Assembly (NCBI RefSeq): GCF_900119085.1
Contig: NZ_FPIQ01000009.1
Span: 42,600 to 98,627 of the forward strand
Length of the DNA: 56,028 bases
Source: Nitrosovibrio sp. Nv17
Lineage (GTDB): Bacteria; Pseudomonadota; Gammaproteobacteria; Burkholderiales; Nitrosomonadaceae
Reading direction: 5' to 3'
Shown here: positions 1 to 56,028 of the stretch, piece after piece
Position numbering within the stretch: the stretch's first letter is position 1
Layout of the letters: each line of letters starts with the position of its first letter
Made by a program: the position numbers and the translations under genes
The notes under the pieces: model-generated
Seen by the model: the letters and a program-made list of their open reading frames with translations, nothing else
Told to the model about the DNA's origin: nothing
The model's database searches: none

Positions 1-407
1 AGCGCAACCCATCATCTCTTTGTCTCTCGCCGTCGATCAAATATACGATGGATGGAGCAATGCGCAACCCATCATCCTTTTTTGTTTCGTCCTTGGCCCG
101 TTGATTTCATGAATCCGGTGGGTTGCGCTGCGCTCCACCCACCCTACAAATTCATGGTTTGAATGCTTTGCTTTTTCCGTAGGATGGGTGGAGCGTAGCG
201 CAACCCATCATCTCTTTGTCTCTCGCCGTCGATCAAATATACGATGGATGGAGCAATGCGTAACCCATCATCTTTTTCCGTTTCGTCCTTGGCCCGTTGA
301 TTTCATGAATCCGGTGGGTTGCGCTCCGCTCCACCCACCCTACAAATTCATGGTTTGAATGCTCTGCCTTTTCCCGTAGGATGGGTGGAGCGTAGCGTAA
401 CCCATCA
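1..407. repeat. Two tandem copies of a ~196-bp unit with palindromic GATGGGT/ACCCATC motifs
   Basis: The first ~196 bases are repeated almost exactly from about 197, and a third copy begins near 394 but stops within a dozen bases. Each unit carries several copies of a short palindromic motif (GGATGGGTGGAGCG on one strand, GCAACCCATC on the other), so the transcript could fold into repeated hairpins. The two copies differ by a few substitutions, such as GCGCAACCC against GCGTAACCC. No gene is visible. The same motif family recurs near 20.5 kb. The left edge is cut by the window, so more copies may lie outside. Confidence 0.85.
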
Positions 408-432
408 TTCCCCGCGGAAGGCGGCGGGCGGG

Positions 433-1233
433 TCAGGATCGATTCTTCCACTCGCGCAGCGCTGCGAAAACGTGCACCGCATCGGTGAGCGGCGTACCCG
501 CGTAGGCACTGGCGCTGCGGATGACCTCCGGCTGGTCGCAGCGCAGGAACGGATTGGTGGCCCGCTCCAGCGCGAGGGTGGAAGGCAGGGTGGGAAGCTC
601 CGCCCGGCGCTGCGCCTGCGCCACTGCCTCGCGTTCGATCAGGGCCAGGTTGCCGGGCTCCACCGTTCGGGCGAAACGGATGTTGGCCAGGGTATACTCG
701 TGGCCGCAATAGACGCCGGTCTCGTCCGGCAGGTCCGCCAGTTTTTGCAGGGAGGCGGCCATCTGTCCGGCAGTGCCCTCGAATACCCGCCCGCAGCCGC
801 AGGCGAACAGCGTATCGCCGCTGAACAGCCAGCCCGCGCCATGATAGGCGACATGTCCCAGGGTGTGGCCCGGGATGTCGAGCACCCGCAGGCGCAGGGA
901 AAGCTCCGGGACGTGGACTTCGCCGATCGCATCGCCGTCGTCCCGGCAGCCGTCTTCCGCCATCTCCCGGACAGGGTGCGTGACGCCGGGCACGACTTCG
1001 CGTGCGGGGCCGTACACCGGCACCGGGCCGGCCTGCAGCAGCGCGGGGATGCCGCCGGCGTGGTCGTGATGGCGGTGGGTGACGAGGATGGCGGCCAGAT
1101 CGAGCCGCTCCCGCCGCAGGTAGCCGAGCAGGGGCGCCGCGTCGCCGGGATCCACCGCCACTGCATGGCGGCGGTCGCGGATAATCCAGATATAATTGTC
1201 CCTCAGCGCGGGAACGGCGGCGATGTGCGGCAT
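433..1233 (-). CDS. gloB: Hydroxyacylglutathione hydrolase (glyoxalase II)
   Basis: This enzyme hydrolyses S-D-lactoylglutathione to D-lactate and glutathione, the second step of methylglyoxal detoxification, in the cytosol. The 266-residue product is the normal family length. The metallo-beta-lactamase motif THRHHDH gives metal ligands His53, His55, Asp57 and His58; later ligands sit in HTLGH, FSGDTLF and CGHEYT. The C-terminal third matches the HAGH substrate-binding domain. It is divergent from the methyltransferase gene, and gloB-methyltransferase-rnhA-dnaQ is a recurrent order in betaproteobacteria. The long antisense frames over it are GC-driven shadows. Confidence 0.95.
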   Translation of the reverse strand: MPHIAAVPALRDNYIWIIRDRRHAVAVDPGDAAPLLGYLRRERLDLAAILVTHRHHDHAGGIPALLQAGPVPVYGPAREVVPGVTHPVREMAEDGCRDDGDAIGEVHVPELSLRLRVLDIPGHTLGHVAYHGAGWLFSGDTLFACGCGRVFEGTAGQMAASLQKLADLPDETGVYCGHEYTLANIRFARTVEPGNLALIEREAVAQAQRRAELPTLPSTLALERATNPFLRCDQPEVIRSASAYAGTPLTDAVHVFAALREWKNRS

Positions 1234-1333
1234 GTCGGAAAAAAGTCGCGGGTCGGCGCGGGTTGACAGATCGCAGTGTAGCAGGTCTCATAGGCACCAT
1301 TCACGAACGGACGTTTCTCTGACTTCATCCCTC

Positions 1334-2206
1334 ATGGCAACACGAAACGCGCTGGAATGGTTCGATACCTGTCTGGGGCAGTACCTGCTGGAGCGGGAGC
1401 GCGGCCATTTCGACCAGGTGGTCGCGGACGTGTTCGGCTACAATGCGATGCAGATAGGCTTCCCGCAGTACGATTTCCTGCGTTCCAACCGCATGCCGCT
1501 GCAGTTCTGCGCCGCCCTCGAGGAAGGCGCAGCCCTGCGGGCGGCACCCGAATTCCTGCCGATCGAGACGAACAGCCTGGATCTGGTGCTGCTGCCGCAC
1601 GTGCTCGAATTCAGCGCCAACCCTCACCAGATCCTGCGGGAGGTGCAGCGCGTGCTGATGCCGGAGGGACATGTCATCGTCTGCGGCTTCAATCCCCGCA
1701 GCCTCTGGGGGATGCGCAGGATCCTCGGGTCGGTGGGCGCGCGCCTTCCCTGGCGCGGCAACCTGGTGTCCCCTCATCGATCCGGGCGTCCCTCGGCCGG
1801 CGAGGGATTCCCCTGGCATGGCCGTTTCATCGCACTGCCGCGGCTCAAGGACTGGCTGACGTTGCTGGATTTCGAGATCACCGCCGATCGCCTGTGCTGC
1901 TACGCGCCGCCCTTCAGCCAGGAGAAGTGGCTGCGGCGGGCCGGGTTCATGGAAGCGGCGGGTGAGCGCTGGTGGCCGTTTTCCGGGGGCATCTACTTCC
2001 TCACGGCCGTCAAGCGCGTGCATGGCATGCGCGTCATCAAGCCCGAGTGGAAGGAAGTGAGGGCGGCGCGGCGGGGGATGGCGCCGATCGCGCAGAAGCT
2101 CGGCGGCGGCGCGCCCGAGGATGGGCCGCGCCTGGCCGCGCGCGCCGGCATCGCGCCGACCGAAGCGCAGGCGCGCGCTACGCGCGGGCGGAGGATGCGG
2201 GCGTGA
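1334..2206 (+). CDS. Class I SAM-dependent methyltransferase
   Basis: A predicted cytosolic methyltransferase of 290 residues whose substrate cannot be told from sequence. The Rossmann-type methyltransferase region is partly recognisable: a segment around [10 protein letters not shown] followed by the post-motif helix ([21 protein letters not shown]) is typical of the Methyltransf_11 family. I prefer the ATG that starts [11 protein letters not shown] over the longer upstream frame, because the upstream part overlaps the divergent gloB start region and lacks protein character. Its stop overlaps the GTG start of rnhA (GTGA), which implies translational coupling. The basic C-terminal tail is low complexity. 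Confidence 0.85.
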
Positions 2207-2649
2207 AGGACGAAGTGGTGGAAATCTTCACGGACGGCGCCTGCAAGGGCAATCCGGGCGCGGGAGGCTGGGGCGCGCTGCTGCGCTGCAATGGCCATCA
2301 GCGGGAATTGTTCGGCGGCGAGGCCACGACTACCAACAACCGCATGGAGCTGCTGGCAGTCATCCGCGCGCTGGAAGCGCTGAAGCAGCCCTGCGCGGTG
2401 CGGCTGCACACCGATTCCCAGTACGTGCAGAAGGGCATCAGCGAATGGATCCACGCCTGGAAACGGCGCGACTGGCGCACCGCCGACAGGAAGCCGGTGA
2501 AGAACGACGATCTGTGGCGGCAGCTCGACGCGCTGGCGCAGCAGCACGAGATCAGCTGGCTGTGGGTGCGGGGGCACGCCGGCCACGCCGGCAACGAGCA
2601 CGCGGACCGGCTTGCCAACCGCGGGGTGGATTCGATCCTGGGCAGATAG
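2203..2649 (+). CDS. rnhA: Ribonuclease HI
   Basis: Degrades the RNA strand of RNA-DNA hybrids and helps remove R-loops and primers. The 148-residue protein carries the four catalytic acidic residues Asp11, Glu49, Asp71 and Asp135, one residue offset from the E. coli enzyme, together with the [11 protein letters not shown] opening and the [14 protein letters not shown] stretch. The GTG start overlaps the TGA of the preceding methyltransferase gene; the in-frame sequence further upstream belongs to another frame of that gene. It is followed 48 bp later by dnaQ, the usual partner. Confidence 0.97.
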
Positions 2650-2697
2650 GCCGAACACCGGCCTCCAGGCCCCCGCATACCGGAAGGAATCCAGGCC

Positions 2698-3399
2698 ATG
2701 CGCCAGATCTTCATCGATACCGAAACCACCGGCCTGGAGCCCAGGCAGGGCCACCGCATCATCGAGTTCGCGGCGGTGGAGATGCTGGGCCGCCGGCTGA
2801 CGGGAAACCGGTTCCATCGCTACCTCAATCCCGAGCGGGAGATCGACGAGGGCGCCCTGCAGGTGCACGGCCTGAATCTCGAGTTCCTCGCGGACAAGCC
2901 CAGGTTCCAGGATGTGGCTGCGGACCTGCTGGGCTTCATCGAGGGGGCGGAGCTGATCATGCACAACGCCGGTTTCGACGTCGCCTTTCTCGACCACGAG
3001 CTGGAGCGGGCGGAGCTGAAGCCGCTGGAGAATTACTGCCACGCGATCACCGATACCCTGAAGATGGCGAAGGAACTGCATCCCGGCAAGCGCAACAGCC
3101 TGGACGTGCTGTGCGAGCGCTACGAGGTCGACAACTCCCGCCGCACCCTCCATGGCGCGCTGCTGGATGCGGAACTCCTGGCGGAGGTCTACCTCGCCAT
3201 GACGCGCGGACAGGACAGCCTGCTGATGGAGCTGGAGGCTCCCTCCGCGTTCGAGATGATGGCCGATCTGCGCACGCTGCCGCTGGCGGTGCTGCCGGCC
3301 AGTGCCGAGGAGCAGGCGGCCCATGCGCAGCAGCTGGAGATGATCGAGCGCGAAAGCAGGGGCAGGTGCCTGTGGAGGCAGCTGGAGGCTGCGCCATGA
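2698..3399 (+). CDS. dnaQ: DNA polymerase III epsilon subunit (3'-5' proofreading exonuclease)
   Basis: Proofreading subunit of the replicative polymerase core. The exonuclease motifs are all present: ExoI IDTETTG with Asp7 and Glu9, ExoII around IMHNAGFDVAF, and ExoIII with HGALLDAELLAEVY. At 233 residues it has the full exonuclease domain plus the C-terminal tail that binds the alpha subunit. Its TGA overlaps the ATG of the following VOC-family gene (ATGA). Confidence 0.96.
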   Translation: MRQIFIDTETTGLEPRQGHRIIEFAAVEMLGRRLTGNRFHRYLNPEREIDEGALQVHGLNLEFLADKPRFQDVAADLLGFIEGAELIMHNAGFDVAFLDHELERAELKPLENYCHAITDTLKMAKELHPGKRNSLDVLCERYEVDNSRRTLHGALLDAELLAEVYLAMTRGQDSLLMELEAPSAFEMMADLRTLPLAVLPASAEEQAAHAQQLEMIERESRGRCLWRQLEAAP

Positions 3400-3779
3400 G
3401 CGCAGGCGGCCCATCCCGCCCGGCGGAGGGCGCGGTTCCCCTGATCCAGTCCACCGTGCCCGTGCTGGCGTCGCTCGATATCGCGGAGACGCTCGACTTT
3501 TATACCGGTCATCTGGGGTTCGGCGAGGCGCTGAGGATGGAGGACTATGCCATCGTCCGCCGCGACGGGGCGGAGATCCATTTCTGGCGGTGCAATGAGC
3601 GGCGCATCGCCGAGCATACCAGTTGCTATGTCCGTACCGGCGATACCGACAGCCTGTTCCAGGAGTTCACCGCCCGGGGATTGAAATTGCGGCCGCCCGT
3701 GGTGCGCGCCTGGGGGATGAAGGAACTGTACGTGATCGATTGCCATGGAAATCTGCTCAAATTCGGCGAACATGCGTGA
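3396..3779 (+). CDS. VOC / glyoxalase-bleomycin resistance family protein
   Basis: A small protein of 127 residues with the vicinal oxygen chelate fold: one beta-alpha-beta-beta-beta unit begins at PVLASLDIAETLDFY and a second ends at LYVIDCHGNLLKFGE. It resembles bleomycin-resistance-type binding proteins more than the metal enzyme glyoxalase I: the first expected metal position is VPVLA, without His, while a late His and the Glu in KFGEHA are present. Substrate unknown. The start overlaps the dnaQ stop by four bases, so it is probably co-transcribed with dnaQ. Confidence 0.85.
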   Translation: MSAGGPSRPAEGAVPLIQSTVPVLASLDIAETLDFYTGHLGFGEALRMEDYAIVRRDGAEIHFWRCNERRIAEHTSCYVRTGDTDSLFQEFTARGLKLRPPVVRAWGMKELYVIDCHGNLLKFGEHA

Positions 3780-3847
3780 AACCATGCCATCATGCGGTTC
3801 TTTCCATGGGTTTCCGGATGGATTTTCCAGCCGGATCGCGTGATTCC

Positions 3848-4291
3848 ATGCCCCGGGTCTACAATTCGATCGTCGTGCCCGCCCCGGTGGAGGAGGTATG
3901 GGCGCGCATCCGCGACTTCCACGATTTTTCGTGGGCGCCCACGCTGATCGCCTCATGCGAGAAGGTGGGCGAAGGCGACGGCGCCACCGTCGGCGCCCGG
4001 CGCCTGCTGAACGGCGTGTTCCTGGACACCCTGGTCGGCTACAGCGCCCTGGAGCGGCGGATCGTGTACACCATCGACGATGCGCCCTCGCCGATCTCGC
4101 CGCGCGAGATACGGAACTACGTGGGGACGCTGCACCTGCTGCCCGTGACGGCCGCGGATGCGACGTTCGCCGAATGGTCGGGCTCGTGGGAAGCCGGCGG
4201 CGACGCGGGCGTGGCCTACATGGACGGCATCTACCGCTCCCTGCTGCACGACCTCGCCGCCGGGTTCGGCGAACGTGCCCACGCACGATGA
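3848..4291 (+). CDS. SRPBCC family protein (polyketide cyclase / START-like)
   Basis: A 147-residue protein with the opening MPRVYNSIVVPAPVEEVWARIRDF, typical of the Polyketide_cyc2 branch of the SRPBCC superfamily, which forms a deep hydrophobic ligand pocket. The ligand cannot be inferred. I chose this ATG because the signature begins there and the upstream sequence in the same frame shows no family similarity. Its TGA overlaps the start of the methyltransferase gene that follows (ATGA), so the two are likely translated together. Confidence 0.8.
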   Translation: MPRVYNSIVVPAPVEEVWARIRDFHDFSWAPTLIASCEKVGEGDGATVGARRLLNGVFLDTLVGYSALERRIVYTIDDAPSPISPREIRNYVGTLHLLPVTAADATFAEWSGSWEAGGDAGVAYMDGIYRSLLHDLAAGFGERAHAR

Positions 4292-4992
4292 GCGGGGACT
4301 ACTGGCTCGCGCGCTGGGAGCGCGGGGAGACCGGATTCCATCAGGAGGCGATCAACGCCTCGTTGCAGCGGTTCTGGCCGCGGCTGAGGTGCGGCCCCGG
4401 CGACGAGGTGTTCGTGCCGTTGTGCGGCAAGACCGGCGACATGCTGTGGCTGCGCCGGCAGGGATGCCGGGTGCTGGGCGTGGAATTGAGCGGCGTCGCA
4501 ATCCGGGCGTTCTTCGAGGAGGCCGGCCTGGCGCCGCGCCGCATCCCCTTGGCGGGAGACGGCGAAGATGGAGGATTCGAGGCGTTCGAGGTGTTCGAGG
4601 CGGACGGCATCCGCCTGCTCCGGGGCGACTGCTTCGACCTGACGGACACCCACCTGGCCGGGACGCGCGCGGTGTACGACCGCGCCGCGCTGATCGCACT
4701 GCCGCCCGGGGAGCGCGCGCGCTATGCGGGTCACCTGCTGCGCATCCTGCCGTCCGCTGCCCCCATCCTGCTGGTGACGCTGGACTATCCCCAGCCGGAA
4801 ATGGAAGGGCCGCCGTTCGCGGTCTCCGCCGCCGAGGTGGAGGCGCTCTACGGTGGCCATGGCGACGTGCGCCTGCTCGTGCAACAGGATATCCTGTCCG
4901 GCGAGCCGCGTTTCCAGGCGCGTGGGCTGAGCTGGCTGCGGGAGAGCGCCTTTCTGGTGGAGCCGCGGCGTACGGGCATGATACGGCCCTGA
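4288..4992 (+). CDS. tpm: Thiopurine S-methyltransferase family protein
   Basis: Predicted SAM-dependent methyltransferase of the TPMT type, 234 residues. In bacteria this family methylates tellurite, selenite or thiol compounds. Family hallmarks are the WLARWERGETGFHQ opening, the SAM-binding block VFVPLCGKTGDMLWL, the following GVELSGVAIRAFF, and the acidic RAVYDRAALIALPP segment. It overlaps the SRPBCC gene by four bases. The actual substrate here is not established; tpm is used for the family. Confidence 0.92.
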   Translation: MSGDYWLARWERGETGFHQEAINASLQRFWPRLRCGPGDEVFVPLCGKTGDMLWLRRQGCRVLGVELSGVAIRAFFEEAGLAPRRIPLAGDGEDGGFEAFEVFEADGIRLLRGDCFDLTDTHLAGTRAVYDRAALIALPPGERARYAGHLLRILPSAAPILLVTLDYPQPEMEGPPFAVSAAEVEALYGGHGDVRLLVQQDILSGEPRFQARGLSWLRESAFLVEPRRTGMIRP

Positions 4993-5071
4993 CACGGTGC
5001 CGGGCGTGCGATGCGCCGCCTGGCCATTTCAATGCATGAATGCCGACATGTCCGGTCGACAGGAGGAAACC

Positions 5072-5815
5072 ATGGGCACGACGCTTCAAGGCAAACGCGC
5101 GCTGGTCACCGGCGGCAGCCGCGGCATCGGCGCGGCCATCGTCAGGCGCCTCGCGCGCGAGGGCGCCGACGTGGCGCTGACCTACGTCAGCCGCCCCGAT
5201 GCAGCGGACGAGGTGGTGGCGGCTGCGCGCGCGCTCGGCGTGCGCGCGCTCGCGATCCAGGCCGACAGTGCGGATGGCGCGGCGGTGGTGGCGGCGGTGG
5301 AACGGGCGGCGGCGGAATTCAATGGACTCGACATCCTGGTGAACAACGCCGGCATTGCCGTGATCACGCCGCTGGACGACTATTCCATCGAGGATTTCGA
5401 CCGCGTCCTGGCGGTGAACGTGCGTGCCGTGTTTCTGGCCACGCAGGCGGCCGTGCGCCACATGGAAGCGGATGGACGGATCATCAACATCGGCAGCGTC
5501 AATGCCGAGCGCATCCCCTTTCCGGGAGGCTCCGTATATGCCCTGAGCAAGGCCGCGCTCGTGGGGCTGGTGAAGGGGCTAGCCCGGGATCTGGGCGCCC
5601 GTGGCATCACGGTCAACAATATCCAGCCAGGGCCGATCGATACCGACCTGAATCCGGCAGAGGGAGACTTTGCCGAGGCCCTGAAAAAAGTGACGGCGCT
5701 GCCGCGCTACGGGACTGCCGACGAGGTGGCTGCGATGGTGGCCTATCTTGCCGGCCCCGAGGCAGGCTACGTCACCGGCGCCAGCCTGACGATCGATGGG
5801 GGCTTCACCGCCTAG
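5072..5815 (+). CDS. Short-chain dehydrogenase/reductase (3-oxoacyl-ACP-reductase-like)
   Basis: NAD(P)-dependent oxidoreductase of the classical SDR family, 247 residues. It has the cofactor motif TGGSRGIG (13-20), the NNAG motif (91-94) and the catalytic triad Ser142, Tyr156 and Lys160 in YALSK. The C-terminal GYVTGASLTIDGG is standard. A clear ribosome-binding site AGGAGG lies 5 bp upstream of the chosen ATG, which excludes the longer upstream frame. It closely resembles FabG-like stand-alone reductases but is not in a fatty-acid operon, so its substrate is open. Confidence 0.92.
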   Translation: MGTTLQGKRALVTGGSRGIGAAIVRRLAREGADVALTYVSRPDAADEVVAAARALGVRALAIQADSADGAAVVAAVERAAAEFNGLDILVNNAGIAVITPLDDYSIEDFDRVLAVNVRAVFLATQAAVRHMEADGRIINIGSVNAERIPFPGGSVYALSKAALVGLVKGLARDLGARGITVNNIQPGPIDTDLNPAEGDFAEALKKVTALPRYGTADEVAAMVAYLAGPEAGYVTGASLTIDGGFTA

Positions 5816-5824
5816 CGGACGTAA

Positions 5825-5866
5825 AGAACCCCGGGTGCGCCGCATGCCGGCACTGCCCGGGGTTCT
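5825..5866. terminator. Hairpin between convergent SDR and rpsD genes
   Basis: An 11-bp perfect inverted repeat (AGAACCCCGGG ... CCCGGGGTTCT) with a 20-base loop lies in the short space between two convergent genes. It lacks a strong T-run on either side, so it is a plausible but not certain bidirectional terminator. Confidence 0.6.
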
Positions 5867-5893
5867 GAAGTACGGCGCGGATTCGCGGTACCG

Positions 5894-6505
5894 CTACAGC
5901 CTCACGGCGTAGTATTCGACCACGTGCTGCACCTCGATCGGGAAGGGCGCCTCGTCGGCGGCCGGCACGCGCGTGACGGTGGCCGAGTGCGCCGATGCGT
6001 CGAAATTGATCCATTCCGGCCGCGTCAGGGCGGGCGTCTCCAGGCTCTCCACGGCGATGGGAATGCGCGCCCCTTTTTCGGTCAGGGCGACGGTGTCGCC
6101 GGGGTTGACGCGGATCGAGGGGATGTTCACCGAACGGCCGTTGAGCACCACGTGGCGGTGACGCACCAGCTGGCGGGCCGCCACGGCGGTGGGCGCGAAC
6201 CCGGCACGGAACACCAGATTGTCAAGGCGGCGCTCAAGCAGTTCGATCAGCTTGTCCCCGGTTGGGCCCTTGGCCGACTTGGCTTCCTTGAACAGGCGCT
6301 GAATCTGGCGCTCGGTCAAGCCGTAGTTGAAGCGCAGCTTCTGCTTCTCCGCCAGGCGCACCGCGTAGTCGGAGCGGCGGCGGTTCTTCTGTCCATGCTG
6401 GCCGGGGGGATAGTTGCGGTGTTCGAGCGACTTGCGGGACAGGCCGGGTAGTTCGCCGCCGAGTGCGCGCATGACCTTGAGTTTCGGTCCGGTATAACGT
6501 GACAA
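5894..6505 (-). CDS. rpsD: 30S ribosomal protein S4, unlinked copy with TTG start
   Basis: Small-subunit assembly protein S4, 203 residues, normal length. The N-terminal S4 domain begins SRYTGPKLKV; the S4 RNA-binding fold lies near LIELLERRLDNLVFRAGFA and VRHRHVVLNGRSV. It starts with TTG, supported by an AAGGAGA ribosome-binding site a few bases upstream; the longer upstream frame has no S4 similarity. S4 is normally encoded in the alpha operon with rpsK, rpsM and rpoA. Here it stands alone, so it may be a second copy or a relocated gene. No N-terminal Cys zinc motif is visible. Confidence 0.93.
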   Translation of the reverse strand: MSRYTGPKLKVMRALGGELPGLSRKSLEHRNYPPGQHGQKNRRRSDYAVRLAEKQKLRFNYGLTERQIQRLFKEAKSAKGPTGDKLIELLERRLDNLVFRAGFAPTAVAARQLVRHRHVVLNGRSVNIPSIRVNPGDTVALTEKGARIPIAVESLETPALTRPEWINFDASAHSATVTRVPAADEAPFPIEVQHVVEYYAVRL

Positions 6506-7058
6506 GTGGTTCTCCTTCGTCTTCGGTATCGGAATTTCGGGTGTGTGACGGCGCACGGGTATCCATGCATGCCCGTTCCGCTGCTGCCTTGCTGCCGGAA
6601 GCGGGTATCCCGCCCGACGCCCGGTTCGGGTTCGGCCACAGCGCGCAGCCGCGATGATAATCCCATCGGGGTGTTTTTGCAAATGAAGGACGTGTTCCAT
6701 TCCGGTTCATCGCCGGGGTTTTTAGAGAGATCGCGCGACGACATAGGCAGTGGCAATGGTCGAGCATGGGGACAACATGCGCTCTGATTCCACAGGGGCT
6801 AATCGATTGTCGAGCTTATCGGAATCGCCGGTACTGGCATCCAAAAATGACGCTTGACCGAAAGGCTGTCCTGTCTTCACTATGGGACACCTTTATCGAG
6901 ATATGCCGCGGCTTGGACTCCCCAAGCCGTACGGCTGGTCGGCAACGAAGTTGTCGACGATTGCTCCCAGGTTTACCCAGAATTCGTCTACATCTTTCCG
7001 ACACGACCATGAGGCGGAAAGCAGGTAGCGAACTTTATTTCCTGCGAAACATGAAGAC
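6506..7058. other. AT-richer intergenic stretch, no supported gene
   Basis: About 550 bases between rpsD and the toxin remnant. Short frames exist on both strands, but none shows a recognisable family, a good start site or the codon use of the neighbours. Base composition is more AT-rich than in the flanking genes. Together with the adjacent toxin-antitoxin genes it looks like a small acquired or decaying island. Confidence 0.5.
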
Positions 7059-7393
7059 CTATCGCTCGCGCTCCCATGTCTGTTCCGTATGAAGAGCGAA
7101 TGCGCGTTCGATATCCATGCCCGGGTGCAATAGCCGCAGCACGGTGATCCCATCCCTTTGGGGGAGATAAAAGGCGGTGTGGGAGGGCACGGTAAAGGAG
7201 CGTACCTGTGGGGCGATCTCGTCTCGTTCAAGCCCGATGCGGGGCGACAAGCTTAGCTTTTTGAGAGCCAATTCGAGTTCTTCCCGATAGCGGCGTGCTT
7301 GCGCGTTTCCCCATGTCTGCTTCGTATAGCGACCCATTTCGCGTAAACACGTAAATCTTCGATGGCTGTTGCGGTGAATTCACAACGAGGCAT
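7059..7393 (-). pseudogene. ParE/RelE-family toxin, frameshifted by an 8-bp duplication
   Basis: The gene should start at the ATG that overlaps the antitoxin stop (TGATG), giving MPRCEFTATAIEDLR, a typical ParE/RelE N-terminus. Around 7342-7355 the unit CGTAAA(CA) occurs twice with period 8, shifting the frame. Removing one 8-base unit joins IEDLR directly to EMGRYTKQTWGNAQ and restores a 108-residue ParE-like protein with the family core and a C-terminal RLLHPGMDIERAF. The surviving frame could restart at an internal ATG to give 92 residues without the first helix. It is therefore probably inactive, unless slippage restores the frame. Confidence 0.85.
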
Positions 7394-7653
7394 CAATCCA
7401 CAAGCGCTTCATCGAATTCTGCGAATGCCTGCTCGGCTGACAGGACATATCCTCGCTCCATTTCATCGAGGCTCTTACGTACTTCCTGGCGCAGCAACTC
7501 CAGCTTGAGCCGCTGGTGATCCTCGAAAGCGGTTGCAGACATGAGGGCTGCCGCGGCGCGGCCGTTCCTGGAAATAGTCACGGGCTCGCGCTGGGCCTTG
7601 TCGAGCAACGCCCCGAAATTGGTTTTGGCATCGGCAGCCGGTATCGTGTCCAT
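7393..7653 (-). CDS. Type II antitoxin, Phd/YefM family
   Basis: An 86-residue antitoxin. The N-terminal Phd/YefM DNA-binding domain is recognisable in IPAADAKTNFGALLDKAQREPVTISRNGRAAAALMS, followed by an acidic C-terminal toxin-binding tail. Proteins of this kind repress their own operon and neutralise the downstream toxin. The ribosome-binding site AGAGGAGGG is strong. The stop overlaps the original toxin start by one base, the classic coupled arrangement, but the toxin is frameshifted, so the antitoxin may now persist alone. Confidence 0.9.
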   Translation of the reverse strand: MDTIPAADAKTNFGALLDKAQREPVTISRNGRAAAALMSATAFEDHQRLKLELLRQEVRKSLDEMERGYVLSAEQAFAEFDEALVD

Positions 7654-7682
7654 GCAAACCCTCCTCTTTAATTAGTCTGGGG

Positions 7683-7711
7683 TATTTAATCGTTTTGGTC
7701 AAATTGATCAA
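7683..7711 (-). promoter_or_regulatory. Candidate sigma-70 promoter of the toxin-antitoxin operon
   Basis: On the minus strand TTGATC is separated by 17 bases from TAAATA, placed about 30 bases before the antitoxin start. The surrounding AT-rich palindromic bases (AATTGATCAATATT) could be the autoregulatory operator. Confidence 0.5.
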
Positions 7712-7764
7712 TATTTTATGGATGCCGATCAGAGACTGAGAATCGAGCTTGAGCCCCTTTGGGA

Positions 7765-8847
7765 TTACGGAGCGGTCGCGCGGCGCTCGTACCAGACGCG
7801 CGAGCGGTTGACCACGCGCACGACCAGCAGCATGACCGGTACCTCGATCAGTACGCCGACCACCGTGGCCAGCGCCGCGCCGGAATGGAAGCCGAACAGG
7901 CTGATGGCCGCGGCCACCGCCAGCTCGAAGAAGTTGCTTGCGCCGATCAGCGCCGACGGGCAGGCGATACTGTGTTGCTCACCCGTCTGGCGGTTGAGCC
8001 AATAGGCGAGTGCGGAATTGAAGAATACCTGGATCAGGATCGGCACCGCGAGCATGGCGATGATTGGTGGCTGCTGCAGGATGGCTTCACCCTGGAAGGC
8101 GAACAGCAGCACCAGCGTCAGCAGCAGGGCCGCGATGGACAGCGGACCGATGCGCGCCAGTGCCCGGTCAAGCGCGGCCTGGCCGCGGCGCAGCCGCGCC
8201 CGGCGCCAGATCTGCGCGAGGACGACCGGAATGACGATATAGAGCACCACCGAAGTCAGGAGCGTCGCCCATGGAACGGCGATGGACGACAGGCCCAGCA
8301 GCAGCCCGACGATCGGCGCGAAGGCGAACACCATGATGAGATCGTTCAACGCCACCTGCGACAGCGTGAATATCGGATCGCCGCCGGTCAGCCGGCTCCA
8401 GACGAACACCATTGCCGTGCAGGGCGCGGTGGCCAGCAGGATCAGACCGGCGATGTAGCTGTCGATCTGATCGGCCGGCAGCCAGACAGCGAAGACATGA
8501 CGGAGGAAGATCCATGCCAGCAGTGCCATCGAGAACGGTTTGACCGCCCAGTTGACGAGCAGCGTGATGCCGATGCCGCGCCAGTATCGCTTGACCTGGC
8601 CGAGTGCGCCGAAGTCCACTTTCAGCAGCATGGGCACCACCATCATCCAGATCAGCAAGCCTACGGGCAGGTTCACCTGGGCCACTTCCATGCGACCGAT
8701 GGCCTGGAACACATCGGGCGCCAACTGCCCCAGAGCAATGCCGGTGATGATGCACAACGCCACCCACACGCTCAGATAACGCTCGAACCCGCCCAAGGCG
8801 GAGGGGCCTGCCGGCATATGGCCGGCCGTATCGGTTCCCGCGCTCAT
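7765..8847 (-). CDS. acr3: Arsenite efflux permease, ACR3 family
   Basis: Inner-membrane carrier that extrudes arsenite, last gene of the ars operon. The 360-residue protein is hydrophobic throughout, with about ten membrane segments. It carries the ACR3 signature region LATAPCTAMVFVWSRLTGGDP, including the conserved Cys that takes part in As(III) transport, and the second-half motif IGASNFFELAVAAAISLFG. I chose the ATG starting MSAGTDTAGH because the longer upstream sequence would overlap arsC. ACR3 is unrelated to the ArsB family despite the same role. Confidence 0.95.
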   Translation of the reverse strand: MSAGTDTAGHMPAGPSALGGFERYLSVWVALCIITGIALGQLAPDVFQAIGRMEVAQVNLPVGLLIWMMVVPMLLKVDFGALGQVKRYWRGIGITLLVNWAVKPFSMALLAWIFLRHVFAVWLPADQIDSYIAGLILLATAPCTAMVFVWSRLTGGDPIFTLSQVALNDLIMVFAFAPIVGLLLGLSSIAVPWATLLTSVVLYIVIPVVLAQIWRRARLRRGQAALDRALARIGPLSIAALLLTLVLLFAFQGEAILQQPPIIAMLAVPILIQVFFNSALAYWLNRQTGEQHSIACPSALIGASNFFELAVAAAISLFGFHSGAALATVVGVLIEVPVMLLVVRVVNRSRVWYERRATAP

Positions 8848-8857
8848 CGCGTTGCCT

Positions 8858-9355
8858 TCATTGGCAACCGATGTCGTGTAGCTTGCGCTGCAGTGACAGG
8901 GCATCCAGGTTTTTCAGCGGTAGCGACAGGAACAGTTCGATGCGCCGGCGCAGCGTGAGGGCTGTATCGTAGAACGCCTTGCGTTGTCGCTCCTCGCTGC
9001 CCTCGACGGCGGCGGGATCGGGTACGCCCCAGTGGGCCGAGACCGGCTTGCCCGGCCACAGCGGACACGACTCGCCGGCGGCGTTGCCGCACACGGTGAA
9101 GATGAAATCGAACACCGGTGCACCCGGCGCCCCGAACTCGTCCCAGCACTTGCTGCGGTAGCCCGCGATCGGCAGGTGCAGGCGCTCAAGCGTGGCAAGG
9201 GCCAGCGGATGCACTTTGCCCTTTGGGCGGCTGCCAGCCGAGAAGGCGCGGAAGCGCTCCCCGCCCAGTCCGTTGAGGATACCTTCGGCAAGGATGGAAC
9301 GCGCCGAATTGCCGGTGCAGATGAACAGTGTGTTGTAAGCGGGTTCCATGGTCAT
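8858..9355 (-). CDS. arsC: Arsenate reductase, low-molecular-weight phosphatase type
   Basis: Reduces arsenate to arsenite for export by the neighbouring permease. The 165-residue protein has the phosphatase P-loop CTGNSAR starting at Cys13 and two further cysteines in VCGNAAGESCPLW, so it belongs to the LMW-PTP-derived class that works by an intramolecular disulfide cascade with thioredoxin, not the glutaredoxin class. The C-terminal region after about residue 135 is longer than in minimal enzymes. A GAGG motif supports the first ATG, though the second Met (residue 3) is also possible. Confidence 0.95.
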   Translation of the reverse strand: MTMEPAYNTLFICTGNSARSILAEGILNGLGGERFRAFSAGSRPKGKVHPLALATLERLHLPIAGYRSKCWDEFGAPGAPVFDFIFTVCGNAAGESCPLWPGKPVSAHWGVPDPAAVEGSEERQRKAFYDTALTLRRRIELFLSLPLKNLDALSLQRKLHDIGCQ

Positions 9356-9367
9356 GCGCGCCTCGCT

Positions 9368-9832
9368 TCAGCAGCAGGGAGCAGCCGGTCTTGCGGACGC
9401 GTGGCCACCGTCGGGAGGACAGCAGGCGGCTGCGGCATCCGCTGCGGATTGGGGCGCCTCGGTGAATACCGGAATGTCGCCCAGCGTGTGAAAATGCTCC
9501 CAGGCCACGCCCTGCGGATCGGTGATCCAGTGCTTCCCGCTGCGCGCGTAGCAGCAGCTCGTGATGCCCTCGTCCTGCAGGGCCGCGTCGACCGCCTGCG
9601 CGCGGGCCTTCAAGGCGGCCAGCTCTTCGGCGTCGTCGGTCTGGATGCCCAGATGATCGATGCCCGGTTTGCTGCCGCGCGTGGAAATGGCAAAGTTGAC
9701 CGGCGGGTCCTCGAGCATCCATTTCGCGTAGTCGGCCTCGACGCGCGCCGGCTGCGCGGCGAACAGCCGGGAGTAGAAGCCGATGCTGCGATTCAGGTCA
9801 TCGACGTGCAGATGGACGTGGAAGCGTTTCAT
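9368..9832 (-). CDS. arsI: ArsI/CadI-family dioxygenase (organoarsenical C-As lyase)
   Basis: VOC-fold iron enzyme of 154 residues. ArsI cleaves the carbon-arsenic bond of trivalent methyl- and arylarsenicals. The family's iron ligands correspond here to His5, His60 and Glu112, and the substrate-binding vicinal cysteine pair to Cys93-Cys94 in GITSCCYARSGK. The C-terminus carries two more Cys pairs (AACCPP and a final PCC). I chose the ATG starting MKRFHVHLHVDD, since the upstream extension overlaps arsR. Some members (CadI) respond to cadmium, but the ars context favours organoarsenical degradation. Confidence 0.9.
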   Translation of the reverse strand: MKRFHVHLHVDDLNRSIGFYSRLFAAQPARVEADYAKWMLEDPPVNFAISTRGSKPGIDHLGIQTDDAEELAALKARAQAVDAALQDEGITSCCYARSGKHWITDPQGVAWEHFHTLGDIPVFTEAPQSAADAAAACCPPDGGHASARPAAPCC

Positions 9833-9843
9833 GTGGGTTCCTT

Positions 9844-10173
9844 TCAGCAGACCATGCAGGCACGGGAAGGATCGTTGGCCTCGCACACGCCGCCCTGGCA
9901 GCAGTGCTCGGTCAGGTAGCCGAGCAGCCCGTTCATGCGGGTGAAGTCGGCGCGGTAGATCAGGTTGCGGCCCTGCTGCTCGATGGTGACCAGGCCGGCA
10001 TGGGCCAGCTCCTTCAGGTGGAAGGACAAGGTGTTGCGGGCCACGTCGAGCTGGTCGGCCAGTACGCTGGGGGTAAGCCCTTCGGCGCCGGCGACGACCA
10101 GGGCGCGGAATACGCGCAACCGCTGGGCATGGGCCAGGGCATTCAGGGCGGAGACAGCCTGATCTTCATTCAT
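9844..10173 (-). CDS. arsR: ArsR-family arsenite-responsive repressor
   Basis: Winged-helix repressor of 109 residues, first gene of the operon. The recognition helix region is ARNTLSFHLKELAHAGLV. Unlike the plasmid R773 type, it has no CxC motif in that helix; the likely As(III) thiols are C-terminal: Cys91, Cys92 and Cys97 (EHCCQGGVC), plus Cys106 and Cys109. This is the arrangement known from the Acidithiobacillus ferrooxidans ArsR. It should bind the palindrome immediately upstream and release it on arsenite binding. Confidence 0.95.
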   Translation of the reverse strand: MNEDQAVSALNALAHAQRLRVFRALVVAGAEGLTPSVLADQLDVARNTLSFHLKELAHAGLVTIEQQGRNLIYRADFTRMNGLLGYLTEHCCQGGVCEANDPSRACMVC

Positions 10174-10174
10174 A

Positions 10175-10208
10175 ATTCAATAATACAACATTTATTGAAT
10201 CAATACAA
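10175..10208 (-). promoter_or_regulatory. ars promoter and ArsR operator; possibly leaderless transcript
   Basis: A perfect 9-bp inverted repeat ATTCAATAA-N8-TTATTGAAT spans 10175-10200. On the minus strand it overlaps a promoter: TTGTAT (10208-10203), a 17-base spacer and TATTAT (10185-10180). A repressor on the palindrome would cover the -10 box. Only six bases separate the -10 box from the arsR ATG, so transcription would begin at about the start codon itself and the mRNA may be leaderless. Confidence 0.75.
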
Positions 10209-10645
10209 GGAAAAAATACGCTGTGAGCTTCCGCGTGTCGCGGCGTGCCGCCATTGGAATCGCGCTGCGCCCTGCCTCATGCCGTCGCGGACGCCCGGAC
10301 CGTTCGGGCAGCGTGCATGTATGAAGTTCGCGGAATCGGGGTCATGCATGCCGAAAATCCCCCTTATCCTTCACCGGCGCCCGAGCTTCGACGCCACCAT
10401 GTTCCGGCCGTCGTGCTGAACCTTTCCCGACAGCGGCTGTTGCGGGTATCATTGCCTGTTTTTTTGGGAATTTCGATCAGAACTCATCGGTTCCATCGAT
10501 AAAAATCCATAATAATTTGAAAAACAAGGATAGAATCTCCAGTTCCGCATATTTGTCCATGTATTCTATGCTGTTTTTACCTAGATAAGGTAGCGCTATA
10601 TTTAATAAGTATGTATGTGAAGCCGACCAACTGAGGATGACCGGA
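10209..10645. other. Intergenic region between ars operon and lipoprotein gene
   Basis: About 440 bases with no supported gene. The last 150 bases (from about 10490) are distinctly AT-rich and probably hold the promoter of the downstream lipoprotein gene, but I cannot pick one -35/-10 pair with confidence. Confidence 0.5.
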
Positions 10646-12043
10646 ATGGAATTCAATCACAAGAAAGGCGGGATGTGCCGGCGCTTGATGCCTCTGGCAT
10701 TCGTCGTGGGCCTGTCCGCCTGCGGCGATAACGGGGGATCCGCGCCGGCCGCCGGCGGCGGCAAGAGCGGGGCCAGCAGCGGGAGCGCGCAGACGGGGGC
10801 GGGCGCCGGCAGGCTGCTGGACGGTGCGGTGGAAGGGGTCGCCTACGTCGCCCCGGGCGGTTCCGGTACCACGGATGAAAATGGGGCATTCAATTTCAAC
10901 TACGGGGACACGGTCGAATTCAAGCTTGGCGGGCTGAGCCTCGGCAAGGCGAAGGGCGCGGCGATCGTGACGCCGATCGAGCTGGCGGACGGCAGCGAGA
11001 AGCGGCTGCCGAACCTGCTGGTGCTGCTCCAGTCGCTGGATGCGGACGGCGATCCGGGCAACGGCATTTCGATCCCGGCCGCCGCCGCGTCGGCGCTGGA
11101 CGCCGCGCTCGACCTGGAAGGCGATCCCTCGGCGCTGGCCGCCTCACCCGCGCTGCAGAAGGCCCGGGATGCGGCGGGCATAGCCGGGCCGGCGCGGACG
11201 CCGGAGGAGGCCAGCGCCCATTTTCTCGCCCAGGCCGTCGGCTGGTTCGGCACCCATATCTGGATTCGGCAGGACGATACGGCGACGTCCGTCATCCGCT
11301 TCTCGCGTGACGGCACGGGCGAGTATCTGGCGGGGGACGCCACCCCGGACGATTCCTGCGATACCAACCGCGTCTGCGGGGGCAGCCTGGTCAGCACGGC
11401 CGGGGTGGAGTACGGGACGCTGAAGTTCACCGAGGCGGATACGCGGGGATTCAAGGTGGCGGCGCAGCTGGCGATCGATACCAACCGCCACGCCGGCCTG
11501 TCGCACCCGCGGCCCAACTGGAGAATCCGCAGCGACGGCGAGGATCTGATCGCGTCGGACATCTTCACGGTGCAGAGGGAGCGCGAGCAGAAGAGCCTGT
11601 TCGGGGAATTGTTCCACATCGCCGGGACGCTCGAGATCAGCTCGGAGCACGAGGAGATCAAGACCGAGGTCAAGGAGAACCGCTACGCCAGGCTGGAGAA
11701 CGATCCCAAGGGCATCGTCGGCGCCTGGGCATCCGACCCTGCCGCCATCAAGACGCCGCTCTACGTATTCCTGCCCAGCGGCAAGTACATGCTGATCGAT
11801 CCGGTCGGGGACGTGGCGGCGGCGGGGCGCGAAAGCTGCGGCGGCCCGGGGGTCGAGTTCGCCTCCTATACCCACGACGCCGGCGGCGCGCTGACCATCC
11901 GCAGCTTCACCTACGATACCAACGGCTGCGCGGGTTTCTCGGGGAAGGAGGCGGATGCGTTCCGGCTGGAGGGCGACGGCAACACCGCCACCCTGGTGGC
12001 CAAGGACGGCACCTCCCTGACGCTGCACCGGGTTTCCCGGTAG
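10646..12043 (+). CDS. Uncharacterised lipoprotein with adhesin-like N-terminal repeat
   Basis: A 465-residue predicted lipoprotein: basic N-terminus, hydrophobic stretch and lipobox VGLSAC, then a Gly/Ser/Ala-rich linker. Next comes a domain of the form GAVEGVAYVAPGGSGTTDENG ... VEFKLGGLSLG ... VTPIEL, a pattern recurring in bacterial surface proteins. The rest resembles no family I know; it contains three short DTN/DTNR stretches and alternating beta-like sequence, suggesting a beta-rich secreted domain. The second in-frame ATG (MEFNHKK) has GAGG nine bases upstream and is preferred over the one nine bases earlier. Function unknown; probably outer-membrane anchored. Confidence 0.7.
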   Translation: MEFNHKKGGMCRRLMPLAFVVGLSACGDNGGSAPAAGGGKSGASSGSAQTGAGAGRLLDGAVEGVAYVAPGGSGTTDENGAFNFNYGDTVEFKLGGLSLGKAKGAAIVTPIELADGSEKRLPNLLVLLQSLDADGDPGNGISIPAAAASALDAALDLEGDPSALAASPALQKARDAAGIAGPARTPEEASAHFLAQAVGWFGTHIWIRQDDTATSVIRFSRDGTGEYLAGDATPDDSCDTNRVCGGSLVSTAGVEYGTLKFTEADTRGFKVAAQLAIDTNRHAGLSHPRPNWRIRSDGEDLIASDIFTVQREREQKSLFGELFHIAGTLEISSEHEEIKTEVKENRYARLENDPKGIVGAWASDPAAIKTPLYVFLPSGKYMLIDPVGDVAAAGRESCGGPGVEFASYTHDAGGALTIRSFTYDTNGCAGFSGKEADAFRLEGDGNTATLVAKDGTSLTLHRVSR

Positions 12044-12185
12044 TTCCGGCCCGGCCGCCAGCGGGCGACCCGGCACAATGCGCCGCGTGGTATGCTTGCT
12101 GCCGGCTTGGCGGCCACGCTCCCGTCCCCCGGGTCGGGAGGGGCGAGGCCAGGCACATCTTTATCATCCAATCGGGGAGACGCAC

Positions 12186-12788
12186 ATGAAGCGATGGATT
12201 TCCGGTGCCATTGTCCTGCTCGGTCTGGCGGGCTGCGCGACCGTCGGCCAGAAGTCGGTGGTGGACTACATGGATGCCGCCACGGCGGCCCGGGAACGGG
12301 GCGACTGGGAGGGTGCCCGCGCCCTCTACGCGCGCTCGTTCGAGGACGCCAATCTGGCGCACACCAGTCCCCGCTTCCGTGCCGTCCTGCACTACGAATA
12401 TGGCCGGGCACTGGGCGTGACCTGCCAGTTCCGCAAGGCGGAGGAGGAGCTCACGGCGGCCCACGACCTGGACAAGAAGTCCGGCGGCGTGTTCTACATT
12501 TCCCTGGCGGAACTGGCGCGCCTCAATCTGGCGCAGAAGAAGTACGCCGAAGCCGCCGGATACTTCGAGCGCGTGCTGGTCGAACTGGATCCGCAGATCA
12601 TCGCCAAGAAGGCGCCGGATTTCTATGTCGCCGTCCTTGAGGACCATGCGCTGGCCCTGGCCGGGGCGGGCCGGCAGCAGGAGGCGGACGATGTCTCGAA
12701 GCGTGCAGCAGCCATCAGGGCCGAGGATCCGGAGGCGGAATCCTGGGCCGGCGACGAGCGTACTCCCTACGGTACGCGCTGCAAGTAG
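12186..12788 (+). CDS. TPR-like lipoprotein
   Basis: A 200-residue lipoprotein: signal MKRWISGAIVLLGLAGCA with the lipobox LAGC. The mature part is helical with tetratricopeptide-like pairs (YMDAATAARERGDWEGARALY, FRKAEEELTAAHDLD, KYAEAAGYFERVLVELD). Such proteins usually act as scaffolds in envelope or surface-polymer machinery. It follows the other lipoprotein by 142 bp and converges on cbbR. Specific function not recognisable. Confidence 0.8.
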   Translation: MKRWISGAIVLLGLAGCATVGQKSVVDYMDAATAARERGDWEGARALYARSFEDANLAHTSPRFRAVLHYEYGRALGVTCQFRKAEEELTAAHDLDKKSGGVFYISLAELARLNLAQKKYAEAAGYFERVLVELDPQIIAKKAPDFYVAVLEDHALALAGAGRQQEADDVSKRAAAIRAEDPEAESWAGDERTPYGTRCK

Positions 12789-12795
12789 ATCCCGG

Positions 12796-13773
12796 TCAGG
12801 GAGCCTTCCCGCCTCCGGCGCCCTGCCGCGACGGGCGGGGCCTCCCTGCGATGGAATGGCGTGACAGGCCGCCCAGGTAGCGGGGCGCCTGCTGCAGGTA
12901 TTCCAGGAACGCCTGCGCGATGAGGGACAGCTGCTTGCCCGAGGGGTAGGCGTAGTACCAGAGGCGCTCGATGGGAAAGCCCTGCACGTCGAGCGGGATC
13001 AGCTGGCCCCTGGGCGCCTCCGTATCCAGCGCCAGGGCGTGGCGCGACAGCACCGAAATCCCCAGCCCTCCGATGATCGCCTGCTTGATCGCCTCGTTGC
13101 TGCCCAGCTCCATCCGCACCTTCAGCTTCAGGTCGTGCCGGGAGAAGAAGCGCTCCGTCGCCCTGCGCGTGCCGGAGCCGGCCTCGCGCAGGATGAAGGG
13201 CTCTTCGCCGATACGCTCGATCGGAATGTCCCGGACATGGGCGAGCGGGTGCCTGGCGGAGGCGAGCACGACGAGCGGGTTGTCCAGGAACGCCTCGGCC
13301 ACCGCATCCACCTCGTCCGGCAACTGGCCCAGGACGTAGAGGTCGTCCTGGTTGCTCATCAGGCGCTCCAGCACGCGCTCGTGATTCGTCACCTTGAGCG
13401 CGACCTCTATCCCGGGGTACTTCTGGCAGAACATGCCCAGCAGGCGCGAGGCGAAGTACTTCGCCGTGGTGACGACGGCGAGCCGGAGCTTGCCGGCCTT
13501 CAGCCCCTTCATGTCCGAGGCGATCATCGCGAAGCGGTCGAGATGTTCGAACACGGCCAGGCAGGTGCGGTGCAGTTCGTGTCCCGCATCCGTCAGGTAA
13601 ATCTTCTTGCCGATCTGCTCGAACAGGGGCAGGCCGACATCCTCCGCCAGCTTCTTGACCTGCATCGAGGCCGTCGGCTGGGTCAGGAACAATTCCTCGG
13701 AAGCGCGGGTGAAGCTTTTCAGGCGGGCGACCGCCTCGAAGACTTGTAGCTGGCGCAGCGTGCTATGGCGCAT
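12796..13773 (-). CDS. cbbR: LysR-type regulator of the RuBisCO operon (CbbR)
   Basis: 325-residue LysR-family regulator: N-terminal winged helix (residues 1-60, LKSFTRASEELFLTQPTASMQVKKLAEDVGLPLFEQ) and the two-lobed effector domain. It is divergent from cbbL with a 152-bp shared control region, the standard CbbR arrangement, and its sequence has the CbbR-like FILREAGSGTRRATERFF segment. CbbR activates Calvin-cycle genes in response to metabolites such as RuBP, PEP or NADPH. The low-complexity tail after residue ~305 is longer than usual. Confidence 0.93.
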   Translation of the reverse strand: MRHSTLRQLQVFEAVARLKSFTRASEELFLTQPTASMQVKKLAEDVGLPLFEQIGKKIYLTDAGHELHRTCLAVFEHLDRFAMIASDMKGLKAGKLRLAVVTTAKYFASRLLGMFCQKYPGIEVALKVTNHERVLERLMSNQDDLYVLGQLPDEVDAVAEAFLDNPLVVLASARHPLAHVRDIPIERIGEEPFILREAGSGTRRATERFFSRHDLKLKVRMELGSNEAIKQAIIGGLGISVLSRHALALDTEAPRGQLIPLDVQGFPIERLWYYAYPSGKQLSLIAQAFLEYLQQAPRYLGGLSRHSIAGRPRPSRQGAGGGKAP

Positions 13774-13784
13774 CCGCGTTCCTT

Positions 13785-13806
13785 ATCATAGATGTGCGAC
13801 TATGAT
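13785..13806. promoter_or_regulatory. Candidate CbbR operator between cbbR and cbbL
   Basis: A perfect 7-bp dyad ATCATAG-N8-CTATGAT lies 12 bases from the cbbR start and about 120 bases before cbbL. It contains the T-N11-A core of LysR-type sites. A further half-site (GCATAGA) follows at once. The region is AT-rich compared with the flanking genes. Confidence 0.7.
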
Positions 13807-13871
13807 TAGCATAGACACATTTGATTGTTATTTATGGTAATTAAATTCTACTATTTCCCTCACCCTTTTAG

Positions 13872-15401
<1,530 letters not shown>

Positions 15402-15428
15402 GAACCTTACACGAGGAGTCAAATCGTC

Positions 15429-15863
15429 ATGATGACCAATTCAGGCAACCGGCTCACGCAGGGCCAGTTCTCCTTCCTGCCTCCGCTGACGGACAAGCAG
15501 ATTTCGTCGCAGATCAAGTACGCGCTGAAGAACGGCTGGGCGATCGGGATCGAATACACCGACGATCCCCATCCGCGCAACACCTTCTGGGAGATGTTCG
15601 GCAACCCGATGTTCGACCTGAAGGATCCCGCAGGGATACTGATGGAGATCAACAGCTGCCGCAAGACCTTCCCGAACCACTACATCCGCGTCACGGCCTT
15701 CAATGCCACGCGCGGGGTGGAAAGCCCGACCATGTCCTACATCGTGAACAGGCCCAAGAACGAACCGGGCTTCCATCTGGTGCGGGAGGAAAAATCGGGC
15801 AGGAGCGTCGGCTACGCAATCCATTCCTATGCGACCGACAAACCCGAGGGAGACCGGTACTGA
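15429..15863 (+). CDS. cbbS: RuBisCO small subunit, red type
   Basis: 144-residue small subunit that caps the L8 core. It has the small-subunit core (LPPLTDKQISSQIKYALKNGWAIGIEY ... HPRNTFWEMFGNPMFDL) and the C-terminal extension after about residue 115 that forms beta-hairpins in the central channel of red-type enzymes and replaces the long loop of green-type subunits. It begins with ATGATG, so either Met may start. It lies 27 bp after cbbL and is surely co-transcribed with it. Confidence 0.97.
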   Translation: MMTNSGNRLTQGQFSFLPPLTDKQISSQIKYALKNGWAIGIEYTDDPHPRNTFWEMFGNPMFDLKDPAGILMEINSCRKTFPNHYIRVTAFNATRGVESPTMSYIVNRPKNEPGFHLVREEKSGRSVGYAIHSYATDKPEGDRY

Positions 15864-15880
15864 GAAGCGCCACCGTAGAT

Positions 15881-15912
15881 GGGTGCTCCCGTGTTTCAGG
15901 AGGAGCACCCAC
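15881..15912 (+). terminator. Strong hairpin after cbbS (attenuator or stabiliser)
   Basis: A perfect 10-bp stem TGGGTGCTCC / GGAGCACCCA with a 12-base loop lies 18 bases after the cbbS stop. No T-run follows, so a simple intrinsic terminator is unlikely; it may protect the cbbLS mRNA end or reduce read-through into cbbX. Confidence 0.6.
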
Positions 15913-15949
15913 GACCCAGGGACACCCGGCCGGCCAGGCCGGGAACGCA

Positions 15950-15975
15950 CTCTCCCTTCGAGCGAAGGGAGAGTT
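15950..15975 (+). terminator. Second hairpin between cbbS and cbbX
   Basis: An 11-bp perfect stem ACTCTCCCTTC / GAAGGGAGAGT with a four-base loop GAGC. A short TT follows. With the preceding hairpin it makes a double-hairpin spacer between the abundant RuBisCO message and the activase gene. Confidence 0.6.
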
Positions 15976-16089
15976 TGCGCATGATGGGCCTGAATCCAAG
16001 TCCGGCCTGCCTGTCCCGATCCAATCCCGGCCGCGATGCGAACCGTCGGCGGGAATTCCGGAATAACCTGATGCGGGGTTTAACGATAT

Positions 16090-17037
16090 ATGTCCAAGCA
16101 ATCCAAGAATCCAAAGGCCGCTGAAACCGTGTCGATCGACCTGGATGCCGAGTTTCGCGACTCCAACATCCGGGAGGTGCTGGAAAAACTCGACAAGGAG
16201 CTCATAGGGCTGAAGCCGGTCAAGACCCGCATCCATGAAATCGCGGCGCTGCTGCTGGTCGACCGCGTGCGCAAGCAACTGGAGCTGACCGCGGGGGCGC
16301 CGAGCCTGCACATGTGTTTCACCGGGAACCCTGGGACCGGCAAGACCACGGTGGCCTCCCGCATGTCCGAGATCCTGCACCGCCTGGGCTACGTGCGCGA
16401 GGGGCACCTCGTGTCAGTGACCCGCGACGACCTGGTCGGCCAGTATATCGGCCACACCGCGCCGAAGACCAAGGAAGTGATCAAGAAGGCGATGGGGGGT
16501 GTGCTGTTCATCGATGAAGCGTATTATCTTTATAAACCGGAGAACGAACGCGACTATGGCGCCGAATCCATCGAGATCCTGCTGCAGACGATGGAGAACA
16601 ACCGCGACGACCTGGTCGTCATCCTGGCGGGCTACAAGGACAGAATGGACAAATTCTTCCAGAGCAACCCCGGCATGCGCTCGCGCATCGCGCACCACGT
16701 GGACTTCCCGGATTACGGGGCGGACGAACTGGTGGCGATCGCCAGGCTGATGCTGGCGGGCCAGAACTACCGCTTCAGTCCCGAAGGGGAGGCCGCGTTC
16801 GGCGAGTACATCCGCCTGCGCATGAAGCTGGAATACTTTGCGAATGCCCGCTCGGTGCGCAACGCGCTGGACCGTGCCAGGCTGCGCCAGGCGAACCGCC
16901 TGTTCACCGGCGCGAAGAAGGCATTGACCAGCACCGACCTGATGACGATCGAGGCGGAAGACATCAGGGCCAGCCGCGTATTCCTGGAAGGCGAGCCCGA
17001 CGAGGTCCCGGCGGGCGATGCGCAACAGGGGCCGTGA
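16090..17037 (+). CDS. cbbX: Red-type RuBisCO activase CbbX (AAA+ ATPase)
   Basis: Hexameric AAA+ ATPase that removes inhibitory sugar phosphates from red-type RuBisCO by transiently pulling the large-subunit C-terminus into its pore. In this 315-residue protein the Walker A motif is GNPGTGKT (79-86), Walker B is [10 protein letters not shown] with Asp142-Glu143, and the pore loop is YIGHTAPKT starting at Tyr119. Sensor and arginine residues follow in [16 protein letters not shown]. RuBP allosterically activates known homologues. It lies 226 bp after cbbS, behind two hairpins. Confidence 0.96.
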
Positions 17038-17056
17038 AGAGAGAGTTCATGGGATA

Positions 17057-17413
17057 ATGTACGACACGGATGTGCTGGAGCGCCCCTGGCGCGTCTTTCC
17101 CAAGGAAATGGAGGCGGCCTGCTACAACAGGGGTCATCTGGCGATCATTCGGCTGGGCGCGCCGGTACGGGTGGCGCTGCAGCGGCACCGCGGCCTGGAG
17201 GTGATCCTGGAGCGGGACGTGTGGCTGTGCGTCGACAGCTATGCGGAGGATCAGCCGGTGCTGGCGTGGCGGACGTTCCAGACCAGGGAGCGCACCGACC
17301 TGCACCGGCCGGTGGGGTGCGAATTGTGGCTGTACCACAGCTGCGCCGGCCTCGTCATGGGGTCGGCCCTGGAGGACCTGCACCAGGTGCTCGAGAAGCT
17401 GCCGGTGAAGTGA
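17057..17413 (+). CDS. Conserved-looking hypothetical protein downstream of cbbX
   Basis: A 118-residue soluble protein I do not recognise. It opens MYDTDVLERPWRVFPKEMEAACYN and contains a repeated beta-like pattern (VRVALQRHRGLEVILERDVWLCVDSY) and three cysteines. The gene starts 19 bp after cbbX and runs in the same direction, so it is most likely part of the cbb operon. Codon use matches its neighbours. A role in RuBisCO assembly or regulation is possible from position only. Confidence 0.7.
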   Translation: MYDTDVLERPWRVFPKEMEAACYNRGHLAIIRLGAPVRVALQRHRGLEVILERDVWLCVDSYAEDQPVLAWRTFQTRERTDLHRPVGCELWLYHSCAGLVMGSALEDLHQVLEKLPVK

Positions 17414-17586
17414 CTCCTGAGGCGGGCGGCGCATGCCTCGCCCTTCGGCTTTCATGTAGCCTTACGTGTAACCTGAATCCCACCTGCTTACGCCAAGAAC
17501 AAGCGAACTAATCCGAGCCAGCAGGATCGCAACGATTTCTGCTAGTTGATCGCTCTGCTGATGGAAGCATTCAAAAAGAGAATGTC

Positions 17587-17883
17587 ATGAGCAAGATTGC
17601 AGACAGCATCCGGCGCGGCCTTCGAGAGGCGGTGACCTATGCCGAAGGCAAAGCCGATGCGAGCGTCTACAGGGTACATGTGCCCGAGCGGATCGATGTA
17701 AAGGCGATCCGGGCGAGGCTCGACATGACGCAGGAGGAATTCGCCGGCCGCTTCGGGTTCTCGGTGAACACGCTGCGTCATTGGGAGCAGGGTTCGCGTC
17801 AGCCGGAAGGCCCGGCACGCGCCTACCTCCTGGTTATCAACCGGGCGCCCGATGCGGTGCGGAAAGCCTTGCAGGCAGTGTGA
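17587..17883 (+). CDS. XRE-type antitoxin without a toxin partner
   Basis: A 98-residue helix-turn-helix protein. The N-terminal region SKIADSIRRGLREAVTYAEGKAD and the HTH LDMTQEEFAGRFGFSVNTLRHWEQGSRQPEG match antitoxins of the HigA/NadS type, normally encoded just after a RelE/HigB-like toxin. Here the 170 bases upstream hold no toxin gene; only a short open stretch ending LLMEAFKKRMS overlaps the antitoxin start, perhaps the last codons of a lost toxin. It may now act as a free repressor. Confidence 0.85.
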   Translation: MSKIADSIRRGLREAVTYAEGKADASVYRVHVPERIDVKAIRARLDMTQEEFAGRFGFSVNTLRHWEQGSRQPEGPARAYLLVINRAPDAVRKALQAV

Positions 17884-17999
17884 GGGCCTGTCGCATCTGG
17901 CCAGCTCTTGATAGCAGTTTGCAATGATTTGAAGATATAGGTTTCTCTGCGCGACTGCACGCGATACCCCCGTATCCCTGTGGGATAGCCGCGCGCACG

Positions 18000-19337
18000 T
18001 CACGCCGCGGCGCCGCGGGCAGCCTCCGATCGCAACCGCCGGGCGTACACCATGCCCCAGCCGAGCCCCAGCAGGGCTGCCGCCAGCGAGCCCATCAGAA
18101 CGCCGAGCTTGGCCGCGCCCAGCAGGTTCGCGTCGTCAAAGGCGAGCATGGCGATGAAGATGGACATCGTGAAGCCGATGCCCGCGAGCAGGCCGACCAA
18201 TACCATCCCGCTCCATGACACGCCGGGTGGCAGCCGGCACCAGCCCATCCGCACCACGAGCCAGCTTGCGCCGATCACCCCCAACGGCTTGCCGGCGACC
18301 AAGGCGAGCGCGACACCGGCCGTGGCCCATCCGGCTCCGCCGGCGGACGGATCGATGCCGCCTAGGCTGACGCCGGCATTGGCCAGTGCGAACAGGGGCA
18401 TGACGCCGCAGGCAACCCAGGGACGCAGCGCCCGCTGCACGCGCACCACCGGCGGCAGCGATTCCCACCGGGTGGCGTCCTGTGCCGTGCCGGCACCGTG
18501 CCCGGGCAGTTCATGGGCGATGCGCGCCATCATCTCCAGCCGTCCCTCACGCATGCGCAACGGTCGCACCGGCGTCATGAACCCGAGCACGACGCCGGCG
18601 AGGGCGGGATGGGCGCCGGTCATCAGCAGGCCGCCCCACAGGATCGTGCCGGGCGCCACGTAGGCCCAGGCCGAGCCGCTGCCCATCCGCTGCAGGCCCA
18701 GCACCATCAGGATGCCGGCGCCCGCGACCGCGAATCCGCCGGGATCGAGCCCGCCGGAATAGCAGCATGCGATGATCAGCACGGCGATGATGTCGTCGAT
18801 GACCACGAGCGCCAGCAGCAGGACGCGCACGGTGCCGGGGATAGCCCGGCCCAGCAGCGCCAGCACGCCCACGGCGAATGCGATGTCGGTGGCGGTGGGC
18901 ACCGCCCAGCCGTATTGCCGCGCCGGATCGGGGTTTATGCCCAGGTAGATCAGGGCGGGGACGACCACGCCTCCCATGGCGGCCGCCACGGGAAGCGCCG
19001 CCTGCCGCGGATGGGCCAGCGCCCCTTCGTGGATCTCGCGCCGGACTTCCATGCCGACGACCAGGAAGAACACCGTCATCAGGGCATCGTTGATCCAGAA
19101 GTGCAGGGGCTGCGAGAAGAGGATGCCGCCCGGCCCGATCGAAAACGGCGTATGCCAGAGCGCGTGGTAACCATAGGCCAGGGGGGAGTTGGCCCAGATC
19201 AGCGCGATCGCCGCGGCGACCAGCAGCATGACGCCGCTGACAGCCTCCCTATGGAGCAGGCGTTCGAGCCTGGCGAAGGCGCGCTCGTCCAAACGCCGGG
19301 CGGAAGGCGGATCCTGCTGTGGCGGATGTCGATTCAC
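18000..19337 (-). CDS. nhaA: Na+/H+ antiporter NhaA
   Basis: Inner-membrane antiporter that expels Na+ in exchange for protons, controlling pH and sodium. The 445-residue protein has about a dozen membrane segments, the family opening [27 protein letters not shown], the [17 protein letters not shown] signature, and the paired aspartates in [12 protein letters not shown] that bind the ion. It is longer than E. coli NhaA because of N- and C-terminal polar extensions. Divergent from the TIR-like gene. Confidence 0.95.
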
Positions 19338-19573
19338 GGTCGAGGCAACTCCGCGCGGCGGCCCGACCGGCGCATGAACCTGTCTCGCCGCGACGCGCGG
19401 CCGACACCCGCGCCCATTCTACCTGCCGGCAGCAGGGAATGCGAGATGGAGTTGACCGCATTTCGTGAAACCGTCATGATCCGGTTTCGCGGAAATATGA
19501 CGTTTCCTCGAAATTATGCGGCCGCGGCGCATCGTCGCTCCGATAATGAGGCTGCTTCCCTGCGGAGATCCCC

Positions 19574-20107
19574 GTGAAAACATCCGTCTTTCTCAGCTAC
19601 CCCAAGCCCTTCCGACAGGAACAGGCCGACTTCGTGCAGTCGGTCTGCGATCACCTGGCCGGCCGCGGCCTCCAACCGAGAACTCTGGGCGTCACCGACT
19701 ATGACATGGACGTGCCCCTGAAGGCGATCCGCCGGCTGATGCTCGAGTCCAACGGACTCATCACCATCGCGTTCCGCAGAACCCTGATCAACGAGGGGCA
19801 GGTGAAGCCGGGAACCCCGGATGCATACACCATCAGGAATCAGTGGCTCACCAGTCCTTATGCCCACATCGAGCCCGCCATGGCGTTCCAGATCGGATTG
19901 CCGGTGCTGATAATCCGGGAACAAGGCGTCATCGCGGACGGCCTGCTCGAGAAGGGCGTCATCGGAACCTACATGCCGGAGTTCGATCTTTCCGCCCCGG
20001 CGGCCAGCTATCTGGCGTCGAGTGAATGGAACCAGATCATCCGGAAGTGGGAGGGGCATGTGGCGAGCGTCGTGGACAGGAAAGGGAATCCCCCCGCCCT
20101 GTATTGA
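19574..20107 (+). CDS. TIR-like / nucleotide-hydrolase-fold protein
   Basis: A 177-residue soluble protein with a TIR-like layout: first strand TSVFLSYPKP, helix EQADFVQSVCDHLAGRG, a second strand ending TLGVTDYD, helix AIRRLMLESNGLITIAF, then YAHIEPAMAFQIGLPVLIIRE, in which the Glu sits where TIR NADases carry their catalytic acid. It starts with GTG. No second domain, membrane segment or signal peptide is present, and no obvious defence partner is adjacent. It may be a stand-alone NAD-related enzyme or a signalling protein. Family assignment is from fold-like pattern only. Confidence 0.55.
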   Translation: MKTSVFLSYPKPFRQEQADFVQSVCDHLAGRGLQPRTLGVTDYDMDVPLKAIRRLMLESNGLITIAFRRTLINEGQVKPGTPDAYTIRNQWLTSPYAHIEPAMAFQIGLPVLIIREQGVIADGLLEKGVIGTYMPEFDLSAPAASYLASSEWNQIIRKWEGHVASVVDRKGNPPALY

Positions 20108-20266
20108 AGGCGTCCATCGTCCTTTCCACGGGCGCCCTGGCCGCATGCCGCACGGTTTTTGCGACGGATCGCTGCGCGGCCAGGTGCCCCGGGTGAGAGT
20201 GCCCGGACAGGGATGATATTATTAGGCCGGCCTCCGAAGGCGGGCGCGATGATACGGGAGAATGAC

Positions 20267-20458
20267 ATGTCGGAAATCAACGTGGGCGATGTGGTCCGCC
20301 TTAAGAGCGGTGGGCCGGCCATGACGGTTGCAGGCGTTTCGAAGAATAATACTTCGGCATGTCTGTGCAAGTGGTTCAGTGGCTTTGATGTCAAGGAGTA
20401 TATTTTTGAAGCCCTTGCGCTTGAAAAGCTGGATGGCGCGAATCACGGTGGGGGATGA
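20267..20458 (+). CDS. YodC-like small protein (DUF2158)
   Basis: A 63-residue protein with the DUF2158 pattern GDVVRLKSGGPAMTV followed by CLCKWFSG and FEALALEKLD. E. coli YodC belongs to this family; function unknown. It lies 159 bp downstream of the TIR-like gene in the same direction. Its last codons run directly into a palindromic repeat, which supplies the stop region. Confidence 0.8.
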   Translation: MSEINVGDVVRLKSGGPAMTVAGVSKNNTSACLCKWFSGFDVKEYIFEALALEKLDGANHGGG

Positions 20459-20620
20459 TGGGTTGCGCTGCGCTGCACCCACCCATCCTACCCCTGGTTG
20501 TCGAGGCAGGCGGCACGGATTTCCAGCATCCGTAGGATGGGTGGAGTGAAACGCAACCCATCGCTTATCCGAGGCAGCACTATTTGATGGGTTGTGCTGC
20601 GCTGCATCCATCCCGTCCCT
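20459..20620. repeat. Second cluster of palindromic GATGGGT repeats
   Basis: At least three copies of the palindromic motif seen at the left end of the window (GATGGGTTGCGCTGCGCTGC, GGATGGGTGGAGTG, GCAACCCATC) lie between the YodC-like gene and the multicopper oxidase gene, in alternating orientation. They could form hairpins in either transcript. Confidence 0.75.
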
Positions 20621-20729
20621 GCCACGATTCATCGGGACACGGGCAGCGTTTTTCCGCGGTGCCCAGTCTCGGGAATCGGGAACATGCGGTTATCCAGGTG
20701 CCGCCCCGTGGAGGGGGAAGAGGGGCGGG

Positions 20730-22733
20730 CTACTTTCCTTTTCCGCCCGCCTGCCCCGCCGGAAGCGCGATGAGCACGTTCTGCATCATGCCCTGGTCCT
20801 CGTGGTCCAGGATGTGGCAATGCAGCACGAACTCGCCGATGTAGCGCTGGTAGCGGGTGCGCACCACCACGGTGTATTGCCCCGGCGCCTTGCCGGGCGG
20901 CACCAGGTTCTTGATCCACAGCGTATCCTTCCAGACGCCCTTCAGGCCGCGGTACTGCGGATCCGGCGCGTCGATGTCGTCCACGGCGCCGGGGGTGCTG
21001 ACATCCTTGCCGTTGGGATCCAGGATGCGGACGATCTGGAACGGGTTGACATGGATGTGGAAGGGGTGGCTGACGAAGTCGGACTTGAGCGTCCACTCGT
21101 CCACGCCGCCCAGCGTCAGGGTACGGTCTATCCTGCCCGGATCGTAGGGCCTGCCGTCCACCTGGAAGGTCGCGGGCTGGGTGCCGGTGTCGATGTTGAA
21201 GTGGAGCGTCTGGGTGCCGGTGACCTCGTCGTCGCGCACGTCGGGGTGAGGCACGAACCTGCTCAGCTTCAGGCCGTTGCGCAGGTCGTTGATCACGGCG
21301 GAGCGGATCGAAGCCGGCATGTGGATCGACGCGGCGGTGATCAGCTCGCTCGCCAGATAGGTGGTGATGTCGCCGGGAACGGGGCTGCCCTGGCCCACGC
21401 TGACGACGCCCAGCAGCTGCCGTGACGGCGGCGCCTGTCCCACGCTTGCGGAGGGGGGCGCGGCATCGTCGATCACGCAGTAGAGGCCAGCCTCGGGGAA
21501 TACCATCAGGGCATCCCAGCGATAGGCGGGCTGGAAGACGGTGACGTCGGTCCGGATGACGGCCCGGGTGGTCAGGCCGTCGGCGGCGATCAGGTGCTGC
21601 GGCAGGGCCGCGCCGGTGCAGCCCTCCTGGATGAACGCATCGTGCTGCGCCGGCGTCAGCGTCGCGTAATCGCGGGCATCCGCCGCCAGTTTGCGGAACT
21701 GCAGGTTGACGGTGTCGCGCACGCCGCCGTGGATGATGCGCCAGCGCTCGATCTGGCCCGTGCGCGCGCCCCTGAAGACCGGGATCACCTGGCCGTTGAT
21801 GCTGGTGTAGCGGCCCGAGGCGGGCCAGGTTCCGGGCCCGAACTGGTCGTATCCCTCGATGCCGCCGACGTCGCCGGGATCGCACCGGTAGCTGCCGTCC
21901 GCGTTCGTCTTGATCCTGCCGCCGGCGTCGCGGCAGGCGTACTGGATCTGCTGCAGCACCAGCAGGCGCTCGGGAAAGGCCTGGGTGCCGACGGGCGCGA
22001 GCAGGGTGTCGATGTCGCCGTTCGCTTCGGGGGAGGGGGGGCGGACGCCGCGGACGACGAGCGCGCCGGCCATGCCGCTGGCCACCTGCAGGGCGGTGGA
22101 GCCGTGGCGGTGGGTGTGGTACCAGAAGGTGCCCGCCGGGTGGTCCGAGGGTACCTTGTATTCATACTGGAAGCTCACGCCGGGATCGATGGAGATGAGC
22201 ACGTTGTCGCCATTGCCCGCGGGGTTCACCCACAGTCCGTGCGTGTGCAGGTTGGTGCCGTTGAAGCAGTGGGGGATGTTGACGCCCTTGTGGCCCCCGG
22301 CGCAGCCGGGATCGGGCGGCAGTTCGTTGTGCAGCGTGATGCGTATCGTCTCGCCGGGCAGGATGGAGAGGGTGGGCGAGACGTAGGGCGCATCCGGATC
22401 GACCCCCTTGCCCTGGTAGCTGCGCAGCCTGACCCGGTCGTGGCGCTGGGCGGCCGGATTCCAGATGCGCCCGTCGGTGTAGGCGACGCGCAGGTCCAGT
22501 TCGGCCTCGAGCTGCAGCTGTCCGGGCGGCGCGACCTCGGCGGGCGCCGCTTCAACGGCGGCATGGGCCGGTTGCGTGCGGGCGGCGGGGCGCACGATCT
22601 CCAGCAGCGGTGGATTCTCGGCCACGCGCTCGCCGTCCGCGGGGTCGGCGGACTGGGCGCGGACCGCTGTCGCCTGCGCACTGGCCGCCAGCAGCATGAA
22701 GAGAGGGAGCATGATACGGAACGGTGCGGGCAT
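20730..22733 (-). CDS. Secreted multicopper oxidase
   Basis: A 667-residue copper oxidase with an N-terminal signal peptide (LPLFMLLAASAQATAVRAQS). All four copper motifs are present: HTHG, HTHRHG, HPFHIH and the C-terminal HCHILDHEDQGM, giving the trinuclear centre and a type 1 site with Met axial ligand. It should oxidise phenols or metal ions with reduction of O2 to water in the periplasm. The polar region after the signal and a long insert between the first and second halves make it larger than CotA/CueO. GGAGG precedes the ATG. It lies 48 bp after the small protein gene, in the tyrosinase operon. Confidence 0.9.
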   Translation of the reverse strand: MPAPFRIMLPLFMLLAASAQATAVRAQSADPADGERVAENPPLLEIVRPAARTQPAHAAVEAAPAEVAPPGQLQLEAELDLRVAYTDGRIWNPAAQRHDRVRLRSYQGKGVDPDAPYVSPTLSILPGETIRITLHNELPPDPGCAGGHKGVNIPHCFNGTNLHTHGLWVNPAGNGDNVLISIDPGVSFQYEYKVPSDHPAGTFWYHTHRHGSTALQVASGMAGALVVRGVRPPSPEANGDIDTLLAPVGTQAFPERLLVLQQIQYACRDAGGRIKTNADGSYRCDPGDVGGIEGYDQFGPGTWPASGRYTSINGQVIPVFRGARTGQIERWRIIHGGVRDTVNLQFRKLAADARDYATLTPAQHDAFIQEGCTGAALPQHLIAADGLTTRAVIRTDVTVFQPAYRWDALMVFPEAGLYCVIDDAAPPSASVGQAPPSRQLLGVVSVGQGSPVPGDITTYLASELITAASIHMPASIRSAVINDLRNGLKLSRFVPHPDVRDDEVTGTQTLHFNIDTGTQPATFQVDGRPYDPGRIDRTLTLGGVDEWTLKSDFVSHPFHIHVNPFQIVRILDPNGKDVSTPGAVDDIDAPDPQYRGLKGVWKDTLWIKNLVPPGKAPGQYTVVVRTRYQRYIGEFVLHCHILDHEDQGMMQNVLIALPAGQAGGKGK

Positions 22734-22781
22734 GGGGCCTCCGGTCGGGTTGGTTGCTGGTTGAAGGGGGCGGGTGCCGCG

Positions 22782-23234
22782 CTAGGGATCGACCGGCACG
22801 TGGATCAGCTCGACGGCTTCCACCTCGCCGGGCCGCGGCGCGCGCGCGGGCATGCCCGGCGTATCCACGGTGAGGCGCAGGCGCACGCGGCCACTCGCGA
22901 GCGCGTCCTCTGGCAGAGGGAGCAGATGGGTGGTGGCCGCTTGCGGCGCTCCGTAGGATGCGCCATGGCGCGAGAGGGTGCCCAGCAGGGCGCCCTCGGG
23001 CGTGCTCACCCGTATCTCGGCGGTGCGCGGCAGGCCGCCGACGCGCAGCCGCAGCCACGTCGTCTCGCGCGGCCCGGCCGGCCGGGCCGGCGCCAGCTCG
23101 ACGAGACCGTCGACGCGGGCCTCTTCCACCGCTTCCGCGTCCTGCCCGGCATCGATGCATGCGGCATGGAGCAGCAGCGCGGCGATCAGGGATGCGGGCA
23201 GCGCGGGGGAGTGCGTGGGGCGGTGCATCGCCAT
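22782..23234 (-). CDS. Small secreted protein between tyrosinase and multicopper oxidase
   Basis: A 150-residue protein with a signal-like start (ASLIAALLLHAACIDA; the AAC could be a lipobox) and a beta-rich body (TTWLRLRVGGLPRTAEIRVSTPEGALLGTL). The mature part has no His or Cys cluster typical of copper sites. It resembles no family I know. Because it sits 21 bp after the tyrosinase gene and 48 bp before the oxidase gene, it is probably part of the same operon and could be an accessory or chaperone protein. Confidence 0.7.
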   Translation of the reverse strand: MAMHRPTHSPALPASLIAALLLHAACIDAGQDAEAVEEARVDGLVELAPARPAGPRETTWLRLRVGGLPRTAEIRVSTPEGALLGTLSRHGASYGAPQAATTHLLPLPEDALASGRVRLRLTVDTPGMPARAPRPGEVEAVELIHVPVDP

Positions 23235-23255
23235 GGATCGGTGCGGTGGTTGCGG

Positions 23256-24968
23256 TCAGCGCGAATGCCTTTCCACCACGATGGACAGCAGCTCGATTCC
23301 GGGCCGGGCATCGCGCGCCGCCGCCAGGGCGCCGTGCGATGCCCGGCGCTCGGGCACGATGCGGATGTCCAGCGGCGCATCCGTTTTCAGCAGGTTGCCC
23401 GCGCGCAGTGCCGCGACCGCGCCCGACAGCGGAATGGTGAAGGTGACCGGGCCGTGCACGGTGTGATGGCCGAACATCGAAAGCGTGCCGGCGTAGTGCG
23501 GGCTGGCCGGATCCGGATGCGCCGCGTCGGCGGGAGCGTTGACCAGGACGGCGAACTCGTGGCCGTGGGCCAGCGGCGGCAGGGCGACCGTGATCTGCGC
23601 GAACAGGGCGGACGCGTCGGGCGCGGCGCCAGCCTGCAGCAGGCCGGCATCCGCCACCGTGCCGCCCGCTGCCGCCTGCGCGGGGGCGGGCGTGATGCGC
23701 GCATGGAAGTGCTCGATCCGCAGCGCCGGCCCGCTCCCGCCGGGCGCCGCGGCGAGGGCGGCCTTCGCCGGCACGGCCTCCTCCCCCGATCCCGGCTGGT
23801 AGTCGTAGTCGAAGCCGCCGATGGTGGCATAGTCGCCCGCGGTGGTGCGGCTCACCGGGCGCCCCTGGGCGTCGACGAAGAACAGGAACGGCTCCGCAGA
23901 CCAGGCGTCGAGATCGGCGCCCTCCGGCAGGGTGGGATAGCCGCGCGCCTGCTGCTTGCGGGTCCATACGTCCCAGATGCGGTCGATGTTGGCGTGGTGC
24001 AGGAAAAACAGCGGATCGACGGGCGACAGGTTGGCCTGCATGAATCCGCCCCTGTTGGTGGTGACGCCGTCGGGGCGGGTGAAGATGCCGCCCACGCAAT
24101 TGTGCACCCGGTTGTGCGGCTGCCCCTCCAGGACGCCGAATCCGGTGAGCCCGCTGTGTCCCATGGTCTTGGGGCTGGCGAAGGTGATGAAGTCGAGCGG
24201 GGCGAGCGCGGCGAGCAGTGTCTGCAGGGAAACCGCCTTGGTGGTCTTGTCGTCCAGCCAGGGTTGGTCGCGGGTCACGCCGCGCGCGTGTGCCTGATCG
24301 AAGAAGAAGGCGCCGCGGGGATCGTCGATGATGTCGAACCAGAGATCGTCGGGCGAGCGCACGCCGCGCGCGAGGAGCTGCCCGTACTGGCTGGCGTCGT
24401 CGAACTCCCCGTCCGGGCCGTAGGTGCGCTTCCAGTATTCCGCTTTTGCCAATACATCCCGGTAGCGCGCATGGAACTCCCTGAATTGCGCGATATAGGC
24501 GGGGTGCGTGGGCGTCAGCACATCCTCGAACATGACATCCGGGACGCTGGCGCGGAAGGGCCTGCCCGGTTCCGTATTCGCGCTCCAGTCCCAGTAGGGC
24601 AGCGCGAATTCGGGGTCGCCGCTGAGTTCGCGGCAGATTTCCTCGAACCAGCCGATGTAGCCGCGATGCCATACCAGGAACCACCAGTTGCCGTGGGGGC
24701 AGTCCATCGTATGGGTAAGGGCGAGGCGATACCAGTTGCGCGGATCGGATGCGGGCAATTGCAGCATCCTGGCGATCGCCTTCCTGTAGCCCGCCAGGCT
24801 GCGCCTCGCGGCGGGGTCCAGGACGTTCAGGCGCCGGTATCTCGCCCTGCCCTGGGCGTGGGAGCGGCCGAAAGGAAGGGAGGCTGCTCCCAGTGCGGTG
24901 GCGGCTGCGGCGGTCGTCCTGAGGAATTCCCGGCGGGAGGGTGAGGCAGGCTGGGAAGGGGTGTGCAC
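23256..24968 (-). CDS. Tat-exported tyrosinase-family copper oxidase
   Basis: Binuclear type 3 copper enzyme of the tyrosinase family, 570 residues from the GTG chosen here. The N-terminus SRREFLRTTAAAATALGAAS is a twin-arginine signal with the arginine pair at 12-13. CuA ligands lie in HTMDCPHGN and VWHRGY; CuB ligands in HNRVHN and FFLHHANIDRIWD. A C-terminal domain of about 200 residues rich in beta-strands follows, like the lid domain of plant polyphenol oxidases. AAGGAG lies 7 bases before the GTG, while the upstream ATG (42 bases earlier) has no ribosome-binding site. It should oxidise mono- or diphenols in the periplasm. Confidence 0.9.
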   Translation of the reverse strand: MHTPSQPASPSRREFLRTTAAAATALGAASLPFGRSHAQGRARYRRLNVLDPAARRSLAGYRKAIARMLQLPASDPRNWYRLALTHTMDCPHGNWWFLVWHRGYIGWFEEICRELSGDPEFALPYWDWSANTEPGRPFRASVPDVMFEDVLTPTHPAYIAQFREFHARYRDVLAKAEYWKRTYGPDGEFDDASQYGQLLARGVRSPDDLWFDIIDDPRGAFFFDQAHARGVTRDQPWLDDKTTKAVSLQTLLAALAPLDFITFASPKTMGHSGLTGFGVLEGQPHNRVHNCVGGIFTRPDGVTTNRGGFMQANLSPVDPLFFLHHANIDRIWDVWTRKQQARGYPTLPEGADLDAWSAEPFLFFVDAQGRPVSRTTAGDYATIGGFDYDYQPGSGEEAVPAKAALAAAPGGSGPALRIEHFHARITPAPAQAAAGGTVADAGLLQAGAAPDASALFAQITVALPPLAHGHEFAVLVNAPADAAHPDPASPHYAGTLSMFGHHTVHGPVTFTIPLSGAVAALRAGNLLKTDAPLDIRIVPERRASHGALAAARDARPGIELLSIVVERHSR

Positions 24969-25159
24969 GGGAAGGCTCCTTGTCGTGGGGTTGGAGGAAT
25001 CATCCTGCATGCCGCTGCAGGACGGAAACGGCGCCGGTTCGGCTTCGGCGGGAATGACCCGACCGTGCCCGCATGCCCGAAGGGACGCCGCCGGGCACGG
25101 CGCAGGGCTATGCCATCGGATAATCCGGCAAATGGGAGGCTCGGGGAAGCTGTAGAATC

Positions 25160-26582
<1,423 letters not shown>

Positions 26583-26595
26583 GACGAATCCTCCT

Positions 26596-26907
26596 CTATG
26601 CCGATATGCCCGTGATCTGGATCTCGGTGTAGTTCTGCCGATGCCCCTGATGTTTCTGGTAGTGCTTGCGCCGACGCATCTTGAAGATGCGCACCTTGTC
26701 GTGCCTGCCCTGGTCCAGCACGGTTGCCTTGACCAGGGCGCCGTCCACCAGGGGGGTTCCCAGCGAGACGCTGTCGCCGTCTGAGATCATCAGCACCTGG
26801 TCGATCGACACCTCGCTGCCGATGTCCGCCGGTATCCGCTCTATCTTGAGTCTCAGTCCGGCCTCGACGCGGTACTGCTTCCCGCCGGTTTTGATGATTG
26901 CGTACAT
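26596..26907 (-). CDS. rplU: 50S ribosomal protein L21
   Basis: 103-residue L21, which binds 23S rRNA. The protein begins [17 protein letters not shown] and contains the signature [19 protein letters not shown] use the ATG giving MYAIIK; nine extra residues upstream in frame are not part of the family. First gene of the rplU-rpmA-(obg) operon. Confidence 0.98.
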
Positions 26908-26998
26908 GTCTGGCTCCCGTGAGTGTCCTGCCATGCCTGGCGACCGTGATCGGGGCCGGACGGATCAGATCCCCGCGCCCGCGAACAGGTAACCCTGA

Positions 26999-27027
26999 AT
27001 TATACCCATCGCTTTTTGCAAGGTCAA
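26999..27027 (-). promoter_or_regulatory. Strong sigma-70 promoter of the rplU operon
   Basis: On the minus strand TTGACC is followed after 17 bases by TATAAT. Transcription should start near 26992, leaving a leader of about 85 bases before rplU. The site lies in the divergent region shared with ispB. Confidence 0.8.
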
Positions 27028-27137
27028 AGATCTATTGCAGGCGGGTTTTGTGTCAGAATACGCGGCTGCCCGATTTGCCGCACTTGACACGCCGATGGCG
27101 GCATTTCTACCATGGCAGCTTTTTTGCGGAAACCCTT

Positions 27138-28106
27138 GTGTCGATCGAACGTATCAGAGCGCTGATTTCCCGGGACATGGACGCGGTGGATGCGGTCATC
27201 CGCGACAAGCTGTACTCCGATGTCGCGCTCATCCGCCAGGTCAGCGAGTACATCATCCACAGCGGCGGCAAGCGCCTGCGGCCCGCGTTGCTGATCCTCG
27301 CCGCCGGCGTGTTCGGCTATTCCGGACGGGACCGCTTCAATCTCGCGGCGGTGGTGGAGTTCATCCATACCGCCACCCTGCTGCACGACGACGTCGTGGA
27401 CGCGTCGGAGCTGCGGCGCAGCAAGGCGACCGCCAACGCCCTGTTCGGCAACGCCGCCAGCGTGCTGGTGGGGGATTTCCTGTATTCGCGCGCGTTCCAG
27501 ATGATGGTGGAGGTGGACAGCATGCGCGTCATGCGGGTGCTGGCCGACGCCACCAACACCATCGCCGAGGGCGAGGTGCTGCAGCTGCTCAACTGCCGCG
27601 ATCCCGACGTCGACGAGGACAACTACCTGCGGGTGATCCGCTACAAGACCGCCAAGCTGTTCGAGGCGGCCACGCGGCTGGGCGCGATCCTCGGCCACGC
27701 CACGCCGCAGGAGGAGGAGGCGATGGCCGCCTATGGGATGCACCTCGGCACCGCCTTCCAGCTGACCGACGACATGCTCGACTATTCGGGAGACTATCAC
27801 GAGACCGGCAAGAACCTGGGGGACGATCTGGCGGAAGGCAAGCCCACGCTGCCGCTGATCCACGCCATGCGCACCGGCTCGGATGCGCAGTCGGCCATCA
27901 TCCGCAACGCGATCGAGAAGGGGGGGGAGGACGGGTTCGCCCCCGTCCTGGAGATCATCCAGCAGAGCGGTGCGCTGGCCTATACGCGGCAGCGCGCGCA
28001 GGCCGAGTCCGATCTGGCGTCCGCCACGCTGGCCGTGATCCGGGATTCCGAGTACAAGGAATGCCTGCTGCAGCTGGCGGCCTTCGCCGTGGCGCGCAAC
28101 CACTAG
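27138..28106 (+). CDS. ispB: Octaprenyl diphosphate synthase
   Basis: Elongates the isoprenoid chain used for the ubiquinone side chain. The 322-residue protein has the two aspartate-rich motifs, HDDVVD and DDMLD, and the GGKRLRPALLIL segment. Starts with GTG (MSIERIRALISRDMDAVD), matching the family length; an upstream ATG is out of frame. It is divergent from rplU, the common arrangement in proteobacteria. Its TAG stop coincides with the left edge of a mobile repeat. Confidence 0.96.
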   Translation: MSIERIRALISRDMDAVDAVIRDKLYSDVALIRQVSEYIIHSGGKRLRPALLILAAGVFGYSGRDRFNLAAVVEFIHTATLLHDDVVDASELRRSKATANALFGNAASVLVGDFLYSRAFQMMVEVDSMRVMRVLADATNTIAEGEVLQLLNCRDPDVDEDNYLRVIRYKTAKLFEAATRLGAILGHATPQEEEAMAAYGMHLGTAFQLTDDMLDYSGDYHETGKNLGDDLAEGKPTLPLIHAMRTGSDAQSAIIRNAIEKGGEDGFAPVLEIIQQSGALAYTRQRAQAESDLASATLAVIRDSEYKECLLQLAAFAVARNH

Positions 28107-28375
28107 GGCCTGTTAACACTCGTTTCATGTTCGCGACGGTGACGGATTTCAGCTGGAACGAGGCGCGAGCCGTGCAGCAGAGTAAGCTCTGCAAGCGGCG
28201 AGTAACGATGGGCCGGGTGAAATTCCGTCCCGTCCCTCCGGGTTGCGCACGAAAAAACGCGGGTGCTGCGTTGCAAAGCTTGGCCATAGGCTGGCTATGC
28301 CCTACGCTTTGCGCCTTGCCCTCGCGTTTTTTCGCGCAGCAACGCGGCCACGAAACAAGTGTTAACAGGCCCTAG
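28103..28375. mobile_element. 273-bp inverted-repeat element (MITE-like) starting at the ispB stop codon
   Basis: The two ends are 24-bp inverted repeats with a single mismatch, beginning CTAGGGCCTGTTAACACT. The interior has further inverted repeats (CGAAAAAACGCG against CGCGTTTTTTCG; TTGCAAAGC against GCTTTGCG) that could fold into one long hairpin. No coding potential. The CTAG at the left edge includes the stop codon of ispB. A partial copy of the left end lies about 715 bp downstream. Confidence 0.85.
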
Positions 28376-28471
28376 CCGCTTCGCCTCCGGCATGCGGCGC
28401 CCAATTTCGAATTGCCGGGATGCGTCTTCCTGCGTACAATTGCTGCCGCTGCCCAGGCAGTTCGGTGAATT

Positions 28472-28548
<77 letters not shown>

Positions 28549-28581
28549 ATCTCGCAATCTCGATGCGGCGACGGAGAGACG

Positions 28582-28821
28582 GTGGGTAGACTATTGTTCT
28601 TCGCCCTGCTCGCGGTGCTGGCCTTCTGGGCGCTGCGAGGCTACTGGCGCGCGCAGGAAAGGCGCCGGGCGCAAGATCGCGCGAACACCCCGGCTCCCGC
28701 CGGCGAGGACATGGTGCGCTGCGCCCACTGCGGCGTGCACCTGCCGGAAAGCGAAGGCATCCGCTCGGAGGAAGGCTGCTTCTGCAGCGACGAGCATCGG
28801 CGCCTGCATGCGCGGCGCTAG
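28582..28821 (+). CDS. PP0621-like small membrane-anchored zinc-ribbon-like protein
   Basis: 79 residues: one N-terminal membrane segment (LLFFALLAVLAFWAL), a basic linker, then CAHCGVHLPESEG and CFCSDEHRRLH, a Cys4/His arrangement likely to bind zinc. It matches the PP0621 family of conserved proteobacterial proteins of unknown function. GTG start with GGAGAG upstream. Its TAG stop overlaps the left end of a partial mobile repeat. It precedes ampD, a frequent neighbour. Confidence 0.85.
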   Translation: MGRLLFFALLAVLAFWALRGYWRAQERRRAQDRANTPAPAGEDMVRCAHCGVHLPESEGIRSEEGCFCSDEHRRLHARR

Positions 28822-28894
28822 GGCCTGCCGGCGCTTGTTACCTGTTTCATGCTCGCGACGGTGACGGATTTCAGCTGGAACGAGGCGCGGGCCA
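28818..28894. repeat. Partial copy (left end) of the 273-bp element
   Basis: Begins with the same CTAGGGCCTG and, after a diverged stretch, matches the first ~75 bases of the full element almost exactly (CGACGGTGACGGATTTCAGC). It stops just before the ampD start codon. As with the full copy, its CTAG includes the stop codon of the gene before it. Confidence 0.85.
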
Positions 28895-28901
28895 TGGCGG
28901 C

Positions 28902-29465
28902 ATGAGCGCCGGAATCCTGCACGTCGGTGCGGCGGGCTGGCTGCGGGACGTGCATCGCATGCCCTCGCCCAACCACGACGAGCGTCCCGACGGATGCGGC
29001 GTCGACCTGCTGGTGATCCACAGCATCAGCCTGCCGCCGGACGAGTTCACGGGCGACGACGTGATCCGCCTGTTCATGAACACGCTCGACTGCGCATCCC
29101 ATCCCTACTACCGGCGCCTGCACGGCCTGAAGGTGTCCGCCCACTTCTTCATCCGCCGCGACGGCAGCCTCATCCAGTTCGTTCCCTGCGCGAAGCGCGC
29201 CTGGCACGCGGGTGCCTCCTGCTGGCGGGGCCGATCCGGCTGCAACGACTTTTCCGTCGGCATCGAGCTGGAAGGCAGCGACAGCGTGCCGTTCGCCGAC
29301 GGCCAGTACGGGACGCTGGACGGGCTCACGCGGGCGCTGCAGCAAGCCTACGCCATCCGCGACATCGTCGGGCACGCCGACATCGCGCCGGGCCGCAAGA
29401 CCGATCCCGGCCCGCATTTCGACTGGATGCGCTACCGCGCCGCGCTGCGCGCGCCCGGCGGCTGA
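28902..29465 (+). CDS. ampD: 1,6-anhydro-N-acetylmuramyl-L-alanine amidase AmpD
   Basis: Cytosolic zinc amidase in peptidoglycan recycling: removes the peptide from anhydromuropeptides and so controls beta-lactamase induction where ampR is present. 187 residues, normal length. Zinc ligands: His in VIHSIS and the later GHADIAPGRKTDPG motif containing His and Asp. HFFIRRDGSLIQFVP and GCNDFSVGIELEG are family signatures. The gene begins eight bases after the end of the partial repeat. Confidence 0.95.
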   Translation: MSAGILHVGAAGWLRDVHRMPSPNHDERPDGCGVDLLVIHSISLPPDEFTGDDVIRLFMNTLDCASHPYYRRLHGLKVSAHFFIRRDGSLIQFVPCAKRAWHAGASCWRGRSGCNDFSVGIELEGSDSVPFADGQYGTLDGLTRALQQAYAIRDIVGHADIAPGRKTDPGPHFDWMRYRAALRAPGG

Positions 29466-29506
29466 TCGGGGGCGTCCGCGCGCCGGTCGGGCTGCGCATC
29501 CGTCCA

Positions 29507-31111
29507 CTACGCCAGTCCCTGGTCCGACAGGTAGTCCTCGTAGCCGCCCTTGAAGTCGCGGATGCCGTCCGGCCTCATCTCGATGACCCGGGTGGCCAGC
29601 GAGGAGACGAATTCCCGGTCGTGGGAGACGAAGATCAGCGTGCCGGTGTACTTCTCCAGCGCGGCGTTCAGCGACTCGATCGACTCCATGTCGAGGTGGT
29701 TGGTGGGTTCGTCCATGAGCAGCACGTTGTGCTGCTGCAGCATGAGCTTGCCAAACAGCATGCGCCCCTGCTCGCCGCCGGAGATCACCCGCACCGGCTT
29801 GCGCACCTCGTCGCCCGAGAACAGCAGCCTGCCCAGCACGCTGCGCACCGCCTGGTCGTCGTCGTGCTCGCGCCGCCATTGCGCCATCCAGTCGGTGAGC
29901 GCCATGTCGGCCTCGAATTCGTCCGCGTGATCCTGGGCGAAGTAGCCGGCGCGTGCCTTCTCCGCCCACTTGACCTCTCCCGAATCCGGCGCCAGGTCGC
30001 CTGCAAGGCAGCGCAGCAGCGTGGTCTTGCCGATGCCGTTGGGGCCGATGATGGCGACCTTCTCGCCCGCCTCGATGTTGGCGCTGAATTTTGCCAGCAG
30101 CGGGGCCTGCATCCCCGGGAACTGCTTGCTGATGCTCTGCACCGACACCGCCAGCCGGTACAGCTTTTCCCGTTCGTGCACTTCGAAGCGGATGTAGGGG
30201 TACTGGCGGCTGGAAGGCTTGACGTCCTCCAGCTTGATCTTCTCGATCTGGCGGGCGCGGCTGGTGGCCTGGCGCGCCTTGGACGCGTTGGCGGAAAAGC
30301 GGCTGACGAACGACTGCAGTTCGGCGATCTGGCTTTTCTTCCTGGCGTTGTCGGCGAGCATGCGCTCGCGCACCTGCGTGGAAGCTGCCATGTATTCATC
30401 ATAGTTGCCGGGGTAGACGCGGATCTCGCCGTAGTCCAGATCCGCCATGTGGGTGCAGACGCTGTTGAGGAAGTGCCGGTCGTGCGAAATGATGATGAGG
30501 GTGTTCCGGCTGGCGTTGATCACGCCTTCCAGCCAGCGGATGGTATTGATGTCCAGGTTGTTGGTGGGCTCGTCCAGCAGCAGGATGTCGGGATCCGCGA
30601 ACAGCGCCTGCGCCAGCAGCACGCGCAGCTTGAATCCCGGCGCCACCGCGCTCATCGGCCCGGCGTGCCGGGACAGGGGAATGTCCACCCCCAGCAGCAG
30701 TTCGCCGGCACGCGCCTCGGCGGAATAGCCGTCCAGCTCCGCGAAGCGCGCCTCCAGTTCGGCGGCGCGCATGTAGTCCTCCTCGCTTGCCCCGGGATCG
30801 GCGTAGATCGCGTCGCGCTCCTGCTTGACGCGCCACAGTTCCTCGTGCCCCATCATGACGGTATCGATGACGGGGCTGTCTTCGAAGGCGAACTGGTCCT
30901 GGCGCAGCTTGCCCACGCGTTCGCCGCTGTCGACGCTCACGCTGCCCGCGGTGGGCTCCAGGTCGCCGCCGAGGATCTTCATGAAGGTCGACTTGCCGGA
31001 GCCGTTGGCGCCGATCAGGCCGTAGCGGTTGCCTTCCCCGAACTTGACGGAGACGTTTTCGAACAGGGGCCTGGCCCCGAACTGCATGGTGAGATTGGCG
31101 GTGGCGATCAA
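29507..31111 (-). CDS. ABC-F family ATPase (YbiT type)
   Basis: Cytosolic twin-ABC protein without membrane domains, acting on ribosomes. The 534-residue product has Walker A motifs GANGSGKST and GPNGIGKTT, a first signature [16 protein letters not shown] in which the usual LSGG is replaced, as in YbiT, and a second [14 protein letters not shown]; both Walker B regions read LLLDEPTN or LLMDEPTN. The linker between the domains is helical and basic ([20 protein letters not shown]). It converges on ampD. Confidence 0.93.
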
Positions 31112-31381
31112 GACGGTCTTCCAGTAGGGCCGGCCGGCAGGTCCGGCCGGGCAAACCGCTCATTCTATACGGTTCCGTGCCGGACCTGAACCCTTGCAAG
31201 GCGTCCGCCGCGGTTTCCCCAGGGGCGGGCCCGCACCCTGTACCTTAGTCCAATGCACTTCAGTCCAATGTTCAGGGGATTCCGCTGCCCGTAAGATTCG
31301 GCTGCGTGGGAATGCCGTTCAGGAGTTTCTCGAGTGCGGCGTCCGGATCATCACATCAACCAGACAGGGAAAGGACTCGAC

Positions 31382-32095
31382 ATGAACAAGGCAATCCGTT
31401 TCTACACGACGATGGGGGCGCTGGCGCTGGGTGCGGGCATGGCCCCGGCCGGTTCCATGGCTGCCGTGCTCAACGCCTCGGTGGGAGGCGTGCCCGTGGG
31501 AGCGAACATCTACGAGAGCTTCGATACGCTCTCCAGCCTCGGCGGCGCCACCGGCAACGGCGTCACCGTGATATTCGGCGGCACGGGCGCCGGCGTGGCG
31601 ACGCTGCCCAACGTCGACGGCCAGTACGCCGCACCCTACCTTTCCGGCGGCAACGGCGCCCTGTTCGGCAACTTCCAGGCCGACGGCCAGGACGCCACCC
31701 CCTACCTGAGCACCGGCATCGGCAGCGTCACGCTGCAGCTGGACGAGTACCACCAGTACTTCGGCCTGCTGTGGGGCTCGGTCGACAGCTACAACACGCT
31801 GTCCTTCTACGACGGCGACACCCTCCTGTTCGATTTCACCGGCCTGGACGTCAACGCCCTCGCCGACGGCAGCCAGGAAGCAGGCGGCACCTACTATGTG
31901 AACATCAACTCCGACCTCCAGTTCAACAAGGTGGTCGCGTCGAGTTCGTCGTACTCATTCGAGTTCGACAACGTGGCGCTGGCCTACACCCCGGTCGAGC
32001 TGCCTCAGACCGGCGTGCCCGAACCGGGCACGCTGGCGCTGCTGGGACTGGGCGCATTCGCCGGCATCGCCGCGCGCCGCCGCCGGGCGGGATAG
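31382..32095 (+). CDS. PEP-CTERM sorted surface protein
   Basis: A 237-residue secreted protein with a signal peptide at the start and a C-terminal PEP-CTERM sorting signal: VPEPGTLALLGLGAFAGIAARRRR. Proteins with this signal are processed by exosortase (EpsH) and linked to exopolysaccharide. The mature part is rich in Gly, Asp and Ser and reads like a beta-sandwich (FDTLSSLGGATGNGVTVIFGGTG). No catalytic motif. Start chosen at the ATG beginning MNKAIRFYTT. No exosortase gene is in the window. Confidence 0.88.
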   Translation: MNKAIRFYTTMGALALGAGMAPAGSMAAVLNASVGGVPVGANIYESFDTLSSLGGATGNGVTVIFGGTGAGVATLPNVDGQYAAPYLSGGNGALFGNFQADGQDATPYLSTGIGSVTLQLDEYHQYFGLLWGSVDSYNTLSFYDGDTLLFDFTGLDVNALADGSQEAGGTYYVNINSDLQFNKVVASSSSYSFEFDNVALAYTPVELPQTGVPEPGTLALLGLGAFAGIAARRRRAG

Positions 32096-32130
32096 CCCGG
32101 CCCGGCTCGGCCCGCGGCCGGACATGGGAG

Positions 32131-34110
32131 CTACCCGCCGGGGGAAGACGGCTTCTCCGGCGGGCTCCCCGCGAAAAATCTCTCCACCTCGGAAAGCTCG
32201 CGCGTACGGCGCATCGGCGGCAGGCTCTGCCAGATCTTCCGGCCGTAGGGCTTGGTCACCAGGCGCGGGTCGCAGATCATCAGCACCCCGCGGTCGTGCT
32301 CGTCGCGGATCAGCCGTCCCGCTCCCTGCTTGAGGCTGATGACGGCGCTGGGCAGCTGGTACTCCATGAAGGCGTTGCGTCCCTCGCCGTTCATTTTCTC
32401 GATGCGTGCCGACAGCACCGGGTCGTCCGGCGCGGCGAACGGCAGCTTGTCGATGACCACCAGCGACAGCGCCTCGCCCCGCACGTCCACCCCTTCCCAG
32501 AACGACTGGCTGCCGATCAGTACGGCATTGCCCAGCCTGCGGAAGCGCTCCAGCATGTGCGAGCGCGATCCCTGGCCCTGCAGCAGCAGGGGCCGGTCGA
32601 GCTTCCGGCGTTCGAATGCCGCGTGCAGCAGCTCATGCACGCGCTGCATCGCCCGCAGGCTGGTACAGAGAAAGAAGGCGCCGCCGCGGTTGGCCGCCAG
32701 CACCGGCAGGGCGGCTTCGGCGGCGGCCTCGGTGTAGCCCCGGCTGTTCGGCTCGGGCAGTCCGGCCGGCACGTACAGGAGCGCCTGGCTGGCGAAGTCG
32801 AAGGGACTCTGCCAGCAGGCCGCGCGCACGCCCCTGGATGCGAGATCGACCCCCATTTCGCCCCCGTAGTGCGAAAAATCCCCCTTGATCGACAGCGTGG
32901 CCGACGTGAACACCCAGGCGCGCGGCGAACCGCTCAGCTGCCTGCCGAAGATGTCGGCGATGGACAGCGGCGTGGCGTTGAGCTGCAACGCCTGGCTGAA
33001 TACCTCCACCCAGCGCACGAAGCCCCCGGATTCCGACTGGTCGCGCCAGCGCACCACGCCGTCCCGGATCTCGCGTGCGCGCCGCCGGCAGTTTTCCAGT
33101 CCCTCCGAGCGCTGGGCCTGGGTTTCCAGCAGCGCCGCAAGTTCGCCGAGCCTGTCCAGCAGCCCGTCCAGGGCGGCGGCGAACCGGTCGTTGCGCATGA
33201 CGGCGGCCAGCGGCAGGCGGATGTTTTCTCCCTCGATGGAGAGGCGCAGGTCGCGCGCCGATTTTTCCAGCGCCGCGATCGCGGGCGGCAGCGGCGCGAA
33301 GTCCTTCGCGGCCAGCAGCGCCTCGGCCTGCGTGTCGCGGGCCAGTTCCAGCAGGCGGCCGGTGCCGGTCGATTCGCCGAAGAACAGGCTGGCGGTTTCG
33401 GGGAGCTGGTGGGCCTCGTCGAATATCACCGTATTGCAGGCCGGCAGGAGCTCCGACAGGCCCTCGTCGCGCAGCATCACGTCGGCGAAGAACAGGTGGT
33501 GGTTGACCACGACCACGTCCGCCGCCAGCGCCTGCTTGCGCGCTTCCATGACGAAGCAGCCCTTGTAGTTGGGGCAGTCCGAGCCCAGGCAGTTGTCGCG
33601 CGTGGAGGTGACCCACTGCCAGATCTCGGCGTTTTCGGGGACTTCGCCGAGGCCGCTCTTGTCGCCGCTGCCGCCGCTGGCGGCATAGCGCCTGATGCGC
33701 TCGAGGTGGCCGGCGTCCTCCGCGCGGGAGAGCATGGCGCGCTCGCCGCGCAATGTCCGCTCGAGATGATACTGACATATATAGTTGGCCCGCCCCTTCA
33801 GCAGCGCCACGGTCACCGGCACTTCGAGGGCGCGGCACACCGTGGGGATGTCGCGGCTGAAAAGCTGGTCCTGCAGGGTCTTGGTGCCGGTGGAGACGAT
33901 CACCTTGCCCCCTGCGAGCAGGGCTGGAACCAGATAGGCGAAGGTCTTGCCGGTGCCCGTGCCGGCCTCGGCGACCAGGATCGTCCCGGCGCCGATGGTG
34001 TCCGCGATGGCGCGCGCCATCTCCAGTTGCTGCGCGCGCGCGCTGTAGCCGGGTACGCTCCGGGCGAGCGGTCCCGCGGAAGAAAAGAACCAGTCGATGT
34101 CGGCGGACAT
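32131..34110 (-). CDS. ATP-dependent DNA helicase, DinG/YoaA family
   Basis: Superfamily 2 (XPD-like) iron-sulfur helicase, 659 residues. Walker A is AEAGTGTGKT, the DEAH box is VIFDEAHQL, and motif VI is LKQGAGRLIRDEHDRG. Four cysteines for the 4Fe-4S cluster occur at YICQYH and in DNCLGSDCPNYKGC. Probable roles are resolving R-loops, G-quadruplexes and stalled forks. The order of motifs and the C-terminus are closer to YoaA than to E. coli DinG. Confidence 0.92.
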   Translation of the reverse strand: MSADIDWFFSSAGPLARSVPGYSARAQQLEMARAIADTIGAGTILVAEAGTGTGKTFAYLVPALLAGGKVIVSTGTKTLQDQLFSRDIPTVCRALEVPVTVALLKGRANYICQYHLERTLRGERAMLSRAEDAGHLERIRRYAASGGSGDKSGLGEVPENAEIWQWVTSTRDNCLGSDCPNYKGCFVMEARKQALAADVVVVNHHLFFADVMLRDEGLSELLPACNTVIFDEAHQLPETASLFFGESTGTGRLLELARDTQAEALLAAKDFAPLPPAIAALEKSARDLRLSIEGENIRLPLAAVMRNDRFAAALDGLLDRLGELAALLETQAQRSEGLENCRRRAREIRDGVVRWRDQSESGGFVRWVEVFSQALQLNATPLSIADIFGRQLSGSPRAWVFTSATLSIKGDFSHYGGEMGVDLASRGVRAACWQSPFDFASQALLYVPAGLPEPNSRGYTEAAAEAALPVLAANRGGAFFLCTSLRAMQRVHELLHAAFERRKLDRPLLLQGQGSRSHMLERFRRLGNAVLIGSQSFWEGVDVRGEALSLVVIDKLPFAAPDDPVLSARIEKMNGEGRNAFMEYQLPSAVISLKQGAGRLIRDEHDRGVLMICDPRLVTKPYGRKIWQSLPPMRRTRELSEVERFFAGSPPEKPSSPGG

Positions 34111-34578
34111 GGGAGCAGGCTGGGGTGGATGATGTCCTGGCGGCCCGCCGCAGCGGGGAACCGGTCCCGCGCTTGCCGCCGCGCCGCCTTTCCGGGGCAG
34201 GCACGATGGATGGCGCGGTCGCCGGTACCGTTGCCGTCAGGTATCGGGCATAGTGTACCGGATCTCCATGGATCGCGATGGCTGCCCGTGCCGCCGTCCC
34301 GCCGCGGGCCGTGGAGAAGGGGGGATTATCCCGGAGGACTTGCGATTGACATCGGCGTGCATCCGATCTAGAGTATCAAGCTGAAGTTGCGAGAGCAGGC
34401 CTCTCTAGAAAGGCGGATCTGGCAGGTCTCAAAACGCATACGCATGGCGGTCGCGGGGGGCGGCTTTCCGGGGCCGGCTTCCAGCGCGGCGCCGGGGATC
34501 GCGAATTTCCTTCTCCGCGACACCCGCCTGTGTATGTCATTTCGTCCAGGTGTCAATCAATCAGAGTAAAGGAAAGTC
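34111..34578. other. Upstream region of the nitrosocyanin gene
   Basis: This 468-base stretch between the divergent helicase and nitrosocyanin genes holds no supported gene. It contains one good promoter candidate and, after it, about 200 bases of G/C-rich sequence before the start codon, which would be an unusually long untranslated leader with hairpin potential (GACACC ... GGTGTC near its end). Confidence 0.5.
34346..34374 (+). promoter_or_regulatory. Candidate sigma-70 promoter of the nitrosocyanin gene
   Basis: A consensus TTGACA is followed after 17 bases by TAGAGT (four of six consensus bases). The predicted transcript would carry about 200 untranslated bases. Confidence 0.6.
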
Positions 34579-34992
34579 ATGATGAAAATAAACAAGGTAG
34601 CATTTGCGGGTCTGGTTTCCGGGTTGTTGCTGGCAGGTGCCGCGCAGGCGGGGGAACAGACGTTCAAGGTGGTCGTGAACGCCTACGACACCACCATTCC
34701 CGAGCTTTCGGTGGAGGGGGTGACGGTCAAGAACATCCGTGCCTTCAACGTTCTCAACGAGCCCGAGACGCTGACGGTCAAGAAGGGGACCTCGGTGAAG
34801 ATCACGGTGGAGAACAAGTCTCCCATCAGCGAGGGCTTCTCCATCAACGAGTACGGCATCGAGGAAGTCATCAAGGCGGGCGAGACCAAGACCGTTTCGT
34901 TCGTCGCCAACAAGGCCGGCGCCTTCACCATCTGGTGCCAGCTGCATCCCAAGAACATCCACCTGCCCGGTTCCCTGAACGTCGTCGAATAA
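34579..34992 (+). CDS. ncyA: Nitrosocyanin (periplasmic red copper protein)
   Basis: Small soluble copper protein of 137 residues with a signal peptide ([15 protein letters not shown], cleavage after residue 24). The mature part matches nitrosocyanin of Nitrosomonas europaea closely: the segments [26 protein letters not shown] and [17 protein letters not shown]. The unusual mononuclear copper ligands are all present: Glu85 (SPISEGFS), Cys120, His123 and His128 (CQLHPKNIH). It may be a redox enzyme or nitric-oxide-related protein; its role is unsettled. It stands alone. Starts ATGATG; the second Met has the better spacing from AAAGGA. Symbol as in the ammonia-oxidiser literature. Confidence 0.93.
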
Positions 34993-35006
34993 GGGACATG
35001 AAACGG

Positions 35007-35033
35007 GGGCCCGCCGGAGGCTTCGGCGGGCCC
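35007..35033 (+). terminator. Hairpin after nitrosocyanin
   Basis: A perfect 10-bp stem GGGCCCGCCG / CGGCGGGCCC with a seven-base loop starts 14 bases after the stop codon. No T-run follows. It lies between two convergent genes. Confidence 0.65.
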
Positions 35034-35145
35034 GGTTCCGGCTTCTCCGAATGGAGGGGCCGGAAACCGGATGCCTGAACCCGCCTCCGGCGGGTTTTGT
35101 TCTTCCGGTGCCCGGGCGCGCCTGTGGCCGCGATCCTGCCGCCCG

Positions 35146-35640
35146 TCAGCGCCTTTCCCTCTCCTTGTTCCATTGCCAGGGCGGTACCGGCTGCGTGGAC
35201 GCCCACAACCCCTGCCCGGCAGCGCGCGCCTCCTCCTGCAGGCGCTGGAGCTCCGGGTCGTCGGCATGGCCTGCGCGCACCCATGCCATGCCCCGCCTCA
35301 CCTGCTCCCTGCTGGCGTCCAGGCCGTTGCACTGTACCGTCGCGACCGTGCGCCCGTATTGATCCTTCGTGATGGAGGACAGTTCCGCCTCGATCCAGAA
35401 GCACAGCTCGGAAAGCGATTTCTTGGAACGGGTGGTATAGGGCTGCCGGCCCTCGGGCGCATCGATCCCGGCCAGGCGTACCCTGACCATCTCGCCGTCG
35501 ATGGCAACGGTCAGCGAGTCGCCGTCGACGATCTGGATGACCTGGGCATGGATGCGCCGGTCGGCGGATTCGTGCGCCGCGGCGGACGGCGACACGGAGA
35601 TCGCGGTGGCCAGGGCTGAGATTGCGGCAATGGGAAGCAT
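35146..35640 (-). CDS. Secreted thermonuclease-family nuclease (SNase-like)
   Basis: A 164-residue protein with a signal peptide (ISALATAISVSPSAAAHES) and a staphylococcal-nuclease domain: IVDGDSLTVAIDG, VRLAGIDAPEGRQ, SELCFWIEAEL, DQYGRTVATV, then VRRGMAWV. The motifs containing the catalytic Asp and Arg are present. It should cut DNA and RNA in the periplasm or outside. I chose the ATG just before the signal peptide; the long upstream frame has no protein character. Converges on nitrosocyanin. Confidence 0.88.
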   Translation of the reverse strand: MLPIAAISALATAISVSPSAAAHESADRRIHAQVIQIVDGDSLTVAIDGEMVRVRLAGIDAPEGRQPYTTRSKKSLSELCFWIEAELSSITKDQYGRTVATVQCNGLDASREQVRRGMAWVRAGHADDPELQRLQEEARAAGQGLWASTQPVPPWQWNKERERR

Positions 35641-35884
35641 GGCGTTCGGACGATGTCTGCTGCATGTAAGGCTCGTGCGTATGCCGCCGTATCCCCGTCC
35701 GGCATGAGCCGGAAATTCCGGTTTCCCGTATGCTCCTGTTTTTGCGGCAGGTCCCGATGAGGGAGCCGGGGGACACGCACCATCCTTCCAGACCTCGCTA
35801 CCCGGCCATCCCGATTGTACAGGTTTTTTTGCGCCGCACGGTGCCGAATCGATGCGGCATGCAGCCGTGCCCGCATCCGCGGTT

Positions 35885-36610
35885 TCATGCGGGGTATGCC
35901 AGAGTCCGGTGCAGCAGGAAGGCATCGATGCCGGCGCGCCGGCAGAGCCTGGGGCCGGCGATCGGCATGAATCCCAGCAGCCTTCCCTGCGCCGCCACGT
36001 GCTGCGGCACCACTTCGCAGATGAGATCGGTGACGTCGTTCATCAGGTATCCATAGACGTAGATGAGATGGAAGAAAGCGCCCATGATCGTGCTGGTGGG
36101 CTGGCCCGGCAGGATGACGAACCTCGACAGTTCCGCCAGCTTGCGGCCCGAAAGGCGCAAGGCGTTCAGTTCGTCCGGGTAGGTCATGTCGCCGTACAGC
36201 CTCTCGGGAGAATCGAGCCGCATCGTCAGGGTGCCGACGATCCTGTCGGACAGTTCGATGTCGAACACGATGTCCGTCGATACCAGGGTATGGTCGGCGG
36301 TGTAGCCCTTCCTCTGGTAGGACGCCTTGACCAGCTCGCCCGAGCGTTCGAGCGAGTGTGTGGCGCTGATGACGTAGCCCCCGAAACGGGCGCGGATGCA
36401 GGGCGCGTGCATCGGGAGGGGTGCGCGGCCGACGCGGTTCCGCGCGAGCGGTTCCCCCCGCGGTTTCATGCGCCCGTTTTCATCGGGGTCCTCGGTGTCG
36501 GCGTCGGGGTCGTGCGAGGCACGGTTCCCGATGATGGGCTTGTGTCCTGGCGTGATCAATTTTGCTGTCGGAAGGGGTTGAGGGTTATGGTACGGGCAGA
36601 GTTGTTCCAT
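35885..36610 (-). CDS. FeeM-like N-acyltransferase (GNAT fold)
   Basis: A 241-residue protein of the GNAT/autoinducer-synthase-like FeeM group, whose known members make N-acyl amino acids from acyl-ACP. Family patterns: VISATHSLERSGELVKASYQRKGY, FDIELSDRIVGTLTMRLDSPERL, LSGRKLAELSRFVI, and the C-terminal region around EVVPQHVAAQGRLLGF. The N-terminal 60 residues are proline-rich and disordered. GGAGG precedes the ATG. Related acyltransferases often accompany exosortase/PEP-CTERM genomes, and PEP-CTERM genes are nearby. Product uncertain. Confidence 0.8.
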   Translation of the reverse strand: MEQLCPYHNPQPLPTAKLITPGHKPIIGNRASHDPDADTEDPDENGRMKPRGEPLARNRVGRAPLPMHAPCIRARFGGYVISATHSLERSGELVKASYQRKGYTADHTLVSTDIVFDIELSDRIVGTLTMRLDSPERLYGDMTYPDELNALRLSGRKLAELSRFVILPGQPTSTIMGAFFHLIYVYGYLMNDVTDLICEVVPQHVAAQGRLLGFMPIAGPRLCRRAGIDAFLLHRTLAYPA

Positions 36611-37151
36611 GATATACCTCCGTCATGAGTATTCCATGCGGGCGTATGCCTGTCTGCGGGATGGAGCGGCCATCGCGGCGTGGTCCGCCGGCTGTGCGTG
36701 GTGGGATTCGATGAATGGATCGCGGAAGCCATGGTTTGAATCAAAGTGGTTTTTCGAGCGTGTCAACAGGCCCTCCTCGACCGGCTGCGCGGCATTGCGT
36801 GCAAGCCGCGGGGGGCCGCGCCGGTGGCGGATGGCGGGTAGCTGCCACCGGGTGTCGCGGTATCCATGGAAAAGCTGCATCTGACCGGATCTTACCTCTT
36901 CTGGATGTCATGCATACTGGACTAAAGTACACCTTCAGGACCAAGCCGGCGAGCCGAGATCTCGGATTCCCCGTGCAATGATTGACAGGATGGGAGGAAC
37001 AGAACCGGCGCCGCGGCAATACCGGCGGCGGCAGGCGGAGCAGGCGCAGGGCGATTCGGATGGAGGGCGTGCAAAGATTACCCCCTCGGGCGATAATCAT
37101 GATATATTAAAATTATATAAACATATTTTTATAATGAATAATGGTGATATT
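36611..37151. other. Intergenic region with a repeat fragment
   Basis: About 540 bases without a supported gene. Around 36760-36775 it contains GTGTCAACAGGCCCTC, a near match to the right end of the 273-bp element, possibly a remnant. The last 60 bases are AT-rich and probably hold the promoter of the XRE-SulP pair. Confidence 0.5.
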
Positions 37152-37403
37152 ATGATCACATCGGCTCAGATGCGCGCAGCCCGCGCGCTGTTGGACATCG
37201 ATCAGAAGGAACTGGCGTCGCGCGCCGGCCTGTCCGTTCCGACCATCCAGAGGATGGAGTCGAGCGAGGGCGTGGTACGGGGCGTGGTCGACTCCCTGGC
37301 GAAGGTCGTGGGTGCGCTGGAGGCGGCCGGCGTCGAACTGATCGCGGCAGGCGCGGCCAGCCCCGCCGGCGGCCGGGGAGTGCGCCTGAGGGGCGGCGGA
37401 TAG
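37152..37403 (+). CDS. XRE-family regulator upstream of SulP transporter
   Basis: An 83-residue helix-turn-helix protein: MITSAQMRAARALLDIDQKELASRAGLSVPTIQRMES, then a short helical stretch and a Gly-rich tail. The stop codon TAG is followed at once by the GTG of the SulP gene, so the two are tightly coupled. Such small regulators recur before SulP genes and probably control anion uptake. Confidence 0.88.
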   Translation: MITSAQMRAARALLDIDQKELASRAGLSVPTIQRMESSEGVVRGVVDSLAKVVGALEAAGVELIAAGAASPAGGRGVRLRGGG

Positions 37404-39119
37404 GTGTCCACGGAGACCGCGGCAGCCGTCAAACCCTCCAGTCCACCGAGCTTCGCCGAGCAGTTCACGCCCAAGCTCGTCACCACCTTCAGGGAAGGCT
37501 ACCGCCTTTCCCAGCTGCGCGCCGACGCGGTCGCCGGGCTGACGGTCGCCATCGTGGCGCTGCCGCTCTCGATGGCCATCGCCATCGCCTCCGGAGCATC
37601 CCCGGCGCAGGGGTTCTACACGGCGATCGTCGGCGGCTTCCTGGTTTCCGCGCTGGGCGGAAGCCGCTTCCAGATCGGCGGGCCCGCGGGCGCCTTCATC
37701 GTCCTGGTGGCGGCCACGGTCGAGGCCCACGGCATGGACGGCCTCATCATCGCCACCCTGTTGTCGGGGCTGCTGTTGCTGGCCATCGGCTTCCTCCGGC
37801 TCGGCGCCTATATAAAGTTCATTCCGTATCCGGTCACCGTCGGGTTCACTGCGGGCATCGCCGTCATCATCTTCGCGAGCCAGATCAAGGATATCCTGGG
37901 GCTGGACCTGGCGGGGCCGGAGCCCGGCCCCCTGGTGGAAAAGCTGCCCGTGCTGTGGCGGGCCCTGCCGAGCATGGGTTGGTCCACGCTCGCACTCGCG
38001 GGCCTCACGATCCTGTCCATCCAGTGGCTGAAGCGGCGCGCGCCCAGGGTGCCCGGCATGCTGGCGGCGATCGCCGGGGCGGCGGCGGCCACGGCCCTGT
38101 GGGATCTGCCGGTCGACACGGTGGGATCCAGGTTCGGCGGCATCCCCAGCGGGTTTCCGGCGTTCCGGGTGCCCGATTTCAGCCTGGCGAAGGCGTACGC
38201 GGTCTTCCCCAGCGCGGTTGCCTTCACCCTGCTCGGGGCGATCGAATCCCTGCTGTCCGCCGTCGTGGCCGACGGCATGACCGGGCAGCGCCATCGCTCG
38301 AATTGCGAACTGGTCGCGCAAGGCGTGGCGAACATCGGCTCGGCCCTGTGCGGCGGCATCTGCGTGACCGGAGCGGTGGCCCGCACCGCGACCAACGTCC
38401 GCGCGGGCGCGCACGGGCCGGTGGCCGGGATGCTGCACGCCGTCTTCCTGCTGATCTTCATTCTGGTCGCCGCGCCGCTGGCGTCGTACATCCCGCTGGC
38501 GAGCCTGGCCGGGGTGCTGGCCATCATCGCCTGGAACATGGTGGAGAAGCAGGCGTTCTGGACCCTGCTGCGCGCCTCGCGCGGCGACGCCGCCGTGCTG
38601 CTGTCGACCTTCGGCCTGACCGTCTTCCGGGATCTCACCGAGGCCATCGTCGTGGGCTTCGCCCTGGGTTCCATGCTGTTCATCCACCGGATGTCGCAGG
38701 TGACCGCGGTGGAAACGCGCAAGCCCTTCGTGCCCGATGACGGGGCGGACGATGCCGGCGAGGACGGCCGGCCCTACGACGAGCGCTCGATGAACGATCC
38801 CGACATCGTGGTCTACCGCATCTCCGGCGTCTTTTTCTTCGGTGCGGCAGGAACGGTCGGTTCCGTCCTGGATCATATCGGCGACCGGCGCCGGGCGCTG
38901 GTGATCGATTTTTCCATGGTGCCGTTCGCCGACGCCACCGCGGCCAACACGATGGAGGCCGTGGTGCGGAAGGCCGCAGCCAGGGGGATCGCCGTCTATT
39001 TCTCCGGCCTCTCTCCCGCCGTCCGCCGCGAGTTCTTCATGCACGGACTGCGGCCGCCGCGGGTGCGCTACGAGTCCTCCATAGCAACCGCGCTGTCCAA
39101 GGCCCGGCGCGCCGGCTAG
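37404..39119 (+). CDS. SulP-family anion transporter with STAS domain
   Basis: Inner-membrane transporter of 571 residues, SulP/SLC26 family (sulfate or bicarbonate). Membrane domain residues ~35-430 carry the family region DAVAGLTVAIVALPLSMAIAIASGASPAQGFYTAIVGGFLVSALGGS. A C-terminal STAS domain covers about 465-565 (DPDIVVYRISGVFFFGAAGTV ... VIDFSMVPFADATAANTME). Starts with GTG directly after the XRE stop. In an autotroph with a Calvin cycle, bicarbonate uptake is plausible but unproven. Its stop overlaps that of mnmC, which runs the other way (shared CTAG). Confidence 0.93.
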   Translation: MSTETAAAVKPSSPPSFAEQFTPKLVTTFREGYRLSQLRADAVAGLTVAIVALPLSMAIAIASGASPAQGFYTAIVGGFLVSALGGSRFQIGGPAGAFIVLVAATVEAHGMDGLIIATLLSGLLLLAIGFLRLGAYIKFIPYPVTVGFTAGIAVIIFASQIKDILGLDLAGPEPGPLVEKLPVLWRALPSMGWSTLALAGLTILSIQWLKRRAPRVPGMLAAIAGAAAATALWDLPVDTVGSRFGGIPSGFPAFRVPDFSLAKAYAVFPSAVAFTLLGAIESLLSAVVADGMTGQRHRSNCELVAQGVANIGSALCGGICVTGAVARTATNVRAGAHGPVAGMLHAVFLLIFILVAAPLASYIPLASLAGVLAIIAWNMVEKQAFWTLLRASRGDAAVLLSTFGLTVFRDLTEAIVVGFALGSMLFIHRMSQVTAVETRKPFVPDDGADDAGEDGRPYDERSMNDPDIVVYRISGVFFFGAAGTVGSVLDHIGDRRRALVIDFSMVPFADATAANTMEAVVRKAAARGIAVYFSGLSPAVRREFFMHGLRPPRVRYESSIATALSKARRAG

Positions 39120-40993
39120 CCGGCGGCCCTCGCGGCGGGGGACAGCAGGCGCACCACGGATGCCGGCAAAGGTGGCAGCTGCCCGCAGGCCAGCGCCGCG
39201 ATCAGCTCCCCGGCCAGCCCCGCGGTGACCAGGCCGCGCGTCCCATGGCCGAGGCTGGTGTAGAGCCCGGGCGAGAGCGCTCCCGCCAGCGGCGTGGCGC
39301 CGGGGGCGGAGGCCCTCACCGCCGCGCGTCCCGCGAGCGCAGCCACGTCCAGCATTTCCACGCGCATGGCGGCCGCGAGCGCGGGGGATATCTCCCGCAG
39401 CCGGGCGAGGTTCTCGCGGTGATCGGCCGCGCGCACGTCCGTGCCGGTGTCGCCGAAGCCGTGCGTGGCGCCGAGGACGTGCATGCCGGCCTGGGCCGGT
39501 GTCAGGTAGCCCCGCGCGCAGAGCACGGTCCGCAGGCCGCTGCTGCGGGGCACGGCGGGCACCCGCGTGATCTGGCCGCGCACCGGGGTCAGCGGCAGAT
39601 GCGCCAGGGGCGGCAGCGCCGCGATCTCGTGTCCGGTGCACGCCACCACGATGCCGGCCTCGTCCGTCCATGCATGCCCATCGGCGTCGTGGCCCGACAG
39701 GCGCCAGCCGGCCGCCGTCGCGGACAAGGCCTCCACCCGCCGGCGCGCGCGCAGGGTAATGGACGGGTGTCGCGCCAGTGCCGCGCAGCAGCGCTCGGGC
39801 ACCACCCAGCCGGCCGACGGGAACCACAGTCCGCCGTGCGCCAGGCCGACGCCGGCCAGTGCGGACGCTTCCGCCGCATCCACCGGCCGGAACACGTGCG
39901 CCGGCCAGCATTGGGCGGCGAGCCGCCCGATGCGGCGCGCTTCCTCCGGCGAGCAGGCGAGCTGCAGTGTTCCGCACTGCGCGCGTGCGATCCCGTCGGC
40001 GGGCAGGATCTCGTCCAGCAGGGCGAGGGTGTAGCCGTAGGCGGCGAGGATGAAGCGCTGCAGCAGGTTCATGCCCGCGCTCAGGCGGGCGTGCAGGATG
40101 CCGTACGGGTTGCCCGACGCCGCGGCGGCGGGGCGCGGGGCGTGCTCGACGAGCGTGGTGGGGACGCCGCGCCGCGCCAGCGCCGCGGCGGCAGCGCAGC
40201 CCGCGATGCCCGCTCCGATCACGATGGCCCGGGCGGGCGGCGTCGTCATGGGCGCCCTGGCGTTCCCGGCCAGGGCGCCGCACAGCATGTCGCGCTTGCA
40301 GGCGAAGCCGGGGCGCCGCTCCATGCGGAAGCCGGCCTGCTCCAGCCCGCGCCGGACGTGGCCGGCGGCGGTGTAGGTGGCGCAGGTCGCGCCGGGGCGC
40401 GACGCCCGGGCGGCGCCGTCGAGCACCGCCTGTGTCCACATCTCCGGATTGCGGGCGGGAGAGAAGCCGTCCAGGAACCACGCGTCCATGCCTGGCGCCA
40501 GCTCGGGCAGCACCGCGGCGGCGTCGTCGAGCACCAGCGTGAGCCGTACGCGGCCGTCCCCCAGGTGCCACCGGTTCCAGCCCGGCACGCGGCGCGGCCA
40601 GCGGGCGACCAGCTCCTTTGCGTACCGCGCCAGCGCGGGCCACAGCGCCAGGGTGGCGGCAAGCTCGCGCTCGTCGAGCGGGTGCCGCTCCATGCTGAGG
40701 AAGTCGAGCGTGCAGCGCGGCGGGGCGGTCCCGGCGAACAGCTCCCATGCGCACAGGAAGCCCAGGCCGGTGCCGAATCCGGTTTCGCCGATGGCGAAGG
40801 CCTGCCCCTGCGCCAGGGACGCGAAGCGCCGCGGCAGGTGGTTGCCCTCGAGAAAGACGTGGCGCTTCTCCTCGGCGCCGGACGCCCGCGAGAAGTAGAC
40901 ATCGCCGTAGCGGCGCGAGTAGGGCTGGCCGTCGTGCCAGTCGAGCGTGGGCGGGGCTGCGGCTGCGCGGCCGCCGCACGCGTGGGTGTTCAT
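39116..40993 (-). CDS. mnmC: Bifunctional tRNA mnm5s2U methyltransferase / FAD oxidase MnmC
   Basis: Completes 5-methylaminomethyl-2-thiouridine at the wobble base of tRNAs. The 625-residue protein has an N-terminal SAM methyltransferase (GETGFGTGLGFLCAWELF; MDAWFLDGFSPARNPEMW), residues 1-245, and a C-terminal FAD oxidase beginning at VIGAGIAGCAAAAALARRG around residue 257. The start (MNTHACGG) overlaps the terC stop by four bases; the longer upstream frame is only the antisense of other genes. It converges on SulP with overlapping stop codons. Confidence 0.95.
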   Translation of the reverse strand: MNTHACGGRAAAAPPTLDWHDGQPYSRRYGDVYFSRASGAEEKRHVFLEGNHLPRRFASLAQGQAFAIGETGFGTGLGFLCAWELFAGTAPPRCTLDFLSMERHPLDERELAATLALWPALARYAKELVARWPRRVPGWNRWHLGDGRVRLTLVLDDAAAVLPELAPGMDAWFLDGFSPARNPEMWTQAVLDGAARASRPGATCATYTAAGHVRRGLEQAGFRMERRPGFACKRDMLCGALAGNARAPMTTPPARAIVIGAGIAGCAAAAALARRGVPTTLVEHAPRPAAAASGNPYGILHARLSAGMNLLQRFILAAYGYTLALLDEILPADGIARAQCGTLQLACSPEEARRIGRLAAQCWPAHVFRPVDAAEASALAGVGLAHGGLWFPSAGWVVPERCCAALARHPSITLRARRRVEALSATAAGWRLSGHDADGHAWTDEAGIVVACTGHEIAALPPLAHLPLTPVRGQITRVPAVPRSSGLRTVLCARGYLTPAQAGMHVLGATHGFGDTGTDVRAADHRENLARLREISPALAAAMRVEMLDVAALAGRAAVRASAPGATPLAGALSPGLYTSLGHGTRGLVTAGLAGELIAALACGQLPPLPASVVRLLSPAARAAG

Positions 40994-41733
40994 TCCGCCG
41001 CGTCGCTGCGGCCGCGCAGCCGCAGCGCCCGCTTGCGGCGCATGCGCAGGTTGAGAAACTCCACCCCCACCGAGAAGATCATCGCGAAGTAGATGTAGCC
41101 CTTGGGCACGTGCACGTCGAATCCTTCCACGATGAGGGTCAGCCCGACCAGTATCAGGAACGACAGCGCCAGGATCTTGATGGTGGGATGGGCGTCCACG
41201 AAGTCGCCGATCGCGCGCGCCGCCGCCAGCATCACCAGCACCGCCGCCACGATGGCGATGGCCATCAGAGAGACGTGGTCGACCAGTCCCACCGCGGTGA
41301 TGACCGAATCCAGCGAGAACACGACGTCCAGGATCGCGATCTGCAGGAGCGCCATGCCCAGGCCACCCGCGGCAGCTGCCTGGCTGTGCTCCTCCACGCC
41401 CTCGACGCTGTTGTGGATCTCGTGGGTGGCCTTGGCCAGCAGGAACACGCCGCCCCCGATCAGCACGGTGTCGCGCCCCGAGATTTCCTGGCCGAGCACC
41501 TCGAACCAGGGCGCGGTCAGGCGCATGATCCACGAGATGGAGAACAGCAGGCCGAGGCGGGTGAGCATGGCCAGCCCCAGTCCCGCCCTGCGCGCGAAGT
41601 CGCGCTGGGCCTCCGGCAGCCTGCCGACCAGGATCGAGATGAAGATGATGTTGTCGATGCCCAGCACGATCTCCAGCGCGGTCAGCGTCAACAGCGCGAT
41701 CCACGCCTCCGGACTGGCCAGCCATTCGAACAT
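40990..41733 (-). CDS. TerC/YgdQ-family membrane protein
   Basis: Seven-segment inner-membrane protein, 247 residues, of the TerC family (YgdQ/YoaE branch). Members export metal ions such as Mn(II), and the conserved acidic residues are present in LTALEIVLGIDNIIFISIL and ILDVVFSLDSVITAVG. It precedes mnmC with a four-base overlap, so they are co-transcribed, probably without functional link. Confidence 0.9.
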   Translation of the reverse strand: MFEWLASPEAWIALLTLTALEIVLGIDNIIFISILVGRLPEAQRDFARRAGLGLAMLTRLGLLFSISWIMRLTAPWFEVLGQEISGRDTVLIGGGVFLLAKATHEIHNSVEGVEEHSQAAAAGGLGMALLQIAILDVVFSLDSVITAVGLVDHVSLMAIAIVAAVLVMLAAARAIGDFVDAHPTIKILALSFLILVGLTLIVEGFDVHVPKGYIYFAMIFSVGVEFLNLRMRRKRALRLRGRSDAAE

Positions 41734-41963
41734 CCCTTCGCTCCGACGTTGTGCGCCTGCGGTGCCCGCGCTGCGGCCATTCTCTCATTCCTGCGGCGCC
41801 TGTGCCACAGGATGCTGCCCCGAGGTTCCCGCCTTCTGTGACGTACCGAACCGACCCGGCACAGCCGCACCGCGCATGCTGTACCGGTACGTCACGCCTG
41901 CGGACGACGAAGCCGGGGCGAAGAGGGAGGGCGGCATCTTTCCATACCCTACAGGAGACGACC

Positions 41964-42455
41964 ATGAGCTACCAGGATCGAGACATCTACGGCATCTACA
42001 GGAACGACGACGGGCAAGGGCCGGGACCCCGGCTGATGGGCGCGGACACGCTCATCGGCAACGACGTGTACAATCGCCAGGACGAGGACCTGGGCGACAT
42101 CAAGGAGATCATGCTGGACGTTGCGCAAGGCAGGGTCGCGTACGCGGTGCTGTCCTTCGGGGGGTTTCTCGGCATCGCCGACAAGCTGTTTGCGGTTCCC
42201 TGGAATGCGCTGACGCTGGATACGGAAAACAAGCGCTTCGTGCTCGACGTGGACAAGGAACGGCTGGAGTCCGCCCCCGGCTTCGACAAGGACAAATGGC
42301 CGGACATGGCGGATCCGATCTGGCAGAACACGATCCACTCCTACTACGGAACCCGGGCATACACGGATGAAGTGACCGGCGACCCGGCCGGCAGGAGCCG
42401 GGACGTCCCGCTGACGTCCCGGGATCCCGATCGCTCCAAGGAGAAGTCGTTCTGA
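41964..42455 (+). CDS. PRC-barrel domain protein
   Basis: A 163-residue soluble protein with a PRC-barrel: RLMGADTLIGNDVYNRQDEDLGDIKEIMLDVAQGRVAYAVLSFGGFLGIADKLFAVPW. The tail is charged and low in structure. Similar proteins are stress-responsive in many proteobacteria. The ATG follows a good AGGAGA site. The next gene encodes a copper storage-like protein. Confidence 0.9.
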   Translation: MSYQDRDIYGIYRNDDGQGPGPRLMGADTLIGNDVYNRQDEDLGDIKEIMLDVAQGRVAYAVLSFGGFLGIADKLFAVPWNALTLDTENKRFVLDVDKERLESAPGFDKDKWPDMADPIWQNTIHSYYGTRAYTDEVTGDPAGRSRDVPLTSRDPDRSKEKSF

Positions 42456-42588
42456 GCGGTGCCGGCCGAGACAGCCCGCGGGGAGGCGCGCCAGCGCCTT
42501 TTCCTTCCCTCACGTCCCGCGCGGGCGGCCGCCGAGATCGGGGCGCGCCGCGGCCGCCCGCCGGGGGCCATCGAATGGAGGTATCCAG

Positions 42589-42921
42589 ATGAACCACTCT
42601 TCCATGGAAATGCAGAACTGTATCGACGCATGCCTGGCTTGCTACCGGACATGCCTGGGCATGGCTTCCCACCATTGTCTCCCGGCGGGGGGCAGGCACG
42701 TGGAGCCCACCCACTTCCGGCTGATGATGGCGTGCGCCGAGATCTGCCGCACCTCGGCGCACTTCATGCTGATCGGCCTGCCGGCGCACCGCGAGACCTG
42801 CCGTGCCTGCGCGCAGGTATGCGAGGCGTGCGCCCGGAGCTGCGACGAGGTCGGCGACATGCACGACTGCGTGGAGCAATGCCGGCGCTGTGCCGACAGC
42901 TGCCGCAGGATGGCAGCCTGA
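42589..42921 (+). CDS. Four-helix bundle copper storage protein (Csp-like, DUF326)
   Basis: A 110-residue protein with 16 cysteines spaced along predicted helices (CIDACLACYRTC, CAEICRTSAHF, CRACAQVCEACARSC, CVEQCRRCADSC). This is the pattern of Csp proteins, which bind many Cu(I) ions inside a four-helix bundle. No signal peptide, so it is the cytosolic Csp3 type. It would buffer copper for, or protect against copper from, the several copper proteins encoded in the window. Confidence 0.9.
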   Translation: MNHSSMEMQNCIDACLACYRTCLGMASHHCLPAGGRHVEPTHFRLMMACAEICRTSAHFMLIGLPAHRETCRACAQVCEACARSCDEVGDMHDCVEQCRRCADSCRRMAA

Positions 42922-43178
42922 AACCGGATAATCCATCCAATCACTCACCCAATCCTTCGGCAGGCGGGTCGCAACGGCTGCGGCCTGCCGGATGCGCGGC
43001 CGGCCCGCACCTTTTTATTTCGCGATGCCATGCGCTCTTGTGTAACCACTCTGATCGAATCTATTCTTATACTCAACAGGTTTCATGAGAGTGATTATTT
43101 GAATTCGCCTGCAGTCAAGCTATCATCGTCCCCATCGAAGCATCAATGTCTCACTAGCATTCCGCAGGAGTTCTTAAA

Positions 43179-43502
43179 GTGGATTCGCCGCTTCCGCTTC
43201 CCGCCGAGCGGGCCATCCAGAAGCTCGGCAGCGATATTTCCCTCGCCCGCCGGCGGCGCCACATCTCCCAGGCATCGCTGGCCGAACGCATGGGCGCTTC
43301 CCTGACCACCGTGCGGCGCATGGAAAAAGGCGATGTGCGGGTACCCATCCACTTCTTCGCTCGTGCGCTGCACGTTTTCGGCGAAATCCAGGCGCTGGAG
43401 AACCTGCTGGATACTGCCAGGGACGACATCGGCCTGACGCTGATGGACACGAATCTGCCCAAGCGCGTGCGCAGCAGGTCCGGCACTTCGGGAGCGCTCT
43501 GA
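43179..43502 (+). CDS. hipB: HipB-like antitoxin (XRE family)
   Basis: A 107-residue helix-turn-helix protein: LGSDISLARRRRHISQASLAERMGASLTTVRRMEKGD. Its TGA overlaps the ATG of the hipA remnant (TGATG), the standard hipBA arrangement. GTG start with AGGAG eight bases upstream. It should bind operators upstream; with hipA deleted it may be a free regulator. Confidence 0.88.
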   Translation: MDSPLPLPAERAIQKLGSDISLARRRRHISQASLAERMGASLTTVRRMEKGDVRVPIHFFARALHVFGEIQALENLLDTARDDIGLTLMDTNLPKRVRSRSGTSGAL

Positions 43503-44053
43503 TGGCCGTAGTAGCGCCGACGCGTCGGCCGGTTCGACTCTGCCTCGGCAAAGCGGGGCTGGCGGTCGGCTCGCTGGTGCATGTCCGCCAGGGACGGCGC
43601 GAGCACAGTGCCTTCGCCTATGATGAAAACTGGCTGGCCGATGCGGCGCGCTTCAACGTGTCGGCCGATCTGCAGCTCAACCTGCTGATCACCAACGTGG
43701 ACGATCACCTGCAGAACCACGGATTCCTGCACGTGGAGCGTGGGCAGTGGCGGCTTGCACCTGTCTTCGACATCAACCCCTTCCCGGACCAGGACAGAGA
43801 GTCCAAGACCTGGCTGACCGAACAGGACGGGCCGATTACCGACGTGCAGATGCTGTTGGCCCGTGCATCGTATTTCGCGCTGGATGGAGCGCAGGCCCTG
43901 GCCGTGCTGGGTGAGGTGCATGCCGTGGTATCGAACTGGCGGCAGACCGCACTCGGCCCGGAAGTCGGATTACGCGCGGTCGAGTTGGACGACTTCGCGC
44001 CGGCCTTCGAGCACGAACAGATGGATGCGGCCGCCGCGCTGCTCGGCCGGTGA
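43502..44053 (+). pseudogene. hipA: HipA toxin kinase with in-frame internal deletion
   Basis: The 183-residue product joins the first ~57 residues of HipA (VRLCLGKAGLAVGSLVHVRQGRREHSAFAY) directly to the C-terminal catalytic half (NLLITNVDDHLQNHGF, FDINPFPDQDRESKTWL). Full proteins are about 430 residues. Around 240-250 residues are missing, including the phosphate-binding loop and the rest of the kinase N-lobe, near codon 57 (about base 43673). The catalytic-loop Asp and the later metal-binding Asp are retained, but the enzyme cannot be active as a kinase. The frame is preserved, so a stable fragment may still be made and bind HipB. Confidence 0.85.
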
Positions 44054-44227
44054 CGTAAGCGAGGGATGGACAGGGAGTACTTTCGCATCGACGAGCGCGG
44101 CTACACGGGGTTCGCTGCTCATGAAGATGAAGGAAATCCCATATACGGTTTCAAGCCCCGCGCGATTTGCACGAAAGGCTTGATCCCGGTTTTTGTGCAG
44201 GAGTGACACACTGCTAGAATGGGCGCA

Positions 44228-45370
44228 ATGCGCCCCATCCCGTACTGGCCCCTCTCCGGTTTCTATTTCTTCCACTTCGCCTTCATCGGCGCCTTCGCCC
44301 CGTACTGGAGCCTCTACCTCCAGTCGCTGTCGTTCGACGCCTTCCAGATCGGCCTGCTGATGTCGCTGCTGCACGTGACGCGCGTGTTCGCGCCCGCCGC
44401 CTGGGGCTGGCTGGCCGACCACACCGGCCGGCGCGCGTGGATCGTGCAGCTGGCCGCGATCATGGGCTCGGTCAGCTATTGCGGCGTTTTTTTCGGGGCA
44501 TCGTTCGCCTGGATGGCGGCGGTCATGGCGTTGATGAGTTTTTTCTGGAGTGCGTCGCTGCCGCTGGTGGAGGCGACCACCCTGGCGTACCTCGGCGAGC
44601 GCACCGCGCGCTACGGCTACATCCGGGCCTGGGGTTCGGTGGGATTCATCGTTTCCGTGATCGGCATCGGCCACCTGCTGGATATCCTGGAGGTGGGCGC
44701 GCTGCTGTGGGCGGTGCTCGGATTCAAGCTGGGCATCGTCTTCTTCTCCCGGCGGATTCCAGATGCGGGGCCCGCGCCGCAGGCGGCGGACGGCCACTCC
44801 GTGATCCAGATCCTCGGGCGCCCCGAGGTGCTGGCCTTCTTCGCGGCCTGCCTGCTGATGGCGCTGGCCCATGGCCCCTACTACACCTTCTATTCGATCC
44901 ACCTGGTGGATCACGGCTACGGCAAGGGGGTCATCGGCTGGCTGTGGGCGACCGGCGTCATCTGCGAGATCGGCGTCTTCTTCATGCTGCCGCAGCTCAT
45001 GCGCTGGTTCCGCCTGAGGCAGATCATGGTCTTCAGCTTCGGCTGCGCCTCGGCGCGCTTCCTGATGATCGGCTGGGGGGCGCAGTGGCCCGCCGTGCTG
45101 GTGCTGGCGCAGGTGCTGCACGCCGCCACCTACGGCGCCCACCACGCCACCGCGATGATGCTGGTGCACCACTTCTTCCGCGGACGGCATCAGGCCCGCG
45201 GGCAGGCGCTCTACACCAGCCTCACCTTCGGCCTAGGCGGCACCCTCGGCGGGGTCTCCAGCGGCTACGCCTGGGAGTACCTGGGGCCGGGCCTGGCGTT
45301 CACGGCGAGCGCATGCGTGGTGCTGCTGGGGCTGGGGCTGGTGGTATGGAAGATGGATGCCGACAGATAG
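44228..45370 (+). CDS. MFS transporter (HcaT / 3-phenylpropionate permease-like)
   Basis: A 380-residue inner-membrane protein with 12 predicted membrane segments, opening MRPIPYWPLSGFYFFHFAFIGAFAPYWSLYLQ, which is typical of the MFS_1_like group that includes HcaT and LacY relatives. The substrate cannot be inferred. An ATG nine bases earlier is equally in frame. It lies 54 bp upstream of leuC in the same direction, but a shared operon is not certain. Confidence 0.85.
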   Translation: MRPIPYWPLSGFYFFHFAFIGAFAPYWSLYLQSLSFDAFQIGLLMSLLHVTRVFAPAAWGWLADHTGRRAWIVQLAAIMGSVSYCGVFFGASFAWMAAVMALMSFFWSASLPLVEATTLAYLGERTARYGYIRAWGSVGFIVSVIGIGHLLDILEVGALLWAVLGFKLGIVFFSRRIPDAGPAPQAADGHSVIQILGRPEVLAFFAACLLMALAHGPYYTFYSIHLVDHGYGKGVIGWLWATGVICEIGVFFMLPQLMRWFRLRQIMVFSFGCASARFLMIGWGAQWPAVLVLAQVLHAATYGAHHATAMMLVHHFFRGRHQARGQALYTSLTFGLGGTLGGVSSGYAWEYLGPGLAFTASACVVLLGLGLVVWKMDADR

Positions 45371-45424
45371 CGCGGAAATGCGGGTGTTGTGGGATAATTG
45401 GAAGTTCCCGCGGAAAACAGGATC

Positions 45425-46837
45425 ATGCAGGCGACCCTATACGACAAACTCTGGCGGAGCCACGTGGTGCGCCAGGCGACCGACGAGCCGGACGGCATGG
45501 CGCTGATCTACATCGACCGCCACCTGGTGCACGAGGTCACCAGCCCGCAGGCGTTCGAGGGATTGAAGCTGGCGGGGCGCAAGCCGCGGCGGCTCGACTC
45601 CATCCTCGCCGTGGCCGACCACAACGTCCCCACCACCGGGCGCGGCGGCGGGATTGCCGATCCGGTGTCGCGCCTGCAGGTGGAGACGCTCGACCGCAAC
45701 TGCGACGAACTGGGCATCACCGAGTTCAGGATGGACGACCGGCGCCAGGGCATCGTCCACGTGATCGGCCCCGAGCAGGGCGCGACCCTGCCCGGCATGA
45801 CGGTGGTGTGCGGCGACTCGCACACCAGCACCCACGGCGCGTTCGCCTGCCTGGCGTTCGGCATCGGCACCTCCGAGGTGGAGCACGTGCTGGCCACGCA
45901 GTGCCTGCTCATCAAGAAATCGAAGTCCATGCAGATCCGGATCGAGGGCGGGCTGGCGCGCGGGGTCACGGCCAAGGATATCGCGCTGGCGGTCATCGGC
46001 CGGATCGGCACGGCGGGCGGGACCGGCCACGCCATCGAGTTCGCCGGCAGCGCCGTCCGCGCGCTCTCCATGGAAGGCCGCATGACGCTCTGCAATATGG
46101 CGATCGAGGCGGGCGCGCGCGCGGGCATGGTGGCGGTGGACGACACCACCCTCGAATACCTCCGCGAGCGCCCCTTCGCGCCCCGGGGCGCGCTGTGGGA
46201 ACAGGCCGCCGCCTACTGGCGCACGCTCGGGAGCGACCCGGAAGCGGTCTTCGACCGGACGATCGTGCTGGATGCGGCGCGCATCGAACCCCAGGTCACC
46301 TGGGGCACCTCGCCCGAGATGGTCGCGTCCATCGACGGCCGGGTGCCGGATCCGTCGCAAATCGCCGACGCGACCCGGCGGCACGACATGGAGCACGCCC
46401 TGGAGTACATGGGCCTCGCGCCCAACATGCCGATCACGGAGATTCGGCCCGACAAGGTCTTCATCGGCTCCTGCACCAATTCCCGCATCGAGGATCTGCG
46501 CGCCGCGGCGGACGTGGTGAGGGGCCGGCACATCGCGGGGAGCATCCGGCTGGCCATGGTGGTGCCCGGTTCCGGCTTGGTCAAGCGGCAGGCCGAGCAG
46601 GAAGGATTGGACCAGGTGTTCCGCGCGGCGGGATTCGAGTGGCGCGAGCCGGGCTGCTCCATGTGCCTGGCGATGAACGACGACCGGCTGCTGCCGGGGG
46701 AGCGCTGCGCGTCGACGTCCAACCGCAATTTCGAGGGCCGGCAGGGACCGGGCGGGCGCACGCACCTGGTCAGCCCGGCGATGGCGGCCGCGGCCGCCGT
46801 GACGGGGCATTTTGTGGACGTGCGCAAAATGGATTAA
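45425..46837 (+). CDS. leuC: 3-isopropylmalate dehydratase large subunit
   Basis: Iron-sulfur subunit of isopropylmalate isomerase in leucine synthesis, 470 residues. Cluster cysteines lie in [11 protein letters not shown] and in [18 protein letters not shown] and [30 protein letters not shown] are intact. First gene of leuC-ecn-leuD-leuB. Confidence 0.97.
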
Positions 46838-46892
46838 TATTGCGGGGGCTCCGGCCGCCGGATCGATTTTTTTACCTGAAGGGGGGATAGTG

Positions 46893-47018
46893 ATGAAAAC
46901 GTTGTCCATGATGTGTGCCTTGATCGCCGTACTCGGCTTGTCCGCCTGTAACACCATGCAGGGCGTGGGAAAAGACATCCAGAAGGGTGGCGCGGCGGTC
47001 GAGAAGTCGGCGAAGTAA
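46893..47018 (+). CDS. Entericidin-family small lipoprotein
   Basis: A 41-residue lipoprotein: [19 protein letters not shown] with lipobox LSAC, then [22 protein letters not shown], the typical entericidin tail. A G-rich ribosome-binding site precedes it. Entericidins are bacteriolytic lipoproteins in E. coli; here the gene is embedded between leuC and leuD, an order seen in several betaproteobacteria. Confidence 0.9.
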
Positions 47019-47028
47019 GGGCGGGGGA

Positions 47029-47733
47029 GTGAAGGCATTTCACTCCTGCGAGGGGCTGGTGGCGCCGCTGGATCGGGCCAATGTCGATACCGACGCCATC
47101 ATCCCCAAGCAATTCCTGAAGTCGATCCGGCGTTCGGGCTTCGGCCCGAACCTGTTCGACGAATGGCGCTACCTGGATCATGGCGAGCCCGGCATGGATC
47201 CGGCGCAGCGCACGCCCAATCCGGAATTCGTGCTGAACCTGCCGCGCTACCGGGGTGCGGAGATCCTGCTCGCGCGCGCGAACTTCGGGTGCGGCTCGAG
47301 CCGGGAGCATGCGCCCTGGGCGCTGCAGGACTATGGCTTCCGGGTGGTCATCGCACCCAGTTTCGCCGACATCTTCTTCAACAATTGCTTCAAGATCGGC
47401 CTGCTGCCCATCGTGCTGCCCGAGGACGCCGTGGAGCGGCTGTTCCGGGAAGTGCTGGCCGAGGGTGCGGAAGGATACCGGCTGCACGTCGACCTGGCGC
47501 GGCAGTCGGTGGAGACGCCCGCGGGCATGGCGTTCTCCTTCGAGATCGATCCTTACCGCAAGCACAGCCTGTGGAACGGCCTGGACGAGATCGGGCTCAC
47601 CCTGCAGCATGCGGACGAGATCGCGGCGTTCGAGGCCAGGCACCGGGCGGCCCAGCCGTGGCTGTTTTCCGGACAGGCGGCGCAAGCGCCCGGATCCCGG
47701 CAGGCTTCTTCCGACATTCCATCCACCCGGTAG
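47029..47733 (+). CDS. leuD: 3-isopropylmalate dehydratase small subunit
   Basis: Small subunit partner of LeuC, 234 residues. Signature [20 protein letters not shown] and [13 protein letters not shown] are intact. Starts with GTG ten bases after the entericidin stop. The C-terminal 30 residues ([21 protein letters not shown]) are longer than in most LeuD proteins and look unstructured. Confidence 0.96.
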
Positions 47734-47819
47734 GCGCAACGCGGGGCGCCGTTCCCACATGTTCCGGTCCCGGTTGCGCTCCCGGCACGCGCGGAGCGCG
47801 GGGCCATCGAGGTTGACGC

Positions 47820-48890
47820 ATGAAGATTGCAATCCTGGCGGGCGACGGCATCGGCCCGGAAATCGTCGCCCAGGCGGTGCGGGTGCTGGAGACGCTGCGG
47901 CGCGACGGGCTGGCGCTCGAGCTGGAGCCGGGCCTGCTGGGGGGCTGCGCCGTCGATGCGGCGGGCGAGCCGTTCCCGGAGGCGACCCGCCGGCTGGTGG
48001 CCGACGCCGACGCCGTTCTCCTCGGCGCAGTGGGCGGGCCGCGCTACGACACCCTGCCGCGCGAGCGGCGGCCGGAGCAGGGCCTGCTCGCGCTGCGCAA
48101 GGCGCTGGGGCTGTTCGCCAACCTGAGGCCGGCGATACTCTATCCCGAGCTTGCCAATGCCTCGACGCTCAAGCCGGAGGTCGTGGCCGGCCTGGACCTC
48201 CTCATCGTGCGCGAGCTGACGGGGGGCATCTACTTCGGCGAGCCGCGCGGGGTGGAGTCGCGCGACGGGCTGCGCACCGGTTTCAACACCATGGTATACA
48301 ATGAGATGGAGATCGCCCGGATCGCCCGGGTGGCATTCCAGGCGGCGCGCCGGCGTCGGCGCCGGCTGTGCTCGGTGGACAAGATGAACGTGCTGGAGTG
48401 CACGCAGCTGTGGCGCGAGGTGGTGACCGAGACTGGCAGGGAGTTCCCGGACGTGGAGCTCACGCACATGCTGGTGGACAACGCCGCGATGCAGCTGGTG
48501 CGCGATCCCCTGCAGTTCGACGTGATGGTGACGGGCAACATGTTCGGCGACATCCTGTCGGACGAGGCCTCCATGCTGACCGGCTCCATCGGCATGCTGC
48601 CCTCGGCGTCGCTGGACGCGCGCGGCAAGGGGCTGTACGAGCCGATCCACGGGTCGGCCCCGGACATCGCCGGCCAGGACCGGGCGAATCCGCTGGCGAC
48701 GATACTGTCGGTGGCGATGATGCTGCGCCATACCTTCGGCCGGGAGGACGCCGCGGCGCGCATCGAGCAGGCGGTGAAGCGGGTGCTGGCGCAGGGCTTC
48801 CGCACCGGGGACATCCACGAGCCGGGGATGCGCATGGTGGGCACGGCGGGAATGGGCGATGCCGTGCTGGCAGGCATGGAGCATGGGTAG
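47820..48890 (+). CDS. leuB: 3-isopropylmalate dehydrogenase
   Basis: NAD-dependent decarboxylating dehydrogenase, third step of the leucine branch, 356 residues. It has the family patterns [24 protein letters not shown] with the substrate arginines, [11 protein letters not shown], and [16 protein letters not shown] at the NAD site. It follows leuD by 86 bp and precedes asd. Confidence 0.97.
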
Positions 48891-48905
48891 AAGGGGATAC
48901 GAGCG

Positions 48906-50018
48906 ATGAGACAGGTGGGTTTTATCGGCTGGCGCGGGATGGTCGGGTCGGTGCTGATGCAGCGGATGCGCGAGGAGAACGACTTCGCACTGATCGAGCC
49001 GACGTTCTTCACGACCTCGCAGCACGGCGGCAGGGGGCCGGACATCGGCGGGGAGGAGTCCCGGCTCAGGGATGCCTACAGCATGGAAGAGCTGAGGCGC
49101 ATGGACGTCATCGTCTCCTGCCAGGGAGGCGACTATACCAGCGTCGTCTTTCCGGAACTGCGGCGGTCGGGCTGGCAGGGCTACTGGATCGACGCAGCCT
49201 CGACGCTGCGCATGAACGATGATGCCGTCATCATCCTGGATCCGGTCAACCTGCCGGTCATCGAGCAGGCGCTGCACGACGGCGTCAAGAACTACATCGG
49301 CGGCAACTGCACGGTGAGCCTGATGCTGATGGCGGTGGGCGGCCTGTTCGAGGCGGACATGGTGGAGTGGATGAGCGCCATGACCTACCAGGCCGCCTCC
49401 GGCGCCGGCGCCCAGAACATGCGCGAACTGCTGCTGCAGATGGGCGAGGCCCACCGGGTGGCGAAGGACCTGCTGGACGATCCGGCAGCGGGCATCCTCG
49501 ACATCGACCGCGAGGTGGCCGGGACGCTGCGCAACGTGAGTTTCCCGACCCGGCACTTCGGCGTGCCGCTGGCGGGCAGCCTCATTCCCTGGATCGACCG
49601 GGATCTCGGCAATGGCCAGACGCGGGAGGAATGGAAGGGGCAGTCCGAGACCAACAAGATCCTGGGACGCGGCGAGCACACCGTGCCGGTCGACGGCATC
49701 TGCGTGCGCATCGGCGCCATGCGCTGCCACAGCCAGGCGCTGACCATCAAGCTGAAGCAGGACGTCCCCCTGGACGAAGTCGAGGATATCCTGTCGGCTT
49801 CCAACAGCTGGGTGCGGGTCGTGCCCAATGAGCGCGAGAGCACGCTGCAGGAACTGACTCCGGCCCGGGTGACCGGGACGCTGACCGTGCCGGTGGGGCG
49901 CCTGCGCAAGCTGGCGATGGGCGGCGAGTACCTGTCGGCATTCACGGTCGGCGACCAGCTGCTGTGGGGCGCCGCGGAGCCCCTGCGCAGGATGCTGCGG
50001 ATCCTGGTGGCGGCCTGA
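48906..50018 (+). CDS. asd: Aspartate-semialdehyde dehydrogenase
   Basis: Reduces aspartyl phosphate to the semialdehyde used for lysine, threonine, methionine and diaminopimelate. 370 residues, the proteobacterial type. NADP loop [17 protein letters not shown] at the start; catalytic Cys135 in [12 protein letters not shown]; later [15 protein letters not shown] and the general-base His region [16 protein letters not shown]. It is 15 bp after leuB. Confidence 0.97.
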
Positions 50019-50020
50019 AG

Positions 50021-50569
50021 ATGGACGGCCTGCCCAAGGTCGCGCCATCCGGATTCGCCGCCCGCGCATGCCTGTGCCTGCTCGCGCTGCTGTTTCCGGC
50101 GTTGGTGCCGGCCCTGGCTCACGCCGCCGGGCTGGGCCGGCTGACGGTCCATTCCACCCTGGGGCAGTCGTTCGCCGCGGAGATCGACCTGATCGCCGTC
50201 AGGCGGGGGGCGATTCCTTCCCTTGCCGTACGTATCGCCTCGCAGGAAGTCTTTCGCCAGGCGAACATCGACTACCTGCCGCTGCTGTCCACCTTCGAGA
50301 TCACGCTGGAGCAGCGTCCGGACGGCGCGCCCTACGTCAGGATCGTCTCCCGCCAGCCGGTGGCCGAGCCGCTGCTGAATCTCCTGGTCGAGTTGGACGA
50401 CGCGGGCGGACGGGTGATGCGGGCGTACACCGTGGTGCTCGCCCCGCCCGCCGCCCATCCGCGCAGCCCGGCGGCGCCTGCGCCGCAGTCCTCGCCGCCG
50501 GCCGGCCGCATGGAATCGGATCCGCTGCATGCGCTGTCCGGCGCCCTGCGGCGGGTACTATGGCCGTGA
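50021..50569 (+). CDS. FimV-like N-terminal domain protein (short form)
   Basis: A 182-residue secreted protein: signal peptide CLCLLALLFPALVPALAHA, then the FimV N-terminal domain (LGRLTVHSTLGQSFAAEIDLIAV, SLAVRIASQEVFRQANIDYLPLLSTFEITLEQRPDGAPYVRIVSRQPV). In most relatives fimV follows asd and encodes 700-1000 residues with LysM, a membrane segment and TPRs; here everything after the N-terminal domain is missing and replaced by a Pro/Ala tail. Either a domain-loss variant or a truncated gene. It starts two bases after the asd stop. Confidence 0.75.
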   Translation: MDGLPKVAPSGFAARACLCLLALLFPALVPALAHAAGLGRLTVHSTLGQSFAAEIDLIAVRRGAIPSLAVRIASQEVFRQANIDYLPLLSTFEITLEQRPDGAPYVRIVSRQPVAEPLLNLLVELDDAGGRVMRAYTVVLAPPAAHPRSPAAPAPQSSPPAGRMESDPLHALSGALRRVLWP

Positions 50570-50621
50570 AGGCGCGGCGGCGCGGCATCCGCAATCTTCC
50601 AAATTCATCAAGGGAGGCAAC

Positions 50622-51053
50622 ATGAAACCTGTCTCGATCATGGCGAGCGTGCTGTGGGTGGCGTGCATGGCCGGCATGGCGGGTGCGCGGGCGGATGCGG
50701 AGCCGCAGGCGGCCACTTCGGCACCGGCGGCGATCACCCTCGCGCCGGTGGCGTCGCAGCCGCTGCCCGACGATCCCGGTACCCTGCTGACGGCGGTCGT
50801 GGTCAACATGGCGCCCAAGGCGAGAACCACCAGCCACCGTCATGGCGGCATGGTGTTCGTCTACGTGCTGGAAGGCAGCGTGCGTTCGCAGCTCAATGGC
50901 GGCGAGATCGTCGAGTACCGCGCGGGGGACAGCTGGAGCGAGCCGCCGGGCACCGTGCACTCGCTGATGGAGAATCCCAGCGGAACCGCTCCTGCCCGCC
51001 TGCTGGCAACCCTGATCACGCCTGCCGACGCGGAACTGACCACGTACGACTAG
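50622..51053 (+). CDS. Secreted cupin-domain protein
   Basis: A 143-residue protein with signal peptide (IMASVLWVACMAGMAGARADA) and a single cupin: the motif SHRHGGMVFVYVLEGSVRS supplies the two His ligands, and PPGTVHSLMENPSG the third. It would bind a metal in the periplasm. GGGAGG precedes the ATG. Enzymatic role unknown. Confidence 0.85.
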   Translation: MKPVSIMASVLWVACMAGMAGARADAEPQAATSAPAAITLAPVASQPLPDDPGTLLTAVVVNMAPKARTTSHRHGGMVFVYVLEGSVRSQLNGGEIVEYRAGDSWSEPPGTVHSLMENPSGTAPARLLATLITPADAELTTYD

Positions 51054-51086
51054 GCGACCGGCGGGCTGCCGGCCCCAGGCACGGGA

Positions 51087-51341
51087 TCAGCGGAAGGGGA
51101 TGACGGTCCGCTCGACGCTCACCTTCGTCGTCAGCAGCCTGGATTCCACCGTACGCGCCAGCTCGTCGATCAGGCCGGCCGATGCGCCGCGGCCTTCCTT
51201 TCTCGCGATTCCGGCCATCGACTGCAGGTCGGCATGGAGCCGCACCGGGTCGATCTGCCACCCGAGGGCGGTGACGAGCGCTCTGAGGGAATCCGTATAC
51301 GCCTCCAGAACCTGGGCCTCTGCACGCGTAAGGGGAGTCAT
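51087..51341 (-). CDS. Small hypothetical protein divergent from the TonB receptor
   Basis: An 84-residue helical soluble protein (MTPLTRAEAQVLEAYTDSLRALVTALGW...) with no family I recognise. It has a good ribosome-binding site (AGGAGACA) and shares a very short control region with the TonB receptor, so both may respond to the same Fur-like site. Codon use is normal for the window. Confidence 0.65.
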   Translation of the reverse strand: MTPLTRAEAQVLEAYTDSLRALVTALGWQIDPVRLHADLQSMAGIARKEGRGASAGLIDELARTVESRLLTTKVSVERTVIPFR

Positions 51342-51361
51342 GGGTGTCTCCTGTTATAGAT

Positions 51362-51380
51362 GTTAATGAGAATCAATCCT
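51362..51380. promoter_or_regulatory. Fur-box-like sequence at the TonB receptor start
   Basis: GTTAATGAGAATCAATCCT matches 13 of 19 positions of the Fur consensus. It overlaps the proposed receptor start codon and lies about 20 bases before the divergent small gene. It suggests iron-dependent repression. Confidence 0.6.
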
Positions 51381-53666
51381 ATCCCAAGCGGGAGGCGCTG
51401 TAAAGCCTCCGGATCGTGCAATACGCGGGGAAGGACATGGCGCCGCCCGCCGTGCGCGCCCGGAGCGCACGAACCGCCCGCGGCCGATCGCTCCCGCCTG
51501 GCCGGGCTCGCCGTCCTGGTGTTTTCCTCCAGCCTGTCCCTGGCGGAATCCGGCCTGCCACGGGAGGCGCGGCCGGCTGCGCCGGCCGAGCGCCCCCCCA
51601 TGCTCGACCCGGTCGTGGTCACCGGGACGCGCGTGGATCAGCCGAGTTTCCTGCTGCCCTTCTCCATCGACGTGGTGGACGCCGCCGTCATCCGCGACGG
51701 GCGGCCGCTCACCGATCTTTCGGAAGCGCTGGCGCGGGTTCCCGGCCTGACGATCCAGAACCGGCGCAACTACGCGCAGGACCTGCAGATATCCAGCCGC
51801 GGGTTCGGCGCGCGCTCCACCTTCGGCATCCGCGGCGTGCGCCTGATCGTCGACGACATCCCCCTCACCATGCCGGACGGCCAGGGCCAGGCGGCCACGA
51901 TCAACCTGGGGTCGATCGAGCGCATCGAGGTGCTGCGCGGGCCGTTTTCGGCCGTCTACGGCAATGCGCCCGGCGGCGTGATCCAGGCGTTCACGGAAAA
52001 GGGCCCGCCGGGCACGGCATTCGACGCCGTGCTGCACGGCGGCAGCTACGGCGCCACGCGCGCGGAACTCAAGCTGGGCGGCACGCTGGGACGGGCGCCG
52101 GAGGGGAGCCCGGACGATGCCGGTCCGTTCAACTACGTGGTGGACGTGTCCCGCTTCGAGACGCGCGGCTATCGCGACCACAGCGCGGCCGCCCGCTACC
52201 AGGCGAACGTGAAGCTGGTGCATCGCCTGGGGCGCGATACGTCGCTGACGCTGGTGGTCAATGAGCTGCACCAGGGCGATACGCAGGATCCGCTCGGACT
52301 GACCCGCGTCCAGATGGAAGCCGATCCGCGCCAGGCGGGAGCCAACGCAATGCTCTACAATACCCGCAAGCGCATCGACAACACCCAGGGCGGGGTGGTG
52401 TTCGAGCACAGGCTCTCGCCCGCGCATACCGTCAAGCTGATCGGCTACGCAGGCGCGCGCGAAATCCTGCAGTTCCTGGCGATTCCTCCCGCCGCGCAGG
52501 CGGCGTCCACCCATTCGGGCGGCGTGGTCGACCTGGACCGGCGCTTCGGGGGCGCGGGCCTGCGCTGGACGTACCGCAGCGGGGGCATGCGTCCCCTCGT
52601 CTTCACCGCGGGCATCGACTACGACGGCTCCCGGGAGCGGCGCAAGGGCTTCGAGAATTTTGCCGGAACGGCGCTGGGCGTGCGCGGCGCGCTGCGGCGC
52701 GACGAGAGCGGCACGGTGACCAGCTTCGGCCAGTACGCCCAGGCGGAATGGCGGTTCATGCCTTCCTGGACGCTTTCCGCCGGCGTGCGCCATACCGAGG
52801 TGAAGTTCAGGTCCGAGGATTTTTTCGTGCGCGGCGGCAATCCCGACGATAGCGGCCGCCTCGCGTTCCGCCACGTGAACCCGGTGCTGGGGCTGGCGTA
52901 CGCGGTGACGCCGGGGCTCAGCCTGTACGCCAGCACCGGCAGCGGATTCGAGACGCCCACCTTCGCCGAGTTGGGCTACCGGCCCGACGGCGCCAGCGGC
53001 CTGAATCTTGCGCTGCGGCCCAGCCGCAGCTTGAACCTGGAGGCGGGGCTCAAGTGGCTGCCGACGAATGCCACGCGCGTCAATCTGGCGTTCTTCCAGG
53101 CGTCCGTCCGCGGCGAGATCCTGCCCGCCACCAGTTCGGGCGGGCGCACCACCTTCCAGAACGCCGCCGACACGCTGCGGCGCGGCGTGGAATTTTCCCT
53201 CGATTCCCGCATCGGGCGCGAGGTGTCGGCCTTCCTGTCCTATACCCACCTCGACGCCACCTTCCGCGATACCTACGCCTATCGCCCGGGGGTGGGTCCC
53301 GGCACGGTGACGGTGTCCGCCGGCAACGCGCTGCCGGGCGTGCCGCGCAACACGGGCTACGCCGAACTGGCCTGGGGGCGCGGCAGGCCGGGTTTCTCCG
53401 CGGCGGTGGAGGCGATCGTGCGCGACCGCGTGTTCGTCAACGATACCAATACCGAGGCCGCCAGGGGCTACGCCATCGCCAACCTGCGCGCCGCCTATAT
53501 GCGCCGCTTCCACGGCTGGAAGCTCGCCGGCTTCGTCCGCGTCGATAATGTCGCCGGCGCGCGCTACAGCGGATCGGTGATCGTGAACGAGGCCAACGGC
53601 CGCTACTACGAACCGGCGCCGGGACGCCACTACATGGCGGGGGTGAGCGCGGGCTACGCGTTCTAG
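51366..53666 (+). CDS. TonB-dependent outer-membrane receptor
   Basis: Outer-membrane receptor, 766 residues from the ATG used here. After a signal-like segment (SRLAGLAVLVFSSSLSLAES) come a TonB-box-like stretch (DPVVVTGTRVDQ), the plug domain (LSEALARVPGLTIQNRRNYAQDLQISSRGFG, IERIEVLRGPFSAVYGNAPGG) and the beta-barrel to the final aromatic ...GVSAGYAF. Probable substrate: a siderophore or other metal complex. The start is uncertain: ATGs at 51360 and 51366 overlap the Fur-like box, and the first 45 residues do not look like protein, so the real start may be a downstream non-ATG codon. Confidence 0.9.
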   Translation: MRINPIPSGRRCKASGSCNTRGRTWRRPPCAPGAHEPPAADRSRLAGLAVLVFSSSLSLAESGLPREARPAAPAERPPMLDPVVVTGTRVDQPSFLLPFSIDVVDAAVIRDGRPLTDLSEALARVPGLTIQNRRNYAQDLQISSRGFGARSTFGIRGVRLIVDDIPLTMPDGQGQAATINLGSIERIEVLRGPFSAVYGNAPGGVIQAFTEKGPPGTAFDAVLHGGSYGATRAELKLGGTLGRAPEGSPDDAGPFNYVVDVSRFETRGYRDHSAAARYQANVKLVHRLGRDTSLTLVVNELHQGDTQDPLGLTRVQMEADPRQAGANAMLYNTRKRIDNTQGGVVFEHRLSPAHTVKLIGYAGAREILQFLAIPPAAQAASTHSGGVVDLDRRFGGAGLRWTYRSGGMRPLVFTAGIDYDGSRERRKGFENFAGTALGVRGALRRDESGTVTSFGQYAQAEWRFMPSWTLSAGVRHTEVKFRSEDFFVRGGNPDDSGRLAFRHVNPVLGLAYAVTPGLSLYASTGSGFETPTFAELGYRPDGASGLNLALRPSRSLNLEAGLKWLPTNATRVNLAFFQASVRGEILPATSSGGRTTFQNAADTLRRGVEFSLDSRIGREVSAFLSYTHLDATFRDTYAYRPGVGPGTVTVSAGNALPGVPRNTGYAELAWGRGRPGFSAAVEAIVRDRVFVNDTNTEAARGYAIANLRAAYMRRFHGWKLAGFVRVDNVAGARYSGSVIVNEANGRYYEPAPGRHYMAGVSAGYAF

Positions 53667-53683
53667 GCACCCGCGCCGCCGGG

Positions 53684-54001
53684 TCAGGGGATGGACTCCA
53701 GCCCCGCGCCGCAGTGCCAGCACAACTGGAAGTTGCGCGGATTCTCCTCGCCGCAGGCGCGGCAGAATACGACGCGGGCATCCGAAGGCGTGCGCTCGAA
53801 GGCGCGCACCAGGGCCAGGCCGCGCCCGAAGTCGCCGTCGTTGACGACCCACACCTCGGGATAGGCGTGGGTGAACGGGATGTCGCCCACGCCCCCCTGC
53901 GCATGCTCGTTGAACAGCCGGGCGGGGATGTAGGCATGCTCCAGCAGGTCGAGCAGGAGGCGGGCCTCCATCAGGTCGGCGGCGCTGCAGAGCCTCCTCA
54001 T
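53684..54001 (-). CDS. DUF2007 protein with zinc ribbon
   Basis: A 105-residue protein. The first ~70 residues match DUF2007 (MRRLCSAADLMEARLLLDLLEHAYIPARLFNEHAQGGVGDIPF, EVWVVNDGDFGRGLALVRAFE); the end has a zinc ribbon CRACGEENPRNFQLCWHCG. Proposed as a signal-transducing protein, but function is not known. It faces the TonB receptor. Confidence 0.85.
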   Translation of the reverse strand: MRRLCSAADLMEARLLLDLLEHAYIPARLFNEHAQGGVGDIPFTHAYPEVWVVNDGDFGRGLALVRAFERTPSDARVVFCRACGEENPRNFQLCWHCGAGLESIP

Positions 54002-54236
54002 GGTTCGGATCCGGCGTGTCGTCGGCTAGCAGGGGTCGCCGCCGCGGACGGCGGCGGAGGCTCGTCTTTCATGATGGACCGTTGAAACCGTGGCATGACG
54101 TTTCCCGCTTCGTCTGTTCGGCCGTGCCGCGCCGCTTCCGCAGGGTTGTCGGGATATTTTACATGCAGCAGTGGCGGCGGCGCACACCAAAGGGTAAGTC
54201 ATTGATTGAGCGCGGCCGTACCATGCTCTGCGGTAT

Positions 54237-54252
54237 TGGCATGGTTATTGCT
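54237..54252 (+). promoter_or_regulatory. Sigma-54 promoter of the PEP-CTERM gene
   Basis: TGGCATGGTTATTGCT fits the -24/-12 consensus TGGCAC-N5-TTGCW, with the GG and GC doublets ten bases apart. It lies about 95 bases before the start codon. PEP-CTERM genes are known to be controlled by the PrsK/PrsR system through sigma-54. A matching element is in the second, disrupted copy. Confidence 0.8.
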
Positions 54253-54347
54253 CATGCATTCCTGTGAATCCGGACGATGCCGCGCCACGCAGGGGCGTCT
54301 CCCCGGAGGTTCCGATAATATTCTATATCCACATACGGGAGGTTCCA

Positions 54348-55349
54348 ATGTTGCACCGAGGCGGCAGGCTGGTGAGGGCGATGGCGATGGGAGGGCTGGT
54401 CACGGGACTGGCCGCGTCGGGAGGCGCATGGGCCGCTCCCTGGTCGAATGCAACCACGCGCTGGGGAAACGAGGTCGAGCCCAACCACTACTATCTGGCG
54501 AACCTGCAGTCGGACTACCAGGGTGGCGGCGTGGTGGCGAGCGTCGACGACTCGTCGGAAATCCAGGCACTGAACTACTACGACGAGGCAGTCACCATCT
54601 ACTTCAACGGCCAGGCGAGTGCCCTGGCGGACTATGATGGCCTGAAGGCGTACGCGAAGATCAGCGTCACCAACCCGGTGGCGCTGGGCGCCAATTCGCC
54701 CTACGTCATCGACACCGATTTCAACGTCGACCCGAACGGGGTGCCCGCCCTGTTCCAGGCGAGCGGCTCCGCCAGCGTCGAGGACACGATCACGCTGGAT
54801 ACGGCAGATGTGGTCTCCATCCGGCTCAAGCTCGGCCTGAACGGGAGCTTCTCGGGGCCCGAGTCGCTGTACGGCATCAACCTGCAGTCGGCCGGGGTGC
54901 GCCTCTCCGACGTGGTATTCCAGCCGGACGGCCGGACGGAGTATCAGTCGCTGTACAACGTTGGGCATCCCTACTTCGACGGCCAGCCGTCCTTCGTCAA
55001 CGAGACGGAACTGTGGACGCGCTTCATTCCCGTCGAGAACGGGGTGGCGCAGTACCGGCTCGAGCTCGAAGCCTACGCGGAAGTCTACACCGATTCCTAC
55101 TATGCCCCGGAGGAACTGGGCAACGGCACCTACGAGGCGACCGCCGACTTCTTCCATACGCTGGACATCCTCGGGGTCTACGGCTACGACGCCGACGGCA
55201 ACCAGATCGACCTGGGCAGCGCCATCGGGCTGGAGGGATGGAGCTACGCCGTGGCCGCGCCCGTGCCCGAGCCGGAGACGTATGCGATGCTGCTGGCCGG
55301 GCTGGGCATCGTCGGGGCGCTGGCGCGCCGGCGGCGCGGGACGAAATAA
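54348..55349 (+). CDS. PEP-CTERM protein with sigma-54 promoter
   Basis: A 333-residue secreted protein: signal peptide (MAMGGLVTGLAASGGAWAA), a long beta-rich, Tyr/Asp-rich mature part (NYYDEAVTIYFNGQASALADYDG, FNVDPNGVPALFQASGS) and C-terminal sorting signal VPEPETYAMLLAGLGIVGALARRRR. No cysteines and no catalytic motif. GGGAGG precedes the ATG. The 5' region and first codons recur as a truncated copy about 1.3 kb downstream. Confidence 0.9.
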   Translation: MLHRGGRLVRAMAMGGLVTGLAASGGAWAAPWSNATTRWGNEVEPNHYYLANLQSDYQGGGVVASVDDSSEIQALNYYDEAVTIYFNGQASALADYDGLKAYAKISVTNPVALGANSPYVIDTDFNVDPNGVPALFQASGSASVEDTITLDTADVVSIRLKLGLNGSFSGPESLYGINLQSAGVRLSDVVFQPDGRTEYQSLYNVGHPYFDGQPSFVNETELWTRFIPVENGVAQYRLELEAYAEVYTDSYYAPEELGNGTYEATADFFHTLDILGVYGYDADGNQIDLGSAIGLEGWSYAVAAPVPEPETYAMLLAGLGIVGALARRRRGTK

Positions 55350-55389
55350 AAGAGAGGGAGGGAAGGGCCGGAGCGATCCGGGGAAGCGC

Positions 55390-55417
55390 GAATCCGGCGG
55401 CGCGTGCCGCCGGATTC
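55390..55417 (+). terminator. Intrinsic terminator after the PEP-CTERM gene
   Basis: A perfect 12-bp stem GAATCCGGCGGC / GCCGCCGGATTC with loop GCGT, followed by TTCATTCC. Lies 40 bases after the stop codon. Confidence 0.8.
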
Positions 55418-55565
55418 TTCATTCCGGCATCCCTGCGTCCCGGCATTCGCGATGGCCATCCTGCGCCGGCGGAGATGTCGTAATTTCTTACACTTTATGA
55501 TGCCCGTCGCGGATGCGGCGAGGCAAGCCATCGATTGAGCGCGGTCGCATTAAGCTCCGCACGAC

Positions 55566-55581
55566 TGGTGCGATCATTGCT
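55566..55581 (+). promoter_or_regulatory. Second sigma-54 promoter, duplicated PEP-CTERM copy
   Basis: TGGTGCGATCATTGCT keeps the GG-N10-GC spacing of sigma-54 promoters. It lies in a block (55528-55697) aligning with 54200-54370, the 5' region of the intact PEP-CTERM gene. Confidence 0.7.
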
Positions 55582-55673
55582 CATGCATTTTCATGATTCG
55601 GGGCGGTTGGGCGCAGTGCGGGGGCTCTCCCAGAGATTTTCAAGAGCATTCTACACATATACAGGAGGTTCCA

Positions 55674-55700
55674 ATGTTGAATCGAGGCGGCAGGGGGTAG
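55674..55700 (+). pseudogene. Start of a second PEP-CTERM gene, cut off after 8 codons
   Basis: After AGGAGG the sequence reads M-L-N-R-G-G-R-G-stop, against M-L-H-R-G-G-R-L-V in the intact gene. Similarity ends at about 55695, where the sequence of the IS110-type element begins. The rest of the gene is missing from the window, so it was broken by an insertion or by recombination. Confidence 0.75.
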
Positions 55701-55738
55701 ATACTCTGTTCAGAGTCAACACTAATTCATGTTTTTGC

Positions 55739-56028
55739 TCATGCGGGAAGGGCATAGAAGCGTTGATTATCGAAGGGCTGGTCATGAGTGAGCATGCCGT
55801 GGATGGCATGCAGCAATTTACGCATGACAGCGCATACTCCTTGCAAAGGAGTCTTGCCGTTGCAGATCAGATGCTCGAAGAAGCCCTTCACGTATGGATC
55901 ATGTTTCTTGGCGGACAGAGCTGGCAGATAGAGGGCACGGCGGATATGGCAGTTGCCGGCTTTGGAGATGCAGGCGCGCTTGTCCACGCTGGTTCCCGAC
56001 TTGAAGTGACGGGGGTCCAGTCCTGCCG
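55739..56028 (-). mobile_element. IS110-family transposase, C-terminal part (runs off the window)
   Basis: The minus strand encodes AGLDPRHFKSGTS-VDKRACISKAGNCHIRRALYLPAL and ends FDNQRFYALPA, the C-terminal transposase_20 domain of IS110-family enzymes. The N-terminal half with its catalytic aspartates lies beyond the right edge. The element's end must lie close to 55696, next to the truncated PEP-CTERM start. IS110-type elements lack typical terminal inverted repeats. Confidence 0.88.

Follow-up and report, generated by a model that had tools for sequence, protein, structure and literature searches.

A nitrosocyanin gene in a GC-rich Nitrosospira and nitrosocyanins with a Sco neighbour outside the ammonia oxidisers

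The window, by which we mean the whole stretch of 56,028 nucleotides that was analysed, encodes nitrosocyanin, the red copper protein of ammonia-oxidising bacteria (AOB). The best explanation overall is that the gene is ncyA and that it belongs to a GC-rich Nitrosospira, which oxidises ammonia aerobically and has a red-type RuBisCO. We consider this explanation very probable, and its two core elements, the identity of the protein and that of the host, close to certain. The nitrosocyanins detected outside the AOB in the same work are a lead worth following, and they are more interesting than the window itself.

Identity of the ncyA product

The gene and its immediate surroundings contain the following features (evidence in parentheses):

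34346..34374, + strand: promoter-like TTGACA-17-TAGAGT, likely the ncyA promoter, which would give a leader of about 200 bases (consensus match only)
34579..34992, + strand: ncyA, nitrosocyanin precursor of 137 amino acids (family profile, PDB match, alignment)
34831..34833, + strand: codon of the copper ligand Glu85, mature Glu60 (sequence; invariant in 57/57)
34936..34962, + strand: codons of the copper ligands Cys120, His123 and His128, C-x2-H-x4-H (sequence; invariant in 57/57)
35077..35097, + strand: terminator-like hairpin with T-rich tail, 3' of ncyA (one found, mean of shuffles 1.0)
35146..35925, - strand: SNase-domain nuclease, convergent neighbour, with homologues in the ncyA loci of Nitrosospira Nsp2 and Nsp14 (L017, L046)
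35885..36610, - strand: FeeM-like N-acyl amino acid synthase, with a homologue in the ncyA locus of Nitrosospira Nsp14 (L046)

In a profile search the ncyA product scored 249.7 bits with TIGR03096 (the NCBIfam equivalog nitroso_cyanin), whose cut-off is 142.85. In the PDB search the top match was Nitrosomonas europaea nitrosocyanin (1iby, E 4.8e-60), and residues 26-137 aligned to the entire 112-residue chain, with Glu26 corresponding to residue 1 of 1iby. The next best chain was the cupredoxin 4hcf (8.4e-05), followed by N2O reductases. The N-terminus is hydrophobic and ends in AAQAG, and residues 1-25 were judged by eye to be signal-peptide-like. The copper ligands of nitrosocyanin, in mature numbering, we take to be Glu60, Cys95, His98 and His103. 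Glu85, Cys120, His123 and His128, named as ligands in the initial annotation, occupy exactly these positions and were invariant in all 57 aligned sequences (the window protein and 56 loci from a scan of public genome contigs).

Judged from its sequence, the gene encodes a true nitrosocyanin, as the initial annotation had proposed. The weak similarity to nitrous oxide reductases, which were the runner-up families at no more than 41.5 bits, could be read as the mark of an ordinary cupredoxin wrongly called nitrosocyanin, but the equivalog score, the full-length match to 1iby and the presence of all four ligands leave this reading a negligible probability. The only correction concerns the extent of the gene, which had been given as 34346-34992. 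The open reading frame is shorter, and the earlier start is accounted for by 34346 being the first base of the promoter-like site.

Surroundings of ncyA and other features of the window

ncyA is a solitary gene, flanked on one side by a helicase gene (PF13307) and on the other by the convergent SNase and FeeM-like genes. Two promoter-like sites were found within 34111-35200 (mean of shuffles, 0.1). The terminator-like hairpin is a weak signal because its count is no better than that of the shuffles; a hairpin after ncyA would fit a single-gene transcript.

When genes within 4.5 kb of ncyA were clustered for 51 of the 53 AOB loci (L035 and L049 were omitted) and the corresponding region of the complete relative G021, no cluster apart from ncyA itself was present in more than 15 loci. 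A tblastn search (E 1e-3) with seven SCO1/SenC query proteins, one repeating another, gave no match to this family beside ncyA in any of the 53 AOB loci, whose flanks vary in length, in the G021 ncyA region or in the window. About 31 kb from ncyA, window positions 433-3399 hold, among others, metallo-hydrolase-like and DnaQ-like genes (named by eye); in 14-16 other loci the homologues of the genes in this segment are no more than about 6 kb away from ncyA.

The window also contains a RuBisCO cluster:

12796..13773, - strand: LysR-type regulator beside RuBisCO, CbbR by position
13875..15401, + strand: red-type RuBisCO large subunit (domain and PDB chain scores)
15429..15863, + strand: RuBisCO small subunit (domain match)
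16090..17037, + strand: AAA protein that fits the RuBisCO activase CbbX (domains and position; the name follows from position)

The large subunit scored 882.4 bits with 1bxn and 918 with 1bwv, which we take to be red-type enzymes (of Cupriavidus and Galdieria, respectively), versus 639.8 with 2ybv, presumably a green-type enzyme. These values agree with the red type assigned in the initial annotation. Two further features are an nhaA-I motif RNA at 19354-19409 (- strand), just upstream of a gene at 18000-19337 (- strand), and a PEP-CTERM protein gene at 31334-32095.

The host and its ammonia-oxidation genes

The host assembly comprises 2.84 Mb in 56 contigs and is rated 99.83% complete and 0.43% contaminated. 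In an rpoB tree (40 rows, single gene, quick method) the window host nests in genus g1, which holds Nitrosospira, together with G012, G015 and G021 (SH-aLRT 99), at a position that is provisional in its details. Its rpoB is 95.0% identical to that of G012, and its end branch measures 0.072 versus 0.005-0.02. The high GC content remarked on at the outset is a property of the genome: it amounts to 66.5% in the window and 62.8% in the host, sampled over 818 kb on 44 contigs (the 12 contigs left out are each below 3 kb and read as N), and the rpoB region has 60.7% versus 51.0-54.7% in 21 congeners. Third-position GC of ncyA is 84.8%, versus 46.3-64.0% in eight AOB. Because rpoB nests in the genus and the oddity lies in base composition, the host is, on phylogenetic grounds, a GC-rich Nitrosospira rather than a novel type of ammonia oxidiser. 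The undescribed lineage envisaged in the initial annotation is thus right only at about species level, with an unusual GC content. No paper on a GC-rich Nitrosospira appeared by title among the matches listed, and a narrower query returned none either. A Nitrosospira about 10 GC points above its congeners offers a case for studying shifts in base composition. Two contigs, C34 (L243) and C53 (L213), have 45% and 40% GC within this 63% GC genome; they may be islands rather than contaminants, since they carry genes that by eye are of exopolysaccharide type.

A search for amoCAB, hao and cycAB, suggested in the initial annotation, gave a divided result. Family searches of the host assembly detected neither the HAO domain (PF13447) nor cytochrome c554 (PF13435, cycA), and they showed AmoA as two pieces, both at contig ends, and the C-terminal part of AmoB at two contig ends. 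When contig ends were compared with five amo and hao regions of G021, the matches listed included a whole amoC on C40, with amoC fragments on C26 and C50. They also included fragments of amoA (C40 and C8) and of amoB (C12 and C16), those of amoB with the expected genes downstream, N-terminal hao pieces ending C8 (79% identity, 92 residues) and C26 (77%, 70 residues), and a cycB piece opening C46 (94%, 148 residues). Among these matches the amo and hao pieces shared 77-98% identity with the G021 reading frames that matched them best, and the neighbouring genes are in the same order as in this relative. Pieces at contig ends are what near-identical operon copies, expected to break an assembly, would leave. 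In G021, cycA and amoB are each present in three copies of equal score, so that collapse of repeats is the simple explanation of the broken genes; no intact copies were seen, 12 of the 56 contigs, all below 3 kb, reading as N. A COX2-like gene and an SCO1/SenC gene near the hao piece on C26 are in keeping with N. multiformis, where norSY-senC-orf1 adjoins hao, to judge by the locus tags given in the accessible part of PMC4940428. On C8 (L133:1-989) the C-terminal amoA piece is followed by a 186-aa gene with no amoB between; this gene resembles by eye one found downstream of amoB elsewhere, and the arrangement may represent a solitary copy or a misassembly.

Two readings dispute this assignment. 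The window is richer in GC than the sampled genome mean, as would be expected if a contig of a high-GC non-nitrifier with nitrosocyanin had ended up in one bin with a Nitrosospira. GC in the sampled stretches of that bin, however, ranges from 57 to 70%, with four low exceptions (39.7-50.7%), and the GC-corrected tetranucleotide correlation of the window was 0.76-0.89 with the host contigs carrying amo, hao, cycB and rpoB, but only 0.49 when Nitrosomonas loci were compared and 0.52 for a short sample, the rpoB stretch of another GC-rich member of the order. (The value of 0.80 with G021 is about as good as that with some of the host's own contigs, so the profile indicates kinship, not sameness.) The flanking genes that recur around ncyA in Nitrosospira Nsp2 and Nsp14, and the grouping of the window nitrosocyanin with AOB sequences and not with the non-AOB set, also speak against a foreign contig, which we regard as very improbable. 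We give equally little credence to the proposal that the host carries nitrosocyanin but is a non-functional ammonia oxidiser with degraded amo and hao. The fragmentary amoA, amoB and hao and the lack of PF13447 and cytochrome c554 matches could be cited in its favour, but the breaks coincide with contig ends, the pieces remain close to the G021 frames, and amoC is whole. Moreover, in two related drafts the contigs that carry the HAO domain are only 3.4 and 4.3 kb long, and amo and hao were on short unbinned contigs in some Nitrosospira MAGs, according to the portion of PMC9239080 at hand.

The ammonia-oxidiser reading prevails because the assembly contains the amo, hao and cycB pieces and rpoB is nested in the genus. 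That hao is absent, as three blank family searches might suggest, is contradicted as a proof by the pieces at contig ends. Absence of amo and hao from a complete genome, the outcome that had been named as decisive against an ammonia oxidiser, would for hao have misled here, since the gene is seen only as such pieces. The host is an example of how, even where a genome is rated near-complete, repeats broken in assembly can create the impression that hao is missing.

Distribution among ammonia oxidisers

Nitrosocyanin scored above the TIGR03096 cut-off in 25 of 61 genomes (the window host and 60 relatives), namely in the host, in 19 of the 22 others of its genus and in all five of g3. None was above the cut-off in the five g2, the four g4 or the 24 other genomes of the order, and one of 14 control genomes gave a match, below the cut-off. 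The members of the genus without it are G002 (80% complete), G018 (93% complete, AmoB also unmatched) and G011, which is rated 100% complete and has AmoB. Great Lakes Nitrosospira without nitrosocyanin are described in the part of PMC9239080 seen; the small genomes of g2 and g4 may correspond to these.

In the scan of genome contigs 118 stretches matched a pattern. Relatives are encoded by 56 of them, and 53 of these group with the ammonia oxidisers in the tree. The patterns were narrow and derived from single sequences, so the spread found outside the AOB is a lower bound. The tree sampled no gammaproteobacterial AOB, and within the AOB it leaves the position of the window protein unresolved. 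One sequence recorded as gammaproteobacterial (L053) groups with Nitrosomonas aestuarii and N. marina; neither AmoB nor an HAO-domain match was found in its genome. No nitrosocyanin was found in viral contigs (with the profile), plasmids (with the L057 protein) or phages (with the window protein).

Excerpts of PMC3772326, PMC4940428 and PMC6967387 describe ncyA as known only from, or specific to, AOB. In the available text of PMC2147054, 15% of the bacteria that use copper, and one archaeon, are credited with a 'nitrosocyanin family', and nitrosocyanin-like genes were counted in marine metagenomes in the corresponding sections of PMC4585252 and PMC9402790. The counts in these three papers look like the product of broader definitions. 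The parts of the nitrosocyanin literature consulted contain no mention of a non-AOB member under a strict model.

Nitrosocyanin outside the ammonia oxidisers

Four uncultured genomes of two other phyla encode a nitrosocyanin above the TIGR03096 cut-off. The scores were 166.3 bits (L057, HRbin19), 167.1 (L058), 157 (G103) and 145.3 (L059, from the WOR-3 genome G066), the last barely over the threshold. Carriers make up two of five genomes in the phylum of G064 and two of 147 in that of G066, and no control genome matched. A branch with support 100/99 separates the four from the 56 other sequences of the tree; the branches are long, and the root was placed by choice on the branch between non-AOB and AOB. 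The second alternative in the initial annotation, nitrosocyanin outside ammonia oxidisers, thus fails for the window and finds support in these four genomes.

Neither AmoB nor the HAO domain was found in G064, G065 or G066; the HAO result carries limited weight because the same search missed hao of the window host. In the seen part of PMC5877337 the reactors had amo only in archaeal MAGs and hao on an unbinned contig, and their link to HRbin19 rests on the bin name, since HR19 is not mentioned in that text. Contamination of these bins with AOB DNA was considered and is disfavoured: the nitrosocyanin stretches gave correlations of 0.72-0.87 with other contigs of their own bins and at most 0.37 with AOB sets, and two related bins have the same neighbours.

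Nitrosocyanin is immediately followed, on the same strand, by SCO1/SenC in each of the four genomes:

L057:6001-7145: nitrosocyanin, then SCO1/SenC
L058:6001-7150: nitrosocyanin, then SCO1/SenC
L173:10610-11565: nitrosocyanin, then SCO1/SenC
L172:5887-6869: nitrosocyanin, then SCO1/SenC

The two reading frames overlap by 4 bases in G066 and G103 and are separated by 32 (L057) and 46 bases (L058). The neighbour matched the Pfam SCO1-SenC family with 95.8 bits in G103, 79.9 in G065 (the genome of L058) and 73.7 in L057, and marginally in L059 (23.6 vs 22.8). With this arrangement recurring in three lineages, coincidence is an unlikely explanation. Sco genes over the cut-off numbered two in G064, two in G065, three in G066 and two in G103; the non-carriers G068, G069 and G070 had one, none and one, respectively. 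Since COX2-type matches over the cut-off were present in all nine genomes tested, Sco has other possible clients. In G064, the HRbin19-type genome, a Sec-type NosZ (866 bits vs 625) is encoded on the same contig as nitrosocyanin (L275:4693-6684, - strand). We infer that Sco may load nitrosocyanin, itself near the CuA domain of NosZ.

Proposed role of nitrosocyanin

The function of nitrosocyanin is a long-open question. By analogy with its family, the window protein would be exported, would fold as a cupredoxin trimer and would bind one copper through Glu85, Cys120, His123 and His128 with a coordination position left open. It is probably made in large amounts from a single-gene transcript and would act in the periplasm beside hydroxylamine oxidation. 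In the sections seen of the respective papers, ncyA was among the most responsive transcripts of N. oceani (PMC3772326), the protein was highly abundant in three AOB proteomes (PMC5960693), and it served as an example of a type 2 cupredoxin (PMC4059628). Handling of nitric oxide or of electrons leaving HAO appears to be its most likely task, a proposal that we make tentatively, at somewhat less than even chances. It is weakened by the lack of ncyA in complete nitrifiers and some AOB (PMC6967387 and PMC9239080, in the parts available), by the view in the seen text of PMC13170337 (2026) that a redox-active role is unlikely, and by the occurrence of the gene elsewhere without a detected AmoB or HAO domain.

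A wider reading, which we think possible though not quite an even bet, is that nitrosocyanin is not tied to ammonia oxidation. It would be an older copper protein of the extracytoplasmic space, close in sequence to the CuA domain of N2O reductase, that travels with its own Sco chaperone in some uncultured bacteria with heme-copper oxidases (one of them with N2O reductase) and was taken up by ammonia oxidisers without the chaperone linkage. Its chemistry would then concern copper or NO handling in respiration and not a step peculiar to AOB. If nitrosocyanin works without AMO and HAO, its function could be tested outside the slow-growing nitrifiers, and Sco would be a candidate copper chaperone.

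Comparison with known nitrosocyanins

The whole mature chain of N. europaea nitrosocyanin (PDB 1iby, 1ibz, 1ic0) matches the window protein, with the same four ligands and 83.6% identity over 116 aligned residues (first 20 residues dropped). The two differ in base composition: third-position GC of ncyA is 84.8% in the window and 46.3% in N. europaea, whose genome is far poorer in GC than that of the window host. The nitrosocyanins of Nitrosospira (G012, G021, NpAV and Nl5), which by rpoB belong to the same genus as the window host, are up to 86% identical to the window protein, whose end branch is longer (0.15 versus 0.02-0.09). The flanking genes of ncyA are common to the window and Nitrosospira only in part, namely with Nsp2 (SNase) and Nsp14 (both genes). 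The non-AOB nitrosocyanins (L057, L058, L059 of G066 and L172 of G103) have all four ligands, in G103 as judged by eye, and the three that were aligned are 50-55% identical to the window protein. In contrast to these four genomes, no SCO1/SenC gene was detected by ncyA in the window or the 53 AOB loci.
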